From Casimicrobiaceae bacterium (GTDB taxonomy: Bacteria > Pseudomonadota > Gammaproteobacteria > Burkholderiales > Casimicrobiaceae): a DNA stretch of 64,000 bases. Positions 1-64,000 of the stretch are shown here, piece by piece. The stretch spans positions 124,001 to 188,000 of the forward strand of contig JAPKHK010000003.1 of the NCBI GenBank assembly GCA_026646885.1, written 5' to 3'. The position numbers and the translations under genes are program-made. Numbering within the stretch: position 1 is the first letter of the stretch; each line of letters opens with the position of its first letter. The notes under the pieces are model-generated. The model was not told the DNA's origin. It made no database searches and worked only from the letters and a program-made list of their open reading frames with translations.

Positions 1-661
1 AGATGTAAGCACGCGTCGCCCCGACGGCACGCCCGGCGAGGGCTAAACCTTCGAGCAGGGCGTAGGGGTCGCCCTCCAGCAGCATGCGGTCGGCAAAGGT
101 GCCCGAGTCGCCTTCGTCGGCATTGCACACCACGTATTTTTGCGCCGCCGGGGTGTCGAGCACCGTTTGCATCTTGATCCCGGCGGGAAAACCCGCCCCA
201 CCGCGGCCCCGCAGCCCCGAAGCGACGATTTCCGCGACCATGGCAGCCGGCATCATATCGCGCGCCCGGCTTAGACCTGCGCCTCCCCCTTGCGCTCGAT
301 AGTCCGCGAGTGACTTGGGATCGACAAGGCCGCTGCGGCTCATGAGCCGCCGCGTTTGTTGCGCAAACCAGGGCAGAGCCTCGAGGCGGCCGAGGCGCAA
401 GCCATGCGCCCCGCCGTCGAGAAAACCGGCGGCGAACAAGCTCGCTACCGCGGCGGGGTGTACCGGGCCGTAAGCCACGCGCTCACCGCGCACCTCCACC
501 TCCAACAAGGGTTCGAGCCATACCGCGCCGCGCGAACCCACGCGCCGCAGATCCAGCGTCAAACCGCGTGCGTTCGCTTCTTCCAGCAGAGCCCGCGCCA
601 CGGCCTCGGCGCCGAGCGCCTGAGCCGCCGCGTCTTGGCTAAGCCATAGACGTGTCGTCAT
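1..661 (-). CDS. fdsB: NAD-dependent formate dehydrogenase, beta (flavoprotein) subunit, C-terminus off the left edge
   Basis: NuoF/HoxF-family diaphorase subunit that binds FMN, NADH and an Fe-S cluster and passes electrons from formate oxidation to NAD+. About 220 residues are visible. The N-terminal ~130 residues are the FdsB-type extension rather than the short NuoF leader. They are followed by the glycine-rich nucleotide motif GRGGAGFPAG and by CNADEGDSGTFADR, the FMN-site motif in its FdsB form. The ATG at 661 overlaps the TGA of the upstream fdsG (ATGA), so the two are translationally coupled. The C-terminal cysteine ligands lie outside the window. HoxF or NuoF are alternatives, but the extension and the isolated FdsG partner favour FdsB. 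Confidence 0.85.
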   Translation of the reverse strand, partial: MTTRLWLSQDAAAQALGAEAVARALLEEANARGLTLDLRRVGSRGAVWLEPLLEVEVRGERVAYGPVHPAAVASLFAAGFLDGGAHGLRLGRLEALPWFAQQTRRLMSRSGLVDPKSLADYRAQGGGAGLSRARDMMPAAMVAEIVASGLRGRGGAGFPAGIKMQTVLDTPAAQKYVVCNADEGDSGTFADRMLLEGDPYALLEGLALAGRAVGATRAYI

Positions 662-1101
662 GGCCGGTTTTCCAGGTCCGCCAGCAAGGCGTCGAAAGCC
701 GCGGCGTCCATGCCACCATGCAACTCCTCGGCATCGACCTGCAGCGCCGGGCCACAAGCGCAAAGGCCCAAACAAAACACTTCTTCGATCGCCAGCTTGC
801 GCTCGGCACAGCGCCTTTCGGCGTGCCGAAACAAGGCTTCGCCTCCCACCGCCTGGCAGCCCTCCGCTCGGCAAACGCGCAGCACATGACGACCCGGCGG
901 TGCTTGCCGGAAGTGCTTGTAGAAACTGATGACGCCAAACACTTCGGCGCGAGAAAGTCCCAGGGCTTTAGCGATGTCGGGCACCAGCGCCGGAGGAATG
1001 TAACCCAGCGCGTCTTGCACAGCATGCAAAACGGGCAGCAGCGCCGCCGGTTCGGGAGCATGTCGCGCCAGAATGGTCGACAGAGTTTGTGCCTCGCTCA
1101 T
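658..1101 (-). CDS. fdsG: NAD-dependent formate dehydrogenase, gamma subunit ([2Fe-2S] protein)
   Basis: NuoE-like thioredoxin-fold subunit, 147 aa, the usual length for FdsG. The four cluster ligands are visible as C-x4-C (CRAEGC) and C-x3-C (CLGLC). The N-terminal stretch with LPVLHAVQDALGYIP and SRAEVFGVISFYKHF is the family core. In the soluble Fds complex it relays electrons between the FdsB diaphorase and the molybdenum-containing FdsA. An AGAGG ribosome site precedes the ATG at 1101. It is the first visible gene of a leftward operon (fdsG-fdsB, with the remainder presumably beyond position 1). Its 3' end overlaps fdsB by 4 bases. Confidence 0.88.
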   Translation of the reverse strand: MSEAQTLSTILARHAPEPAALLPVLHAVQDALGYIPPALVPDIAKALGLSRAEVFGVISFYKHFRQAPPGRHVLRVCRAEGCQAVGGEALFRHAERRCAERKLAIEEVFCLGLCACGPALQVDAEELHGGMDAAAFDALLADLENRP

Positions 1102-1161
1102 GCGCCTCTTTTTACCTTGCCTGGAATGAAACGAAAAGAGGGCAGAAAGGCCGCGCCGGAA

Positions 1162-1371
1162 TCAGGCTTTTGCGCCTTGTCCCAGAAGCCGGGCGGGCAG
1201 CAACAAAATGGCGCGCAGCAGGGCAAAAACCGCTTCGAAAGCGATGCCGATCAGGCGGAACGGCAAGGACAAGAGCCACACGAGCGGCCACAACACAAGG
1301 GCTAGTAGGGCCAGTGGCCAGCAGAGCACGAAAAGAACCAGCCAGGCGATCAGCGTGAGGAGAGTCTTCAT
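1162..1371 (-). CDS. small hydrophobic protein of unknown function
   Basis: A 69-residue frame. Residues ~3-35 and ~40-62 are almost entirely hydrophobic (Leu/Ala/Trp/Phe), predicting two membrane helices, followed by a short basic tail. I recognise no family. It sits 60 bases upstream of fdsG in the same direction and could be co-transcribed. The membrane-like composition favours a real short gene over a chance frame, but nothing else supports it. Confidence 0.5.
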   Translation of the reverse strand: MKTLLTLIAWLVLFVLCWPLALLALVLWPLVWLLSLPFRLIGIAFEAVFALLRAILLLPARLLGQGAKA

Positions 1372-1427
1372 TTATCTGCATTCAATCGTCGAAAGCGCCG
1401 TACATACGATGGAGCCGTTCGCCCGTT

Positions 1428-1760
1428 TCAATTCCAGCGCGCTCCCGAAAAGACGACCAAAATCACGAAAAGCGCATAGAGGAGCCCCGGCAAGGCCAAC
1501 AAGCCCAGCACCACGATTGCCCAACCAGTATGCCCCATGGCGCGCAGTCGATGCCCGGCAAAAAGTACCGCGCCGACGCCGCCCAACAAACCGAGCCATA
1601 ACGTGATGTTGAAAGATGAAACAGAACCATCGGTCAGCCCGATGAAGAAGAATACACCCGCGATCGCCGCCACCAGCATGGCCACGCCGAACGCCAAGTT
1701 GTAGAGCCAGGAGCGCGGGCGCGCTTGGTCTTCCTCACGAGTTTGCGGCATCTGGTTCAT
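1428..1760 (-). CDS. hypothetical membrane protein, ~110 aa
   Basis: Unrecognised. The frame is open from 1829, but the ATG at 1760 gives a sensible N-terminus (MNQMPQTREEDQ, polar). Three hydrophobic segments follow (about residues 20-42, 50-68 and 75-100), with charged loops between them, ending ARWN. The upstream extension is rich in Arg, His and Cys and looks non-coding, so the shorter start was chosen. It lies between the MAPEG gene and the small hydrophobic protein, all leftward. Function unknown. Confidence 0.55.
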   Translation of the reverse strand: MNQMPQTREEDQARPRSWLYNLAFGVAMLVAAIAGVFFFIGLTDGSVSSFNITLWLGLLGGVGAVLFAGHRLRAMGHTGWAIVVLGLLALPGLLYALFVILVVFSGARWN

Positions 1761-1910
1761 GGCGCGACTAAGGCAGCGCGAGTGCCGGCGAGCGTGGCAC
1801 ACCAAGCCCCAGCGAGACACCGGAATCAAGACCAGGCGAACACTGGACTTTCATCTTCACCTCCTCTTGACCAGCAGTATACGCGCCGCCGCGCCATCTT
1901 GCGCCAGGCG

Positions 1911-2303
1911 CTAACCAATAAAGAACAGTGCCACCGATATCCCCATGGCCAGCGCCCAAAGCGCCGAGCGCAAGCTGCAGCGATCGGCGAGGTAGGCGCC
2001 AATATAGCCCAGGCGCACGAGCACGAAGAGGGCGGCCAGCATGTCGACCACCACTTGCGAGGCGTTGAGTCGCTGGGCGACAAGCACCCCGGCGATGAAA
2101 ATTGGCAGCGCCTCGAAGCTGTTCATTTGCGCCGCACTGGCGCGCGCCTGCCAGCCCTGTAGGTTGGCGAGCCATTGCCGCGGGTTGTGGTTGTCGTAAC
2201 CTCCTTCGCGACGCGGCTTGCCGAAAGCCTTCCACTTGGCAAGGCCGGCACAAACCAGAGGCAGAAAACAGGCGGCGAGAATCGAAGCATCGGCGATCGT
2301 CAT
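1911..2303 (-). CDS. MAPEG family membrane protein
   Basis: 130-residue integral membrane protein of the MAPEG superfamily (membrane-associated eicosanoid/glutathione metabolism fold; most bacterial members have no known substrate). The diagnostic segment is RASAAQMNSFEALPIFIAG, matching the family NxxE(A/N) loop entering helix 2. Four hydrophobic helices are visible, with NLQGWQARA between helices 1 and 2 and a helix ending in VALFFIG at the C-terminus. Methionines at 2309 and 2303 are both possible. 2303 was chosen because a GGA lies 6 bases upstream. The longer frame to 2483 is basic, unstructured sequence and is unlikely to be translated. Confidence 0.8.
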   Translation of the reverse strand: MTIADASILAACFLPLVCAGLAKWKAFGKPRREGGYDNHNPRQWLANLQGWQARASAAQMNSFEALPIFIAGVLVAQRLNASQVVVDMLAALFVLVRLGYIGAYLADRCSLRSALWALAMGISVALFFIG

Positions 2304-2740
2304 GAGCATTCCGGCGGAAGAGATCCAGCCGTGGATGATACGGAATCGGCAGGCGCAGTGCACGCCCCGGCTGGCGAACGCCACACCTGCTAGGGGCCTG
2401 CTCGTTGCATTGTGCGATGAGCGCCATCGCGGCGTGGCGCGCCTATCCCCGCCGGCGAAGAACCGTGCCGCACCGCGCTGCACTCTGCTTTGACAGTGCC
2501 GCGAAGCCGCACTATTCTGTCCAAGGTGGACCTGCCCGCGAAATCGGGCGTGCGGCGACGGGGGTGGTGAGCAGCGATGCTATCGACCACTGCGAAGCGA
2601 TTCCAGAGACGGCAGGGCGGAGAGCAAGCAGGCTTGTCCCGCCCGCCGGTGGTCACCGTGCCCGCGATCGTCGTATGGCCGACCACCTCCCTCTTTCGTC
2701 GCGCCCAATTCCGCGCGGCGGCTTTTGGAGACCCTGCGCT
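2304..2740. other. divergent intergenic region with no recognised gene
   Basis: About 440 bases between the leftward MAPEG gene and the rightward histidine kinase. Frames here are open because of high GC, but they encode Arg/Pro-rich sequence without domain character. I see no clear promoter pair, repeat or hairpin apart from a GGAG at 2727-2730 that serves the kinase start. Confidence 0.4.
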
Positions 2741-4522
2741 TTGAGCCTGCGCGCACGCATCCTGCTCTTGGTTCTCTGCGCCACGCTCGCGCCGGCCCTG
2801 GTCAGCGTCTACCTGCTCGCCCAGGACCGCAAAGCCGCGATCACCCAGGCGCGGGAGAAGCTTCAGAGCGCCAGCAAGCGCATCGCCGACGATCTGCGCG
2901 ATACCGTTCATAGTACGGCGCAACTTCACTATGGTTTGTCGCGGGCGAGAGATATCGACACCGAGGATCGGGCAGCCTGTTCTGTTTTCCTGGCGAAGGT
3001 ACTGGAGGAATATCCGCAGTACACCGGACTGCTCACCATCCGTCCCGATGGCCGTCTGTTCTGCGATTCATTGCGCAGCGGCAAAGACCTGATTCTCACC
3101 GACCGGCGCTATTTCCAGCAAGTGGTGGGCTCGGGAGGACAACTCGCGCTGGAGGCAACCTTTGGCAGAATCACCGGCAAAGCGGTGCTACAGATTGCTT
3201 CTGGAGCACGCAACGCCAACGGCACCCTCAAGTTCATTCTGCTCTCCTCCCTGGATCTCGATAAGTATATGCGTGGGCACGCCCAGAGCTTGCCCTTTCA
3301 GACCGCGGTATTGGCCTTGCTCGACCAAAAGGGCTCCGTGCTCACTTGGCACCCGCCCGGCGAGCACAAACCTGGGGCATCGCTCGCTGGCACGCCCATA
3401 CACCGGTTTGCACAAGGTCAGAGCAGTTTCACTCACCCCAGCGAAGGCACCGGCGATACCCTGAGCCGCGTTTGGGCGGTGAGTGAGCCCCAGGAGTTGC
3501 CGGATGTGCATCTCTCTGTGCTGATCGGTGTTTCCAAGACCGAGTTGACGGCCGCGGCGGATGAACGGCTGGGGCAAACGCTCGTCATCGTCGCCATCGT
3601 GTCCTTGCTTGCCTTCGTCGTCGGTTGGGCTCTCGCCGAAGGTGGCGTGCGGCGCCCCATGCAACGCATCATGGAAGCCACGGTGCGCTTTCGTGCGGGC
3701 GACATGAGCGCGCGTGTCGGGGAACCCTATGCCCGCGGCGAGCTTGGCGCTTTGATGCACCTGCTCGACGACACCGCAGCGCAGTTGGAGCACCTCAACA
3801 TTGATTTGGAACGCCGCGTAGCCGAGCGGACGCAACAATTGCAAGTCGCCAATCAAGACTTGGAGAGCTTCAGCTACTCCGTGTCCCACGATCTGCGCAC
3901 ACCACTGCGGGCGATCGACGGATTCACTCACCTCCTGGAGCGTGAGCATGCCCAGAAGCTCAACCCGGAGGGGCGCCGGCTGCTGGGCGTCGTGCGCGAC
4001 CGCGCCCGCAAAATGGGCGAACTCATCGACGAGTTGTTGCAATTCTCCCGCTTGGGCCGCAACCCCTTGGAACTGGCCGCCATCGATATGGAAAAACTCG
4101 TGCAAACGGCCTTGGAAGAACTCGGCACCGCCGGCGCAAGAGGGCAGGCCCGTGTGGACATCGGACCGCTGCCCGAGGCGCGCGGCGATCCCGCGCTGAT
4201 CAAGCAAGTCTGGCTCAATCTGCTGTCCAACGCGATCAAGTTTTCCAGGCAACGCAGCGAACCGCAAATCCAAATCCGGGCCAGCAGTGCACCCGGCGGA
4301 ACGGTGTACTCGGTCCGCGACAATGGGGCCGGTTTCGACATGAAGTTTTACGACAAGCTCTTTGGCGTTTTCGAACGCCTCCACGACACCGGCACCTATC
4401 CCGGTACCGGAGTGGGCTTGGCCATCGTCAAGCGCATCATCGAGCGGCATGGCGGGCGGGTCTGGGCCCAAGGAGAAGTCGACGCCGGCGCCAGTTTTTT
4501 CTTTTCCTTGCCCACGCCTTGA
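2741..4522 (+). CDS. membrane sensor histidine kinase with Cache-type periplasmic domain
   Basis: About 593 aa. Order: TM helix (~6-26), periplasmic sensor region of Cache type (~30-280, including DRRYFQQVV and GITGKAVL-like segments), second TM (~285-305), HAMP linker, coiled coil, HisKA and HATPase. The phospho-acceptor is H383 in FSYSVSHDLRTPLRAIDGF, the phytochrome/Cph1-like H-box. N-box NLLSNAIKF and G-boxes DNGAGFD and GTGVGLAIV are intact, so it should be active. The start is uncertain: TTG at 2741 follows a GGAG and places the signal-anchor helix at the N-terminus; ATG 2675 is an in-frame alternative. No response regulator adjoins it. Similar kinases later in the window suggest Rcp1-like single-receiver partners. 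Confidence 0.85.
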   Translation: MSLRARILLLVLCATLAPALVSVYLLAQDRKAAITQAREKLQSASKRIADDLRDTVHSTAQLHYGLSRARDIDTEDRAACSVFLAKVLEEYPQYTGLLTIRPDGRLFCDSLRSGKDLILTDRRYFQQVVGSGGQLALEATFGRITGKAVLQIASGARNANGTLKFILLSSLDLDKYMRGHAQSLPFQTAVLALLDQKGSVLTWHPPGEHKPGASLAGTPIHRFAQGQSSFTHPSEGTGDTLSRVWAVSEPQELPDVHLSVLIGVSKTELTAAADERLGQTLVIVAIVSLLAFVVGWALAEGGVRRPMQRIMEATVRFRAGDMSARVGEPYARGELGALMHLLDDTAAQLEHLNIDLERRVAERTQQLQVANQDLESFSYSVSHDLRTPLRAIDGFTHLLEREHAQKLNPEGRRLLGVVRDRARKMGELIDELLQFSRLGRNPLELAAIDMEKLVQTALEELGTAGARGQARVDIGPLPEARGDPALIKQVWLNLLSNAIKFSRQRSEPQIQIRASSAPGGTVYSVRDNGAGFDMKFYDKLFGVFERLHDTGTYPGTGVGLAIVKRIIERHGGRVWAQGEVDAGASFFFSLPTP

Positions 4523-4592
4523 CCTCATTCGCCCCGAAGCCGCCGGCCCGCCTATCCGTCACCACCTCCAGGGCGGCGCGAGCCGCGTCGGG

Positions 4593-5201
4593 CTAATGCC
4601 GTGACACCGGCAGCACCCAATGCCAGCGCACCGCTGCCAGGCGGAACGCGGCGATGAAGCCAATGGCCGCCCAAACGGCGATTTCCTTTCCCACACCAGC
4701 GCCCAGCAAGCCACAATAAAGGTAGCTCCCGGCAAAAGCGCAGGTGGCATACAAGGGTGTCTGCCGAAACAGTGCGGGCAGCTTGTTGCAGAACACGTCA
4801 CGCAACACGCCGCCAAAAGTGCCGGTGATGACGCCCATCAGCGCGGCGATGAAGTACGAAGTGTTGGCCTCCAGCGCGTAACCCGCACCGGCAACGGCGA
4901 AAAGCCCAAGTCCGAGGGCATCGGCCACCAGCAGTACACCAGCGGGGAGGCGCGCGGTCGCCGGCATGAAAGCAAACACCAGCGCAAGGACTAGGATCGC
5001 GATGGCGTAGCTGTCGTGAACAATCCAAAAAATCGGCTGGCGATCGAGCAGCAAGTCGCGCAGCGTGCCGCCGCCGAAAGCCGTGACTAGCGCCACGACG
5101 AAAAGTCCGACCAGATCCATCTCGCGCTTCTTGGCTTCGATGAGCCCGGAGAGCGCGAAGGCGAAGACGCCGATGGCGTCGATGAGCGACAGGAGGTTCA
5201 C
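4593..5201 (-). CDS. TRIC/UPF0126 family cation channel-like membrane protein
   Basis: 202 aa from a GTG at 5201, the normal length for the bacterial TRIC (YicG/UPF0126) family. These proteins form trimeric, seven-helix channels. Two tandem glycine-rich repeats characteristic of the family are visible: AFGGGTLRDLLLDRQPIFW near residue 47 and TGTFGGVLRDVFCNKLPALF near 130. The internal duplication is therefore complete. Starting at the upstream ATG (5279) would add 26 polar residues not seen in the family, so the GTG was preferred. It converges on the kinase gene at 2741-4522 with a 70-base gap containing no clear terminator. Confidence 0.85.
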   Translation of the reverse strand: MNLLSLIDAIGVFAFALSGLIEAKKREMDLVGLFVVALVTAFGGGTLRDLLLDRQPIFWIVHDSYAIAILVLALVFAFMPATARLPAGVLLVADALGLGLFAVAGAGYALEANTSYFIAALMGVITGTFGGVLRDVFCNKLPALFRQTPLYATCAFAGSYLYCGLLGAGVGKEIAVWAAIGFIAAFRLAAVRWHWVLPVSRH

Positions 5202-5387
5202 GGATGTCCCAGGCGTAGGCACGCGCGCTTTAGGCGATGCGCCCGCAACCACCGCCCATGGACGGGCGTCCGTCTCCACCTGGCAGGCGAACCCAGCGCG
5301 AGCAGTTCGAGTCGCGCGAAATTGCCGGCAACCGCGCCAACCGCGGGGAGACGGTCGCCCTCTCGGTGCGCTGTCGGTTCCACTTCC

Positions 5388-6293
5388 TCAAGCCCTTCCG
5401 CCGCCGAATAGTGCCTTGAAACGGCTGCCCCAGCGACGCTCGTAGAACGGCTTTACTTCGCGCCGCAAATAGTCGGAAATTCCGGGCTGCTGGCTCTGCA
5501 CCCTGAAAAGATCGACCAGTCCACCCTGGGGCAGGGTGTCACCCGCAACCACGCCCGCGTCGCGAAACAGTGCGTCGATATCGCCCTGCGCTTCAATGCC
5601 GATCAGCAAATGGGGGGACTTGTCGGTGGCGGGGTCGTGCATCATTGCGAGGTAGGCCGCCTTGACCTCCTTTCGCTGCGCAAAGAAGGCCGTGAGCGCC
5701 TCAATCAACGCCGTTGGAGGCTCGGACGGTTGCCCCAGCAGGATCTGTCGCGCTTCGTCGACCACCAGTTGCTCGCCCATGCGATTGACCCCGGTCGCGA
5801 GCAAGGTCTCGGTTTCCTGAGGATGAAACTCCTTGCCATAAGGTGATTTCGGGTTCAGCACCAGAGCCATGCCACGGGTCATTTCGAAAAGTGCTCGGGC
5901 GGGCAGCCCCAACCAGTTCGTTTCCTGTTCGATCGCGCGCCCCAAAGCATCGAGAGACGTAAAAAAAGGGACTACCGGTGTGCCGTCTTCCTTTTGCCAA
6001 GGCTGCAGGCTCACTCGCTCGCCGGCCGACACGGTTGTGCGCCGTGGTGTCTGTGCACCCGGCTTACCCAGCACATACACCGTGGATTCGAGCAACAAGT
6101 GATAAAACGCCGGGCGCTGTGCGGGTTCCAGTGCGGCGCGCCTTAGCGCGCCTTCGAGCGCGTTCACCGGGGGGGGGCGTTCATGGGCGTCCAGTCTGGG
6201 AAAGGATGAAATCGTGAAGCCAGGCGAAGAGCGGCCCAACAACTCAACGAGTGCAGCGCCGAGCAACACCACCGAGCCGAGCCGTCTGGGCAA
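5388..6293 (-). CDS. SseB-family protein (start interrupted by a G9 tract)
   Basis: Soluble protein with an N-terminal SseB domain (from about residue 43, NALEGALRRA to TVYVLG and VPFFTS) and the C-terminal SseB_C domain (AQRKEVKAAYLAMMHDP, LLIGIEA). The family is named for enhanced serine sensitivity; the molecular role is not known. The natural start is unclear. The frame is open to ATG 6293, the domain begins at GTG 6167, and an ATG at 6184 with a GGA ribosome site is out of frame by one base across a run of nine G (C on the coding strand) at 6169-6177. Adding one base would give MNAPPPVNALEG, which looks like the family N-terminus. Confidence 0.75.
   Translation of the reverse strand: MPRRLGSVVLLGAALVELLGRSSPGFTISSFPRLDAHERPPPVNALEGALRRAALEPAQRPAFYHLLLESTVYVLGKPGAQTPRRTTVSAGERVSLQPWQKEDGTPVVPFFTSLDALGRAIEQETNWLGLPARALFEMTRGMALVLNPKSPYGKEFHPQETETLLATGVNRMGEQLVVDEARQILLGQPSEPPTALIEALTAFFAQRKEVKAAYLAMMHDPATDKSPHLLIGIEAQGDIDALFRDAGVVAGDTLPQGGLVDLFRVQSQQPGISDYLRREVKPFYERRWGSRFKALFGGGRA
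6169..6177. repeat. G9 homopolymer at the 5' end of the SseB-family gene
   Basis: Nine consecutive G on the plus strand, lying between a well-placed ATG with ribosome site (6184) and the first conserved residues of the SseB domain (6167). With nine bases the ATG 6184 frame stops at TGA within seven codons; with ten (or seven) it reads into the gene. It is either a slipped-strand switch or a sequencing/assembly length error. Confidence 0.7.
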
Positions 6294-6456
6294 GAACTAG
6301 AACCAGAACCGGAACAACCCCAGCCTCGCGGCCATTTTACTGGGCTTCACGGCAATCGGGGGCAAACCCAACTCTTTGCCTGTGACTCGCCGCATCGGAA
6401 GCCACCGCGAACCGCCCAACAGGGCAGGCACAACGGTGCGGCGCGCCATGCTGCAA

Positions 6457-6807
6457 TCAGTACCTCTGCAAACTCATCAGCACCGCCGAAAAGAAAACAT
6501 AAGCCGCAAATGGCGCCCAGACCAGCGAGGAAACCACGGCGACTCGCAAGGGCAAGCGAGTTCGTTCGAGCCGATCAGCGGCGCGAAAAGCGCCGACACC
6601 CAAAACCACCGCCAAGGGGAGGAGAACGAATAAGACGGCCGCCGGCGCAAGCAAAAAAGCCAACCATGGGAGCGCCGTCCGTTCGAGACTGAAAAGCAGG
6701 CCAAAGACCGCCCAGAAGACTAGCGTTGGCGCCAGTACGGCAACTGCCAAGAATCCGGCGAATAGCAAGCCGGCGGGCTTCTCGCCTCGCCAAATGGCAA
6801 GAATCAT
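6457..6807 (-). CDS. hypothetical four-helix membrane protein
   Basis: 116 aa, unrecognised. Four hydrophobic stretches (about residues 12-40, 45-70, 85-100 and 100-112) separated by short basic loops (AADRLERTRLPLRV). The composition and regular helix spacing favour a real small inner-membrane protein. It lies between the SseB-like gene and the methyltransferase gene, all leftward, but gaps of more than 100 bases on both sides argue against tight coupling. No function can be assigned. Confidence 0.5.
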   Translation of the reverse strand: MILAIWRGEKPAGLLFAGFLAVAVLAPTLVFWAVFGLLFSLERTALPWLAFLLAPAAVLFVLLPLAVVLGVGAFRAADRLERTRLPLRVAVVSSLVWAPFAAYVFFSAVLMSLQRY

Positions 6808-6932
6808 GCGGATCTAGCCCAACGCGTGGTTGGCATGTGCCCGCCCGCTCGTCCCCATCTCGTATTCCCCCCGGCTGCGGCTTTTCGAATCTGGCGGAGT
6901 GTATGCGTTTCCAGGCGGTCCGGGAAGCCGCT

Positions 6933-7820
6933 TCACCGCCCCTGCGGGTGACCCGCTCGCGGGGCTGGGGTGCGACGATCGTGAAGATCCAAGCGCGGTG
7001 GTTCACTCCGACCCCGCATACGGTAGCAATAGAGCCGCGTGCGCCGACGGTCCTCCACGTCGATCACACTCTCCGGCTCGGCGCCGGGTGCCATGAAGCT
7101 GTTGCTGACCAGCAGCGCCCCCTCGCCCATGGTCCTGCGCGCATGCGCGATCAGTCGTGGCATGGGCTCGGGCGACAGAAAGGCGTACACCAGTGCATAG
7201 GGGGCGAGATTCTCCTGCCACAAGTCGCCGCGACGCACTTCGAGGTTGGAAAGCCTGCGCGAGGCGAGCTTCGCCCAGGCCGCGGTGAGCGGCGCGTGTT
7301 CGAGACCCAGGAAGAAACAATCCGGGCGCGCCCGTGCGAGGCGTCGCAGGAGGCTCGCGTCGCCGCAACCGAGATCGATGACACCGACCGGCTCACCGGG
7401 TAGCAGCGCCAGCAGCGCTTGGGCGGTCGCCCGGCTGGACAGGTAAAGGGGCACGCGGCTCTGATCGGTGCGCCAGAAAACCAAGAGCGAAAGCACGAAG
7501 GCGGCTAGATACCACAATGGCTCGATGGTGAGCTGCAAAGCGCCGTAAACGCATAGCGGAAACGCCGCATTGATCCACCACCACCAGCGCGGAGCACGCA
7601 GCAAGGCACTGGCGGCGGCCGCCAATACCCCTTGCAGCGTCAGCAACAGCCAGGGCGGTAACCCCGGCGCAGGCCAGAGGGCAATCAGCAGCACCAACAA
7701 CAAGGCGGCGGCCATCTGCGCAAGCAAGGCGCTCCAGAGCGGCGAAGCGCGCTGCGGTGGCTGCGCAAAACCGTGCTGCCGAAATTCTCGCGAGTGGGTG
7801 AGCGCCGACCGTGCCTTCAC
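6933..7820 (-). CDS. membrane-anchored class I SAM-dependent methyltransferase
   Basis: 295 aa. The N-terminal ~110 residues hold three to four membrane helices. The C-terminal half is a Rossmann-like methyltransferase with motif I VIDLGCGDASLL, an acidic residue after strand 2 (LGLEHAP), and a later strand LVYAFLSPEPM. The substrate is unknown. The ATG at 7820 overlaps the TGA of motD (ATGA), so it is the last, translationally coupled gene of the flh-fliA-motCD unit. That makes a flagellar or cell-pole role plausible, but this is inference. The gene ends in a basic, Pro-rich tail. Confidence 0.75.
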   Translation of the reverse strand: MKARSALTHSREFRQHGFAQPPQRASPLWSALLAQMAAALLLVLLIALWPAPGLPPWLLLTLQGVLAAAASALLRAPRWWWWINAAFPLCVYGALQLTIEPLWYLAAFVLSLLVFWRTDQSRVPLYLSSRATAQALLALLPGEPVGVIDLGCGDASLLRRLARARPDCFFLGLEHAPLTAAWAKLASRRLSNLEVRRGDLWQENLAPYALVYAFLSPEPMPRLIAHARRTMGEGALLVSNSFMAPGAEPESVIDVEDRRRTRLYCYRMRGRSEPPRLDLHDRRTPAPRAGHPQGR

Positions 7821-8608
7821 GGCTGGGTCTTTTGCGGCGACAGGGTGAGCGTCAGACCGTCCCGGTCTTGCGGTGTGGCGGCCACCAAGATCACCGTCAC
7901 ACGGCGATTATTGGCACGGCCTTGCGCCGTGGCGTTGTCTTCGATGGGCTGATGCTCAGCGTAGCCCACCGCCGACAGGCGCTGCGCTGGTACACCCTCG
8001 CCGATGAACAAGCGCACCACGCTCGCCGCGCGCGCGCTGGAGAGCTCCCAGTTGGAGGGAAAGACCACGGTGCTGATGGGCACGTTGTCGGTGTGACCTT
8101 CGACCTGGATGCGATTGGGCGCCTTGGCGAGCACTCTGGCGGCGGCGCGCAGCGCCGGCACCGCGGCCGGCTGCAAGACCGCCTGGCCGGTGTCGAACAA
8201 AGCGCTGGCACTGATATCGACACTGACGCCGCGCTCGGTTTGTTGAACCTTGGCGAGCCCCTGCGCCACCATCGGACTCAAGGCTTCCAGGAGTTCCTTA
8301 GTGACGATTTCGTTGGTCGACGCTTCCGGCGCGGGTTTGGCACCGGTTTCCGGCGCCTCTGGCGCGGGAGTCACGGGGGGAAGCGTTTCGATCGAGACCT
8401 TGCCACGCAAGGGCGGCGCGATCTGCACTTGAGTGAAGGCGGTGGTGAGGGATTCGGAAAGCACGCGGTACTTGCCCTCGTTCACCTGCGAGATGGCATA
8501 CATCACCACGAAGAAAGCGAAGAGCAGCGTAATGAAGTCTGCGTAGGAAACCAGCCAGCGGTCAGGTTTTTCCTCGTCTTCGATGGCGGCGTGGCGGCGG
8601 CGGCGCAT
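7817..8608 (-). CDS. motD: flagellar stator protein MotD (MotB family)
   Basis: 263 aa. One N-terminal membrane helix carries the proton-binding aspartate in VSYADFITLLFAFFVVMY, followed by a Pro/Ala-rich plug and linker (~60-110), then an OmpA-like peptidoglycan-binding domain with VEGHTDNVPI, NWELSSARA and NNRRVTV. It pairs with MotC, encoded one base upstream, to form a second stator in addition to MotAB. The MotC/MotD assignment rests on location after fliA and on the shorter, linker-rich form typical of that pair. It overlaps the downstream methyltransferase by 4 bases. Confidence 0.9.
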   Translation of the reverse strand: MRRRRHAAIEDEEKPDRWLVSYADFITLLFAFFVVMYAISQVNEGKYRVLSESLTTAFTQVQIAPPLRGKVSIETLPPVTPAPEAPETGAKPAPEASTNEIVTKELLEALSPMVAQGLAKVQQTERGVSVDISASALFDTGQAVLQPAAVPALRAAARVLAKAPNRIQVEGHTDNVPISTVVFPSNWELSSARAASVVRLFIGEGVPAQRLSAVGYAEHQPIEDNATAQGRANNRRVTVILVAATPQDRDGLTLTLSPQKTQP

Positions 8609-8609
8609 G

Positions 8610-9398
8610 CTATTTCTTGGCCTTCGCGGTTGCGGCAGTTTTCTTGGGCTCCGGCGGCGGCAGGTAACCGCTCAGGCGCGATTCGATGAGCCGCGGGTTT
8701 TCGCCGTTGCCGATACCCGCCAAGCCGTCGATGATCATTTCTTTCACCGCCACTTGTCCGGCCACCAGACCCTTTAGCTTGCCGGCGATGGGCAGGAAGA
8801 CCAGATTGGCGAGTCCCACGCCATAGATCGTAGCGACGAAGGCGACGGCTATGCCCGCACCCAGCTTACTGGGTTCCGACAAATGCTCCATCACGTGGAT
8901 GAGCCCCAGTACCGCGCCGATGATCCCGATCGTCGGGGCATAGCCGCCCGCGGCCTCCCAGACCCGCGCCGCGGCGCGATGGCGCGCTTCGAAGGCGGCG
9001 ATCTCCACGCCCAGGGCGCTGCGCATCAAATCCGGTGGTACTCCGTCGGCCAAGAGTTGCAGGCCTTTCTTGATGAAAGGATCCTTGGCGCTATAGGCGT
9101 AATTTTCCAGGGCCAGCGTTCCTTCGCGGCGGGACACCTGGCTCCACAGACCGATCTGCCGAATGGTCTCCGGGCTGGGGCCGGGCGGCGGTTTGACCAC
9201 CCAACGGGCCAGGCGAATGGCGTCCTTGAACACCGGCAGTGGGCTTTGCACCATCACGGCGCCGATGGTTCCCCCCAGGACGATCAGCAGCGCGGCCAGT
9301 TGCAGCAGCGAATTGATATCGCCGCCTTCGAGCACCTGGCCGCCGACAATGGCGGCAAACCCGATGATCAAGCCGACGATGGTGATGTAATCGGTCAC
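8610..9398 (-). CDS. motC: flagellar stator protein MotC (MotA family)
   Basis: 262 aa MotA/ExbB-type membrane protein with four predicted helices: two near the N-terminus (TIVGLIIGFAAIVGG, LAALLIVLGGTIGAVMV), a large cytoplasmic loop containing the torque-generating charged region, and two C-terminal helices (TIGIIGAVLGLIHVM and GAGIAVAFVATIYGVGLANL). It forms the proton channel with MotD. A second, longer MotA is encoded at 22014-22874, so the organism has a dual-stator system. The gene begins 26 bases after fliA and ends one base before motD. Confidence 0.9.
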   Translation of the reverse strand: MTDYITIVGLIIGFAAIVGGQVLEGGDINSLLQLAALLIVLGGTIGAVMVQSPLPVFKDAIRLARWVVKPPPGPSPETIRQIGLWSQVSRREGTLALENYAYSAKDPFIKKGLQLLADGVPPDLMRSALGVEIAAFEARHRAAARVWEAAGGYAPTIGIIGAVLGLIHVMEHLSEPSKLGAGIAVAFVATIYGVGLANLVFLPIAGKLKGLVAGQVAVKEMIIDGLAGIGNGENPRLIESRLSGYLPPPEPKKTAATAKAKK

Positions 9399-9423
9399 TC
9401 CCGCCCTCGCCCTTTGTTCCGGC

Positions 9424-10185
9424 CTACGCGGCTACGCGCTTGCCCTTGCTGCGGGTCGGCTCCGGTCGCTCCGGTGCCCAGGGCTTGAGTCTGGAACGCA
9501 ACCGCGCCACCGCCTGGCTGTGCAACTGGCACACCCGCGACTCGGACACGCCCATCACCTCGCCGATTTCCCGGAGGTTGAGTTCTTGCTCGTAATAGAG
9601 CCCCATGACCAATTTCTCGCGTTCCGGCAAGTCATCGATCGCTTCGATCAACGCTGCGCGTACGCGCTCATCTTCGAGGAACTCCAGCGGACTAGGCTGC
9701 CCATCCGGGCAATGGCGGTCGAGAAAATGCTCATCGTCGCTGTCGCTAAAATCCTCGAAATAGACGATTTGGTGGCCACGCGCTTCCTGCAAAGTGGTCT
9801 GGTATTCCGGCAGGGTCATGCCCAGCGCGTCGGCCAGCTCTTTCTCGCTCGGCGGGCGGCCGTTTCTCTGTTCGAGCTGGCTGATCATCGCCTCGATGCG
9901 CCGCATGTCCCGCCGCAGGCCGCGCGGCAGCCAATCGTTCTGCCGCAATTCGTCGAGCATGGAACCGCGGATGCGCTGAATGGCGTAGGTCTCGAACTCG
10001 GCGCCTTGCGAAACCTGATAGCGGCGCACTGCGTCCAACAGGCCGATCATGCCGGCTTGAATGATGTCCGCCACATCTACCGAGGCGGGCAGGCGCACCA
10101 TCATGTGATGCGCAATTCGTTTCACCAGTGGCGCGTAACGCTGGATGTACGAATCGGTGTCGATCTGGCCTTTTGCGGTGTACAT
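9424..10185 (-). CDS. fliA: flagellar sigma factor FliA (sigma28)
   Basis: 253 aa, close to the ~240 aa typical of FliA. Region 2 (YAPLVKRIAHHMMVRLPASVDVADIIQAGMIGLLDAV), region 3 (LADALGMTLPEYQTTL) and region 4 with the helix-turn-helix NLREIGEVMGVSESRVCQLHSQA are all present; region 1 is absent, as expected. It directs late flagellar and chemotaxis promoters. Several matching promoters are annotated in this window. The gene follows flhG by 13 bases in the same transcription unit. No flgM is seen here. Confidence 0.95.
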   Translation of the reverse strand: MYTAKGQIDTDSYIQRYAPLVKRIAHHMMVRLPASVDVADIIQAGMIGLLDAVRRYQVSQGAEFETYAIQRIRGSMLDELRQNDWLPRGLRRDMRRIEAMISQLEQRNGRPPSEKELADALGMTLPEYQTTLQEARGHQIVYFEDFSDSDDEHFLDRHCPDGQPSPLEFLEDERVRAALIEAIDDLPEREKLVMGLYYEQELNLREIGEVMGVSESRVCQLHSQAVARLRSRLKPWAPERPEPTRSKGKRVAA

Positions 10186-10198
10186 AATATCGATCTCC

Positions 10199-11071
10199 TC
10201 ACGCCGCCAGGGCGGTACGCCGGGCGTGCATCAGCCGCTCGAACAAGAGGCGCATGGCGTCCTCGGTCGCCTCAACCAAGGCACCGTTCAGCATTTGGTT
10301 AGCAAGCTGCCGATACCTCTTGGCCGAGACGGCGGCGGGTTGCGCCAGCACCACCGCCCGTCCTGCGGCGCGCGCCTTGGCCAAGCGATCGTCACGTGGC
10401 ACGGAACCGAAATACTCCAGGGTCACGGCGAGGTAGCGGCGCGAAACCAGCGCAACGTTGTCAAAGATCGCGCGAGCTGCGGCGTCGTCGTCCACGCAAT
10501 TCACCAGGATGCGGAAGTGCCGCTGCGCCGTGGCGCGGTGAATGGCTTTGATCAGCGCATATCCGTCGGTGATGGCGGCACGGCTGCCGTTGACTACCAC
10601 CACCCAATCCTCTGCCGCCAGGGAAAGCGAATCCGCGGTTTCCATTTGTGCCACTGCGGTGTCGACCAGCACCGTGTCGAGGGGCAGACGCAGCTTGGAA
10701 AACTCCCCCATCAGCGCCTCTTGCCGCATGCTGCTGGCTTCCCGGAGAGCACGCAGGCCGCGCGGCGCGGGCAGCAGCGCAACACCCTCTTGGCCGCGCA
10801 AAACGGCGCTACCAATCGCGGTGCGCCCGGCCACCACATCCGCAAGACTCCACCGCGGCGCGCGTACCGGTCCCTGACCCCGCGCAGGGTCGGGGTTTTC
10901 GTCTACCACCAGCACTCGGCGCCCCGCGCTCGCCAGGGCGGCCGCGAGGTTCTGCACGCAGGTGCTCTTGCCCACGCCAGGGCAACCCGAAGCGACCGCA
11001 ATCACCTTCAGGCCTTCGTGACGAAAGAGCCGGCGCAAACCGGCCGCCTGGTCACAATCGCGCTCAGCCAA
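10199..11071 (-). CDS. flhG: flagellar number regulator FlhG/FleN (MinD-like ATPase)
   Basis: 290 aa ParA/MinD-superfamily ATPase that in other bacteria limits flagellar number and works with FlhF. The N-terminal AAGLRRLF resembles the FlhF-activating segment DQAxxLR. The P-loop reads SGCPGVGKST (C30 to T37). The second GK[S/T] lysine is kept, but the MinD signature lysine (the K of KGGxGK) is cysteine and the next Gly is Pro. Later motifs VLVDTAVAQ and VVVNG are recognisable. It overlaps flhF by 8 bases and precedes fliA. Confidence 0.88.
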   Translation of the reverse strand: MAERDCDQAAGLRRLFRHEGLKVIAVASGCPGVGKSTCVQNLAAALASAGRRVLVVDENPDPARGQGPVRAPRWSLADVVAGRTAIGSAVLRGQEGVALLPAPRGLRALREASSMRQEALMGEFSKLRLPLDTVLVDTAVAQMETADSLSLAAEDWVVVVNGSRAAITDGYALIKAIHRATAQRHFRILVNCVDDDAAARAIFDNVALVSRRYLAVTLEYFGSVPRDDRLAKARAAGRAVVLAQPAAVSAKRYRQLANQMLNGALVEATEDAMRLLFERLMHARRTALAA

Positions 11072-12389
11072 GGTTCACCTCGGGTAGCTGCAAGTTGAGG
11101 GCTCCCGGCTTGCCGTGCCGGCCCAACATGAGACCCGTCTCACCATCGTTGAGCTGGAAAGGCGAAGGCCCCCTCGCCACTTGCCGGAAGACGCGGTGAA
11201 TGAGGTAATGCCGGTTGCCGGGGTGCAGATCTTCGGGAACGCGCTGCCCGGTGGCAATGAAGTGCAATACCAGCTGATGGCGGATGGCGGCGTCGAGCGC
11301 GGTGCCCAGCCCGACGGCTTCATCGGTCTTGGTGATGATGCAGCCCGCCAAGCCGCTGGCACGATAAACGTTGATCACCTCCTCCAACGTGTCGGCATTG
11401 CTGGTGGCGTTGAGCAAAAGCACGCGCCGCACCGAGGTGCCGGGATGAGTGAGCAACGCCACTTGCTCGGCGACGCCCTGGTCGCGTTGGCTCATGCCCA
11501 CGGTGTCGATCAGTACCAGGTGCTTGTGGGCGAGATCGGCCAATGCGCCATTCAAGTCCTCGAAGTCTTTCACGCCATGCACCGGAACACCGAGGAGTTT
11601 GCCGTAGATACGCAGTTGCTCGTGGCCGCCGATGCGGTAGCCGTCGGTGGTGAGCAGGGCCACACGCTCGGCGCCAAAGCGCACTACCGCGCGCGCGGCG
11701 ATTTTGGCGGTCGTGGTGGTTTTCCCCACACCGGTGGGGCCGATCAAGGCATACACGCCACCTTCGTTGATCATTGCCTCTTCGGTGGGCGGCGTGAGCA
11801 AGTTGCGGGTAAGCACGGCCATCAGCCATTTGGCCGCCGCTTCGTTGCCCAAGCCCCGCGGCAGATGATCGAGCAGATGGCGCGCCAGAAGCGGTGAAAA
11901 GCCGGCACCGAGCATTTGCCGCAGCAAGCGCGCCGCCGCGGGATCGCGGCGCTGCAACTCACCCCAGGCGAAACCGGCCATCTGTTCCTCGACCATGCCG
12001 CGCAAGATGCGTATTTCGGCGGCCAGTTGGCGCTCGGTGCTGGTGGCGATGGTCGGCTGCGCTGACGCGGCGCCGGAACGCGCCGTGGCCGCGAGCGGAG
12101 GGGTTTCATCCGCGGAAGCGACAGCATGGCTCGGCGCCATACGCGGATCGCGCCGCCGAAAGACCGCAGCCGGCCCGCTGGTCGCTTCGTTGGCGCCCGC
12201 CGCTTCGCCCGCGGCGGAGGATTCGATCACATCAGCCAGATCGGCGATTTCCTCGCCCGCCAGCGCGAGTATCTCCACCCCGCCCTCCACTGGGCGATTC
12301 GAGAGCAACACGGCGTCCGGCCCGAGCTTTTCGCGAATGACCCGAAGCGCGTCGCGTGACGATTTGGCAAAGAATTTCTTGACGTTCAT
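11064..12389 (-). CDS. flhF: flagellar biosynthesis GTPase FlhF
   Basis: 441 aa SRP-type GTPase (relative of Ffh/FtsY) that marks the site of flagellar assembly. Order: basic N-terminus (MNVKKFFAKSSRDALRVIREKLG), a low-complexity Ala-rich linker (~60-125), then the N and G domains with P-loop ALIGPTGVGKTTTTAKIA, TTDGYRIGGHEQLRIYG, DTVGMSQRD and the specificity motif TKTDEA. It overlaps flhA by 4 bases and flhG by 8, giving a tight flhA-flhF-flhG-fliA string. FlhF/FlhG are usual in polar flagellates, yet this genome also has flhDC. Confidence 0.94.
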   Translation of the reverse strand: MNVKKFFAKSSRDALRVIREKLGPDAVLLSNRPVEGGVEILALAGEEIADLADVIESSAAGEAAGANEATSGPAAVFRRRDPRMAPSHAVASADETPPLAATARSGAASAQPTIATSTERQLAAEIRILRGMVEEQMAGFAWGELQRRDPAAARLLRQMLGAGFSPLLARHLLDHLPRGLGNEAAAKWLMAVLTRNLLTPPTEEAMINEGGVYALIGPTGVGKTTTTAKIAARAVVRFGAERVALLTTDGYRIGGHEQLRIYGKLLGVPVHGVKDFEDLNGALADLAHKHLVLIDTVGMSQRDQGVAEQVALLTHPGTSVRRVLLLNATSNADTLEEVINVYRASGLAGCIITKTDEAVGLGTALDAAIRHQLVLHFIATGQRVPEDLHPGNRHYLIHRVFRQVARGPSPFQLNDGETGLMLGRHGKPGALNLQLPEVNLG

Positions 12390-14470
12390 CCTCGACCTCC
12401 AATGATCGAAGTCACCCTGATGGTGCGGGCGTCAGGCACTTCCGCCTGGGCGATCACCCGCAGTTGCGGCAAGGTACGGCGCAGGAAGCGCGCCAACAGC
12501 GGCCGTAGTGGCCCGGGAACCAGTAGCACCGGCGTCAAACCCATTTGCTCTTGTTTCTGGGTGGCGGTAGCCGCCTCCCGAAGCAGCGTCTCGGCCAAAC
12601 CCGGCTCGATGGTGGCGCGCTCGGGCGAGCCTGCGTCCATGGCGTGCAGCAAGAGGCGCTCGAGTTCCGGATCGAGCGCGATCACGGGAACGTCTTCTTC
12701 ACCTGGCACGATGCTCTGCACGATGGCGCGTCCGAGAGCCGCCCGCACCAGCGCGGTCAGATCGTTGGGGTCCGGGGTGCGCGGCGCATGCTCGGCAAGC
12801 ACTTCGATGATCGTGCGCATGTCGCGGATGTGCACCGACTCTTCGAGGAGACTCTGCAGCACCTTCTGTACCGCCGCCAGCGACAAGGTCTTGGGCACCA
12901 GATCTTCGAGCAGCTTGGGATTTTCGCGCGCGACATGATCCAACAGCTGCTGCGTCTCGACCCGGCCTAGCAGTTCGCCGGCATGTTTCATCATCAAGTG
13001 GTTGAGGTGTGTGGCGATCACCGTGCCGGCGTCGACCACGGTGTAACCCAGCGTCTGCGCTTGGTCGCGCGCGCTCGCTTCCAGCCAGACCGCGGGCAGG
13101 CCGAAGGCGGGATCGCGGGTGACGATCCCCGGCAATTTGACGGCCGTCCCGCTCGGGTTAATGGCCAGATACATGCCGGCGAGGGCTTCGCCACGCCCGA
13201 TTTCCACTCCCTTCATAGAGATGCGGTAGCCGCTGGGCTTCAATTCGAGGTTATCGCGAATGTGCACCGGCGGTGGCAGGAAGCCGACTTCCTGCGCGAA
13301 CTTCTTGCGTATGGCCTTGATGCGGCGCAGAAGCTCGCCATCCTGCGCTCGGTCGACCAGGGCGATGAGGCGATAGCCGACTTCCAGGCCCAGCGTATCC
13401 ACCGGGGCGACATCATTCCACGTAGCATCGTGCGCTTCGGCGGGCACGGGTTTGGGCACCGGCGGCGCTTCGGATTGTGCGCGCTGGGTCTGGTGACGCA
13501 CCCAGTAGGCCGCGCCGCCCAGCAAGCCCGCAAAAACCAGGAAAGCCAAGTGGGGCATGCCCGGCACCAGTCCCATCAGCCCGACGATGGCGGCGGTGAT
13601 GGCCAGCACCTGCGGCTTGTTGAGTACCTGGCTCATGATCTGCTGGCTGGTGTCTTCATCGGTAGCCACGCGCGTGACCACTACACCCGCGGCGGTAGAA
13701 ACCAGGAGCGCCGGAATCTGCGCCACCAGGCCGTCGCCAATGGTCAGCAGCGTGTAGTTCGAGGCAGCGTCGCCAATGGCCATGTCGTGCTGCAGGGTGC
13801 CCACCAAGAGGCCGCCAACGATGTTGATGAAGAGGATGAGAATGCCGGCGATGGCATCGCCGCGCACGAACTTCGAGGCACCGTCCATGGAGCCGAAGAA
13901 GTCCGCTTCTTGCGAAATCGTGGAGCGGCGCTTCCTTGCTTCTTCTTCACCGATGAGCCCGGCATTGAGGTCGGCGTCGATGGCCATTTGCTTGCCGGGC
14001 ATGGCATCGAGGGTGAAGCGAGCAGACACTTCGGCGATGCGTCCCGCGCCCTTGGTGATGACCACGAAGTTGATGATCACCAGGATAACGAACACCACGA
14101 TGCCCACCGTGTAGTTACCACCCACCAAAAAATGCCCGAAGGCTTCGATCACCTTGCCGGCGGCGTCGGGGCCGGTATGTCCTTCGAGCAGCACCACGCG
14201 GGTGGAGGCTATGTTGAGCGACAGTCGCAGCAGCGTGGTGAGCAGCAGGATGGTGGGAAAAGCCGCAAAGTCGAGCGGCTTCAAGGTGGACAAACCCACC
14301 AACAGCACCATGATGGACAGCGCGATGTTGAACGTGAATAGCACATCGAGCAGCATGGGCGGCAGCGGCAGCACCATCATCGACAGGATGGCGAGAATTA
14401 CTATTGGCGCGGCCAGACTGCGGATGGGCACGCCTTCTGGAATGAAGGGGAGCTTGAGGGTGCCGTTCAT
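12386..14470 (-). CDS. flhA: flagellar type III export gate protein FlhA
   Basis: 694 aa, normal length. The N-terminal ~320 residues contain eight membrane helices and the FHIPEP signature region (KGAGRIAEVSARFTLDAMPGKQMAIDADLNAG then EEARKRRS). A charged linker and the cytoplasmic export-gate domain follow (GLEVGYRLIALVD, RIKAIRKKFAQEVGFLPP, IGRGEALAGMYLAI). FlhA forms the nonameric ring through which flagellar substrates pass. The ATG at 14470 overlaps the flhB stop by 4 bases, so the two export components are translationally coupled. Confidence 0.97.
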   Translation of the reverse strand: MNGTLKLPFIPEGVPIRSLAAPIVILAILSMMVLPLPPMLLDVLFTFNIALSIMVLLVGLSTLKPLDFAAFPTILLLTTLLRLSLNIASTRVVLLEGHTGPDAAGKVIEAFGHFLVGGNYTVGIVVFVILVIINFVVITKGAGRIAEVSARFTLDAMPGKQMAIDADLNAGLIGEEEARKRRSTISQEADFFGSMDGASKFVRGDAIAGILILFINIVGGLLVGTLQHDMAIGDAASNYTLLTIGDGLVAQIPALLVSTAAGVVVTRVATDEDTSQQIMSQVLNKPQVLAITAAIVGLMGLVPGMPHLAFLVFAGLLGGAAYWVRHQTQRAQSEAPPVPKPVPAEAHDATWNDVAPVDTLGLEVGYRLIALVDRAQDGELLRRIKAIRKKFAQEVGFLPPPVHIRDNLELKPSGYRISMKGVEIGRGEALAGMYLAINPSGTAVKLPGIVTRDPAFGLPAVWLEASARDQAQTLGYTVVDAGTVIATHLNHLMMKHAGELLGRVETQQLLDHVARENPKLLEDLVPKTLSLAAVQKVLQSLLEESVHIRDMRTIIEVLAEHAPRTPDPNDLTALVRAALGRAIVQSIVPGEEDVPVIALDPELERLLLHAMDAGSPERATIEPGLAETLLREAATATQKQEQMGLTPVLLVPGPLRPLLARFLRRTLPQLRVIAQAEVPDARTIRVTSIIGGRG

Positions 14471-15606
14471 GCGGCCGCTCCGGGATCAAGTTCGGGCGGA
14501 ACCGCCAGGAATTCGGGCAGCGCAGGCAGCGGCACGCCCTGGCGGCGCGAGGCACGCAACTGGTATACCCAAGCCAGCACTTCCGCGACCGAGCTGTAGA
14601 GCGCCTGTGGAATCTCGCTCTCCAACTCGGCATGCTTGTATAAGGCGCGTGCCAGTGGCGGCGCTTCCAAAATGGGAACCGCGTGGGCTGCCGCGACTTC
14701 GCGAATCTTCAGCGCGACGAGGTTGCGCCCCTTGGCGACCACCTGGGGAGCACGCATCTCACCGTTGCGATAGCGCAAGGCGACGGCAAAGTGCGTCGGG
14801 TTGGTGACCACCACGTCGGCCTTGGGCACCTCGGCCATCATGCGGCGCCGCGCGGCTTCGCGCTGCTGGGCTCGGATATGCGCCTTCAAGTGCGGATCGC
14901 CTTCCTGCTCCTTCGATTCGCGACGCACTTCCTCTTTGGTCATGCGCATCTTCTTCTGGTAGGACCAAAGCTGGAAAGGCACGTCGATCGCCGCCAGCAC
15001 ACCCAAAGAGCCGGCTATCACCAGAAAGCTCCAGCCGACGATGCGCGCCATGTGCGCGATGCCTTCTTCCAAGTTCTCGCTAACCAGGCCGAAAGCAGCA
15101 TCGCGCTGCGACCACATCGCCCAGGCGGCAAATCCGACGATCAGAATGGTCTTGGCCAGCGCCAGGCCCAGTTGGGCGAAACCCTGCCCGGAGAACATGC
15201 GCCCGAGACCAGAAAGTGGGTCGAGGCGCTTGAAGTCCGGAGCCAGGGCCTTGGTGGAGAGATTCCACCCCGATAGGAGCAGCGGCGCCAGCAGGGCAAA
15301 AAGGGTCAGCAGCCCCAAAAACGGGGCGATGGCCAGCAGGCCTTCCCAGGCCTCTTGACCCACCGTGGCGAGCATCAACTGGGAATCGAATGCCATGGCG
15401 CGATCAAACTGCAAGCCCGCGGCGAGCATGCGCTGTATGTCTTTGGCGACCTGGGGCATCAGCAGCCAAGCCATGACCGCCGCGCCGCCCAGCAGAGCGA
15501 AGCTCGCCAGTTCCCGCGAGCGCGGGATCTGACCTTCCTCTCGGGCTTGCTCTAGCCTTCTGGGGGTTGCTGATTCAGTTCGTTCGAGATCGCTGTCTTC
15601 CGCCAT
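14467..15606 (-). CDS. flhB: flagellar type III export switch protein FlhB
   Basis: 379 aa with four membrane helices and a cytoplasmic autocleavage domain. The cleavage motif N269-P270-T271-H272 (VTNPTHFAVALRY) is intact and at the position known for Salmonella FlhB. The ATG at 15606 was chosen over the longer frame to 15759 because MAEDSDLERTE is the family start and AGGAG lies 7 bases upstream. FlhB switches export specificity from rod/hook to filament with FliK, a candidate for which is encoded at 54449. A 192-base gap separates it from cheA. Confidence 0.96.
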   Translation of the reverse strand: MAEDSDLERTESATPRRLEQAREEGQIPRSRELASFALLGGAAVMAWLLMPQVAKDIQRMLAAGLQFDRAMAFDSQLMLATVGQEAWEGLLAIAPFLGLLTLFALLAPLLLSGWNLSTKALAPDFKRLDPLSGLGRMFSGQGFAQLGLALAKTILIVGFAAWAMWSQRDAAFGLVSENLEEGIAHMARIVGWSFLVIAGSLGVLAAIDVPFQLWSYQKKMRMTKEEVRRESKEQEGDPHLKAHIRAQQREAARRRMMAEVPKADVVVTNPTHFAVALRYRNGEMRAPQVVAKGRNLVALKIREVAAAHAVPILEAPPLARALYKHAELESEIPQALYSSVAEVLAWVYQLRASRRQGVPLPALPEFLAVPPELDPGAAA

Positions 15607-15798
15607 CGCGGGCTCCTGGCTCGCGGCTATTATCGGCGGCACGGGCAAGCGGCAAAGCGGCAAACAAAGCCGCTTTCGCGGCGCAATTGCGGGGCTGGAG
15701 CGCAACAGCTCCGGGAAAGACGAGTGACGCTTGGGACGCAATCCCGCGGCAGGACGCACCCATGAGGATAGCCCCTGAACCGGGACTAACCCCCGGCC

Positions 15799-17640
15799 CT
15801 AGGCGGCAATGGCCAGATCCTTCGCTTCCTCGGCAAAAATCTGATAGGCCTGCTCGGTCGGCTGGTTGAGCAGTTCCTTGACGTCAAGGATAAGGACGAT
15901 CTCGCCTTCGGCGGACATGGTAACGCCTGCGACACCCTTGGGCCGGAATGCGTCTAGCGATTTGATGACAACGTCGTCTCGGCCGGTAAAGCTATCGACG
16001 ACCAAGATGAACTGCGTTTCAGCCGACTGGATGAGTACGCCAACCTTGGGGCCGGGCTGGTCCGGCCAGCCGATGAGACCTGCCAGGGAGAGCACGGGAA
16101 GCACTTCGCCACGTACCATCATCATCGGCTTGCTGCCGACTTGCTGGATTTCTTGCGGCTCGACCTTGAGGATTTCGCGCACCAGGGCCAAGGGCACGGC
16201 AAAAGGTTGCTCGCCCAGCCGCATCAGCAGAACCGGCAGGATGGCCAGAGTGAGCGGAAGCCCGATGGCGATGACCGTTCCCTTGCCCAGGCTGGATTGA
16301 ATGTCGATTTGGCCGTTGAGCTTCTGGATGTTGGTCTTGACCACGTCCATGCCCACGCCCCGCCCGGAAACATCGGAAATGACGCTCTTGGTGGAGAAAC
16401 CAGGCAAGAAGATGAGATTGAGGCAGCCGCGATCGTCCAGTTCCGCAGCCGCTTCCGGAGTGATGAGGCGCTTCTCGATGGCCTTCTGGCGAATGGTCTC
16501 TGGGCTCATGCCGCGACCGTCGTCGGCAATCTCGAGGACGATATGGTCACCGTCCTGCCGCGCGGAAAGATGCACTTGCGCGCGCGTTGCCTTGCCCGCG
16601 CGCTCCCGCTCTTCGGGCCCTTCCACTCCGTGGTCGATGGCGTTGCGAACCAAGTGGACGAGCGGGTCGTTGAGGTCCTCGAGCATGGTCTTGTCGATTT
16701 CGGTCTCTTCCCCAGAGAGCACCAAATCCACGTCCTTGCCTAGCTGCCGCGCCAGGTCTCGAGCGATACGCGGGTATTTTTGGAAAAGGCGGCTGATCGG
16801 CTGCATGCGCGTCCTCATGACCGCGTTTTGCAGATTGCCGACCAAGAGATCAAGTTGGCTGACCGCGTCATCCAGAGCGCGCAGTGTGCCATCGTCGCGC
16901 TTGCCATGCACGAGATCGGTGCGCAAGCAATTGAGGCGGTTCTTGGTCAGGCCGATCTCGCCCGAAAGGGTCAGCACTTCGTCGAGGCGCTCGGTGTCGA
17001 TGCGAATGGTGGTCTCTCGTCCCACTGCAGCGCCAACCAGGCTTGCCGCCGCCGCCTGGGCGGCCGACTTGGGGGCGGCCGGCTCATTTGCCGCTTTGGC
17101 TGGTGCGGCGCTGGACGCGGTCTCGATCTTCCCACCGGTGATTACCCGCAACAACATCCCCCAGTCGGGGCCGGTGCCGCTCACCGGCGAGTTGGCGCGC
17201 GGCGCCGGCTCGGGGCTCACGGTCACCTCGGCCAGACCCTGCGCCGCGTTGCCCTCCAGCACCGCCTGAAGGGCCGAGAGCACACCTGCTTCGGCAGGCG
17301 CCGGCAGGCGCGCCCCATGTAACTCCTGGAACATCCTGCGCACTTCCCCGGTAGCGGCCATGATCACATCCATGGTTTCGGGCACGACCGTGAGTTCGCC
17401 GTTGCGCAGCCGGTCAAAAAGATTCTCGGTGAGATGGCACAAAGCCACGAGTTCAGCGGCATTAATGAAACCGGCACCACCCTTGATGGTATGAAACCCA
17501 CGGAAAATGTCATTCAGAAGGCCGCGGTCGCCGGGACGCTTCTCCAGTTCGACGAGCTTGTTATCGACGTCGGAGAGCAATTCCCCCGCTTCCTGCAAGA
17601 AGTCCTGCAGCAGTTCTTCCATGTCGCCGAAATCGCTCAT
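15799..17640 (-). CDS. cheA: chemotaxis histidine kinase CheA
   Basis: 613 aa with all five domains: HPt P1 with phospho-histidine H50 (FHTIKGGAGFINA), a CheY-binding region and Ala-rich linkers (~140-240), dimerisation P3 (TIRIDTERLDEVLTLSGEIGL), ATPase P4 with HLVRNAIDHGVE, DGRGM and GFSTKSVISDVSGRGVGMD, and the CheW-like P5. It starts at ATG 17640 after GAGGAA; the longer frame overlaps cheZ and lacks support. It is the last gene of motAB-cheVVYZA. No cheW lies in the cluster, so CheV may act as the coupling protein, or cheW is elsewhere. Confidence 0.96.
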   Translation of the reverse strand: MSDFGDMEELLQDFLQEAGELLSDVDNKLVELEKRPGDRGLLNDIFRGFHTIKGGAGFINAAELVALCHLTENLFDRLRNGELTVVPETMDVIMAATGEVRRMFQELHGARLPAPAEAGVLSALQAVLEGNAAQGLAEVTVSPEPAPRANSPVSGTGPDWGMLLRVITGGKIETASSAAPAKAANEPAAPKSAAQAAAASLVGAAVGRETTIRIDTERLDEVLTLSGEIGLTKNRLNCLRTDLVHGKRDDGTLRALDDAVSQLDLLVGNLQNAVMRTRMQPISRLFQKYPRIARDLARQLGKDVDLVLSGEETEIDKTMLEDLNDPLVHLVRNAIDHGVEGPEERERAGKATRAQVHLSARQDGDHIVLEIADDGRGMSPETIRQKAIEKRLITPEAAAELDDRGCLNLIFLPGFSTKSVISDVSGRGVGMDVVKTNIQKLNGQIDIQSSLGKGTVIAIGLPLTLAILPVLLMRLGEQPFAVPLALVREILKVEPQEIQQVGSKPMMMVRGEVLPVLSLAGLIGWPDQPGPKVGVLIQSAETQFILVVDSFTGRDDVVIKSLDAFRPKGVAGVTMSAEGEIVLILDVKELLNQPTEQAYQIFAEEAKDLAIAA

Positions 17641-17680
17641 TTGTGTTTCCTCTTCCCCAGGAGCCGCGGCTTTGGCGGCC

Positions 17681-18514
17681 TCAAAAACCCAAAGATTCGA
17701 GCAAGTCGTCAACCTGAGACTGGTTGGCAACGACGTCCTCGCGGCCTTCGGCCTTGATCACCGGCCCGTTGAGCAAGCCCTCGCTGGCGCCCCCGCGCCG
17801 GAGCGGTACGGCGTGCTCGATCAGCAAGGCAACGAGCTGATCCTCCAGCGACTTGGCAAGGTCGGTGATCTTCTTGATCACCTGACCGGTCAGATCCTGG
17901 AAATCCTGCGCCATCATGATTTCCATCAGCTCGGCGTTGGTGCTCGCGGTCTTTTGTGGCACGGTTCGCAGATAGTCCCGCGTGCGCTCGGCCACCGCCT
18001 TGAATTGTTCGGGCGTCATTTGATTGGCGAAGACCTTGTCCCAATCGCCGGCAAGCCGCGTCGCATCCCGCTCCAATTCTTCTTGCAGCGGCTTGGCCTT
18101 TTCCGTGGCATTGAGTACTCGGTTGGCGGCTTGCTCGGTGAGATGCGCCACGTAAGCAAGGCGGTCGCAAGCGTCGGGAATGGCCGAGGCCGCCTTTTCC
18201 ACAAGGCTGTCATACCCAAGTTCGCGCAGCGAATCGTGCAGCTGCCGCGTCATCTGCCCGATGCGAGAAATCATGTCGCGTTCGCCCGTCTCGGCGCCCG
18301 CATCGGCGGCACCGCCGCCCCTGGGGACGGCCGCCGTCACCGCTGCGGCGGGCGCTTTGAGCTTGGCACGCGATTTCGCGGGCACACCGCGCGCTGGAGC
18401 CGCGGGCACGGCGGGCTTGGTGGCGCTACCGCTCTCCTGGGCGGCGACAATGCTCTCGAAAAGCGCCTCAAGTTCAGGGGTATCGTTGTCGGCGCGGGTG
18501 CTGGCAGTTTCCAT
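17681..18514 (-). CDS. cheZ: CheY-phosphate phosphatase CheZ
   Basis: 277 aa, longer than the 214 aa of E. coli CheZ because of an Ala/Pro/Lys-rich N-terminal extension (~residues 20-70). The catalytic D-x3-Q lies in DFQDLTGQVIKKI, and the CheY-binding C-terminal helix ends DDLLESLGF. It dephosphorylates CheY-P to end a tumbling or switching signal. It begins one base before the cheY stop region (gap of one base), consistent with paired expression, and is followed by cheA after 40 bases. Confidence 0.95.
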   Translation of the reverse strand: METASTRADNDTPELEALFESIVAAQESGSATKPAVPAAPARGVPAKSRAKLKAPAAAVTAAVPRGGGAADAGAETGERDMISRIGQMTRQLHDSLRELGYDSLVEKAASAIPDACDRLAYVAHLTEQAANRVLNATEKAKPLQEELERDATRLAGDWDKVFANQMTPEQFKAVAERTRDYLRTVPQKTASTNAELMEIMMAQDFQDLTGQVIKKITDLAKSLEDQLVALLIEHAVPLRRGGASEGLLNGPVIKAEGREDVVANQSQVDDLLESLGF

Positions 18515-18515
18515 T

Positions 18516-18914
18516 TCAGGCTCCTACCTGTTCCATTTTTTGGAAAATTTTCGAGAGCTTCTCATCCAGGGTAGAAGCCGTGAAGGGTTTGACGATGTAG
18601 CCGCTTGCTCCGGCCTGGGCCGCGGCAATGATGTTCTCTTTCTTGGCCTCGGCGGTAATCATGAGCACGGGCAGTGCTTTCAGGCGATCGTCGGCACGCA
18701 CCCGCTTGAGCAGTTCCAGGCCATCCATATTGGGCATGTTCCAATCGGAGACCACGAAGTCGAAGTCGCCGGCCGCAAGCATTTGCAGCGCGACCACGCC
18801 GTCCTCGGCTTCCTCAACGTTGCTGAAGCCCAGCTCTTTGAGTAGGTTACGCACGATGCGCCGCATGGTCGAGAAGTCATCGACGACCAGGAATTTGATG
18901 TCGCTATCAGGCAT
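18516..18914 (-). CDS. cheY: chemotaxis response regulator CheY
   Basis: 132 aa single receiver domain. The phosphorylation site is D57 ([12 protein letters not shown]), the same number as in E. coli, with the acidic pair in [11 protein letters not shown], Thr in [10 protein letters not shown] and Lys in YIVKPFTA. The segment [16 protein letters not shown] is nearly diagnostic for CheY. Phosphorylated by CheA, it binds FliM and FliN at the switch. Encoded between the second cheV and cheZ in one leftward unit. Confidence 0.97.
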
Positions 18915-18956
18915 GGAGTCCTCCGCTTGCTCTGAATTCGGTCGGCAATGGCGGCC

Positions 18957-19916
18957 TTAGGTCCGCCGCTGCAAATAGGGCATGAGCGTCTTTGACAGCA
19001 AAGTCGGCTCGAATTTCGCGACGTAAGCATCGACGCCAACGCTTTGCCCCTGAGCCCGGTTGGCCTCGGACGACAGCGAAGAGTGCATGACCACGGGTAT
19101 TCCTTTGAAACGCATGTCCGACTTGATGTTGCGGGTGAGCACGTAGCCGTCCATTTCGGGCATTTCCGCGTCCACGAGTATGACCTTGATCCGCCGGTCG
19201 AGCGCGACGCCCTCGTTGTTGGCGCTCGCCGCCGCGGCCTTGAGCTTCTCCCAGGCGTCCCGACCATTGACCGCGTACTTGTGCTGCACACCCATTTTGT
19301 CCAGCACTTCCGCGATTTTGCGCCGCGCCAAGGGAGAATCGTCGGCGAAAAAGATGGTGTTTTGATCCGCCTCTTCAAAGCGTTCCACGCCGGCGACGGG
19401 GATCTCACCCAGCGCCTTGGCGAGAATCTGCTCCACGTCGAGGATAGACACCAGTTGACCGTTGGGTGTTTCGGTCAGCGCCGTGATGAGCCCCTCGTTG
19501 GTGTTCATCATCGAGTCGGGAGCTCGCACCGTTTCCCAGTCGACCCGGATAATGCGGTCTACGCTGTCCACCAGAAAAGCCAGGGTATGCCGGCTGTATT
19601 CAGTCACCAACATGGTGGACTCGCTATTGTTGGCGCGTCCGCGGGTCTTCACGAACTTGCCCAAACTGATTACCGGGATGATGTTGCCGCGCAAGGCGAT
19701 CAGCCCTTCCACCCCATGCGGCATGTGCGGAGTGCGAGTGATCTTGGGGGTGTGACTAACCTCTTTGACCTTGAAGACATTGATCCCGAAGTTCTCCCCA
19801 GTGCCCAGACTGAAGAGCAGGATTTCCATCTTGTTCGAGCCCACCAGCCGCGTACGGGCATCGATGTCGTCCAACATGCCGTGGCTGTCCAGAGCTTCGC
19901 TGAAGAAATCGTTCAT
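18957..19916 (-). CDS. cheV: chemotaxis coupling protein CheV (second copy)
   Basis: 319 aa: a CheW-like domain (~25-165; EILLFSLG, FGINVFKVKEV, GLIALRGNIIPVISL) joined to a receiver domain (~185-315; FFADDSPLARRKI, VILVDAEMPEMDGYVLTRNIK, acceptor Asp present). CheV couples receptors to CheA and is itself phosphorylated for adaptation. It lies 9 bases downstream of a second, clearly paralogous cheV. The two differ in the receiver and N-terminus, so they are likely to serve different receptors rather than being a recent duplication. Confidence 0.93.
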   Translation of the reverse strand: MNDFFSEALDSHGMLDDIDARTRLVGSNKMEILLFSLGTGENFGINVFKVKEVSHTPKITRTPHMPHGVEGLIALRGNIIPVISLGKFVKTRGRANNSESTMLVTEYSRHTLAFLVDSVDRIIRVDWETVRAPDSMMNTNEGLITALTETPNGQLVSILDVEQILAKALGEIPVAGVERFEEADQNTIFFADDSPLARRKIAEVLDKMGVQHKYAVNGRDAWEKLKAAAASANNEGVALDRRIKVILVDAEMPEMDGYVLTRNIKSDMRFKGIPVVMHSSLSSEANRAQGQSVGVDAYVAKFEPTLLSKTLMPYLQRRT

Positions 19917-19925
19917 GGCCTCACC

Positions 19926-20879
19926 TCAAGCGAGCAGGCGCGCCACCGTCTCGGCGAGACGATGGGGTTCGAACTTGGCGACGTACTCGTCCACGCCGAC
20001 CGAGCGGCCGAGCTGCTGGTTGGAGCGCCCGGAGAGCGAGGAGTGCATCAACACGGGAATGCCGGCAAACCGATTGTCATTCTTGATCTTGCGGGTGAGC
20101 ATGTAGCCGTCCATCTCGGGCATTTCGATGTCGGTAAGCACCAGTTGCACGTAATCCTTCACCGGCTGCCGCGCCGCGCCGGCATAGTCGGCAATCCGCT
20201 GCAACTCCGCCCAGGCGTCCTTGCCGTTGATCGAAGCGATGTGGTTCACATGCAGGGCGTCGAGCGTGCGTATGATCTGGCGCCGGGCAATCGTCGAATC
20301 GTCGGCGAAGAGTACCGTGCAGTCCTTTCGGTCGATCGGCCGGAGGTTCCGGTAGATGGCGCTGTCGTCGTCCTGCTGGGTTTCGGCGAGTACCTTTTCC
20401 ACGTCCAGCAACATGACCAAGCGCCCGTCTTTGAGTTCCGAGACCGCGGTCACCAGGCCACCGAGCTTGGCGGTGAGCATGGTGGGCGGCACCCGCATGG
20501 CGGACCAGTCCAGACGCAGGATGGTATCGACGGCTTCGACCAGAAAGCCTTGAACCTGCCCATTGTATTCGGTGACGATCATCACACTGGGCGGTTCCTC
20601 GGTATGCACCGGCGAATAGTTCGAAAGGAATTTGGCCAGGCCGACCACGGGAATCAGAACGCCCCGCAGGCTGACCATGCCTTCGACCGCAGGCGGCATT
20701 TCCGGCGCCCGGGTGATGACTGGCGTGCGCATCACTTCGCGGACTTTGAAGACGTTGATGCCGTATGTCTCCCGCCGCCCCGAGGCGGCATCGACACCCA
20801 GGCTGAAGAGCAGAATCTCCAGCTTGTTGGTACCAGCCAGCTTGGTGCGTTCGTCAACCCGCTTCAGTAGATCGGACAT
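19926..20879 (-). CDS. cheV: chemotaxis coupling protein CheV (first copy)
   Basis: 317 aa with the same CheW-receiver layout as its downstream neighbour: EILLFSLGVD and YGINVFKVREVMRTPVITRAP in the coupling domain, and VLFADDSTIARRQI and LVLTDIEMPEMDGYMLTRKIK with the acceptor aspartate in the receiver. A 114-base gap separates it from motB and holds a sigma28-like element with a 12-base spacer. It heads cheV-cheV-cheY-cheZ-cheA. Confidence 0.93.
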   Translation of the reverse strand: MSDLLKRVDERTKLAGTNKLEILLFSLGVDAASGRRETYGINVFKVREVMRTPVITRAPEMPPAVEGMVSLRGVLIPVVGLAKFLSNYSPVHTEEPPSVMIVTEYNGQVQGFLVEAVDTILRLDWSAMRVPPTMLTAKLGGLVTAVSELKDGRLVMLLDVEKVLAETQQDDDSAIYRNLRPIDRKDCTVLFADDSTIARRQIIRTLDALHVNHIASINGKDAWAELQRIADYAGAARQPVKDYVQLVLTDIEMPEMDGYMLTRKIKNDNRFAGIPVLMHSSLSGRSNQQLGRSVGVDEYVAKFEPHRLAETVARLLA

Positions 20880-20968
20880 TCTCGACTTCCTTTACCTCGA
20901 ACGCCTGTTCCCCCCCGCCATCGCTGCGGTTCTTCCAGGCGGCATCGCCCAGAGGCGCTCATGGCTTT

Positions 20969-20996
20969 ATTACGGTCAGGCTCGCGCTTCCCTTTA
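20969..20996 (-). promoter_or_regulatory. possible sigma28 promoter before the first cheV (12-base spacer)
   Basis: Minus strand: TAAAGGGA at 20996-20989, 12 bases, then ACCGTAAT at 20976-20969. The elements resemble those of motA and fliC, but the spacer is one base longer than in the better matches. It sits at the only sizeable gap inside motAB-cheVVYZA, 90 bases before the cheV start. Confidence 0.35.
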
Positions 20997-22010
20997 GTCG
21001 CTCTTGCCAGTCGCCGAGCCGTTGCCCGGGAGCGCCGCCGGAGTCAGGGGTGCGGCGGCCTCGTTTGCAGAAGGCGGCGCTCCGTTCGACGGCGTGAAGG
21101 TTTCGGGGGTCACTGCTGCGGGTTCGGCAAGCTCCACCTTCTGGCTTTCCCGAGTAATCGCTTCCTCGGTCTTGCGGTTCATGACGATGATGCTGATGCG
21201 CCGATTGATCGGATTGACCGGATCCTCCTTGACATAGGGCACGGCGGCCCCCAAGCCGACCACCCGCAGCAACTTGCCTTCCTGCAGCCCGCCGGCCACC
21301 ATTTCGCGGCGCGAGGCATTGGCGCGATCGGCGGAGAGTTCCCAATTGCTGTAGAAGCGTTCGCCGCCCGAATAGGGGGTCGCGTCGGTATGCCCCGAGA
21401 GGCTCACGCGATTGGGTACATCGTTGAGGACGCGGCCGATTTCACGCAAGATTTCGCGCGAATAGATCTGCAATTCGGCGCTCCCACTACCAAACATCGG
21501 GCGGTTCAATTCGTCGACGATCTGGATACGCAACCCCTCTTCGGTGAGATCCAGCAACATCTGGCGCTTGTAGGGCTTGAGCGCGGGACTGCTGTCGATC
21601 AGACCCTCGAGCCTGGCCTTCAGACTCTTCAAGCGTAGCGCATCCTGACGGGCAATCTCGGCGCGCGCCGCCTCCAGGTTGATGGTCCGCTTGCGGGAAG
21701 GGGTCTCTCCCTCCTTGATCTGTGCGGTCTTGCGCGTGAGATCCTTGCCGCCCCCCTTAATGATGCTGGAGGCATCTCCCGACCCCGAACCACCTTGCAA
21801 GGCCACCTTGAGCGGCGTCTTGAAATAGTCGGCGATGCCCTGCAAATCCCCTTTGGTGGTGGAACCCAGCAGCCACATCAGCAGGAAAAAGGCCATCATG
21901 GCGGTGACGAAGTCGGCATAAGCGATTTTCCATGCACCGCCGTGATGCCCGTGCGCGCCCTTCTTGATGCGCTTGACGACGATGACCGGTTGCTTATCCT
22001 TGGCGGCCAT
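20994..22010 (-). CDS. motB: flagellar stator protein MotB
   Basis: 338 aa. An N-terminal basic segment (VIVVKRIKKGAHGHHGGAWK) and one membrane helix carry the proton-binding aspartate in IAYADFVTAMMAFFLLMWLLG. A plug and long linker follow, then an OmpA-type peptidoglycan-binding domain (SLSGHTDATPY, NWELSADRANASRREMV, NRRISIIVM). The C-terminus is an Ala/Pro-rich extension of ~45 residues. It starts 3 bases after motA and forms the primary stator with it. Confidence 0.96.
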   Translation of the reverse strand: MAAKDKQPVIVVKRIKKGAHGHHGGAWKIAYADFVTAMMAFFLLMWLLGSTTKGDLQGIADYFKTPLKVALQGGSGSGDASSIIKGGGKDLTRKTAQIKEGETPSRKRTINLEAARAEIARQDALRLKSLKARLEGLIDSSPALKPYKRQMLLDLTEEGLRIQIVDELNRPMFGSGSAELQIYSREILREIGRVLNDVPNRVSLSGHTDATPYSGGERFYSNWELSADRANASRREMVAGGLQEGKLLRVVGLGAAVPYVKEDPVNPINRRISIIVMNRKTEEAITRESQKVELAEPAAVTPETFTPSNGAPPSANEAAAPLTPAALPGNGSATGKSD

Positions 22011-22013
22011 GGC

Positions 22014-22874
22014 TTATCGGTTCTTGGCCTGCTTGACGTGATCTTCCAGCTCGGAGAAGCTTGGGCGATCGGTGGAATAGAGCACCTTGCGGCCAAACTC
22101 CACGGCCATCGCCGGCGAGTAACCGTTGAGGCTCGCCAGTAGCGTCACCTTGATGCACTCGAGCATCTTGGTCGCTTCGGAGGCCTTTTGCCCCAGAAGC
22201 CCGCCCAAGGGGCCAACAAAACCGTAGGCAAGCAAGATGCCCACGAATGTGCCCACCAGAGCCGCACCGATCAGCTTGCCCAACTCGGCCGGTGGCAGGC
22301 CTACTGAACCCATGGTCTTGACCACCCCCATCACCGCGGCGACGATTCCGAAAGCCGGCAAGGCATCGCCGATCTTGGTCAGGCACTGAGCGGGCACTTC
22401 CGCCTCATGGTGATGCGTGTCGATCTCGATGTCCATGAGATTCTCGATTTCCATGGCGTTGAGATTGCCGCTCACCATGATTCGCAAATAGTCAGTCATG
22501 AACTCCATGGCGTGATGGTCGGACAGCACCTTGGGGTATTTCGCGAACAGCGGACTCTCCTCAGGCCGGTCGACGTCGCTTTCCAGCGCCATCAAACCTT
22601 CTTTGCGGATCTTGGTCAGGATGTCGTACAGGAGCGCCATCAGCTCCATGTACAAATCCTTGGTGTACTTGGAGCCTTTGAAACATGCCGGTACACCCTT
22701 GAGGGTGGCCTTGATGGCCTTGCCGCTATTGCCAACGACAAATGCGCCGAAAGCCGCGCCGCCGATGATGATCAGCTCTATGGGATGGAATAGCGCCGCC
22801 AAATAACCGCCACCCGCCGCGAAACCCCCGAAAACACTCGCCAGTACGATGATGTAACCGATGATGACCAGCAT
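22014..22874 (-). CDS. motA: flagellar stator protein MotA
   Basis: 286 aa with four membrane helices (MLVIIGYIIVLASVFGGF, LIIIGGAAFGAFVV, AFGIVAAVMGVVKTMGSV, LIGAALVGTFVGILLAYGFVGPL) and the cytoplasmic loop of the MotA family, including the conserved EIENLMDIEIDTHHHE. The C-terminal helices supply the channel with the MotB aspartate. It is the first gene of the motAB-che unit and is preceded by a strong sigma28-like promoter at 22986-23012. Confidence 0.97.
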   Translation of the reverse strand: MLVIIGYIIVLASVFGGFAAGGGYLAALFHPIELIIIGGAAFGAFVVGNSGKAIKATLKGVPACFKGSKYTKDLYMELMALLYDILTKIRKEGLMALESDVDRPEESPLFAKYPKVLSDHHAMEFMTDYLRIMVSGNLNAMEIENLMDIEIDTHHHEAEVPAQCLTKIGDALPAFGIVAAVMGVVKTMGSVGLPPAELGKLIGAALVGTFVGILLAYGFVGPLGGLLGQKASEATKMLECIKVTLLASLNGYSPAMAVEFGRKVLYSTDRPSFSELEDHVKQAKNR

Positions 22875-22985
22875 GCTGCCCCACTCCGTTGTTGTTTGGC
22901 CGGCACCGCCGGCCTGGTCCGCCCGCGGAGCCTTTGCGGCCCCCCCGCAAAGGAATCGATCGCGCTCCGCGCGTAAACAAGTGGT

Positions 22986-23012
22986 ATTACGGCGGGGGTG
23001 GGAAAAACTGTA
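22986..23012 (-). promoter_or_regulatory. sigma28 (FliA) promoter of motAB-che
   Basis: Minus strand: TACAGTTT at 23012-23005 (7 of 8 to TAAAGTTT), an 11-base spacer, then GCCGTAAT at 22993-22986 (first four bases identical to GCCGATAA). It lies 112 bases upstream of the motA ATG, in the 380-base gap between flhC and motA. The same -10 form (CCGTAAT) occurs at fliC. Known class of late flagellar promoter; prediction only. Confidence 0.65.
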
Positions 23013-23159
23013 GGTAAGCGACTGGGTGGCGGCGGCAGCCGCTTGCCAAGGACTTCACGTTGCCGCTGCGCGCCTGCCGGCTCGACGATTGGCTTGGCAT
23101 GGGATGCGCGCATCCGCTTTTCAGCTGAACCACCCTGTCGCGACCAGATGTAGAGTCCC

Positions 23160-23201
23160 TGCCAGAAATAAAATGCCCGGTGGAGAAACTTCCCACCGGG
23201 C
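23160..23201 (-). terminator. rho-independent terminator after flhDC
   Basis: A perfect 9-bp stem, GCCCGGTGG at 23175-23183 with CCACCGGGC at 23193-23201, and a 9-base loop. Read on the minus strand it is followed by ATTTTATTTC. It stands 54 bases beyond the flhC stop and would isolate flhDC from the motA promoter. Confidence 0.75.
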
Positions 23202-23254
23202 CGAAAACGGACGCGTCAGGGAGGAGGAGGGCGCGCCCGGGGGTAAAACCAGTC

Positions 23255-23812
23255 TCAGCAAGCGACCGTGGCAGGCTCCGCCGCGACGGCATTTTCCGCG
23301 CGCCCGCCCTTGCCAGCACGCGACGGCGGGCGGCACAGGCCGCAGATGAAGTGGTCATAGAGATCGTGCGCATGCACCACGAATTCCCCACCGCAGCGCG
23401 TGCAGGGCGCGGTGCGCAACAACCCTCCGTCGATGAAGCGCACCAGTGTCCAGGCGCGAGTGATCGACAAGATGGGTTCGAGACCCGATGCCTGCGTGTT
23501 CTCGAGGTACAGCTTGTAGGCCTTGATGATTGCGCGTATCCCCTTCAATTGGGTGTGTTCGCTCAAGTATTTGAGGATATCGAAGAACAACGAAGCGTGA
23601 ACGTTCGGCTGCCAGGTCACGAACCAATCCGCCGAAAACGGCAGCATGCCCTTGGGTGGGGATTCGCTGCGAATTTCCTTGTAGAGCTTCAAGAGCCGCT
23701 CGCGCGAGAGCTGCGTCTCGGTCTCCAGCAGTTGGAGACGGGCTCCCAAGTTCACCAACTCAGTGGCGAGCCTGATCTCTTCCGCTTCGGTGATAACGCT
23801 CTTGTTGCGCAT
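23255..23812 (-). CDS. flhC: flagellar master transcriptional activator FlhC
   Basis: 185 aa, close to the 192 aa of E. coli FlhC. The four zinc-binding cysteines are present as C-x2-C (CTRC) and C-x2-C (CGLC), separated by GGEFVVHAHDLYDHFI. The N-terminal part includes AEEIRLATELVNLGARLQLLETET, family-typical. With FlhD it forms the heterohexamer that activates early flagellar operons. A GAGAGGGGG ribosome site precedes the ATG. It begins 29 bases after flhD and ends before a strong terminator. Confidence 0.95.
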   Translation of the reverse strand: MRNKSVITEAEEIRLATELVNLGARLQLLETETQLSRERLLKLYKEIRSESPPKGMLPFSADWFVTWQPNVHASLFFDILKYLSEHTQLKGIRAIIKAYKLYLENTQASGLEPILSITRAWTLVRFIDGGLLRTAPCTRCGGEFVVHAHDLYDHFICGLCRPPSRAGKGGRAENAVAAEPATVAC

Positions 23813-23841
23813 GGTGGCCCCCTCTCGCCCGCTTAGTCGAC

Positions 23842-24159
23842 TTAAACCACGGCCTCGGGTTGCTTGCCGGCCATGAGGATGGCGGCATGCACTTGCGGCA
23901 TGGTACGGTCTTTGGCGTATCCGGACAGCATGCTAAAGACCACCCGGTCGTCAAAGCGGAAGCGGCACAGCAACATGTTCGACGATGCCATCTTCAATAC
24001 CTGCGCCGGCGTCAACGAATCAAGGATGTCGGCCACATCGCCGTTGAGCCCGAGCCGGAACATGGCGGCTTCCCGATCCTCGCGAATCATCTGCTGGGCC
24101 AGCAGCAGATAGGTCAGGTTGGCTTCGCGGATCTCTTCCATCATCTGCTCGAATTTCAT
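23842..24159 (-). CDS. flhD: flagellar master transcriptional activator FlhD
   Basis: 105 aa. Conserved segments: IREANLTYLLLAQQMIREDREAAMFRLG, then LTPAQVLKMASSNMLLCRFRFDD, a close match to the FlhD core. It is slightly shorter than the E. coli protein (~116-119 aa) at the C-terminus. It pairs with FlhC to activate class II flagellar genes. The 255-base upstream region carries a sigma70-like promoter and an inverted repeat. Confidence 0.95.
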   Translation of the reverse strand: MKFEQMMEEIREANLTYLLLAQQMIREDREAAMFRLGLNGDVADILDSLTPAQVLKMASSNMLLCRFRFDDRVVFSMLSGYAKDRTMPQVHAAILMAGKQPEAVV

Positions 24160-24208
24160 GACATCCCCCGGTGATTGCGCCTTGCGCGTTGGGTTTCAGG
24201 TTGATGCC

Positions 24209-24237
24209 ATTATTCCGATGTGCTCGCCTCCCGCCAA
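24209..24237 (-). promoter_or_regulatory. sigma70-like promoter of flhDC
   Basis: Minus strand: TTGGCG at 24237-24232 (4 of 6), a 17-base spacer, AATAAT at 24214-24209 (5 of 6). A start about 43 bases before the flhD ATG would follow. It is the best housekeeping-type pair in the region; the match is moderate. Confidence 0.4.
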
Positions 24238-24283
24238 TTCGGCGCGCACCCAAATTTGCTGTACGCGCGTGTTGCCGCGCCGC

Positions 24284-24300
24284 GTAGGTGTTTGTCCTAC
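24284..24300. promoter_or_regulatory. inverted repeat (candidate operator) upstream of flhDC
   Basis: GTAGG, 7 bases, CCTAC: a perfect 5-bp dyad at 24284-24288 and 24296-24300, centred about 90 bases before the predicted flhDC start. The spacing and position suit a dimeric activator of the NarL/LuxR class. The transcription factor is not known, and a 5-bp arm could arise by chance. Confidence 0.4.
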
Positions 24301-24414
24301 ACGCGAGCAAAACCAAGCCCATGCAATCCACTCGGATTTGGCTGGAATGCGGCTTCTGGCGCGGCTTACGCCCGGCGGTCCTGCCACGGGCCATCACCCC
24401 AAAGGCGTCTCTTG

Positions 24415-26148
24415 CTAGTGGATCTCGGTCGCCGCCGCTCCTCCAGTGCGTGCCTTGAGCATCTGAAACACCGCGTCGGGTCCTAGAGGCCGAGCGAAGA
24501 AATACCCCTGCACACGTTCGCAGGCGAGGCCGCGTAGGAACTCCACTTGCTCCTCGGTTTCAACCCCTTCGGCCTGGACAACGAGCTTCAAGGTCTTCGC
24601 GAGCGTGGTGATGGCGCGCACGATGGCCGAATCGTCAGCGTCCGCCGGGATGTCGCGCACAAACGACTTGTCGATCTTGAGTATGTCCAGAGGGAAACGG
24701 CGCAAATAGGAGAGCGAGGAATACCCCGTGCCAAAGTCGTCGATGGAGATGCGCACGCCGAGCTCTTTGAGATTGCGCAGCATGCGAATGGTATTGTCGA
24801 CTTCCTGCATCACCGCCGACTCGGTGATTTCTAGCTCCAGGAAGTGGGGGTTGAGCCCGGTGCGATCGAGCACGGTGCGCACGCGCGAGAGAAAGTCGGC
24901 CGAGCGAAACTGCATTGCGGAAACGTTTACGGCGATACTCAGGCGGTCAAAACCAAGGTTGTGCCAAGCGCGAGTCTGCGCGCAGGCCTCTTCCATCACC
25001 CACGCGCCAATCTCGGTGATTAGGCCCGTCTCGTCGGCGAGCGCGATGAATTTGTCCGGTTGCACCACGCCAAATTCCGGATGACGCCAGCGTACCAATG
25101 CCTCGCAACCGGCGATTTGGCCGCTCGCCAGATCGTAGCAGGGTTGGTATTGCACGAACAGTTCGTGCCGTTCGAGAGCGCGCCGCAGGCTCGATTCCAA
25201 GATCAGATGCTCGCCCGATGCGCGCGAAAACTCGTTCTGGTAGAACTGGTAAGTGTTCCGCCCCGAATGCTTGGCGAGATGCATCGCGCTCTCGGCGTTC
25301 TTCAGCAGCGTGGCGACATCGCGCCCATCCTCTGGAAATACCGAAAGGCCCACGCTGACCGTGATGTAGAAGTCGATGCCATTCCAGTTGAAGGGCTCGG
25401 CAAAAGCCGCGAGCACCTTTTCCGCCACTTTTCTGGTTTCCTCCTGATCGGTGACGTCGGCGACAAACAGTGCGAACTCATCGTGCCCCAGCCGCGCGAG
25501 ATATCCCTCTTGGGGCACGTTCGCCAATAAGCGACGCGATGCCTGCTCAATCAGCCGATCGCCGGTGGCATAGCCAAAAGTGGAATTGATGCGCGCGAAC
25601 CGGTCCAAATCCAGGAAAGCGATAACGCCGCGCACCGGCTCGCCCAGGGTGGGCTGGCAGCGCGCGTCCACCTCCTTGCAGAAGCGCTGGCGGTTGGGTA
25701 ACCCGGTGAGATCGTCGAAATAGCATAGCTGCTCGATGTACTCGTCGGCGCGCTCCTTGGCGCGACGAATGGCGGCATTGGCGATTTCCCGCTCGATCGC
25801 CGGCACCAACCGCCGGATATTGCCCTTCTCCACACAGTCGCTCGCGCCCTGCAGCATCGTGGTGACCGCGGTCTGCTCGTTGATTTGCCCGGAATAGATC
25901 AGGAAGGGAATGTCCTTGCCGCTTTCCTTGACCACGTCCAGCGCCTCGACGGCGGAGAATCCCGGCATGGCGTGGTCGGAAATGATGACGTCCCAGTCCG
26001 ATTCGCGCAGCGCCTTGCGTAGATCCGCGGCCGTATCCACCCGCTCGTACTCGACGACCGGACCGGCGGCGCACAGCCCGGTATAGAGCAAGAAGGCATC
26101 GTCATCGGAGTCGTCGACGATCAAGACCTTGCGCGCGCGCTGGGACAT
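24415..26148 (-). CDS. receiver-GGDEF-EAL protein, probable c-di-GMP phosphodiesterase
   Basis: 577 aa from ATG 26148. Receiver (~5-125; VLIVDDSDDD, VIISDHAMPGF with acceptor Asp), a GGDEF domain whose active-site motif is degenerate (RLGHDEF), and a complete EAL domain. EAL residues visible: CEALVRW, VNVSAMQF, ITESAV, IDDFGTGYSS, KIDKSFV, AEGVETEEQ, QGYFFARP. It should therefore hydrolyse c-di-GMP, with the GGDEF part perhaps regulatory. An ATG at 26175 overlaps the stop of the upstream HDOD-GGDEF gene (TAATG), so a longer coupled product is possible. A near-perfect sigma28 promoter at 26183-26209 would give a transcript starting close to 26176, favouring ATG 26148. Confidence 0.88.
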   Translation of the reverse strand: MSQRARKVLIVDDSDDDAFLLYTGLCAAGPVVEYERVDTAADLRKALRESDWDVIISDHAMPGFSAVEALDVVKESGKDIPFLIYSGQINEQTAVTTMLQGASDCVEKGNIRRLVPAIEREIANAAIRRAKERADEYIEQLCYFDDLTGLPNRQRFCKEVDARCQPTLGEPVRGVIAFLDLDRFARINSTFGYATGDRLIEQASRRLLANVPQEGYLARLGHDEFALFVADVTDQEETRKVAEKVLAAFAEPFNWNGIDFYITVSVGLSVFPEDGRDVATLLKNAESAMHLAKHSGRNTYQFYQNEFSRASGEHLILESSLRRALERHELFVQYQPCYDLASGQIAGCEALVRWRHPEFGVVQPDKFIALADETGLITEIGAWVMEEACAQTRAWHNLGFDRLSIAVNVSAMQFRSADFLSRVRTVLDRTGLNPHFLELEITESAVMQEVDNTIRMLRNLKELGVRISIDDFGTGYSSLSYLRRFPLDILKIDKSFVRDIPADADDSAIVRAITTLAKTLKLVVQAEGVETEEQVEFLRGLACERVQGYFFARPLGPDAVFQMLKARTGGAAATEIH

Positions 26149-26174
26149 GGGGGACTCAAGCACAAAATTAAGCA

Positions 26175-28142
26175 TTAACGGTTTATCGGCGGCGTAGTTG
26201 AGAACTTTAGCCCCCCGTCAGGTTTTTTTTCGAAGCCCGCCGGGAGGGCGACCGACACGCGGTTTCTCCCGGCCGCCTTGGCTTCGTAAACCGCGGTGTC
26301 GGCGAGGCGGACGAGGGCGGCGGTGTCGGGCACACCGGGCATCCGACAAGCGACTCCGATACTGACCGTCACGCCCAGACCGGGAATCCCGGCCACAGGG
26401 CTACCGGCGGCCACGGCGTGCCGCAAGCGCTCCGCGCAAATGCGCGCACTCTCCTCATCGGCGCCGGGGGCTATCACGAGGAACTCCTCGCCGCCCAAGC
26501 GGCAGGTGATGTCGCTGGCGCGGGCGGTTTGCTTGAGCGTGGCTCCCACCCAGCCCAGGACCTCATCGCCCACCTCATGACCGTGACTGTCGTTGAGGGA
26601 TCTGAAGTCATCGATGTCCACCATCATCACCGCCAAGGGGCGCGCCAGCCGTGCCGTCGCCGCCCACTCCTGCGCCAACCGATCGAGGGCGCAACGACGA
26701 TTGGGCAAACCGGTCAGCGGATCGGTGAGAGCCGCGTCCTTGAGGCGCCGGTTGCTCACCGCCAGCTCGGCAGCGAAGCGACGGATCTCCTCTTTGTCCC
26801 GTTCGATCTCGCTTTGCAGAGCCACGACGCGCTGACCTGCCGACAGACGCGCGCGTAGCATGCGCGGGTTGACCGGCTTGGGCAGAAAATCGTCGACGCC
26901 GGCTTCGAAGGCTTCCATCACCCGCTCTTCGTCTTCCAAACCCGTGAGCATCAGCACGTACATGTTGCGGCCCAGGCGTGTGGCGCGCAACGCCTTGCAG
27001 AGGGCGAGCCCGTCCATGCCTGGCATGATCCAATCGATCAGCACGATCTGCGGGGACAGTTCCACCGCGAGGCGCAAGGCCTCTTCGCCGCTTTCCGCGG
27101 CATAGACGGCGTGCCCCCAGCCGGCGAGGGTGCTGGCAACGAGCATCCGCATCGATCGATCGTCGTCCACGACCAGGATGCGCAAGCCTTCGCCGCCGCC
27201 TGTCTGCGGCGTCTGCGCCTCGATCACAGAGCGCGAAGCTTCCGCTCGATAGGGTGCAATCGGCGGTGTCTGGACTTGCAGAATCGCCCCCCATTCACTC
27301 CACTGCGCCGCGAGCGTGGCTATGACTTCGCCAATCGCCGCGTCATCTTGCCCCAGCTTGGCAAAGAGCTCGACGAGCCGCGGGACGAGGGCAATCCTCT
27401 GGCCCTCGCCAGCCAGTGCCATTTCGGCCAACGCCCTTGCCGCTGCCAGCAGGTGCGTCAGGCGGTCGGCCCGGGATCCGCCCTCATAGCGGGCTCGCTC
27501 GGGAAACTCATGAAAATAGGCTGGCTCGGCCAGGGCCTGGGGCAAGCCCCAATCCTGCAGTAGCGCGCGGGTGAGTTCTTGGTGGTCGAGGGCAAACGCG
27601 CGCTGCTCCTGGCGAATCAAGTCGACCCGGGACGCTTCGCCTTCCTTGAGCACGCGGGTGTAATCGATGGGATACAGCGTTGCCAGCGCCAGTTCCCCAA
27701 CGCGCAACAAGAGCCCCACCACGAACCCCTCCTCCGCCGCCACAATCCGCGTGCGCGCGCACAGTGAACGTGCGGCGAGCGCCGCAAGCAGGGAATTCGA
27801 CCAGAAGTCTTGATAGGCGAAACCCTGGCATTTGCCGGTGCTGTAGGAAGCAATCAGCGAAAACCCCAGCGCCAGCTGCCGCACCACGGCAAAGCCGAGT
27901 ACAACCAAGGCGTCATTGACGGAAACGACCGGCCGTCGCCCTCCAGCGTGCACTGAATTAGCCGCCCTGACGATGCGTCCGGCCAGCGCCGGATCACTTT
28001 TGATGACGCGGGCGATCTCCTGGTTGGTGACGTTCTCGCGCTCCGCGAGCTGCATGAGCGTCAGCGCCACCCCCTTGGGCGAGGGCAGGCTTCCGGCAGC
28101 CCGCAGCGCTTCGATCTTGGCGTTGTCCAGATTGTCGATCAC
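26175..28142 (-). CDS. HDOD-receiver-GGDEF protein, probable diguanylate cyclase
   Basis: About 655 aa from a GTG at 28142 with GGAG six bases upstream; ATGs at 28199 and 28274 extend the same frame. Order: HDOD domain (~5-260; LPSPKGVALTLMQLAERENV, VNDALVVLGFAVVRQLALG), receiver (~330-450; RILVVDDDRSMRMLV, VLIDWIMPGMDG), GGDEF (~490-650). The active motif is CRLGGEEF. Five residues before GGEEF, RASD forms the RxxD inhibitory site, so activity with product feedback is expected. Its stop overlaps the start of the phosphodiesterase frame (TAATG). Opposing enzymes in one unit suggest local c-di-GMP control. Confidence 0.85.
   Translation of the reverse strand: MIDNLDNAKIEALRAAGSLPSPKGVALTLMQLAERENVTNQEIARVIKSDPALAGRIVRAANSVHAGGRRPVVSVNDALVVLGFAVVRQLALGFSLIASYSTGKCQGFAYQDFWSNSLLAALAARSLCARTRIVAAEEGFVVGLLLRVGELALATLYPIDYTRVLKEGEASRVDLIRQEQRAFALDHQELTRALLQDWGLPQALAEPAYFHEFPERARYEGGSRADRLTHLLAAARALAEMALAGEGQRIALVPRLVELFAKLGQDDAAIGEVIATLAAQWSEWGAILQVQTPPIAPYRAEASRSVIEAQTPQTGGGEGLRILVVDDDRSMRMLVASTLAGWGHAVYAAESGEEALRLAVELSPQIVLIDWIMPGMDGLALCKALRATRLGRNMYVLMLTGLEDEERVMEAFEAGVDDFLPKPVNPRMLRARLSAGQRVVALQSEIERDKEEIRRFAAELAVSNRRLKDAALTDPLTGLPNRRCALDRLAQEWAATARLARPLAVMMVDIDDFRSLNDSHGHEVGDEVLGWVGATLKQTARASDITCRLGGEEFLVIAPGADEESARICAERLRHAVAAGSPVAGIPGLGVTVSIGVACRMPGVPDTAALVRLADTAVYEAKAAGRNRVSVALPAGFEKKPDGGLKFSTTPPINR
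26183..26209 (-). promoter_or_regulatory. sigma28 (FliA) promoter of the EAL phosphodiesterase gene
   Basis: Minus strand: TAAAGTTC at 26209-26202 (7 of 8), 11-base spacer, GCCGATAA at 26190-26183 (8 of 8). It is the closest match to the E. coli FliA consensus in the window. It lies inside the last codons of the upstream HDOD-GGDEF gene, 35 bases before ATG 26148. It would let FliA express the phosphodiesterase without the cyclase. Confidence 0.65.
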
Positions 28143-28186
28143 AGCCCTCTCCGTCGCGGTGCGCAGAAAAGAATCTCCACTAGCGA

Positions 28187-28214
28187 TTAACGGCGACATC
28201 GCCACCGATCTTGA
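28187..28214 (-). promoter_or_regulatory. possible sigma28 promoter of the HDOD-GGDEF gene (12-base spacer)
   Basis: Minus strand: TCAAGATC at 28214-28207, 12 bases, GCCGTTAA at 28194-28187. The -10 is identical to that before the cyclase at 41460, and the TCAAG -35 recurs in four other candidates. The extra spacer base weakens it. If real, translation would begin at GTG 28142 rather than ATG 28199. Confidence 0.35.
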
Positions 28215-28317
28215 TCTTCGGTAGGATTTGAACTGCGCGGGAAAAGCGCGCTTAATCGGCGCTTCGGAAACCAAACACCGACCGGTATAGCCGCGCCCGT
28301 CGCGCGAGGAGGCAGGG

Positions 28318-28752
28318 TCAGGTCAAATCGCCCAGCACGGGCGGAGCCGTATTGAGCGTCAGCCAGTAGCGGTGCACATCGCGCACCATTTCGTTGAACT
28401 GGCTGAAATCGACCGGTTTCCGGAGATAGCTGTTGCAGCCTATTTCGTAGGCGGTTTCAAGATCGCTGCGCTCGCCCGAGGTAGTCAAAATGACCACTGG
28501 TATGGCGCGCGTGCGCGGGTTGCCTTTGATGGCACGAAGTACATCCAGGCCGTTGAGGCGCGGCAATTTGAGGTCGAGCAGTATCACATCCGGCAGTGGC
28601 GCGGTATCGCGGCCAATGAGGAGCGCAAGCGCATCTGGCCCATCCCGCGCCACTAGGATGTCGCTGTCGAGATTGGACAGCGTCAAGGCGAGCTTGAACA
28701 ACTCGATGTCATCGACGTTGTCCTCCACCAGCATGAGAGTTTTTCCTGCCAT
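28318..28752 (-). CDS. single-domain response regulator (Rcp1-like)
   Basis: 144 aa, a receiver domain only. Acidic pair and acceptor are visible in MLVEDNVDDIELFKLAL and VILLDLKLPRLNG, followed by VVILTTSGERSDLETAYEIGCNSYLRKPVDF, a signature of the Rcp1/CheY-like partners of phytochrome-type kinases. The ATG at 28752 follows a GGAAGGGGAG ribosome site. It lies 119 bases after the large PAS-GAF kinase gene (28872-31898), whose H-box is of the same class, so the two probably form a pair. No output domain: it likely acts by protein contact. Confidence 0.88.
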   Translation of the reverse strand: MAGKTLMLVEDNVDDIELFKLALTLSNLDSDILVARDGPDALALLIGRDTAPLPDVILLDLKLPRLNGLDVLRAIKGNPRTRAIPVVILTTSGERSDLETAYEIGCNSYLRKPVDFSQFNEMVRDVHRYWLTLNTAPPVLGDLT

Positions 28753-28871
28753 CGCTCCCCTTCCACCCCTTTCCATGGCTGGTTAGTAGCCTAGCGGAAA
28801 GAGCAACCGCTTACAATCAGACAAACACCTACATGCCTGCGGCCTTTTTTTGCAAGGCTTGGCGCAGCTTC

Positions 28872-31800
28872 TTACCCTAGCGTAAAGAACATCTTGGTGC
28901 CCTGCTCGGGTGCGCTCTGGGCCCAAATCTTGCCACCATGCACGCGCACCACACGTTGTGCGGTAGCGAGCCCTATGCCCGTGCCCTCGAACTGGTCGCG
29001 ATGGTGCAGCCGCTCAAACGGCGCAAAGAGCCGGTCCGCGTAGCGCATGTCGAAGCCAGCGCCATTGTCGCCGACGCAATAGACCACGGTACCACCCTGC
29101 ACCTCGGCGGTGAACGCAACTTCCGCCAGCGGCTTCTTCGCGGTGAATTTCCAGGCGTTCCCCAGCAGGTTCTCCAGCAGCACGCGCAAGAGCTTGGGAT
29201 CACCGCGCACATGCAGGCCAGCGGCGATGCTGACCATGGCACGGCGCTGCATCTGGTTCTGCTGCAAGGCATCGATCACTTGCCGGCCGATTTCCGACAG
29301 ATCGACCTCCTGGCGGGTGACTCCGCCACGAGTCACCATCGATAGCCGCAGCAGATCGTCTATGAGCTCGCTCATCCGTCGGCAGCCCGCGCGCACTCGA
29401 TCGAAGTAGGCCTGGGCCTCGGCATCGAGTCTTTCGCGATAACGCTGGCTGACGATTTGCGTGAAGCCATCGATGGTCCGCAACGGCGCCCGCAGATCGT
29501 GCGATACGGAATACGAAAAAGCCTCCAACTCCTTGTTGGCGGCTTCCAACTGCGCCGTGCGCTCCTTCACCCGCTCCTCGAGCGAAGTCTGCGCCGCCTT
29601 CACCGCGGCTTCGTCTTGGGCTCGCTCCAAAGTCAGTGCGGCCAGAGCCGAGCCAACCGAGAGCAACTGCACGTCCCAAGTCGGCGGTCGCATCGGCTCG
29701 GGGTAATAGACTGCGAGCGTACCGAGGACCTCCCCGCGCCGCCCGAGCACGGGTACGGCGGTGCACGCCTGGAGTCCGCACTTCAGCGCGGCCGCCCGCT
29801 GTTCCTCCCAAAGCACGTCGAGGGCGATATCGGAAACCACCACCGGCTCGCGTCGAAAGGCCGCGGTGCCGCTCGAACCTTCCCCCTCGCGCACAGCCAT
29901 CCCATCGCACGCCCTCTGGTATTCCACGGGCAAGCTGGGGCAGGGTCCTAAACGCAAGCGGGCCCCGCCCTCCTCGACGCGAAACAGTCCGCACCGCCCC
30001 AGCTCCATTTCGCTTTCCAGTGCCTGCACCAGGGAAAAGAGCGTGAAGTCCAGATCACTGCCCGTAGCGACGCGCTCGAAGGTGCGGCTTTGCAAGCTGA
30101 GCAAGCTCTCAGCGTGGCGCCTTTCCGTGATATCCACCCCTGAACCGATGAAACCCAGGTCCCGCCCGTCGTCGGCACGGCGCGGCGTGCCGGAAAGCAG
30201 CAGCCAGCGCACCGAGCCATCGCCGCGCCGCGCGCGGCACTCCAGGCGGAAGGCGCGCCCCTGGGCGTGGGCCTCGGCAAGCCCTGTTTCCCAGGCCGCC
30301 CTATCCGCGGGCAGCACGACCTGCGACCACGACGCGAGCTTCGGCGCCGCTCCCATACCACCAGCGAACTCGGCCAATTGACCATTGAAGTAGCTGAAGT
30401 GGCCTTCGCTATCGGTCAGCCAAACCATCACCGGAGCCGCCTCCGCGAGCGCGCGGAAGCGCGCTTCGCTTTCCCGCAACGCAAACTCGGCCTCACGCTG
30501 CGCGGTGATATCGATCACTCCGCCGATGCGCCTGTAGATCTTGCCAGTGTCGTCGTGGAGGATGACACCGCGGTCGACCACCCAAGCATAGCTGCCGCTC
30601 GCTCGCGCAAAGCGATACTCGGCGTTCATCTCGCGGCCGCCTGCCGCCGCCACCGCCGCGTAGTTCGCCATCACCGCTTCGCGATCATCCGGATGCACCC
30701 GCTCCAGCCACCACTCAGTGCGCAGGTCTTGACCGGCGACTTGGTAGCCAAAAATCTCATCGATGCCCCGCGTCCAGCGCGTGATGCCGCTCGCTTCATC
30801 ATGGTCCCAAATGGCGCTGACGGTTGCTTGCGCAACGACACGATATCGATCCTCGGCTATTCCCAGCGCCTCGCTCAAGCGGACGATCGCGGTAACGTCC
30901 CGCGCCGTTCCGTGATAACCCTGGAATTCGCCATCGGAGCCGAAGATCGGCACACCGCTAATGCTGATGTAGCGAACGCCATTCGTCTGCTGCCGCGCCA
31001 GAATCAAATCATGAAAGGGTTCGCGCTTGGCGAGAACTGCCTGGTGGCGAACCCAATCGGCAGCAGTGACCCCAACCCAGGGCATCTCCCAGCGGAACTT
31101 GCCGAGGTAGTCCTGGCCGTCGAAAGCGCGGCCCCCGCCCGCGGCGACGATCTCGCTGAAACGCAAATCGGGGCCCTGCGCCCAATACCAATCCGCCGCG
31201 GTCTCGAGCAAGGAGCGAAAGCGCTCCTCGCTCTCGCGTGCCGCCATTTCGGCGACGAACTCGTGACTGATGTTCTTGCCCACGCCGCGGTAGCCAAGAA
31301 ATTCTCCGCTTTCGCCGAATAGCGGGTTGCCGCTGCTCGAGAAATACAGTTTCTGCCCACCAGCGCGCAAGTGCACGTATCTCACGTCACGAAATGGCAA
31401 GTGCGCATCCAGAACGCGTCGGTGTTCCTCGGCGGTCCCACCAATGAATTCACTGGCCAGTTCGAAACGCGTCTTGCCCAGGGCTCGCGCCGGTACGAGA
31501 CCACAGCGCGCTGCGCCTTCGGAAAAATAGGTGAAGCGGCCGTGCTCGTCTTGTTCCCAAGCGTAGTCGGTGGACAGATCGATCAACTCGCGGTGGCGGC
31601 GCTCGGCCGCTTCGAGCGCCGCGGTCTTGGCTTCGAGTTCGGCCATGCGCGCCGCCATTTGGGGCGGGATGGCCGCGCCAGACACTGGCGTCGCAGTGTC
31701 CGTCACCGCCGTCCCCTTGCCGCAGGACCAGCCAAGCCACGCTGCGCCACCGCCAAAGACCGCGGCAAGCAACAGCCAGGCGGGTCCGTCGATGGGAAGT

Positions 31801-31898
31801 AGTGCCAGGCCCAGCGCCGCGGTGGCGGTGATGCCGGCCGCCAGTCCTTTCGAGCGGGGCCAGCGAAACGTCACGGCGGCGTTGTTCGGTTCGGGCAT
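28872..31898 (-). CDS. multi-PAS/GAF sensor histidine kinase
   Basis: 1008 aa. Two short membrane helices at ~20-55, then about four PAS domains (~100-600; repeated WxxxVHPDD and FxGYHGTARDVT-like ends), a GAF domain (~610-770, starting TFERVATGSDLDFTLFSLV), HisKA and HATPase. The phospho-acceptor is H800 in FSYSVSHDLRAPLRTIDGF. ATP-site motifs NLLGNAWKF, DNGAGFDM and GTGIGLATA are intact. It is of the cytoplasmically sensing phytochrome-like class; no bilin cysteine was sought or seen. The downstream single-receiver gene is its likely partner. Confidence 0.88.
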   Translation of the reverse strand: MPEPNNAAVTFRWPRSKGLAAGITATAALGLALLPIDGPAWLLLAAVFGGGAAWLGWSCGKGTAVTDTATPVSGAAIPPQMAARMAELEAKTAALEAAERRHRELIDLSTDYAWEQDEHGRFTYFSEGAARCGLVPARALGKTRFELASEFIGGTAEEHRRVLDAHLPFRDVRYVHLRAGGQKLYFSSSGNPLFGESGEFLGYRGVGKNISHEFVAEMAARESEERFRSLLETAADWYWAQGPDLRFSEIVAAGGGRAFDGQDYLGKFRWEMPWVGVTAADWVRHQAVLAKREPFHDLILARQQTNGVRYISISGVPIFGSDGEFQGYHGTARDVTAIVRLSEALGIAEDRYRVVAQATVSAIWDHDEASGITRWTRGIDEIFGYQVAGQDLRTEWWLERVHPDDREAVMANYAAVAAAGGREMNAEYRFARASGSYAWVVDRGVILHDDTGKIYRRIGGVIDITAQREAEFALRESEARFRALAEAAPVMVWLTDSEGHFSYFNGQLAEFAGGMGAAPKLASWSQVVLPADRAAWETGLAEAHAQGRAFRLECRARRGDGSVRWLLLSGTPRRADDGRDLGFIGSGVDITERRHAESLLSLQSRTFERVATGSDLDFTLFSLVQALESEMELGRCGLFRVEEGGARLRLGPCPSLPVEYQRACDGMAVREGEGSSGTAAFRREPVVVSDIALDVLWEEQRAAALKCGLQACTAVPVLGRRGEVLGTLAVYYPEPMRPPTWDVQLLSVGSALAALTLERAQDEAAVKAAQTSLEERVKERTAQLEAANKELEAFSYSVSHDLRAPLRTIDGFTQIVSQRYRERLDAEAQAYFDRVRAGCRRMSELIDDLLRLSMVTRGGVTRQEVDLSEIGRQVIDALQQNQMQRRAMVSIAAGLHVRGDPKLLRVLLENLLGNAWKFTAKKPLAEVAFTAEVQGGTVVYCVGDNGAGFDMRYADRLFAPFERLHHRDQFEGTGIGLATAQRVVRVHGGKIWAQSAPEQGTKMFFTLG

Positions 31899-31975
31899 GG
31901 CACACGAGTCCTGGGTGTGTCGGCGGAGTCAGCCGGCTCCGCTCGCCCGCGAGTTTAGCAGCATGGACGCGATAT

Positions 31976-33802
31976 TCAACGCTCCAGCAAGCTATGCGGA
32001 TCGAAGCCCACGCGCAGACAACCCCAATGGCGACCGCCAATGTAGATCGGCATCGACAAGTCGTTGAGGATTTCGCCGGTGTCCCGCGAGTAGGTTTGCA
32101 GCAGGAAGCGTTGGGTGTTCTTGCCGCCCCGAGCGGCCGTGGCGTCTTCGAAAATCCGCTTGTCGCGGCTGCCGACGAGATCCTTTTCGTAATTGCCGGT
32201 CATCGGCTGCGAGTATTTGCTGTTGTGCGTGGGCGCATAACCGTTTTCGTCCATGCACAGCGCGTACGTTCCGCCGCGTATCTCGCCGGCCAGAGCATCG
32301 TAGGAGGCCTGCATCTCTCGGGCAAACACCTCATCGTAAGCGGTACGGTATTTCTGCGGCTTAGTATTGGGGATAGGCTGGTAGTTCCGATCGAAGACGT
32401 TCAGGCCGCGCTGCTGCATCGCCTCGATGGTCTCCTGCATGCTGTCGCGCGCGCGTTCCACTTGAGCGACGACGGTATCGAAAGCGCCACTGCCAAGCAC
32501 AAACTGGGCCAAGAGTTCCTGCGCACGCTCTGTGGCTTGGGACAAATCGGCACTCGCGCGCGTGGAGCCCTCGAGCAAATGCGAGGCGCGCCCGGACAAT
32601 TCATGCGTCTTTTGCACCGCCTCGAAGACTCGCGAGTTGGTTGCGGTCAGCTGCTCGACCGCGGCGCTGATTTCATCGAGTTTGGCGCCGGTATGCTCGA
32701 AATCGTGCACCATACTCTCGAACTGCATTGCCGACTTGTCGATGACTTCGCGCGTGTGCGCGGCGCTGTCGCTGATTTCGCCGGTTTCGCGCGTGGTCTG
32801 CTGCACCAGATCGATCATGCCGGTAATCTTCTGGGAGATCTCGTCGGTCGCGGTATTCACTTTTTCGGCGAGATGGCGAACCTCGTCCGCCACCACCGCA
32901 AAACCGCGCCCGGCCTCGCCGGCGCGGGCCGCTTCGATGGCGGCGTTCAGGGCAAGCAGATTCGTCTGATCGGAGATGCCCTTGATGAGCTGCACAATCT
33001 GCTTGATGCTCTCGGAGTTGTTGGACAACCCAACCACGGTGGTGCTGAAGTTGGCGAGGCGGTCGCTGATGCCCTGGACCTTCATGTTGATCGCCTGCAT
33101 GTCGGCCAGCGAGCCGCGTGCCCGTTCCAGATTGTCCCGGGTCGATACGTTGATCGCCTGGGTGTTGCGGTTCACGTTCTCAATCGCCGCCGTTGCCTCG
33201 GTGCTTGCCGCCAGCACGCTTTGCGCCAGCATGCCCTGCTCCTTGGCGAGCGCGGCGCTGTCTTTGACCTGCTTCGCCGACTTGGCGGACTCGATCGCGA
33301 TCAGCACGCTCGAGTTTCTGACGTTGCCGATGATCTCCCGGAGTTTTCTGGCAAAGCCGTTGTAATTCGCGGCGAGGTCGCGCAGAAGGCCATTGCCGGT
33401 CAGCGGCAATTCCTGTGCGAGGCTGCCACGACCTTGGGCCAGATCGCCAAACACTTCCGCCATTTCGGTCAAAGGCCCCGCCAGCGCACGCCGCGCCGAC
33501 CAAGTCCAAACCGCGAGAAACGCCACCAGAAGCACAACCGTACCCCAAGTGCCCCAACTCAGCCAAGTGTGCAAGCTGTGCGCCTGGGCCTGCGCGGCGG
33601 CGGACACCCCTGAGGCGGCAAGCAGCCGGTTGAGCTCCGCAACCTGCCAATGCAGCACGACAAACAGTATCAGCAGAGGCGCCAAAATCAGCCAGGCGCC
33701 CGCCAGTTTGAAGCCTCCGCGCGCGCCCCCCATGCCGGGGGTGGCGGAGACGCTGAGCACAGTAGCGGAAGACTGAAAGCTGCTGGCAGGCACAGAAAGC
33801 AT
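31976..33802 (-). CDS. methyl-accepting chemotaxis protein with C-terminal sensor-like domain
   Basis: 608 aa. Two membrane helices (~33-52 and ~80-100) enclose only ~25 periplasmic residues, followed by HAMP-like sequence and the signalling domain with its hairpin tip ([33 protein letters not shown]). About 140 residues follow the signalling domain (DRNYQPIP to FDPHSLLER), including [14 protein letters not shown] and [10 protein letters not shown], resembling a Cache/PAS-like module known at the C-terminus of many proteobacterial receptors. Sensing is therefore probably cytoplasmic. ATG 33802 has an AGGAG site. A sigma28-like promoter lies 69 bases upstream. Confidence 0.9.
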
Positions 33803-33870
33803 TTTGAACTCCTGAAGTGTTGTGCACCGCGCATCGATCCCCAAGACTTTGCGTTCGCGGCGTAAACTCA

Positions 33871-33897
33871 TTTACGGTCGCCACGCCCCCGACTTGA
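33871..33897 (-). promoter_or_regulatory. sigma28 (FliA) promoter of the chemoreceptor gene
   Basis: Minus strand: TCAAGTCG at 33897-33890, 11 bases, ACCGTAAA at 33878-33871. It is almost the same as the element before cheR (TCAAGTCC, 11, GCCGTAAA). It lies 69 bases before the receptor ATG and back-to-back with the hybrid kinase promoter. Confidence 0.5.
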
Positions 33898-34034
33898 ATG
33901 CGCCGTGCACGCGTGTTGCCGCGCTTGGGCCTCGTCGACCCGGCAGAGACGGGCACCCCAGAACCACTTTGGCATCGGTCACACGCATCGCTTCTCGATT
34001 AAAGGCACGGGGTAAGACAAGTACGCGTGCCGGC

Positions 34035-34061
34035 TAAAGGATGTAAGGCTTTTGCCGTTAC
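34035..34061 (+). promoter_or_regulatory. sigma28 (FliA) promoter of the hybrid kinase gene
   Basis: TAAAGGAT at 34035-34042, 11 bases, GCCGTTAC at 34054-34061, 70 bases before the kinase ATG. It matches the core TAAAG and GCCG(A/T)TA. Divergent from the chemoreceptor promoter in the same 328-base intergenic region. Confidence 0.55.
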
Positions 34062-34066
34062 CGCCC

Positions 34067-34144
34067 ATGAGCATGAACTCTGTCCAAGGCCTCCTGCAAG
34101 AATGCGAAACCTACCCGCCGCAACTCGACGATGAACCTGAGTGA
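34067..34144 (+). CDS. possible 25-residue leader peptide overlapping the hybrid kinase start
   Basis: A short frame begins ATG AGC ATG AAC at 34067, just after the predicted sigma28 -10, and ends at TGA 34142-34144, 14 bases into the kinase gene. The peptide is MSMNSVQGLLQECETYPPQLDDEPE by translation. It could couple translation to the kinase start, which has no evident ribosome site. There is no homology evidence, and chance is a real alternative. Confidence 0.2.
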   Translation: MSMNSVQGLLQECETYPPQLDDEPE

Positions 34145-37100
34145 ATCCCCCTTGCCGCCAGCGCTCTCTCCCCATCGCGTCCCGGAGCCCCACACGGATA
34201 GCAAAGAGGAAGTCGGCTCGGTAAGAGCAGAAAAGTGGCTGCTCGCCCTCATCCCGGCGATGGGAATCGCCACGACCGTGGGCGGTGTCATCGCCGCCGG
34301 GGACAACCGACTCTGGGCCTATCTCATTCTCACCATGGGTCTGGCGACCACCGCCGGCCTGGCGCTCCTGGTGCGCAGTTGGTTCTCCCGGGCTCTAGCC
34401 CGTGAGATCGAACAGGCGCGAAGCGTCGAGGACCTGCGGCGTGCCAAGGCGGAAGCGCAAGCGGCCTGGTGGCAGAGTCCCATCCCGCTGTTTCGCGCCG
34501 ACGCCACCGGCGCTTGGACGGCGGTGAACCCCAGCCTGTGCACGCTGCTGCGACGGACTCCCGAGGAATTGATCGGTGACGGCTGGTGGCGCGGCATCGA
34601 CCGCCGCGACCTGGCCGCCATGGACGCACCCTGGCGTACCGCACTGGCCGAGCGGCGCAGTTTCGATAGCCGCTGCCGGATCACCACTGGGGAAGGACAG
34701 CCGCTGTGGCTGGAGTTGCACGTCGCGCCCCTCACCGATGCGCCTGGCTTCTGTGGTGGTCTCATCTCCATCGACAGTGAAGAGCAATTGCGCAGAGACC
34801 TCGCGCAAGCCCAGGAACACCGTGATCTGGTGCTCGACGGCCTGAATGCGGCGGTCTTTGACTGGGACGTCGCGAGCGGACGCATACGGCTCACACGGCA
34901 ATGGCCCAAAATGCTCGGCGAGGAACCCGCGACTGTCGAAGCCAGCGCCGCCGAACTCGAAACCTTGGCACATCCAGAGGACCGCGGCCCGATTCAGGCG
35001 CAGGCTGTTGCCGCGCTCAATGGCGCGACCCCTTTCTATCATGTCGAGCACCGCATTCGCCGCGGTGATGGGCATTGGATCTGGGTCGAGAGCCACGGCA
35101 AAGTGGTGCAGCGGGCAGCCGATGGCAGCGCGCTACGCATGGTCGGTTACAACCGCGACGTCACCCTGAGGAAGCGCCTCGAAGCGGCCCTGCGCGACGC
35201 CGAAGCTCACCATGCCAGGGTTCTGGATGATATGAGCGAGGTGCTGTTCCGCACCGATGCCGCCGGGCACTTCACCTATCTCAATGCCACTTGGACCGAG
35301 CTCACCGGTCATGTGGCGGAGGACAGCCTGGGGCGGCCGCTGCAGCACTTCATCCACCCTGAAGACCGTGGCGAGATGTATCACCTGCTGCGCGGCTTGA
35401 CTGACGGGCGGCTCGCCGAAATCCGCCATGAAATTCGCGCCGCCGGCAAGGACGGCTTCGATCGCTGGCTCGAACTGCGCCTGCGCGCGCTCAAAGACGA
35501 CGAGGGCTTGCTCCAAGGCACCGCGGGTACGATGCACGACGTCACCGAGCGGCATCGCGCTGAACTGGAACTGCGCCGGGCCAAAGAAAGCGCCGAGAAT
35601 GCCAATCGGGTCAAGACCGATTTCCTCGCCAATGTCAGTCAGGAAGTGCGCACACCGCTGCATGGCATCGTCGGCATGGCCGATTTGATGCTGGAAGGGC
35701 AGCTCGATGAAGGCCAGCGCGAGCATTTGCAGCTGATCCGCGCCTCTTCCGCTTCGCTGTTGCGCACCCTCAACGAAGTGCTCGACTTCTCGCGCATCGA
35801 AGCGGGAAAAATGGGCATCGAGCTCGGCGAGTTTCCCTTGCAGCAAGCGCTGCAGCAAGCCACCAAGCCACATGCCCTGGTTGCCGCGCGCAAGGGTCTG
35901 AACCTGCGCATCAAGGTGGCCAACGAGGTTCCGGAAACACTTACCGGCGACGCCAAGCGCCTGGAGCAGGTGCTCGACCATCTTCTCGACAACGCGGTGA
36001 AGTTCACCGCCGCGGGAGAAGTCGAGCTTTCTGTGTTGGTACGCGCCGAGCTCTCGGAACGGGTCATGCTGGAGTTCATAGTCCGTGACACCGGCAGCGG
36101 CTTTTCCAGCCAGCAGCGCGAAAACCTTTTCGGCGCCTTCTCCCACGCGCAGCGCACCTCGGAAACCGGCCAATCCGGGGTCGGCCTGGGACTGGCGATC
36201 TGCAAGCGCCTGGCGGAGATGATGGGCGGCGAAATTTGGGCCGAGTCCGCTCCAGGACGTGGCAGCACCTTCCACTTCACCGCGCGCTTTTACCGGCCCA
36301 ACCCCCTGGTGGGTCGCGCGCTCGCTCTGCCGGCCGCCAAGCCGCGGGAGGCCGCCAAACCGAATCACGCTACCGGGCTAACGGTGCTGCTGGTGGAAGA
36401 TGACCTGCTCAATCAGAAAGTCGCCGCCAGCCTACTGCGCAGCCTTGGCCACTTCCCGAGCATAATCGCCAGCGGTGCCGAAGCCATCGTCGCCTGGGAA
36501 ACCACGCGTTTTGATCTCATGCTCATGGACTTGCAGCTGCCGCAGATGGGCAGCTTCGAAGCGGCACGCTACATCCGCGACAAAGAGAAGACGCGGGGGG
36601 AGCACTTGCCCATCATCGCCATGACCGCGCAAAACGACGACGATGATCGCGCCCGCTGTCAGGAGTTGGCCATCGACGAATGCTTATGCAAGCCCATAGA
36701 GAAGGATGCTTTGGCCGCGGCGGTGGACCGAGCGGCGGCACAGATCAAACCTCGGCGGCGGCCCGCCGCGAAGAAAGCGACTGGCTCCGGGACCTTGGAC
36801 CTCGATGCCGCGCTCGCACGCGTCAACAATGACGGCCCGATGATGGTGAAGATCCTCGAACTCTTTCGGGAACGCTGCCCCGCCGGCGTCGAGCTATGCC
36901 GCAAGGCGATCGCTGAAGGCGACAGCGCCACGCTGGCAAGTGCGGCGCACGGCCTCAAGGGCATGGCCGGCACCGTCGGTGCGGTACGTTTGCAGTCCTT
37001 GGCCGGAGCCCTGGAAAAGTGCGCGCGCGAAGCTCGCCTTGCGGATGGCCGCGCTGCCCTGGACAACGTCGACCGCGCGGTGAGCGAACTCCTGCCGCTC

Positions 37101-37151
37101 ATCGCAAGCGCCACGCGCGAGCTCGTGCCGATCCAGGCGACCGCCTCCTGA
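34131..37151 (+). CDS. PAS hybrid histidine kinase-like protein lacking the phospho-acceptor histidine
   Basis: 1006 aa. Two membrane helices (~38-57, 63-84), three PAS domains (~110-475), HisKA (~495-565), HATPase (~610-725), receiver (~750-870), HPt (~890-990). The H-box reads FLANVSQEVRTPLHG: the histidine is glutamine, Q504, codon CAG at 35640-35642. ATP-site motifs (LDNAVKF, DTGSGF, GVGLGLAI) look intact, as do receiver D800 (LMDLQLP) and HPt H940 (AAHGLKGMAG). It cannot autophosphorylate in the usual way; it may bind ATP as a pseudokinase, act in a relay fed by another kinase, or serve as a phosphate sink. Converges on the EAL-HDOD gene with a 24-base gap. Confidence 0.9.
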   Translation: MNLSESPLPPALSPHRVPEPHTDSKEEVGSVRAEKWLLALIPAMGIATTVGGVIAAGDNRLWAYLILTMGLATTAGLALLVRSWFSRALAREIEQARSVEDLRRAKAEAQAAWWQSPIPLFRADATGAWTAVNPSLCTLLRRTPEELIGDGWWRGIDRRDLAAMDAPWRTALAERRSFDSRCRITTGEGQPLWLELHVAPLTDAPGFCGGLISIDSEEQLRRDLAQAQEHRDLVLDGLNAAVFDWDVASGRIRLTRQWPKMLGEEPATVEASAAELETLAHPEDRGPIQAQAVAALNGATPFYHVEHRIRRGDGHWIWVESHGKVVQRAADGSALRMVGYNRDVTLRKRLEAALRDAEAHHARVLDDMSEVLFRTDAAGHFTYLNATWTELTGHVAEDSLGRPLQHFIHPEDRGEMYHLLRGLTDGRLAEIRHEIRAAGKDGFDRWLELRLRALKDDEGLLQGTAGTMHDVTERHRAELELRRAKESAENANRVKTDFLANVSQEVRTPLHGIVGMADLMLEGQLDEGQREHLQLIRASSASLLRTLNEVLDFSRIEAGKMGIELGEFPLQQALQQATKPHALVAARKGLNLRIKVANEVPETLTGDAKRLEQVLDHLLDNAVKFTAAGEVELSVLVRAELSERVMLEFIVRDTGSGFSSQQRENLFGAFSHAQRTSETGQSGVGLGLAICKRLAEMMGGEIWAESAPGRGSTFHFTARFYRPNPLVGRALALPAAKPREAAKPNHATGLTVLLVEDDLLNQKVAASLLRSLGHFPSIIASGAEAIVAWETTRFDLMLMDLQLPQMGSFEAARYIRDKEKTRGEHLPIIAMTAQNDDDDRARCQELAIDECLCKPIEKDALAAAVDRAAAQIKPRRRPAAKKATGSGTLDLDAALARVNNDGPMMVKILELFRERCPAGVELCRKAIAEGDSATLASAAHGLKGMAGTVGAVRLQSLAGALEKCAREARLADGRAALDNVDRAVSELLPLIASATRELVPIQATAS

Positions 37152-37175
37152 GCGAAACTGCTAGGCCAGATCCGT

Positions 37176-38441
37176 TTAACGGTGCAAAGCTCTTCCGGCT
37201 TCCGTGGCCCATTCGAGTGCCTGCGCGTGAAGCTGGTTGACCTGCGTCGCGCCGAGTCCAGCGGGCACGCGAGCCCAGCCCGACGCTTCATCGGGATTAC
37301 CATCGAGCGCGCTGACGAAGCCGAGCAGTTCTCCCAGCGGCCCTGCTTCGTCACGCAAGGCGCGCGCCACATCCTCGGCAACAGGCACGAGCCGCAAAAC
37401 GTCTTCGAGGGACAATCCCAGGACCGCCGGCAGAAATGAGAGAATTCCGGTGAGAAAGGCCCGCTCCGGCAAGCGCGCGTCCCCGCCACACTTTTCGGCG
37501 AGCAGTTCCAGAAAACGCGCGCGCGCCGCGGCCCATTGCAGCCGTGCCGCGGCTCCCGTATCTGCGCCGGAATTGGCGAAGATCAGCAGTTGCAACCAGC
37601 GCTGCAGTGGCTTCAAGCCGACCGCATAGAGGGCTTCGCGCAGGCTCGCCACCGGCCGCGCCAGGCCGATGCCAGGTGAGTTGGCCAAGCGCAACAAGCC
37701 TACCGCCAAAGCCGGCTCGCGCTTGATCTCCGCCTCGACTTCGACGCCACTGGCTTCGCGCAGCACAAGACCGAGAAGGCGAATCAGAGCAAGCTCCGAA
37801 TGATCCAGCTTCCGCCCGGTAACGATGGTCGGACGCGCGAAATAGAACCCCTGAAAGAGTTCGAAGCCGAGATCGCGACAAGCCTCCAGGCGCGCCCGGC
37901 TATCGATCTTCTCGGCGAGCAGCGTCACGTCGAACGGCCTTAGCTGGGCCACCAGCGCTGCCACTTCGGCATCGCCGAGCGGCAGGAGATCAACCTTCAC
38001 GATGTCGACGAACTCCAGGATTTCGCGAAAGCGATCTTCGTGCCGCGTATAGTCGTCGAGCGCGAGCGTGAACCCCGCGGACTTGAGCGCCCGGCATCGG
38101 GCGAGCACTCCGGGGCCGGGCTCGACGTGCTCGATAATCTCGATGACGAATCGCTCGGGATCGAGCAACTCCACGCTGCCGGAGTGCAGCATCACCGTGT
38201 CGAAATTGACAAAGGCGCGCTTGTCCTCGAGGGCGGCGTCCAAGCCCAGATCGGAGAGCACACGCAACAAGACGGTCGAAGTCGCCTCGGCATGGTTGTC
38301 GATGAGCGCAGCGCCCGAGGCCTTGTTCCGAAATAGCAGCTCGTAGGCAACGATCTGCTGGCGACGATCGAGTATGGGCTGCCGCCCAAGGAAACACTCG
38401 TCGGCGAGCTGCCTAGCGGGTCCGTCGCGCGAGGACTTCAC
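37176..38441 (-). CDS. EAL-HDOD signalling protein (EAL degenerate)
   Basis: 421 aa of the YuxH-like EAL plus HDOD class. N-terminal EAL-like domain (~15-215): the EAL triplet reads ELL (YELLFRNKA). NFDTVML, VIEIIEH, LALDDY, VKVDLL and LLAEKID are recognisable, but several catalytic positions are lost, so c-di-GMP hydrolysis is unlikely. C-terminal HDOD domain (~220-400; LVLREASGVEVEAEIKREPALAVGLLRLANSPG). Such proteins usually act as scaffolds or binding proteins. It is expressed leftward from a 648-base intergenic region shared with the receiver-PAS kinase gene. No sigma28-like element was found for it. Confidence 0.88.
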   Translation of the reverse strand: MKSSRDGPARQLADECFLGRQPILDRRQQIVAYELLFRNKASGAALIDNHAEATSTVLLRVLSDLGLDAALEDKRAFVNFDTVMLHSGSVELLDPERFVIEIIEHVEPGPGVLARCRALKSAGFTLALDDYTRHEDRFREILEFVDIVKVDLLPLGDAEVAALVAQLRPFDVTLLAEKIDSRARLEACRDLGFELFQGFYFARPTIVTGRKLDHSELALIRLLGLVLREASGVEVEAEIKREPALAVGLLRLANSPGIGLARPVASLREALYAVGLKPLQRWLQLLIFANSGADTGAAARLQWAAARARFLELLAEKCGGDARLPERAFLTGILSFLPAVLGLSLEDVLRLVPVAEDVARALRDEAGPLGELLGFVSALDGNPDEASGWARVPAGLGATQVNQLHAQALEWATEAGRALHR

Positions 38442-38574
38442 GGCGCAGCGCCGCAGTTCTCGTCGAAATGGGCGCTATTCGGCGTGGATTCGAGCTTTCC
38501 TCGCGCGGCGCTTGCCCGATAGGAGAGCATCAGGCGTCGATGCCACGCCTTGGCCTGCGCCCTGGCCGCAACGC

Positions 38575-38760
38575 AAATGCCCTTCTCGCGCGCTGGAACA
38601 TACACATGCATTGCCTTCTCCTCGGTGGCTTACGCCGCCCGCCTCCGCCCATCGTCGTTGATGGCCCGACACAAGGCGACCTGCACGCACACGACTTGAC
38701 TTCGGTTACGGCGAAATGGGCGGCAGTCTTGAGAACCCTTGCGCGCACGATCGAAATCCC
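38575..38760 (+). pseudogene. possible IS91-type transposase remnant
   Basis: In one plus-strand frame the segment WNIHMHCLLLGG near 38595-38630 resembles the N-[IV]-H-[LFM]-H-x-L-x-L-D-G motif of IS91-family (HUH) transposases. It is followed by PTQGDLHAH and a helix-like stretch VTAKWAAVLRTLART, in the order seen in that family. There is no complete frame and there are no terminal repeats, so this is at best a decayed fragment. Confidence 0.22.
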
Positions 38761-38846
38761 AGGCACGCCCAGCCTGCCCCCACTTGAGCTGACGCTTGGG
38801 GCAGCGCGTGCCAGACCTTCTGCCCACCTCAACCGATCACTCAAGC

Positions 38847-38880
38847 GATTGATTCGTAAAGAGAGTATTTGATTGATTCG
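38847..38880 (+). repeat. pair of 10-base direct repeats
   Basis: GATTGATTCG occurs at 38847-38856 and again at 38871-38880, 24 bases apart start to start, about 210 bases upstream of the receiver-PAS kinase gene. Possible regulator binding sites on nearly the same face of the helix. Confidence 0.35.
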
Positions 38881-39089
38881 ACGGCACCAGGCAGCACCTA
38901 GGCCCACAAGCGCCGCCGCGTTAGTCCCGCCCTCTGCCAACACCTCAGCCGTGGTTCTGCCGCGCAATGCCGCTCACCCCATGGGCGCGAATCCGGCACT
39001 CTTAACGCCGGGCGCGGATTTGCGTATGATCCCGGTTGCCGGCTGGAGAAATGGCGAATACGGATGGAGGGGCTGGCCGGGGCCAACGC

Positions 39090-40589
39090 ATGAGCAAGGA
39101 ACTGCGGGTACTCTTTATCGAAGATTCCGAGGACGATGTCTTGCTCCTCGCGTCGCGCTTCGCCGCGTCGGGCTACGATCTGACTCAGCGGCGCGTGGAT
39201 ACGGCCGCCGGCGTGCGCACCGCGCTGACCGACCAGAGTTGGGACCTCATCCTCTGCGATCACAACATGCCGGGGTTCAATTCCAGCCAGGCATTGAGCA
39301 TCTTGAACGAGTTGGGCATCGACACGCCCTTCATCATCGTTTCCGGCATGATCGGGGAAGAGTCCGCCGTGGAGGCGATGCGTGCCGGCGCCAGCGACTA
39401 CCTGATGAAGGACAAGTTGAAGCGCCTCGTTCCCGCCGCCGAACGGGCCATCTACGCAGCACAGGTGCGCCGCGCGCACCGTCATGCCCGCCTAGCGCTC
39501 GTCGAAACCGAAGCGCGTCTGTCGCTCATCGCCGCCAATATCCCAGGCATGATTTTCCAGCTCACCCGTGGACGCGACAAGCTGCTGCATTTCACCTATG
39601 TGAGCGAAGGTTGCCAGACCCTTCTCGGTGTGGCGGCGGGCATGCTGCTGGAGCGCGCGGAGAATTTTCTTTCCTTGATCGTCGAGGACGATCGCGCCGC
39701 CTTCAATCGCAGCCTCGACCTCTCCGCCTCGGGCATGACCACCTGGAATTGGGAAGGCCGGATACGCTATGAATACTCCGGCACGGAGAAATGGGTCAAT
39801 TGGCGCTCTTCACCGCGCGGCCTCGACGATGGCCGAGTGGTCTGGGACGGCATCGTGTGGAACGTCACGCAGAGCAAGGTCGCAGAGGCCGAATTGCGCG
39901 AGTCGCGCGCGACGCTCTCGCAGCTCACTTCCCACCTCAACCATGTGCGCGAGGAAGAACGCAAGCGGCTTTCCCGTGAGATCCACGATGACATCGGCGG
40001 GATGCTCACCGCGCTCAAGATCGACGTTGCCTGGATCAAAGCACGGGCGACTTCGGAAAGCCCGGAATTTCAGGAAAAGATCGAAAGCCTCGACCTGCTG
40101 ATCGGGCAAATCATGACCGCCACCAGCCGCATCGCCAGGGACTTGCGCCCTGGTATCCTGGACTATGGTCTGGTTGCCTCGATCGAATGGTTGACCGCTG
40201 ACTTCGGCAAACATTCCGGCATTTCCTGCCACCTGCGCTGCAGCGAAGAGGACATTGAGCTCGACCCCGACATCGCCGCGGCGGTCTTTCGCATCTGCCA
40301 AGAGAGCCTGACCAACATCGCCAAACATGCGGCAGCAACCGAGGCGGTGATCTGGCTCGCGCGCACTTCCGATGGGCTTTCTCTGGAAGTCCGTGACAAT
40401 GGCCGGGGCATCGGCGCTGAGGAATTGCAGAAGCCGCGCGCTTTCGGCATCATCGGCATGAACGAGCGCCTGCGCCAGTTCGGTGGCAAACTTGAAATTG
40501 TCGGCGCCCCAGGCGGCGGCACCAGCGTCGTGGTGCATCTTCCCCTTGCTCCTGCCGGAGCGCCAGAAAAGCAGATGCCCTTGTTGTGA
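39090..40589 (+). CDS. receiver-PAS-histidine kinase (HisKA_3, NarX-like)
   Basis: 499 aa, soluble. N-terminal receiver (~1-125; VLFIEDSEDDVLLL, LILCDHNMPGF with acceptor Asp, YLMKDKLKRLVPAAERA), a PAS-like domain (~145-275), then the NarX/DegS-type dimerisation domain with H299 in LSREIHDDIGGML and a HATPase domain (VFRICQESLTNIAKHA, VRDNGRGI). ATG 39090 was chosen because the receiver begins there; ATG 39051 is an alternative. The next gene, 13 bases on, encodes a NarL-type regulator and is its evident partner. The receiver at the N-terminus of the kinase implies that the kinase is itself controlled by another phosphodonor. Confidence 0.9.
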   Translation: MSKELRVLFIEDSEDDVLLLASRFAASGYDLTQRRVDTAAGVRTALTDQSWDLILCDHNMPGFNSSQALSILNELGIDTPFIIVSGMIGEESAVEAMRAGASDYLMKDKLKRLVPAAERAIYAAQVRRAHRHARLALVETEARLSLIAANIPGMIFQLTRGRDKLLHFTYVSEGCQTLLGVAAGMLLERAENFLSLIVEDDRAAFNRSLDLSASGMTTWNWEGRIRYEYSGTEKWVNWRSSPRGLDDGRVVWDGIVWNVTQSKVAEAELRESRATLSQLTSHLNHVREEERKRLSREIHDDIGGMLTALKIDVAWIKARATSESPEFQEKIESLDLLIGQIMTATSRIARDLRPGILDYGLVASIEWLTADFGKHSGISCHLRCSEEDIELDPDIAAAVFRICQESLTNIAKHAAATEAVIWLARTSDGLSLEVRDNGRGIGAEELQKPRAFGIIGMNERLRQFGGKLEIVGAPGGGTSVVVHLPLAPAGAPEKQMPLL

Positions 40590-40602
40590 GGCTCGGCCCA
40601 AA

Positions 40603-41247
40603 ATGAGTTTGTCCAAGTTGCGCGTCGCGATCGTCGACGATCATGCCATCGTTCGCCAGGGCTTGCGGCAAATTTTGCAGGATACTGAAGATCTCGCGGT
40701 CGCTGGAGAGGCCGATTGCAGTGCAGAGGCGCTTCGGCTGGTGCGCAGCCATCCGGTGGACGTGATGCTGCTCGACATTTCGCTGCCAGATCGCCATGGC
40801 ATCGAGACCCTCAAGCTGATCAAGAAGGAATTCGCCAAGCTCCCCATCCTCATCCTCAGCATGCACACCGAGGATCAGTATGCAGTGCGCGCCCTGCGCG
40901 CGGGAGCGGCCGGCTACCTCACCAAAGCCAGCGCTCCGGCGCAGCTGGTAAGCGCCATCCGGGTCGTGGCCACAGGCAAGAGCTACATTTCCCCCACGGT
41001 CGCCGAAGAACTCGCCAAGAATGTCCGCCAAGACAGCGAGCGGCCGCTCCACGAAACGCTTTCCGATCGCGAATATCAAACGCTGTGTCTGATCGCCTCG
41101 GGCAAGACCGTGGGCGACATTGCCGAAGAGCTCGCCCTTTCCGTCAAGACCGTGAGCGTTTATCGCGCCCGCATTTTGGAAAAAATGGGTCTCAAGAACA
41201 ACGCCGAGCTCACGCACTATGCGATGAAGCACGCCTTGGTGGAATGA
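40603..41247 (+). CDS. NarL/FixJ-family response regulator
   Basis: 214 aa. Receiver (~5-120; VAIVDDHAIVRQGL, VMLLDISLPDRHG acceptor Asp, GYLTKASAP) and a LuxR-type helix-turn-helix (~145-205; LSDREYQTLCLIASGKTVGDIAEELALSVKTVSVYRARILEKMGL). Likely phosphorylated by the HisKA_3 kinase encoded immediately upstream, and binds DNA as a dimer. The start at 40603 follows the kinase stop by 13 bases. The inverted repeat before flhDC has the shape of a site for this protein class, but no link is demonstrated. Confidence 0.93.
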   Translation: MSLSKLRVAIVDDHAIVRQGLRQILQDTEDLAVAGEADCSAEALRLVRSHPVDVMLLDISLPDRHGIETLKLIKKEFAKLPILILSMHTEDQYAVRALRAGAAGYLTKASAPAQLVSAIRVVATGKSYISPTVAEELAKNVRQDSERPLHETLSDREYQTLCLIASGKTVGDIAEELALSVKTVSVYRARILEKMGLKNNAELTHYAMKHALVE

Positions 41248-41365
41248 AGGCAACGCGTCGCGTGCCGATTCGCGGGTTGCATTGAGCGTTAAGCGGTTGC
41301 GGTCAGGCCCGCTTGCGCTGGCGATGGCCGAGCGAAGCGCGCGTCGGCGCGATCACCGAGTCCCT

Positions 41366-41392
41366 TCAAGGCAGCGCCAGGGCGGCCGTTAA
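41366..41392 (+). promoter_or_regulatory. sigma28 (FliA) promoter of the diguanylate cyclase gene
   Basis: TCAAGGCA at 41366-41373, 11 bases, GCCGTTAA at 41385-41392 (7 of 8 to GCCGATAA), 67 bases before the ATG at 41460, in the gap after the NarL-type regulator. Spacing and distance to the gene agree with the chemoreceptor and hybrid-kinase promoters. Confidence 0.5.
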
Positions 41393-41459
41393 CAGTTTTG
41401 TTCCACTCCCCACTGACGTCCATCGACACTCCGCCCTCCGCGCTCGACCGCCCTGCCCT

Positions 41460-43208
41460 ATGCCACAGCCCTCCAACCCCTCCGAGATCGCCCGCGAGAC
41501 CCTCAAGGTACTGGCGACGCGCCGCTTGGCGCCGACGCCAGAGAATTACCACAAGATCTACGGGGAAATCTCGGGCACCGCCGGGCCCGCGGTGGTGAAT
41601 GCGGAGACGGTGCTGGCCAAGATCGCCGAGAGCTTTCCGCGCCACGGCGGAGAACAGTCGCGAGTGGCCGCACAGCTTGACCGCGCGGCTTCTGACCGCG
41701 ACTGGAAGCGCTTTCAAATCGTCCTGCAGAAGTTCTTGAGTGAAGAAGCGGCGGTACCACCCCCCTCGGCCTGGGGGACGGTGCTCAACGATCTGTTCAA
41801 GCAGTGGCTAGCACCCCATGCCAATCTCTCTCCCGACAAGAAACGCGAACAACTCGAGCGAGCACTGAGCAGCGATACCCCCGATGACACCTATCCCCGC
41901 TTGCAGGCGCTGGCCCGCGGTTGGGCCGACTTGCCACTGCGTAAGCCCGACGAAGCGGCCGCCGCCACTTCGCCGGTCAAGCCGCAGGCGTCGCCGCCCG
42001 ACCCTTCCCAGTTCGAGGCCATTCGCGATTTCATCGCCTTTACGTTGGAATCAGCGATCGCGGCCAACCATCTGACCGATGCGCAGATCGACCATGACGC
42101 CAAGGCGCTGGTGGAAAGCGTGCGCCGCGCAGAATCGGCTGAGGGCCTGGTCAAGCTCAAGAGCAACCTGCGCAATTTCTGGTTCAAGCTGGAAATCCGC
42201 CGTGGTGATGATGCCGAAGTCCAGGAAACACTGCGCCGCCTGCTGCATCTGCTGATCGAGAACATTGCCGAACTAGTGGGTGACGAACAGTGGCTCAAGG
42301 GCCAGATCACCCTCATCCGCCAGGTCATCGAATCGCCCCTCGACATGCGCGTACTCGAGGAGACGGAGAAGAAGCTCAAGGACATCATACTCAAGCAGGG
42401 TGTGTTGAAAAAGAGCCTCGCCGACGCCAAAGCCGCGCTCAAGACCATGCTGGCCACGTTCATCGATCGGCTGTCGGAGATGTCGGAAACCGCGGGGGGC
42501 TACCACGACAAGGTGGCGCAATGCGCCGAACGCATCGCCAAGGCCGACGATATGTCGCAGCTGGCCAGCGTGGTCAACGAAGTGATGTTTGCAACGCGCG
42601 ACGTGCAGGCCGCCATGTTGCGCTCGCGCGACGAACTGCAGGCCACGAAAAGACGCGTCGAGGAGACCGAACATAAGGTTGCCGAACTCGAAGCCGAGTT
42701 GCAGACACTCTCTAGCCGCATGCAGGAGGACGCGCTCACCGGGGCGCTCAACCGCCGCGGACTGGATGGCGCCTTCGAACGCGAGGCGGCGCGCGCGGAT
42801 CGCCGCCGCTCGGGAATGTGCGTGGCGTTACTCGACATCGACAACTTCAAGAAACTCAACGACACGCATGGCCATCAGGCCGGAGATGATGCGCTGGTGC
42901 ATCTGGCGCGGCTGGTGCAACACAACATCCGACCCAATGACGTGCTTGCGCGCTACGGGGGAGAGGAGTTCGTGATCCTGCTGCCCGATACGGCGCTCGA
43001 AGAGGCATCGCTGGTCCTGACGCGCCTGCAACGCGAGCTGACCAAGGAGTATTTCTTGCACGGCCAGGAAAAGCTGCTCATCACTTTCAGCGCCGGGGTC
43101 GCCGTGCGCCAGCCCGGTGAAAACCAGGCTCAGGTGATCGAGCGCGCCGACAAAGCGCTCTATTCGGCCAAGGCGGCGGGCAAGAACCGGGTAGTAATCG
43201 CCGACTGA
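41460..43208 (+). CDS. diguanylate cyclase (GGDEF) with helical N-terminal region
   Basis: 582 aa. The N-terminal ~100 residues (EIARETLKVLATRRLAPTPENYHKIYGEI) form a conserved lead found in a group of betaproteobacterial GGDEF proteins. A long helical, coiled-coil-rich middle (~190-415) has no recognisable sensor. The GGDEF domain (~420-580) has YGGEEF at the active site and R-P-N-D exactly five residues before GGEEF, the RxxD inhibitory site. It should make c-di-GMP with product inhibition. ATG 41460 gives the family N-terminus; the frame to 41313 is open but atypical. It converges with the kinase at 43218 at a 9-base gap. Confidence 0.9.
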   Translation: MPQPSNPSEIARETLKVLATRRLAPTPENYHKIYGEISGTAGPAVVNAETVLAKIAESFPRHGGEQSRVAAQLDRAASDRDWKRFQIVLQKFLSEEAAVPPPSAWGTVLNDLFKQWLAPHANLSPDKKREQLERALSSDTPDDTYPRLQALARGWADLPLRKPDEAAAATSPVKPQASPPDPSQFEAIRDFIAFTLESAIAANHLTDAQIDHDAKALVESVRRAESAEGLVKLKSNLRNFWFKLEIRRGDDAEVQETLRRLLHLLIENIAELVGDEQWLKGQITLIRQVIESPLDMRVLEETEKKLKDIILKQGVLKKSLADAKAALKTMLATFIDRLSEMSETAGGYHDKVAQCAERIAKADDMSQLASVVNEVMFATRDVQAAMLRSRDELQATKRRVEETEHKVAELEAELQTLSSRMQEDALTGALNRRGLDGAFEREAARADRRRSGMCVALLDIDNFKKLNDTHGHQAGDDALVHLARLVQHNIRPNDVLARYGGEEFVILLPDTALEEASLVLTRLQRELTKEYFLHGQEKLLITFSAGVAVRQPGENQAQVIERADKALYSAKAAGKNRVVIAD

Positions 43209-43217
43209 GCGCGTCGA

Positions 43218-44768
43218 TCAGGAGGCATGCCCGGCGCCTCCCACGGTGAAATAGAAGCACGCCCCTTCTCCGAGTATTGCTTCCGCCCAGACCCTCCCGC
43301 CGTGGCGGTGAATGACCCGAGACACGGTCGCCAACCCGATGCCGGTGCCTGGAAACTCCGCGGGCGTATGCAACCTCTGGAAGGCGATGAAAAGCCTCTC
43401 GGCGTATTTCATGTCAAAGCCGACGCCATCATCGCGCACAAAGAAAACCTGCTCGGAATTCACCTCGCAGCGCCCGAAAACAATGCATGCGTGCTCACTC
43501 TTACCTGTGTATTTCCAAGCGTTGCCCAGAAGGTTCTCCAACACCACGCGCAGCAGGCCGGCGTCCCCAGTGGCAACAAGCCCGGGTTCGATAGACCATG
43601 CGACGCTGCGCCCGGAATCTCCCGCCTGCAACTCCCGCGCCACACTTGCGGCGATCTCGCTGAGATCCACCCGCTCCGGCTTCATTGCCCTCTGGCCCAC
43701 TTGCGACAAACGCAACAAGTCGTCGATCAGCGATTCCATGCGCTCCACCGCCGCCTGCACCCGGGCCAGGTAGTGGCGTGCCTGCTCGCTGATCTGATCG
43801 GTGCATTCCATGGTGACGAGATGCGAGAAACCGTGGATCGCGCGCAAGGGCGCGCGCAGGTCGTGCGAAACTGAATAGGTGAAGGCGGCCAACTCCCGGT
43901 TTGCCGACTCCAGCTCTTCGGTGCGTTGACGCACACGCTCCTCCAAGCTGCGGTTGAGCTGGGCGATTTGTTCTTCGCTGCGGCGCCGGGCGATGAGGTC
44001 ATCCTGGAGTTCCCGGTTGGCTACCCGCAAATCGGCATAGACATCGGATAGGCGCGATTGCAGTGCGGCAAACGATCCCCGCAATTGCTCCAACTCGTCC
44101 GGCACCTCCCCTTCCTTTGGAACCATCGCTGGCGGAGCCGGAGCCCCGATGTCCCAGGCGGCGATTTGCCCTGCCAGCGCCCCCAAGCGCATCGTCACCA
44201 CGCGATGGACGATGAACAGAATGAACAAAGAAATCAGGAAGGTCTTGACGCCTTGGCTGAGCACAATGATCAACGCACGTTCGGCGATCCGACGATAGAC
44301 GCCTTCCAGCGTCGCCGTGACTTGGAGCGAGCCGAGCGTGCGCGTCTCGCCACGATCATGGTAGACGATCGGTACGGTGCGGTGAAACGGCGCATCGGCG
44401 TCGACCGTGCCACTGCGCACGCGCAGCATGCCGTGCAGCTCCTCGACGCCCGCGCCCAGCACATCCGGCAAGCGGGCAATACCGTCGACCTGAAGCTGCA
44501 ACTGCTCGCGATCGAGCTTCCACAGACTGCCCGCCAACGATGAGAGGTAGCCACGTTCGATTTCCGCCAGGCGCGCCTCTATGCCATCGACGTCGCGGCG
44601 ATAATCGAGATACAGCTGCACCGAGGTGAGCACGAGCGTGGTGAGAGAGCTCGCTGCGAGAATGAGAATCAGCAAGCGCCTGCCGATTTGCCCTTTCCAG
44701 AACCAGACCCACGATGCCGGGGCGATGTCGTGGCGGCGTGGCTCGCTAGGGGCGGCAGTTTCACTCAT
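43218..44768 (-). CDS. membrane sensor histidine kinase
   Basis: 516 aa. TM helix (~30-52), periplasmic region of ~110 residues, second TM (~170-190), a linker with coiled coil (~230-290), HisKA and HATPase. H302 lies in FTYSVSHDLRAPLRAIHGF, and NLLGNAWKY, DDGVGFDM and GTGIGLATV are intact. ATG 44768 (MSETAAPSEP) was chosen over 44870, which would add a Cys/Arg-rich segment. It is the third kinase here with the phytochrome-like H-box and has no adjacent regulator on its strand. It is divergent from the solute-binding protein gene, a possible ligand carrier. Confidence 0.88.
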   Translation of the reverse strand: MSETAAPSEPRRHDIAPASWVWFWKGQIGRRLLILILAASSLTTLVLTSVQLYLDYRRDVDGIEARLAEIERGYLSSLAGSLWKLDREQLQLQVDGIARLPDVLGAGVEELHGMLRVRSGTVDADAPFHRTVPIVYHDRGETRTLGSLQVTATLEGVYRRIAERALIIVLSQGVKTFLISLFILFIVHRVVTMRLGALAGQIAAWDIGAPAPPAMVPKEGEVPDELEQLRGSFAALQSRLSDVYADLRVANRELQDDLIARRRSEEQIAQLNRSLEERVRQRTEELESANRELAAFTYSVSHDLRAPLRAIHGFSHLVTMECTDQISEQARHYLARVQAAVERMESLIDDLLRLSQVGQRAMKPERVDLSEIAASVARELQAGDSGRSVAWSIEPGLVATGDAGLLRVVLENLLGNAWKYTGKSEHACIVFGRCEVNSEQVFFVRDDGVGFDMKYAERLFIAFQRLHTPAEFPGTGIGLATVSRVIHRHGGRVWAEAILGEGACFYFTVGGAGHAS

Positions 44769-45277
44769 CGGGCGTCGTTCCCCGAACGCTTGCCCGGGGC
44801 GCGGGGCTGCGCACCGAAGCTCGGCCAGTACTGAAGGCTGCAGCCAGCACCTCGGTTCCTCCCGTTTCAAAGCGATCTCGGCACGGCCCGCCTTGTCGGC
44901 CTGTACGCGGCCTTGAACCGCAACGGGAGACTAGACAATCGTCCGCCCACCGTCAAGCCGCCCTGATCACTTTGGAAGTGAAACGCACCATTCGGCCACC
45001 ACGACTTCCAGTCACGCCCGAGGCGGCTCGGCGCCGCCCGGTCCGGCAAAGCCTCGCCCAGTCGGGGGGTTTCCCGGCCGGACGTAGGATACTCCCCCCG
45101 GCCAAGAATGCCGAGCCGTCGCCGCGTTGCGCCCTCAGACGCGCGCACCCCGGCGCTGCCTGCGCCGCCGCGATTGACAAGAGCGGCCTGGCGGCGCTTA
45201 AAATGCGACTCCGCCGAGCTGCGTTGCGTCAATTCCCCTGCGCTGGCGCCTCGGCCGCCTGCGCGAGAAGGACGATC
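44769..45277. other. divergent intergenic region, no gene recognised
   Basis: About 510 bases between a kinase gene and a binding-protein gene. Open frames here run into both genes but encode Arg/Pro/Ala-rich sequence with no domain features. No sigma28-like pair or strong hairpin was found. AGAAGGA at its right end is the ribosome site for the GTG at 45278. Confidence 0.4.
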
Positions 45278-46096
45278 GTGACTGCCACCAGAGCATGGAT
45301 GTTCCTCAGCCGGTTCCTTCGCATCCCTTGCCTTCTGGCGGCGCTCGCCGTTTCCGCGCAAGCCGCGGCATCGCCCCCCTGCCCTGGGCTCGTAGCTTCG
45401 GGCAATCCGGAGTATCCCCCATACCTCTGGCGCGACGCCACCGATGAGAAACGCCTGATCGGCGCGGTCGAGGAATTGATGCAGCGTCTCGCCCAGGAAA
45501 TTGGTGTGCCCATCACTGTGCGCTACGCCGGGCCCTGGGGGCGCGTACAGGAGGAAGTGCGCAAGGGTAACGTCGATCTGATCGCCGGGGCTTTCTTCAC
45601 GCTGCCGCGCCTCGAGTACATGGATTACTTCCGGCCGCCCATCCACAACACTCGCACGGTCATTTGGACACAGGCCACCCGTCCCTTTGATTATCGCAAG
45701 TGGAGCGATCTCCAAGGCAAGATTGGCGTGACCGTCATCAACAACAGTTTTGGCGAGGCATTCGACCGCTACGCTGAAAAGCACTTGCGCATCGAGAAGG
45801 TCGCTGCGCTGGAAAGCGCACTGCGCATGCTCTCCCTGGGGCGGGCCGATTACCTCATTTATGAAGAGGGTCCCGGCGAGGCCTTCGCCGCGAAGCTGGG
45901 CATACGCGGACTAAAAGCCGCCAAGATCCCAGTCAGTACCGAAGACCTCTACCTCACGCTTTCGCACCAATCCAAGTGCAACACCGGGGCGCTGCGGGGC
46001 CGCATCGCTCAGGCCATGCACAAGCTCGACCAGGACCGCGTGATCGACGCCCTGCTCGAAAAAGCCATACGCGACTGGGCGGCCACCGGCAAGTGA
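45278..46096 (+). CDS. periplasmic solute-binding protein, family 3
   Basis: 272 aa from a GTG with AAGGA upstream. A signal peptide is clear (FLRIPCLLAALAVSAQAAA). The mature part has the two-lobed family 3 amino-acid-type fold: GNPEYPPYLW, VEELMQRLAQEIGVPITV, GNVDLIAGAFFTLPRLEYMDYF, DLQGKIGVTVINNSFGEAFDRY and a C-terminal lobe ending ALLEKAIRDWAA. No permease or ATPase genes are near, so it may work with transporters elsewhere or present ligand to the adjacent kinase or to chemoreceptors. The latter is inference from position only. Confidence 0.87.
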   Translation: MTATRAWMFLSRFLRIPCLLAALAVSAQAAASPPCPGLVASGNPEYPPYLWRDATDEKRLIGAVEELMQRLAQEIGVPITVRYAGPWGRVQEEVRKGNVDLIAGAFFTLPRLEYMDYFRPPIHNTRTVIWTQATRPFDYRKWSDLQGKIGVTVINNSFGEAFDRYAEKHLRIEKVAALESALRMLSLGRADYLIYEEGPGEAFAAKLGIRGLKAAKIPVSTEDLYLTLSHQSKCNTGALRGRIAQAMHKLDQDRVIDALLEKAIRDWAATGK

Positions 46097-46238
46097 CGTA
46101 ACGGCGTTCCGCACGGGCGCTCCTGCCTGCCGGCCGGGTGTTTTTCCCCAATTCGCGACCGCCGGCGCCTCCTTCCCCTGCAAGCGCATGCTTCGCCCCC
46201 GTCCTGCAGTACCGAAGGTGCCGCTGCCTTCGCGACAC

Positions 46239-46265
46239 TCAAGTCCGTTGCGCGACGGCCGTAAA
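46239..46265 (+). promoter_or_regulatory. sigma28 (FliA) promoter of cheR-cheD-cheB
   Basis: TCAAGTCC at 46239-46246, 11 bases, GCCGTAAA at 46258-46265, 131 bases before the cheR ATG. Seven of eight bases in each element match the chemoreceptor promoter at 33871-33897. The surrounding 300-base gap after the binding-protein gene holds nothing else recognisable. Confidence 0.55.
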
Positions 46266-46396
46266 GGAATGAGTGAACGCCTCACGATAACAACTGCTTG
46301 CGCATGGCCAGGAACCATTTGCATCGCGTCCCCGCGGGCGCCCAGCGCGCACCGCAGCTCGCTTCGTTCGTCGCTGGGCCACGTTGAGCGCTGCTC

Positions 46397-47290
46397 ATGC
46401 CGCTTGCACCTCCCAAAGTCTTCGCGCCACCGGCGCTTGCTCGCTCGGAACCCAGGGAGTTCACGTTCCTGGCCCGCGACTTCGAGCGTATCAAGGCGCT
46501 GATCCACCGCTACGCCGGCATTTCCCTTACCGAGGCCAAGCAGGAGATGGTCTATAGCCGTCTCGCGCGCAGGTTGCGCAGTCTCGGTCACACAGCCTTC
46601 GAACCCTATCTCGATCAGCTCGAAAACCGCCCGAACTCTCCCGAATGGCAGGCATTCGTCAACGCGCTCACGACTAACCTGACCGCCTTCTTCCGCGAGG
46701 CACACCATTTTCCGCTTCTCGCCCAGCACTTCGCGCGGTCCGGACGCGCTCCGGCCGTGGTGTGGTCCGCTGCTTGCTCGACGGGAGAGGAGCCGTACAG
46801 CATCGCCATGACGCTGGTGGAGGAGTACGGCGGCTTCGACGCGCCGATCAAGGTTCTGGCTACCGATATCGACACCAACGTGCTGGGTACCGCACGCGAG
46901 GGACTGTACCGGGATGAAGCGCTCGCCGCGCTCTCCGCCGAACGACAGCGACGTTTCTTCACCAAGGCACCGCCTACGCCAGCGGGATTTGCGCGTGTGC
47001 GCGACGAGCTGCGCGCGCTGGTGGACTTTCGGCCGCTCAATCTGCTGGCGTCCAATTGGCCCCTGCGCGCACCCTTGGACGCGATTTTTTGCCGCAACGT
47101 CCTAATCTACTTCGACAAGCAAACGCAATATCGCGTCCTGCAGCGTTTTGCACCGCTGCTCAGGAGCGGAGGGTTGCTCTTCATCGGGCATTCGGAGAGT
47201 CTTTTTCACGCCAACGACCTCTTTCAGCTGCGCGGCAAGACCGTCTATGAGCTTGCCCCGGACATGGCCGGTGGGCTGGGCAGAACATAG
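46397..47290 (+). CDS. cheR: chemoreceptor methyltransferase CheR
   Basis: 297 aa. The N-terminal helical domain (FTFLARDFERIKALIHRYAGISL, RRLRSLGHTAFEPYLDQL) and the SAM-binding domain with VVWSAACSTGEEPYSIAMTL, ATDIDTNVLGTAREGLY and IFCRNVLIYFDKQTQ are complete. It methylates glutamates of chemoreceptors for adaptation. It heads cheR-cheD-cheB, which is separated from the cheVVYZA unit by more than 20 kb but is linked to it by a shared sigma28-type promoter. No C-terminal receptor-tethering pentapeptide was seen on the receptor in this window. Confidence 0.95.
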   Translation: MPLAPPKVFAPPALARSEPREFTFLARDFERIKALIHRYAGISLTEAKQEMVYSRLARRLRSLGHTAFEPYLDQLENRPNSPEWQAFVNALTTNLTAFFREAHHFPLLAQHFARSGRAPAVVWSAACSTGEEPYSIAMTLVEEYGGFDAPIKVLATDIDTNVLGTAREGLYRDEALAALSAERQRRFFTKAPPTPAGFARVRDELRALVDFRPLNLLASNWPLRAPLDAIFCRNVLIYFDKQTQYRVLQRFAPLLRSGGLLFIGHSESLFHANDLFQLRGKTVYELAPDMAGGLGRT

Positions 47291-47301
47291 CGGACAAAGA
47301 C

Positions 47302-47955
47302 ATGAAACAAGCGCTCGCAAACGGCCGCTATTTCGAGCAGAGCTTTGGCCTGCCCGCGGTCAAGGTCCTGCCCGGAGAATATTGCGTGAGCACCCGGCCC
47401 ACGGTGCTGGTCACCGTGGTCGGCACCTGTTTGGCGCTGTGCTTGCGCGATACGGTCAAGGGCATCGGCGGATTGAGCCACTTCACGCTGCCCGAGGGCA
47501 GCGACGACGACGGCGATCCGCTCCTTGGCGTCTCGCGCCACGGCGGTTCGGCCATCGAGCTGCTGATCGCGCACCTCGTCGAGCTCGGTGCCCGGCGGGA
47601 ACGCCTGCACGCAGCCCTATTCGGCGGCGCGCAATTGCTCGAAGAGGTTGGCGCACAGACTATCGGCGAACGCACCGCGCAATTCACTCTGGCCTATCTC
47701 GCGCGGCTGGGCATCCCCATCGATCGGCAGGACTTGTTCGAAACCTACCCGCGCAAGATCTACTTTTTCCCCTCTTCCGGCAAAGTGCTGGTGCGCAAGT
47801 TGCGCACCGCCCAAAGCGGCAGCCTTGCTCAACGCGAATTGCGTCATCGGCGCCACTTGGCGCGTGGCGGTTCCGGGACTGTGCCAGCGTCCGGCGACGC
47901 CGCGGTTGCGCCTCCGGCTAGTCTCGCGCAAATCGGCACGCAGAATAGAACATGA
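47302..47955 (+). CDS. cheD: chemoreceptor glutamine deamidase CheD
   Basis: 217 aa. The catalytic cysteine lies in [12 protein letters not shown] and the histidine in [13 protein letters not shown], the order found in all CheD proteins. Further family segments are [27 protein letters not shown] and [18 protein letters not shown] polar C-terminal tail of ~40 residues is extra. CheD deamidates specific receptor glutamines, preparing methylation sites. It starts 11 bases after cheR and overlaps cheB by 4 bases. Confidence 0.94.
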
Positions 47956-49034
47956 GTATTCGCGTGCTCGTCGTCGATGATTCGGCGCTGATTCGCAATG
48001 TGCTCGGCGAGATCATCAAGGGTGCCGGCGACTTGCAGGTCGTGGGCACGGCCAGCGGCGCCAGCGCGGCGCGCGAATTGACTCGCAGCCTCCGGCCCGA
48101 CGTGATCACACTGGACGTGGAAATGCCAGGGATGAGCGGCCTGGACTTTCTGGAACAACTCATGGCCACGCAGCCCACTCCCGTGGTCATGGTCTCCGCC
48201 TTCACGGAGCGCGGCTCGGAAATTACGCTGCGCGCCTTGGAACTGGGCGCGGTGGATTTCGTTGCCAAACCGAAGGGTGGCACAATCCAGGGACTACGCG
48301 ATTACGCCGAAGTGCTGCGCGACAAGCTGCGCGCCGCGGCCCAGGCTCGCGTCGGCTTGCGTCACCAAGCGCCAGCCGCAGCGCCTCGCGCCGCTCCGCT
48401 CCCAGGCGCCGCGATCGCGCCGTTGCTCAGCACGACCTATCGCGCCATCGTGGTCGGAGCCTCCACCGGGGGCACCGAAGCGGTACGGGCGTTCCTCTCG
48501 CAGTTGCCGGCTGGTTTGCCACCCATCCTGATCACCCAACATATGCCCGAGACTTTCACCAAGGCCTTTGCGGCCCGGCTCGATGCGGCAAGCCAATTGA
48601 CAGTGACCGAGGCGAGCCACGGCGAACCGGCTCTGGCAGGGCACGCCTATATCGCGCCGGGGCATTCCCATCTGCTCTTGGTCAGAGATGCCGCGAGCTA
48701 TCGGCTGGCCTTGTCCAGCGCGCCCCCGGTCAACCGTCACCGACCCTCGGTGGATGTGCTTTTCACTTCCGCCGCCGAAGCGGCGGGCGCCCACGCCATC
48801 GGCGTCATCCTCACCGGCATGGGCAGAGACGGCGCGGCCGGGATGTTGGCAATGCGCCAGGCCGGTGCCTACAACTTTGCCCAGGACGAGGCGACCTCGG
48901 TCGTTTTTGGCATGCCTCGCGAAGCGGCAGCCTGCGGCGCGGTGCACGAAGTTGTCCCCATGCCGGACATGGCCAACAAGGTGCTGGCGCGGCTGGCCGG
49001 CGGTCGCTCCACACGACGCGCCAGCGCGGCTTGA
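47952..49034 (+). CDS. cheB: chemotaxis methylesterase CheB
   Basis: 360 aa. Receiver (~1-125; [44 protein letters not shown]), a short linker, and the methylesterase domain with the catalytic triad in [10 protein letters not shown] (Ser), [10 protein letters not shown] (His) and [10 protein letters not shown] (Asp). It removes receptor methyl groups when phosphorylated by CheA. The ATG overlaps the cheD stop (ATGA). It is followed by a 380-base gap carrying two predicted fliC promoters. Confidence 0.96.
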
Positions 49035-49111
49035 GCGACGAAGCGCTAGCCTCACCCAGCCCCCCCCCGACGAATCTGGGCGAAACGCGGCACCTCTCGG
49101 GATTCGCCGGT

Positions 49112-49138
49112 TCAAGAAATCGCCGCCGCCGCCGATAA
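49112..49138 (+). promoter_or_regulatory. distal sigma28 promoter candidate of fliC
   Basis: TCAAGAAA at 49112-49119, 11 bases, GCCGATAA at 49131-49138 (exact -10), 276 bases before fliC. The -35 keeps only TCAAG. It lies beyond a run of nine C (49060-49068) after cheB. Confidence 0.4.
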
Positions 49139-49301
49139 CATTCAGGCAAGCAGCGAACAAACACAAAGCCCAGAGCCCAGAGCCCACGGTGGCTTGCCCA
49201 GTTTCGCTTTCCTTCCCGCGCTCGAACACCCATCCAGAATAGCGGCCGATTTCCCCGCCTATTCTCTCTTGACATCTCCGCCGACCGTTCGTCGCCTCCC
49301 C

Positions 49302-49328
49302 TAAAGTTTCCAAAGCGGGTTCCGTAAT
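49302..49328 (+). promoter_or_regulatory. proximal sigma28 (FliA) promoter of fliC
   Basis: TAAAGTTT at 49302-49309 (exact consensus -35), 11 bases, TCCGTAAT at 49321-49328, 86 bases before the fliC ATG. The -10 shares CCGTAAT with the motA promoter. Flagellin genes are the classic FliA target. Confidence 0.7.
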
Positions 49329-49414
49329 CTGGGTCATGGCAGTGCACGCCACCGAACGGTGAAGGTCCGGAGGCACAGCAGCCTGGTTGATCGTGCAATT
49401 ACTAGGAGATAGAC

Positions 49415-50917
49415 ATGCCTCAAGTCATCAACACCAATATTTCTTCGCTGAATGCTCAGCGCAACCTCAACATGTCGCAGACTTCGCTGGCAACGGCGTT
49501 GCAGCGCCTGTCCTCTGGCCTCAGGATCAACAGCGCCAAGGATGATGCCGCCGGTATGGCGATCAGCGAGCGCATGGGCGCGCAAATTCGCGGTCTCAAT
49601 CAAGCCGCCCGCAACGCCAATGACGGCGTCTCTCTTGCGCAAACCGCGGAAGGTGCGTTGGCGGAAAGCAGCAATGCCCTGCAACGCATTCGCGAACTGG
49701 CTCTGCAATCGGCTAACGCGACCAATTCGGCCTCGGACCGCGCCGCTTTGCAATCGGAAGTGAACCAGCTGAAACAGGAAATCGACCGCATCGCGAGCAC
49801 CACCGAGTTCAACGGCTTGAAGTTGCTCAACGGCTCTTTCAGCGCCCAGTCCTTCCAAGTCGGCGCCAACGCCAGCCAGACGATTTCGGTAACCGTCGCC
49901 GGCGCTTCCACCAGCCACTTGGCCAACAACTACGTCAATGCTGTTAATACCACCGTGGACCAAGGTAGCTCGTCCACGACCAACCCGGCCGCGGCTTTGC
50001 CCGCCGCCAACACCATCGCGGGGCAAACTTTGACCGTTTCGGGAACCCTGGGCAGCACGACGGTCAGCGTCACTGCGGGCGATTCGGCCTACACCATCGC
50101 CAACAGCGTCAATGCCAAAGAAGCCAACACCGGCGTAACGGCGCGAGCCTACAACAGCGCCACACTCTCGAGCCTGTCCGTCGCGGGAACGGTCACGGTC
50201 ACGCTGGGTAGTGGCGGCACCACCGCGACCATCTCCGCGGCCGTCACCACGACCGATCTGTCCGCCCTGGCCACGGAAATCAACAAGGTCAGCGGCACCA
50301 TCGGCATCAGCGCAACGGTCAGCGGCGGCACACTGACGCTGATCCAAGCGGACGGCAAGGATATCAATGTGGCGAACTTCACGCATTCGACCGGAGGTTC
50401 GACCATCGCCCTCAATGCGGTCAACGCTTCGGGCACGGCGGTTGATCCGGAAACCCTGACCGATGGCGCCGCTGACAGCGCCGTGGTCGCCGGATACGTA
50501 ACCTTCAACTCCAACAACTCGTTTGCGGTCAGCTCCAGTGTGGCCGCAGCGGCAGGCAGCATTCTCGACGTGGCGGCAAACGTTTCGGTAGGATCGGCAC
50601 AATCGCTGTTGAGCAGCGTGGACATCTCCTCGGTGGCCGGCGCCAATGCGGCAGTACAGATCATCGATTCGTCGATCAAGACTATCGCCAGCATCCGCGG
50701 CGACCTGGGTGCGGTGCAGAACCGCTTCGGCGCGGTGATCTCCAACCTGCAAGCGACCTCCGAGAACCTCTCGGCAGCCCGCAGCCGGATTCAGGATGCG
50801 GACTTCGCCGCGGAGACCGCGGCCCTGACCCGTTCGCAAATCCTGCAGCAGGCGGGTGTGGCGATGCTGGCACAGGCCAACGCCCTGCCGCAGGGGGTAC
50901 TGACCCTGCTCCGGTAA
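49415..50917 (+). CDS. fliC: flagellin
   Basis: 500 aa filament subunit. The N-terminal D0/D1 region is highly conserved ([57 protein letters not shown]). The centre (~185-385) is Thr/Ser/Ala/Gly-rich variable surface sequence. The C-terminal D1/D0 region ends with [22 protein letters not shown] and [13 protein letters not shown]. An AGGAG ribosome site lies 6 bases before the ATG. It is monocistronic as judged by the terminator 27 bases after the stop. Exported by the FlhA/FlhB machine with FliS as chaperone. Confidence 0.97.
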
Positions 50918-50943
50918 TCGCGGCCATGGCAAAAAGCTGAACG

Positions 50944-50976
50944 GCGGGGGGTGTGCACAATGCACTCCCCGCTTTT
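50944..50976 (+). terminator. rho-independent terminator after fliC
   Basis: Imperfect GC-rich hairpin: GCGGGGGG and GTGC on the left (50944-50956) pair with GCAC and CCCCGC on the right (50962-50972), with a mismatch and a small bulge, followed by TTTT at 50973-50976. It separates fliC from flaG. Confidence 0.6.
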
Positions 50977-51000
50977 CGCCGCTAAATGGAGGGCGAAATC

Positions 51001-51390
51001 ATGTCTGTTTCCCCCATCACCAACGCACTCCCGGCCTTAAGCTCCAAGGACCGTGGCGTGCAAGCCGGCGCCCCGCCCCCAGTGGCGGAGCGCGCGGCCG
51101 TTTCCGAGGCGCCGCGCCCCGAGGTGCAGCTGCCCGCCCGCGCTCGCCCACCTCAGGAATCGGAGTTGCGGGAAGCGGTCGAGGACGCAAACCGGCATTT
51201 CCAGGAGCAGTCACTGAATTTGCAATACAGCATGGACGACGACACCAAGAAAATGATCATCAGACTGGTTGACGCCTCAACTGGTGAGGTGATACGCCAG
51301 ATCCCGAACGAGGAAATGCTGGCGATCGCTCGCGCGCTGGATCGGGCGATGTCTTCCGGTTCCGGTTTCGCCATTCAAACCGAAGCCTAG
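51001..51390 (+). CDS. flaG: FlaG family protein
   Basis: 129 aa from ATG 51001 with GGAGGG upstream. The C-terminal FlaG domain is clear (ELREAVEDANRHFQEQSLNLQYSMDD, KMIIRLVDASTGEVIRQIPNEEML). The N-terminal half is Pro/Ala-rich and likely disordered. FlaG affects filament length in other bacteria; its mechanism is uncertain. First gene of flaG-fliD-fliS-fliT, 23 bases before fliD. Confidence 0.92.
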   Translation: MSVSPITNALPALSSKDRGVQAGAPPPVAERAAVSEAPRPEVQLPARARPPQESELREAVEDANRHFQEQSLNLQYSMDDDTKKMIIRLVDASTGEVIRQIPNEEMLAIARALDRAMSSGSGFAIQTEA

Positions 51391-51413
51391 TCGAACCCGG
51401 CGAGGACCGCCCC

Positions 51414-53426
51414 ATGGCCAACATCTCTAGCCCCGGCATAGGCTCCAACCTCGACGTCAACAGCATTCTCTCGCAGTTGATGGCAGTCGAGCGGCAACCC
51501 CTGCAAGCGATCATGCAAAAGGAAGCTGGGCTGCAAGCCCAGCTTTCCGCCTTTGGTAGCCTCAAGAGCGCGGTCTCGACCTTTCAAACCGCGGTGGGCG
51601 GCGTCAACAGTGCCGCGCGTTTTCGCAGTCTTTCCGCCTCCAGCGGCGACAGCAGCGTATTCACCGCGACGGCAACGAGCGCCGCTGCGGTGGCCAGCTA
51701 CGGCATCAAAGTCACGCAGCTGGCGTCCAACCAGAGCGTCTACAGCAGCGCGTTCGCCAACACCACCGACACCGTGGGCACAGGGACGCTCACCATTCAA
51801 TTCGGCACCTACGATTCGGGGGGCAATACCTTTACGGTCAACAGCGCCAAGGCGGCACAGACCATCAGCGTCGGCGCGGCCAACCAAAGCCTCGCTGGCG
51901 TGCGCGATGCGATCAACGCCGCCAATGCCGGTGTGACCGCCACCATCGTCAATGACGGTGGCGGCAATCGCCTGGTGCTGTCCTCCAACGACAGCGGCGC
52001 GGCCAACGGTCTGAAGATCACCGTGACTGATGACGATGGCACCCATACCAACGCCTCGGGCTTGTCGCAAATCGCCTACGACCCCACCGCCACGGTGGGC
52101 ACGGGCAAGAACTTGACCGAAACGCAGGCGGCGCAAAACGCCAAGATCAAGATCAACGGCATCGACATCGAGAAGTCCACCAACACCATCAGCGACGCCA
52201 TCGAGGGCGTGACACTCACCCTGCTGAAAGAAAGCGCCACCACGGCGGTCAATCTTTCGGTCAGTCGCAATAGCGCCGGCATTTCCGCCGCGGTCAAGGA
52301 AATGGTGGACGCCTACAACACCCTCAACAAAGTGTTGGTCGATCTCACCAAATACGACGCGAATACCAAACAAGCGGGTCTATTGATCGGTGACGCCGCT
52401 TTGCGCACCATGCAATCGGATTTGCGCCGCACCCTGGGTAGCGCCCTGGGCACACCGTCGGGGAGCCTTTCCACACTGGGCCAAATCGGCGTGAGCTTTC
52501 AGCGCGATGGCACACTGACCATCGACTCGACCAAGCTCAACAACGCTATCAACAACAACTTCGCCGATCTCGCCGGTTTGTTCGCCGCCACCGGCGCAGC
52601 GAGCGACAGCCTGATCAAGTTCGACTCCAGCACCGCCGCGACCAAACCCGGGCAATATGCGGTAAACGTCACCCAAGTGGCGACGCGCGGCACACTTGCC
52701 GGCAATGCCGCCGCTGGGCTTACCATTACATCAGGAGTCAACGACCAGCTCTCACTCACCATCGACGGCGTCGATGCCACGGTCACCCTGGCCGCGGGCA
52801 CCTATGCTTCGGCCACCGCGCTGGCTGCCGAAGTGCAAACCCGGTTGAACGGTGTGAGCGGGCTCTCCTCCGCGGGCATCAGCGTCGCCGTGTCGCAAAG
52901 CGCGGGCGTCTTGACCTTCAGCTCCAACCGCTATGGCTCGGCCTCGACCGTCGCCTTGCTTTCCGGCGGCGGCAGCGCCGCCAACGATTTGTTTGGCGGC
53001 GGCAGCACCGCCACCGCGGGTCTCGATGTTGCCGGCACGATCGACGGCGTGAGCGCCAGCGGCACCGGGCAATACCTCACCGCCGCCAGCGGCTCTAGCG
53101 CCGAAGGCCTCAAAATTCAAGTGCTGGGCGGCGCCTTGGGCGCGCGCGGCACGGTCACGGCGACCCAAGGATACGCTTTTCAGCTCTCGCAACTAGCCAC
53201 CGGCTTTCTGGCGAGCAACGGATCCCTGGCCGCACGCAGCGATGGCATCAATGCGCGTATCAAGCTCAACCAGAAGCAGCAGGAGGCGCTGAACCAGCGT
53301 CTGATCAACATCGAAAAGCGCTATCGCGCGCAGTTCACCGCGCTGGACACCATGATCTCCCGCATGAACCAGACCAGCAATTACCTCACCCAGCAACTGG
53401 CCAACCTGCCTGGCGCGGGATCCTGA
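51414..53426 (+). CDS. fliD: flagellar filament cap protein FliD
   Basis: 670 aa. N-terminal FliD_N (ISSPGIGSNLDVNSILSQLMAVERQPL), a central region with flagellin-IN-like repeats rich in Thr/Ser/Gly (~110-220 and ~430-570), and FliD_C (AVKEMVDAYNTLNKVLVDLTKYD, then RINQKQQEALNQRLINIEKRYRAQFTALD-like C-terminal coiled coil). The pentameric cap guides flagellin polymerisation at the filament tip. It is longer than E. coli FliD (468 aa) because the central domains are expanded. Confidence 0.95.
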   Translation: MANISSPGIGSNLDVNSILSQLMAVERQPLQAIMQKEAGLQAQLSAFGSLKSAVSTFQTAVGGVNSAARFRSLSASSGDSSVFTATATSAAAVASYGIKVTQLASNQSVYSSAFANTTDTVGTGTLTIQFGTYDSGGNTFTVNSAKAAQTISVGAANQSLAGVRDAINAANAGVTATIVNDGGGNRLVLSSNDSGAANGLKITVTDDDGTHTNASGLSQIAYDPTATVGTGKNLTETQAAQNAKIKINGIDIEKSTNTISDAIEGVTLTLLKESATTAVNLSVSRNSAGISAAVKEMVDAYNTLNKVLVDLTKYDANTKQAGLLIGDAALRTMQSDLRRTLGSALGTPSGSLSTLGQIGVSFQRDGTLTIDSTKLNNAINNNFADLAGLFAATGAASDSLIKFDSSTAATKPGQYAVNVTQVATRGTLAGNAAAGLTITSGVNDQLSLTIDGVDATVTLAAGTYASATALAAEVQTRLNGVSGLSSAGISVAVSQSAGVLTFSSNRYGSASTVALLSGGGSAANDLFGGGSTATAGLDVAGTIDGVSASGTGQYLTAASGSSAEGLKIQVLGGALGARGTVTATQGYAFQLSQLATGFLASNGSLAARSDGINARIKLNQKQQEALNQRLINIEKRYRAQFTALDTMISRMNQTSNYLTQQLANLPGAGS

Positions 53427-53442
53427 CTTTCTAGAGGAAGCC

Positions 53443-53862
53443 ATGTATCGCACGCAAAAACTTGGCGTCGCCGCGTATGCCAAAGTCGGCACCGAAACCG
53501 GGGTCTTCGATGCTTCGCCGCACCGGCTGGTCCTGATGCTCTTCGATGGTGCCCTCGCCGCCTTGGGCACCGCGCGCGCGCAAATGCAGGTGGGCGACAC
53601 CGCCGCCAAGGGCACCTCGATTTCCAAGGCCATCGCCATCATCGACGACGGTCTCAAGGCCAGCCTCGATCTTTCCGTGGGGGGTGAAACCGCGGCGAAC
53701 CTGCATGCGCTCTACGAGTACATGAGCAAGCAACTGCTGCTCGCCAATCTGCGCAACAATCCTGCCATACTGGAAGAAGTGCGCGGCCTGCTCACCGAGC
53801 TGCGCGCAGCTTGGGAGACCATCGGCAACCTGCCCGCTACCGCCCTGGAAGTCCCCGCATGA
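53443..53862 (+). CDS. fliS: flagellin chaperone FliS
   Basis: 139 aa. Family core: GVFDASPHRLVLMLFDGALAALGTARAQMQ, then SKAIAIIDDGLKASLDLSVGGETAANLHALYEYM. It binds the flagellin C-terminus and keeps subunits unfolded for export. AGGAAG precedes the ATG. It follows fliD by 16 bases and overlaps fliT by 4 bases. Confidence 0.95.
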   Translation: MYRTQKLGVAAYAKVGTETGVFDASPHRLVLMLFDGALAALGTARAQMQVGDTAAKGTSISKAIAIIDDGLKASLDLSVGGETAANLHALYEYMSKQLLLANLRNNPAILEEVRGLLTELRAAWETIGNLPATALEVPA

Positions 53863-54248
53863 TGCTCGGCCAAACCGTCTATCGCACGCCCGTTCAAATT
53901 CCTATGAGTAACCATCCCATCCTCGACCATTACCAGCGCATCAAAGACGTGACCGGGCAGATGGTCGCAGCGGCCCGCCGCGCCGATTGGGACCACTTGA
54001 TCGATCTGGAAGAGAGCTGCCGCTCGCTCACCGACGCGCTGATGGAAGCCGAGCGCGGCATACAGTTGCCACCGCCGATGCTGGAGCGTAAGGTCGAATT
54101 GATTCGCAATGTGCTCGCCGACGACGCTGAGATTCGCAACCTCACCGAACCATGGATGAAGCGCCTGCAGGAGCTCCTGCAAGGCGTCGATCTTTCGCGG
54201 CAGGTCAGCAGCGCCTACGGGCGCAGCGACGCGGCCGACTGGCGATGA
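53859..54248 (+). CDS. fliT: FliT-like flagellar chaperone
   Basis: 129 aa. The start at 53859 is chosen because it overlaps the fliS stop (ATGA) and has GGAAG 7 bases upstream; ATG 53904 (MSNHPILDHY) is an alternative. Helical sequence with ILDHYQRIKDVTGQMVAAARRADWDHLIDLEESCRSL fits the FliT family of FliD export chaperones, which are poorly conserved. Position after fliS supports the call. In enterobacteria FliT also binds FlhDC; whether it does so here is unknown. Confidence 0.8.
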   Translation: MMLGQTVYRTPVQIPMSNHPILDHYQRIKDVTGQMVAAARRADWDHLIDLEESCRSLTDALMEAERGIQLPPPMLERKVELIRNVLADDAEIRNLTEPWMKRLQELLQGVDLSRQVSSAYGRSDAADWR

Positions 54249-54415
54249 TACTGGCACTGGCGCTCGGGGCTCTAGGTTTAGCCGCCGTTTGGCTGGCGGT
54301 GCTGGCATGGTCGCGCTGGGCAGAAGATGTTCGCGAAGCGGAAAGCTCCGCTATGTTGGGCGCGGAAGCGCTCTATCCGGCGGAGCGGATCACCATCGAG
54401 CCGCGCCAGAAGTAG
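54245..54415 (+). CDS. 56-residue single-pass membrane protein in the fliD operon
   Basis: ATG at 54245 overlaps the fliT stop (ATGA). The product has one strong membrane helix (MILALALGALGLAAVWLAVL, residues 1-20), an amphipathic charged segment (WSRWAEDVREAESS) and a short tail ending EPRQK. I recognise no family. The tight overlap on the 5' side and position between fliT and fliK argue that it is translated. It could be a small accessory membrane protein of the flagellum; this is inference. Confidence 0.55.
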   Translation: MILALALGALGLAAVWLAVLAWSRWAEDVREAESSAMLGAEALYPAERITIEPRQK

Positions 54416-54448
54416 ACCGCGCCGGCCTGCGGGAAGCGCCCCAATCCC

Positions 54449-55672
54449 ATGATCCACGTCGATACCCGCGCTCTGCTTGCCCTCTATGATCGGCGCCTCG
54501 ACCTCGCCTCGGGCATCAATGCGGCGCACGCGGAAGATGCGGCGGTGGGCGGAGTCAACGCGATCGCGCGGGTTGAAGCACTCCTCGCCGACGGCCAGTT
54601 CCGCGCCACCGTTGCCAATCAGGTCCTGAGCCTCAACCTTCCGCCGGGAACGCGAATCGGAGATGAAGTGCCGGTGCGCCTGGTTGACGGCAATTGGGTC
54701 TCCGCAGCGACCTCGGCGGGCACGGTCAAACCGCCGTTGGCTGCCGCGCCGATGGCAGCCGGCGCCGCTGGCGAAGCCGTTACCACGCGCCTGAGTCCGG
54801 CAGTGCGGCTACTGAGTGAACTCTTGCAGCAATCCGCAGGCGGGGCAACACGCCCCGCGCTCAGCAGCCCAGGCATTCTGCTCGCCCAAGCACCGCAGGA
54901 TGTGAGCGCCTTGGCGCGGGCCATTCGCGGCGCCTTCGCCGAAAGCGGCTTGTTTTACGAAGCGCACCAAGCACAATGGCTAGTCGGTGGCCGCAGCCTC
55001 GCTCAGTTGCGCCAGGAGCCTCAAGGGCAACTGCCCCCGCTGCCGCCTTCCACGCCACTAGCGGTCGCGCCACCGCCCGCGGCCCTGCCCCCGGCCAGCG
55101 ACGCCTTGGCGAAAGCAGTCGCAGCCGCCGCGCTGGGACCAGCCGAGATTCCCGATGCGGCAAGCGAATACCGCAATATTGCCGCGATTGGCGCGGCGAG
55201 CGCGGATACGGACGCGGAACAAACCGGCGCGGTTAGCGAGACCCCGGCAGGTCCGGGGGCTGCGCCTCGGGCGACCGAATCCATGCCCCGCCCCGCCGGC
55301 CCCAATATGCACCCCGATGCCCTCCCGTTGGTGCGCCAGCAATTGGAGGTACTCGAACAGCCCGTGCTCGCCTGGCGGGGTGAATTCTGGCCGGGCCAGC
55401 CCGGTGAAATCGAGTTACGCGAGGACCGCGATCCCAGCGCCACGACAAGCGCGGAGAGAGTGTTTGCCACGCGACTCACTCTCGAATTACCGCGCCTGGG
55501 GCCCGTGGAAGCGATGCTGCAAATTTCCGGCAAGCATCTGCAGGTGCGCTTGCACGGCTCCCCGGGAAGCAGCGCCGAGGAAATGGACGCGGGGCTAGCC
55601 GATCTGAGTGCAGCCCTTGCGGCTTTGGGTTTGCAGCTGGGTGAACTACGGGTGGTTCATGGCCAAGCCTGA
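54449..55672 (+). CDS. fliK: flagellar hook-length control protein FliK-like
   Basis: 407 aa. The N-terminal two-thirds is Ala/Pro-rich and low in complexity, as in FliK rulers. The C-terminal ~90 residues (PVLAWRGEFWPGQPGEIEL, RLTLELPRLGPVEAMLQISGKHLQVRL, LAALGLQLGELRV) match the Flg_hook domain that contacts FlhB. It is followed immediately by flhX, a free-standing copy of the FlhB C-terminal domain. A canonical fliK could exist elsewhere, so this may be a second, filament-operon version. Confidence 0.75.
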   Translation: MIHVDTRALLALYDRRLDLASGINAAHAEDAAVGGVNAIARVEALLADGQFRATVANQVLSLNLPPGTRIGDEVPVRLVDGNWVSAATSAGTVKPPLAAAPMAAGAAGEAVTTRLSPAVRLLSELLQQSAGGATRPALSSPGILLAQAPQDVSALARAIRGAFAESGLFYEAHQAQWLVGGRSLAQLRQEPQGQLPPLPPSTPLAVAPPPAALPPASDALAKAVAAAALGPAEIPDAASEYRNIAAIGAASADTDAEQTGAVSETPAGPGAAPRATESMPRPAGPNMHPDALPLVRQQLEVLEQPVLAWRGEFWPGQPGEIELREDRDPSATTSAERVFATRLTLELPRLGPVEAMLQISGKHLQVRLHGSPGSSAEEMDAGLADLSAALAALGLQLGELRVVHGQA

Positions 55673-55952
55673 CGCCCCGCGCCAGTCGGCCGTGGCCCTG
55701 GCCTACCATGCGGGCGACTTCGCACCGCGGATAGTGGCCAAGGGTAAAGGCATTGTCGCCGAGGCGATCATTGCCAAGGCGCGGGCGGCGGGTGTTTACG
55801 TGCACGAATCGCCCGACATGGTGGGCCTTTTGATGCAAGTCGATCTCGACGAGCACATCCCTCCGGAGCTATATTTGGCGGTCGCGGAATTGCTCGCCTG
55901 GTTGTACAGGCTCGATCGCCGCGAAGCCCCTCAACCTGCACCGACGGCCTGA
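55659..55952 (+). CDS. flhX: FlhB C-terminal-like protein (FlhX/FhlX)
   Basis: 97 aa homologous to the cytoplasmic end of FlhB without the membrane part: SAVALAYHAGDFAPRIVAKGKGIVAEAIIAKARAAGV, then VHESPDMVGLL and DEHIPPELYLAVAELLAWLYRLD. It begins after the cleavage site position and so corresponds to the FlhB-CC(C) piece (the NPTH itself is absent). Such proteins can partly substitute for the FlhB C-terminus in export switching. The ATG lies 14 bases inside the fliK-like gene, which fits a FliK-FlhB functional pair. Confidence 0.88.
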   Translation: MAKPDAPRQSAVALAYHAGDFAPRIVAKGKGIVAEAIIAKARAAGVYVHESPDMVGLLMQVDLDEHIPPELYLAVAELLAWLYRLDRREAPQPAPTA

Positions 55953-56000
55953 CCTCGCGAGAGGCGGACCAGCGGCTCGATAACATCCGGATTTGGCTCC

Positions 56001-56777
56001 ATGCGCACGCGGACCGACGATCTCCTCAAGTTCGAACTCGCCTCACCCACCGACGAGGAACACTATGCGGTTTCCAACCGCTTGGACATCCTGGCGGTAT
56101 TGCGCGACCTCTACGACCGGCAGGGCATGGTGGCGCTCTACTATGGCAGCGGCGGTGACTCCCTGCTCACCACGCTGGTCGGCATCCGTCCCGACCAGCA
56201 GGGACTACTCCTGGACTGCAGTGGCGATCCGGCCGTCAACCAGGCTATCGTCAAATCCGGGAAGCTCATCGCCATCGGTTCGCAGCGCGGCGTGCGCGTG
56301 CAATTCACCTTCGATGGCGCGCAACTGGTCGAGCACGAAGCCGGCCAGGCGTTTCGGGTGGCGTTTCCGAGGCGCATGGTGCGCATCCAGCGGCGCGAAT
56401 ACTACCGCCTGACGCTACCCAGCGCGCACCCCATTCGCTGCCGCATTCCTCTTCCCGACCACGCCACCCGCAAGGTACTGGACGTCAACTTGGTAGACAT
56501 CAGCGTGGGCGGCATCGGCATCATCGGCTATCCACCCGATGTCGAATTCGAATCGGGCACGGTCTATCGAGGCTGCCGTATCGACCTGCCCTACATCGGT
56601 GCGATTAACTTCGCCATGCAGATTCGCAGCACCTTTCGAGTCACGCTACCCGGCGGTCAGCCGGTCAAGCGTTCGGGCTGCCAGTTCGTCGACATGCCGG
56701 AACCGACCGTGGCACAGATCCAGCGCTACATCCTGCAGCACGAGCGCGAGCGCCGGGCGCGAGAGATGGGAGACTAG
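56001..56777 (+). CDS. ycgR: flagellar brake protein YcgR (c-di-GMP receptor)
   Basis: 258 aa. N-terminal YcgR domain (~10-120; VSNRLDILAVLRDLYDRQGMVALYY) and C-terminal PilZ domain (~125-245). The c-di-GMP binding motifs are present: RIQRREYYR (RxxxR) and DISVGGIGI ([D/N]xSxxG). When c-di-GMP is bound, YcgR interacts with the motor and slows swimming. It ends the fliD operon and would read the output of the cyclases at 26175 and 41460 and the phosphodiesterase at 24415. Confidence 0.94.
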   Translation: MRTRTDDLLKFELASPTDEEHYAVSNRLDILAVLRDLYDRQGMVALYYGSGGDSLLTTLVGIRPDQQGLLLDCSGDPAVNQAIVKSGKLIAIGSQRGVRVQFTFDGAQLVEHEAGQAFRVAFPRRMVRIQRREYYRLTLPSAHPIRCRIPLPDHATRKVLDVNLVDISVGGIGIIGYPPDVEFESGTVYRGCRIDLPYIGAINFAMQIRSTFRVTLPGGQPVKRSGCQFVDMPEPTVAQIQRYILQHERERRAREMGD

Positions 56778-56977
56778 GGTCCAAAAAGGCTCCACTTCAT
56801 GCAACTTCGGAGTAGAAATGCATCACGGTGACGGTTCGGATTACGGCAAGAGTACTCACCGCTCGATCCGGGCGAGTCAAAGGCACAGGACTTTTCTCCG
56901 CGTTCCTCTTTGCTACATTGCAGCGCCTGCAACCAGGGGATGTTTGATTCTTGGTCCCGGCCTCGAGTTCTCGGTCT

Positions 56978-57295
56978 TCAGTCCGGCACTTCGATTTCGA
57001 TTCGCCCCTCGACCAACCGCGTGGGAAAGGTTGACACCGGCTCATAGGCAGGCGCAGAGAGGGCGGCACCGGTCCTGACGTTGAACCGCGCACCGTGCCG
57101 CCAGCAGGTGATCTCCTCGCCCGAAAATTTGCCCGCGGTAAGCTCCTCGTCTTCGTGGCTGCAGAGGTCTTCGAGAGCGTAGAAATTCCCCGCGACGTTG
57201 AACACCGCGATGACGAGCCCATCGTCCGTTTCAAACCTGGCGAAACCGCCCGGTGGTACGTCGGCAGCTGAACCGATACTGACCCAAGTGCCCAT
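56978..57295 (-). CDS. Rieske [2Fe-2S] ferredoxin
   Basis: 105 aa soluble Rieske protein of the oxygenase-ferredoxin/NirD-like type. Both ligand pairs are visible: C-x-H (CSHEDEEL) and C-x2-H (CWRHGARFNV). It is the last gene of the leftward suf operon, 9 bases after sufT. An electron-donating role in cluster assembly, or simply being a client of the pathway, are both possible. No oxygenase subunit is nearby. Confidence 0.9.
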   Translation of the reverse strand: MGTWVSIGSAADVPPGGFARFETDDGLVIAVFNVAGNFYALEDLCSHEDEELTAGKFSGEEITCWRHGARFNVRTGAALSAPAYEPVSTFPTRLVEGRIEIEVPD

Positions 57296-57304
57296 GGCGC
57301 GCGC

Positions 57305-57865
57305 TCAGAACAAGCCCGTTTCGAGACGCGCCGCTTCGCTCATGCGATCACGACTCCAGGGTGGGTCCCAAACCAACTCGATGTGAACGTCTTCGACGCC
57401 CGGAATCGCGCGAATCTTCTCCGCCACCTCTTGCTGCAAGGCTTCGCCCATGCCACAGCCCACCGCGGTGAGCGTCATGTTGACGAAAACCGCGTAGCCC
57501 TTGCCGTTCTCAACAGGTTTGGCGTAGCAGTCATAAATGAGGCCCAGGTCGACCACGTTGATGGGGATTTCCGGATCGTAACAAGTGGCCATCTGCGACC
57601 AGGCCGCGGACTCTACCTGGTCGCGGGTGATGGTTTCGGCCGACAGTCCGGCCAGGGCGGGATTGACCTCGGGCTCCTTGCCTAGCGCGTCGGCGTCGCG
57701 CCCCTCGATCCGGTACATGCTGCCGTTGGTGACGACCGTGAAACTGCCCCCCAGATGCTGAGTAATCGTCACCAAGTCGCCCTGGTTGAGGCGCACCAGC
57801 GTGCCCCAAGGCACCAGCGCGGCATCGCAATCCCGGGTCAGCACTACGTCTTCAGTCGCTCGCAT
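57305..57865 (-). CDS. sufT: Fe-S cluster maturation protein SufT
   Basis: 186 aa. An N-terminal ~95-residue segment specific to SufT in Gram-negative bacteria (VPWGTLVRLNQGDLVTITQHLGGSFTV, MYRIEGRDADALG) is followed by a MIP18/DUF59 domain with CYDPEIPINVVDLGLIYD, MTLTAVGCGMGEAL and VELVWDPPWSRDRMSEAAR-like end. SufT assists Fe-S protein maturation, especially under high demand. It lies 21 bases downstream of sufU. Confidence 0.93.
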   Translation of the reverse strand: MRATEDVVLTRDCDAALVPWGTLVRLNQGDLVTITQHLGGSFTVVTNGSMYRIEGRDADALGKEPEVNPALAGLSAETITRDQVESAAWSQMATCYDPEIPINVVDLGLIYDCYAKPVENGKGYAVFVNMTLTAVGCGMGEALQQEVAEKIRAIPGVEDVHIELVWDPPWSRDRMSEAARLETGLF

Positions 57866-57886
57866 GTCTATTACCCACGTCCCACT

Positions 57887-58333
57887 TCATTCGGTCTTGG
57901 CGGTGTCCCCGCTACCCAGCACCGCGTTGTGCAGGGTGTGCCACGCCAAGGTGGCGCATTTCACCCGCGCCGGATATTCACGCACGCCTTCGAAGACCTC
58001 CAGCTTGCCCATATCCGCGTGCGGCGCCGGCTCGGCGTCGGTCAGCATGGCATGGAAGGCCTCGAACATCTTCTCCACGTCGGCAAGGGGTTTGCCCTTC
58101 ACGGCCTCGGTCATGAGCGACGCGGAGGCCGTGGAAATGGCGCAGCCTTGCCCTTGGAAGCTGACATCGGCAACCACCCCGTCCCGCACCGTGAGGTAGA
58201 GCGTGAGCTGGTCGCCGCACAGCGGGTTGTGGCCATGCGCCACCTGCGTAGGCGCGGGCAGCACGCCATAGTTGCGCGGGTGGCGGTTGTGATCAAAAAT
58301 CACCTCCTGGTAGAGGTCGCGCAGGTCGCTCAT
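57887..58333 (-). CDS. sufU: SufU-type sulfur transfer protein
   Basis: 148 aa IscU-fold protein. The ligand set is CGDQLTLY (Cys and Asp), GQGCAIS and RVKCATLAW, with an extra ~20-residue insertion before the last cysteine (DVEKMFEAFHAM), the feature separating SufU from IscU. SufU accepts persulfide from SufS, taking the role SufE has in E. coli. It overlaps sufS by 4 bases, as expected for partners. Confidence 0.93.
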   Translation of the reverse strand: MSDLRDLYQEVIFDHNRHPRNYGVLPAPTQVAHGHNPLCGDQLTLYLTVRDGVVADVSFQGQGCAISTASASLMTEAVKGKPLADVEKMFEAFHAMLTDAEPAPHADMGKLEVFEGVREYPARVKCATLAWHTLHNAVLGSGDTAKTE

Positions 58334-59598
58334 TTGCCAAACATCTCAACGACCCGGTGCAAGCCGGCGAAAAGCGCATCGACTTCGGCGAGAGTGTTGT
58401 ACAGACCAAAGGAAGCGCGCGCCGTGCCGGGAATGCCAAAGCGGGTCATCACCGGCATGGCGCAGTGATGCCCAGCCCGAATCGCCACGCCCTGATGATC
58501 GAGGATGGTGCCGATGTCGTGCGGATGCACGCCATCGAGCACGAAGGACAGAATTCCCGCCTTCTCGCGTGCCGTGCCAATCACTTTCATGCCCTTGATT
58601 TCCGGCACACGCTTCATGGCATGCGCCAGAAGCCGCGCCTCGTGTTCGTGGATGTTATGCAAGCCAAGCTTGTGCACATACTCCAGCGCCACGCCAAAGG
58701 CGATCCCCCCCGCGATGTGCGGAGTTCCCGCTTCGAATTTATGCGGCACTGGCGCATAGGTCGACTTCTCGAACGACACCGTGGTGATCATGTCGCCGCC
58801 ACCCTGCCACGGCGGCATGGCCTCAAGCCAGGACCTCTTGGCGTAGAGCGCGCCGATGCCGGTAGGCCCGTAGAGCTTGTGTCCGGATATGGCGTAGAAG
58901 TCGCAGTCGAGCGCCTGCACGTCCACGGCAGTGTGCGCCGCGGCCTGCGCGCCGTCGATCAGCACCGGCACCCCCCGGCTGTGGGCGGCATCGATGATGC
59001 TCTTCACCGGATTGACCGAACCCAGGGCGTTGGAAACGTGCCCCACCGCCACGAGTTTGGTGCGCGCACAAAGCAATCGCTCGAATTCTTCGTAAACAAA
59101 TTCGCCGGCATCGTTGATCGGCACGACTCTGAGCACCGCCCCGGTCTGCTCGCAAAGGAGCTGCCAGGGCAAGATATTGGAGTGATGCTCCATGGCGGAG
59201 ATGATGATTTCGTCGCCCGCCTGGAAGCGGCTGCGCCCAAAGCTCTGCGCCACGAGATTGATGGCCTCGGTAGTGCCGCGCACGAAGACGATTTCCTCAT
59301 GACGTTTGGCGTTCAAAAACCGGCGCACCGTGTCGCGCGCCTTTTCATAGGCTTCAGTCGCTTCCTGCGAGAGCGTGTGCACGCCGCGATGAATGTTGGC
59401 GTTGGTGTGCTCGTAATAGTACTTCTCGGCTTCGATCACCACCGCGGGCTTTTGCTTGGTGGCGGCGTTGTCGAAATAGACCAGCGGCTGGCCGCGGATC
59501 CGCCGCGCCAGAATGGGAAAATCGGCGCGCAACATCTCCACGGGCACGTCGCCGACGGATTCGGCGCAAGCGGCTTCTTTCAGCACGGCGGCATTCAT
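58330..59598 (-). CDS. sufS: cysteine desulfurase SufS
   Basis: 422 aa, type II cysteine desulfurase. The PLP lysine lies in AISGHKLYGPTG and the catalytic cysteine in RAGHHCAMPVM; other landmarks are DNAATKQKP, GTTEAINLVAQ, EHHSNILPW and DGAQAAAH. It makes alanine and an enzyme-bound persulfide from cysteine. It overlaps both sufD (upstream) and sufU (downstream) by 4 bases. Confidence 0.97.
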   Translation of the reverse strand: MNAAVLKEAACAESVGDVPVEMLRADFPILARRIRGQPLVYFDNAATKQKPAVVIEAEKYYYEHTNANIHRGVHTLSQEATEAYEKARDTVRRFLNAKRHEEIVFVRGTTEAINLVAQSFGRSRFQAGDEIIISAMEHHSNILPWQLLCEQTGAVLRVVPINDAGEFVYEEFERLLCARTKLVAVGHVSNALGSVNPVKSIIDAAHSRGVPVLIDGAQAAAHTAVDVQALDCDFYAISGHKLYGPTGIGALYAKRSWLEAMPPWQGGGDMITTVSFEKSTYAPVPHKFEAGTPHIAGGIAFGVALEYVHKLGLHNIHEHEARLLAHAMKRVPEIKGMKVIGTAREKAGILSFVLDGVHPHDIGTILDHQGVAIRAGHHCAMPVMTRFGIPGTARASFGLYNTLAEVDALFAGLHRVVEMFGK

Positions 59599-60899
59599 AA
59601 CAGACCCTCCAGCGACTGATGCTCGGGCATGCGCGCGACGAGCAGTTGTTCGAGGCGCTCACGCACCGCGGCGATGGAAATTTTCTCGATCACCTCCTGG
59701 GCAAAGCCGTGAATCAAGAGGTTGCGAGCCAGCTCCAGTCCCACACCACGGGAGCGCAGATAGAACAACATGTTCTCGTCGATCTGCCCCACGGTGGCGC
59801 CGTGGCTGCATTTCACGTCATCGGCGTAGATTTCCAACTGGGGCCGAGTGTCAACTTGCGCGTCGGCGGACAGCAGCAGATTGTGGTTCGCCTGTGCCGC
59901 ATCGGTCCCTTGCGCCTTAGGGTGAACCACCACCCGCCCAGTAAAAACACCCCGCGCCGCACCGTCGAGAATGCCGCGATAGAGCTCGCGACTGGTGCCG
60001 CCTGGGCTGGCATGATCGATGGTGGTGTAATGATCGGCATGCTGCCGCCCGGCAAGCATGTAGAGTCCGTTGAGAGTCGCCAAGCAAGCGCTGCCCTCAA
60101 AGCGGGTGGCCACATCCTGGCGAGAAAGCTGAGCACCGACGCTCAAAACCTGCGAAACGAAGCGGCTGCCGCTCGCCTGGTGCACGCGCAAGCCGCCAAT
60201 GTGCTGCGCCTTTGCGCCTTCGCGCTGCAAGCGCAGGTGCTCCACTCGGGCCTCGCTTGCCAGCAGCGCCCGGGTTTGCATGTTGGCGAAGTAGCTCTCT
60301 CCTGTGAGGCCCAGGTGCTCTTCGACGAGAGTCGCGGCCGCTCCGGCATGCGCGATGAGCAGGGTACGGCTATTGGTCATCGAGCCGGCCTGCGTAGTGA
60401 TGTGCAGGACGTGGATGGGTTGCTCCACCACCACTCCTTCACCCAAATCGATGAATACGCCGTCCGCGGCGAGCGCCGCATTGAGCGCCCCAAAAGCATC
60501 GGTCTCCTCGCCCAGCGCACTTTCCAAAAGGTAGGGCACTTGCGCCAGCGCGTCGCTGAAACTCTTGACCACCGCACGTCCCGGCAAACGCCCCAAGTCC
60601 GACAGGCCGGCAACGAAATGCCCATCGACCAGAACCAGGGTGTGCGCGCCGCCGGGGAGGCGCCATGCGGCCAGGTCATTGACCGAACCGGCTTGGGTGG
60701 CCGGGACGAAGCTGTGTTTCTCGAGCACGCCCAGCGCGGTGTATTTCCAGCCTTCGTGGCGCGTCGTCGGCAGACCCAGTTCGCGAAAAGTGCGCGCGCC
60801 CCGGTCTCGCCAGGCCCGCACCCAGGGTAGGCCGCTGCCCGCCAGGCGTGGCGCCAGGGCCGCCTGGGCGCTGAGATAGCGATCGACGGCGGCATTCAT
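59595..60899 (-). CDS. sufD: Fe-S assembly scaffold protein SufD
   Basis: 434 aa. The beta-helix core and conserved C-terminal motif CSHGATVGQIDENMLFYLRSRG are present, including the histidine needed for cluster assembly. The N-terminus includes FRELGLPTTRHEGWKYTAL, family-typical. ATG 60899 follows GGAGAG; the longer frame to 61205 overlaps sufC and is antisense-like. It forms the SufBC2D complex and is coupled to sufS by a 4-base overlap. Confidence 0.95.
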   Translation of the reverse strand: MNAAVDRYLSAQAALAPRLAGSGLPWVRAWRDRGARTFRELGLPTTRHEGWKYTALGVLEKHSFVPATQAGSVNDLAAWRLPGGAHTLVLVDGHFVAGLSDLGRLPGRAVVKSFSDALAQVPYLLESALGEETDAFGALNAALAADGVFIDLGEGVVVEQPIHVLHITTQAGSMTNSRTLLIAHAGAAATLVEEHLGLTGESYFANMQTRALLASEARVEHLRLQREGAKAQHIGGLRVHQASGSRFVSQVLSVGAQLSRQDVATRFEGSACLATLNGLYMLAGRQHADHYTTIDHASPGGTSRELYRGILDGAARGVFTGRVVVHPKAQGTDAAQANHNLLLSADAQVDTRPQLEIYADDVKCSHGATVGQIDENMLFYLRSRGVGLELARNLLIHGFAQEVIEKISIAAVRERLEQLLVARMPEHQSLEGLL

Positions 60900-60948
60900 G
60901 CTTGCTCTCCGGCGCTTGGCTTCGGGTCCATGCCCGTGGCTTCTGGAT

Positions 60949-61722
60949 TCATGCCAGACGCCCCGCTTGCGCCTGCCCGTCGATCCAGCCGTAGCCCTTC
61001 TCTTCCAGCTCCAGCGCAAGCTCCTTGCCGCCCGACTTGACGATCCGACCGCCGGAAAGCACATGCACAAAGTCTGGAACGATGTAGTCCAAGAGGCGCT
61101 GGTAGTGGGTGATGACCAGCATGGAGCGCTCTTTGTTGCGCAAGCGGTTGACGCCATCGGCGACGATCTTGAGGGCGTCGATATCGAGTCCGGAGTCGGT
61201 TTCATCGAGTATCGCGAACTTGGGCTCCAAGAGTGTCATCTGCAGGATTTCGTTGCGCTTCTTCTCGCCACCGGAGAAGCCCTCGTTGACCGAGCGATAG
61301 AGGAACTCAGGGTTCATTTCCACGCTCTGCATCTTCTGCTTGACCAGAGTGAGGAAGTCCATGGCGTCTAGCTCGGGCAACCCGCGATGCTTGCGCACGG
61401 CATTGACCGCAGCCTTCAGGAGGTAGACATTGGAGACGCCCGGAATCTCCACCGGGTATTGAAAGGCGAGGAAGATACCCTCGCGCGCGCGCTCCTCGGG
61501 CGCCAGCGCGAGCAAGTCCCGCCCCTCGAAGCGCACTTCGCCGCCCGTCACCAAATAGTTCTCCCGCCCGGCCAGCACATTGGAAAGCGTGCTCTTGCCC
61601 GAACCGTTGGGCCCCATGATGGCGTGGACCTCTCCGGGGCCGATCTCCAGGTTCAAGCCTCTGAGGATTTCCTTGCCCTCCACCGCCGCTTGCAGATTGC
61701 GAATGCTGATCATGCTCGTCAT
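60949..61722 (-). CDS. sufC: Fe-S assembly ATPase SufC
   Basis: 257 aa ABC-type ATPase. Walker [11 protein letters not shown]-loop region, signature [15 protein letters not shown] and Walker [17 protein letters not shown] are intact; the last is the SufC variant. It energises the SufBCD scaffold. Starts at 61722 ([10 protein letters not shown]), although the second Met at 61713 is possible. 84 bases separate it from sufB and 49 from sufD. Confidence 0.97.
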
Positions 61723-61806
61723 TTCCAGATCCTGTCCTCAACCATTCGATTCGCGGCCAAGGCCGCTGCCACAAATAGGCGCAAACCGCGACCCCGGCGG
61801 CGCCGA

Positions 61807-63251
<1,445 letters not shown>

Positions 63252-63255
<4 letters not shown>

Positions 63256-63737
63256 GATCTCTGGGTTCCAGTTCCGCCGCGCACCTCAACCGGCACGCCC
63301 TTGAAATGCCCGCTGGCGCCGCTGCGCCGCGCCGTTGGACGAATCATGTCGGCAAGCGACACGCTCTCCAGGGCTTGGCGCACGATGTCGTTGATGCGCA
63401 CCCAATTGGCGCGCATCACGCAAGACAGCTCCTGAGCGCAATTGCCCTCGTGACTGCTGCATTCGGTGAGCCCGAAAGGCTGCTCTTCCAGCGCATCGAT
63501 GACCTCGGCCAAAGTGATCTCTTGCGGCGGCCGCGCCAACGCGTAACCGCCATTGGCGCCACGGTAGGCAATGAGCAGGGCGCTCTTGGCCAGAGCCTTG
63601 AGAATCTTGCTCACTGTCGCGGGCCCGAGTTCCAGGGCTTCCGCCAGCTCGGCCGCGGAGTGGAGATCTTTCGGGCGCTCGGCCATATAGGCCAGCATCA
63701 GCGTGCCGTAGTCCGAGAGCTTGCTGATCCGCAGCAT
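63252..63737 (-). CDS. Rrf2-family regulator of the SUF operon (IscR-like)
   Basis: 161 aa. N-terminal winged helix ([59 protein letters not shown]) and three cluster-ligand cysteines C93, C100, C106 ([12 protein letters not shown]). It is the SUF-system member of the IscR family and probably senses Fe-S status to control the operon. ATG 63737 is the family start; the frame to 63872 overlaps the hemerythrin-like gene and is not credible. It follows that gene by 14 bases, so the operon promoter lies beyond the window. Confidence 0.93.
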
Positions 63738-63751
63738 GCCAGCGTTCCTTT

Positions 63752-64000
63752 TCAGGCTGCCAGGGCCTGGCAATGACAGCCCGCAGCCGCGGCGATGGCC
63801 TGGTGGCGCTGCCGGAATCGCTTGACCTCGCTTACATCGGCCAACTGCCACTCCCGTTCGAGACGGGCCCAATCGGTCGCGCTCAAGTACTTCTCGGCCA
63901 GCGGGAAGAGTAAGCTGTCCTCGAATTCAAGGCGCTCTCTTTGCGCTGCCGCCCAGACCCGCGCGTAGGCCCCGATGGCACGCCGCGGAAAGCCTTCTCC
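63752..64000 (-). CDS. hemerythrin-like (HHE) protein, C-terminal part
   Basis: Only the last 82 codons are in the window; the N-terminus is past 64000. The visible sequence has RLEFEDSLLFPLAEKYLSATDWARLEREW, matching the final metal-ligand helix of hemerythrin-like proteins (E-x4-L-x-P), and ends GCHCQALAA. The family binds a di-iron centre; some members sense O2 or NO or help repair Fe-S clusters. It is the upstream neighbour of the suf regulator, 14 bases away and likely in the same transcript. Confidence 0.75.
   Translation of the reverse strand, partial: GEGFPRRAIGAYARVWAAAQRERLEFEDSLLFPLAEKYLSATDWARLEREWQLADVSEVKRFRQRHQAIAAAAGCHCQALAA

Follow-up and report, generated by a model that had tools for sequence, protein, structure and literature searches.

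Sensor kinases that cannot load themselves with phosphate can still control others, as is the case for DivL, RetS and RcsD, and few cases catch the transition. RetS of Pseudomonas aeruginosa cannot autophosphorylate; it accepts phosphate from GacS on its receiver, and the Thr of its HExxT motif, a residue tied to transmitter phosphatase activity, serves to dephosphorylate GacS (PMC5992135). RcsD, a transmembrane protein of a phosphorelay, combines PAS-like, HATPase and HPt domains and is fed by the hybrid kinase RcsC, and its architecture suggests shared descent of the two from a duplicated ancestor (PMC7418988). DivL of Caulobacter has Tyr550 at the phosphorylation site, possesses neither kinase nor phosphatase activity, and binds DivK~P (PMC4211667). 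In a laboratory-evolved ChrS pseudokinase, a single kinase mutation rewires signalling at once via a related kinase (PMC9491836). Pseudo-histidine kinases are already known, and the protein described below is at most a new member of this set.

The window, that is, the whole stretch of 64,000 nt analysed here, contains a gene of a hybrid histidine kinase adjoining flagellar and chemotaxis genes. Further kinase genes lie nearby at 28872-31898, 39036-40589 and 43218-44870. The combination of its features is notable: Gln at the phosphorylation site, intact receiver and HPt domains, and an ATP lid that is also remodelled in a sister ortholog retaining the His. The features are as follows.

34035..34061, plus strand: sigma28-like promoter, TAAA-N15-GCCGTTAC, with 2/12 mismatches to TAAA-N15-GCCGATAA
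34131..37151, plus strand: hybrid histidine-kinase gene, 1006 aa (open reading frame, translation and Pfam)
34239..34379, plus strand: a pair of predicted hydrophobic helices separated by a very short loop, residues 37-83 (from the translation)
34887..35558, plus strand: two PAS domains, PAS_3 at residues 253-341 and PAS_4 at residues 365-476 (Pfam)
35613..35807, plus strand: HisKA (DHp) domain, residues 495-559 (Pfam), a predicted two-helix hairpin
35640..35642, plus strand: Q504 (CAG) replacing the phospho-accepting His (codon read; CAT in the sister ortholog)
35652..35654, plus strand: T508, the Thr of the HExxT motif, kept together with E505 (alignment to relatives)
35661..35663, plus strand: H511, seven residues past Q504, also in the sister ortholog (alignment)
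35946..36287, plus strand: HATPase_c (CA) domain, residues 606-719 (Pfam)
35979..35981, plus strand: H617 in the N box, also in the sister ortholog; Asn in 89/89 relatives
36144..36182, plus strand: remodelled ATP lid and G2 stretch, residues 672-684, HAQRTSETGQSGV versus the QADSSTTRKYGGT type in relatives (alignment)
36384..36725, plus strand: receiver domain, residues 752-865 (Pfam)
36528..36530, plus strand: D800, the phospho-accepting Asp of the receiver, kept; Asp in 88/88 rows
36552..36554, plus strand: S808, specific to the window kinase; Gly in at least 98% of relatives and in the sister ortholog (alignment)
36852..37091, plus strand: HPt domain, residues 908-987 (Pfam)
36948..36950, plus strand: H940, the phospho-accepting His of the HPt, kept and canonical (translation and alignment)

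The window kinase resembles RetS as a hybrid kinase that keeps both the HExxT Thr (T508) and the receiver Asp (D800), the residue able to take phosphate in RetS, and the RetS DHp/CA structure (6dk7, E 6e-35) is among the closest solved ones by sequence. However, RetS has the His and has lost the G-boxes of its CA domain, whereas the window kinase has lost the His and keeps the G-box glycines; it also has an HPt domain, and no GacS-like partner has been identified. Like RcsD of the Rcs phosphorelay, it is a predicted transmembrane protein with PAS, HATPase and HPt domains. RcsD, in contrast, has an ABL domain and forms a conserved family, while the His loss considered here is seen in one species; moreover, RcsD is not known to have a phospho-accepting receiver, whereas the window kinase keeps its receiver, and no counterpart of RcsC is known. 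With DivL it shares PAS domains, the DHp/CA core and a non-His residue at the phosphorylation site. The DivL Tyr, however, is conserved across alphaproteobacterial homologs bar one Ala, while the Gln is not conserved, the sole ortholog having His, and the window kinase carries a receiver and an HPt, whereas DivL senses DivK~P by binding. The sister ortholog is the same gene with the same gene order, promoter footprint and ATP-site departures, and differs in having the His (CAT).

The protein has the HisKA-HATPase_c-REC-HPt architecture of hybrid kinases, the domain order being two putative transmembrane helices, PAS domains, HisKA (with Gln), HATPase_c, receiver and HPt. All its Pfam domains score well over the cut-offs (HisKA 64, HATPase_c 99, Response_reg 69 and Hpt 54 bits; PAS domains were also placed), and a third, divergent PAS-like stretch seems to be present at residues ~111-222. 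A pseudogene or broken reading frame is ruled out, as the frame is intact across 1,006 codons. The AlphaFold model of residues 476-990, built with 30 sequences, reaches a mean pLDDT of 83 and contains the DHp hairpin and the CA, receiver and HPt domains, with low confidence for ATP lid residues 673-682; Q504 falls inside the first DHp helix, and the predicted fold gives no hint of decay.

The H box of the window kinase reads FLANVSQEVRTPLHG, with Gln at residue 504 in NVSQEVRTPLHG. That CAG at 35640-35642 replaces the His was the starting point of the original prediction, and the coordinates, the codon and the H box were all verified. Ordinary autophosphorylation of a histidine kinase is impossible without the DHp His. 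Hence, with the canonical phospho-accepting His that characterizes hybrid kinases absent, this reaction should be impossible for the window protein. The relay parts are intact, and in these respects the original prediction is supported. The neighbouring I506V is a change found in the window kinase alone at a well-conserved site.

The substitution is rare. His occupies column 504 in 89/89 nearest hybrid-kinase relatives (the lone Q row of the alignment is the window gene itself, left out of the 89). The same genome is densely supplied with signalling proteins, having 53 HisKA matches, 52 of them above the Pfam cut-off, in 4.04 Mb, and its alignable matches yield 51 rows with H and one with Q, again the window gene; these counts take in a few duplicated rows. 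Searched with a degenerate DNA pattern, the Gln form of the motif turns up in 1/399 genomes of the order, the match being the window gene, and a slightly wider pattern finds the same gene in 1/398 genomes of the phylum, while the His form has ~302 matches in 100 genomes of the order. For this motif context, which is what the survey covers, these data rule out Gln H boxes as a recurrent variant, and Q504 is more than ordinary variation. No Gln-for-His kinase retaining phosphatase activity was found in the literature searched.

One ortholog was found, in contig JACPUX010000053.1 of a groundwater Betaproteobacteria MAG, the only other species of the genus examined. It is 65-66% identical to the window kinase over the full length, and its H box is NVSHEIRTPLHG, with the His codon CAT. 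The flagellar, chemotaxis and signalling block on both sides of the kinase has a gene order common to both species. In the sister species, the corresponding position lacks the EAL-HDOD gene (37176-38441, minus strand) that follows the kinase in the window and sits between it and the next histidine kinase. A scan of the genome collection and order-, family- and genus-wide protein searches yielded no further orthologs; the next best matches reach ~40% identity, and the ones looked at individually are canonical kinases with the His. The original prediction had left the conservation of Q504 to be decided by alignment of orthologs, and it proves not to be conserved: the sister ortholog and all relatives have His. 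A conserved His-less family is thereby ruled out, and there is no established His-less pseudokinase lineage. Given the His in the ortholog and relatives, Q504 most probably arose on the window lineage after the species split, and would have taken one transversion if the ancestral codon was CAT or CAC.

The ATP-site motifs had been described as kept, which holds in part. The catalytic Asn and Asp and the glycines are retained as in other hybrid kinases (N621, D653, G655, G657, G683, G685 and G687), but the canonical first Asn of the N box and residues of the ATP lid are not, and both regions are remodelled in both orthologs. The window kinase has N617H, Q672H, D674Q, R679T, G682S and T684V; in the ortholog these same positions are altered, identically in N617H, Q672H, G682S and T684V and differently in D674A and R679M. 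Taking as near-invariant the CA columns with at least 95% invariance across the 89 relatives (the R679 column falls just under this threshold), the window kinase departs from 5/33 and the ortholog from 6/33, while the 89 others have on average 0.29 departures and at most 2. The HATPase_c Pfam score is nevertheless high in both proteins (98.8 bits in the window kinase and 97.2 in the ortholog). Since the departures are common to the window gene and its His-bearing ortholog, the alignment indicates that remodelling of the ATP site took place in the common ancestor and preceded the loss of the His. The pair thus gives an apparent order of events, in which remodelling of the ATP site came first, while the His was still there, and loss of the His followed in one of the species. 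Remodelling is no proof of lost ATP binding, because ATP lids vary between kinase classes and also within this genome. N617H alone does not prove inactivity either, since the first N-box residue is likewise His in CheA, which is an active kinase.

The receiver Asp and the HPt His typical of hybrid kinases are both present and canonical, as the original prediction had stated, and D800, T832, K854, H940 and K943 are all kept. S808 lies in the PxMDG loop of the receiver, at a near-invariant Gly position. At the preceding position, 807, where Asp is usual, both orthologs have Gly.

The proposed sigma28 promoter is also supported by comparison with the sister species. When the bases of the intergenic region are shuffled, 0.2% of the copies contain a match at least as good as TAAA-N15-GCCGTTAC. 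The block GGCTAAAGGA...CGTTACCGCC recurs in the equivalent position ahead of the sister ortholog, in the most conserved part of an otherwise poorly alignable intergenic region. Given this rarity and conserved placement, the link of the kinase to flagellar expression, expected of a member of the sigma28 regulon, is well supported as a prediction. A leader block immediately downstream (34062-34086, CCGCC..TGAGCATGAACTCTGTCCA) is almost identical in both species and has no conserved open reading frame inside; it may be a regulatory element that follows the sigma28-like promoter. A short leader frame (MSMNSVQ...) was rejected as a gene, as it is not conserved. Elsewhere in the window, a perfect sigma28 consensus TAAA-N15-GCCGATAA is located at 26183-26209 on the minus strand, at the 3' end of an HDOD-REC-GGDEF gene and just upstream of the receiver-bearing gene 24415-26175; in the sister species this site is conserved with one mismatch.

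We tentatively favor, with a probability of about 0.4, an interpretation in which a hybrid sensor kinase of the flagellar regulon has become, in this species, a His-less pseudokinase that serves other kinases as a sink or relay for phosphate or as a phosphatase. A kinase-dead hybrid would be unable to start a phosphorelay by itself. The PAS domains would modulate the kinase-dead DHp/CA dimer, the receiver and HPt, via D800 and H940, would accept phosphate from another kinase or response regulator or return it, and T508 may help to dephosphorylate the receiver of a partner. The net effect would be to damp or redirect the signal of another kinase while flagellar genes are on. The modes of action suggested in the original prediction (dephosphorylation, uptake of phosphate or ATP-driven signalling) would be plausible in view of RetS, RcsD and DivL. 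This interpretation is supported by the Q504 codon, the His in the syntenic ortholog and in 89/89 relatives, the intact frame and relay residues, the ATP-site departures of both orthologs, the AlphaFold model and the RetS and RcsD precedents. It is also supported by the lack of clear relaxation in the kinase core, where dN between the two species is 0.088 (HisKA) and 0.127 (HATPase), compared to 0.276 for the whole protein. It would make repurposing of a sensor kinase testable on one natural His/Gln pair in a sigma28-linked gene. Repurposing is opposed by the facts that a single genome and a single nucleotide change are involved, that Gln is not conserved, and that no partner kinase or regulator has been identified. 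Further, the genome has no close His-bearing paralog with which heterodimers could form (the best-scoring other match has 35% identity), and the HPt is the fastest-evolving domain of the protein, with a dN of 0.572 as opposed to 0.194 in the receiver. The unusual S808 might also weaken the relay.

Of the alternatives, recent loss of function survives best, though we regard it as somewhat unlikely: a point mutation would have inactivated a dispensable, divergent kinase, and Q504 would mark early decay, not repurposing. Its lack of conservation fits this scenario, as do the two further changes at well-conserved sites seen in the window kinase alone, I506V and G808S, and the ATP-site departures common to the orthologs suggest that full kinase activity is only weakly required. 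The kinase is also the fastest-evolving of twelve syntenic pairs, with dN/dS of 0.23 compared to 0.04-0.15 for the others, the high value being driven by the N-terminal region, the first PAS stretch and the HPt. On the other hand, the frame is intact, the promoter footprint is conserved, the catalytic residues of the receiver and HPt are all kept, and the CA domain has no clear rate increase on the window branch. In relative-rate counts against outgroups, the mean numbers of unique sites are 3.1 vs 1.0 for HisKA and 3.0 vs 2.2 for HATPase; with two orthologs and such small numbers, these counts contain no clear acceleration on the window branch. Likewise, relaxed selection on this branch is not clearly seen, the numbers being small and dS, at ~1.2, near saturation; with only two orthologs and such dS, these rate tests are weak. 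The kinase core may lack clear relaxation just because the loss happened very recently.

It is less probable still that Q504 reflects an error of the assembly or consensus, or a variant of a minority strain, so that the population has His (CAT or CAC) and Gln is not fixed. CAG is one base away from both His codons, the ortholog and all relatives have His, and the window species is represented by a single genome. That genome, however, is 98.93% complete with 0 contamination, the contig is 392 kb long, there is no frameshift or stop, and the neighbouring codons diverge from the ortholog normally; besides, T/C to G transversion errors are uncommon in consensus sequences. If the Gln is such an error, or a fresh null mutation, the case is an ordinary one, and taken together recent loss and error or minority variation keep substantial weight.

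We consider it rather improbable that the His-less DHp/CA core works as a DivL-like sensor, binding a phosphorylated regulator and controlling a kinase by contact, without phosphate chemistry. DivL has Tyr at the same site, lacks enzymatic activity and binds DivK~P (PMC4211667), its structure (4q20, E 5e-34) is among the nearest solved ones by sequence, and the ATP lid of the window kinase is atypical; but the Tyr is conserved in most alphaproteobacterial DivL proteins while Q504 is not, the canonical D800 and H940 are retained, which points to continued phosphate chemistry, and no partner is known. Finally, an active kinase whose acceptor role has moved to H511, located about two helix turns downstream of residue 504 on the same DHp helix in a column with Asn in 88/89 relatives, is very improbable; here H511 would have arisen in the genus together with N617H, Q672H, G682S and T684V, making the old site dispensable before H504Q in this species.

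Another kinase of the same genome (399005-400891) has two HisKA-HATPase units in one open frame; the second of them carries HAMRTP, with Val as the first N-box residue.
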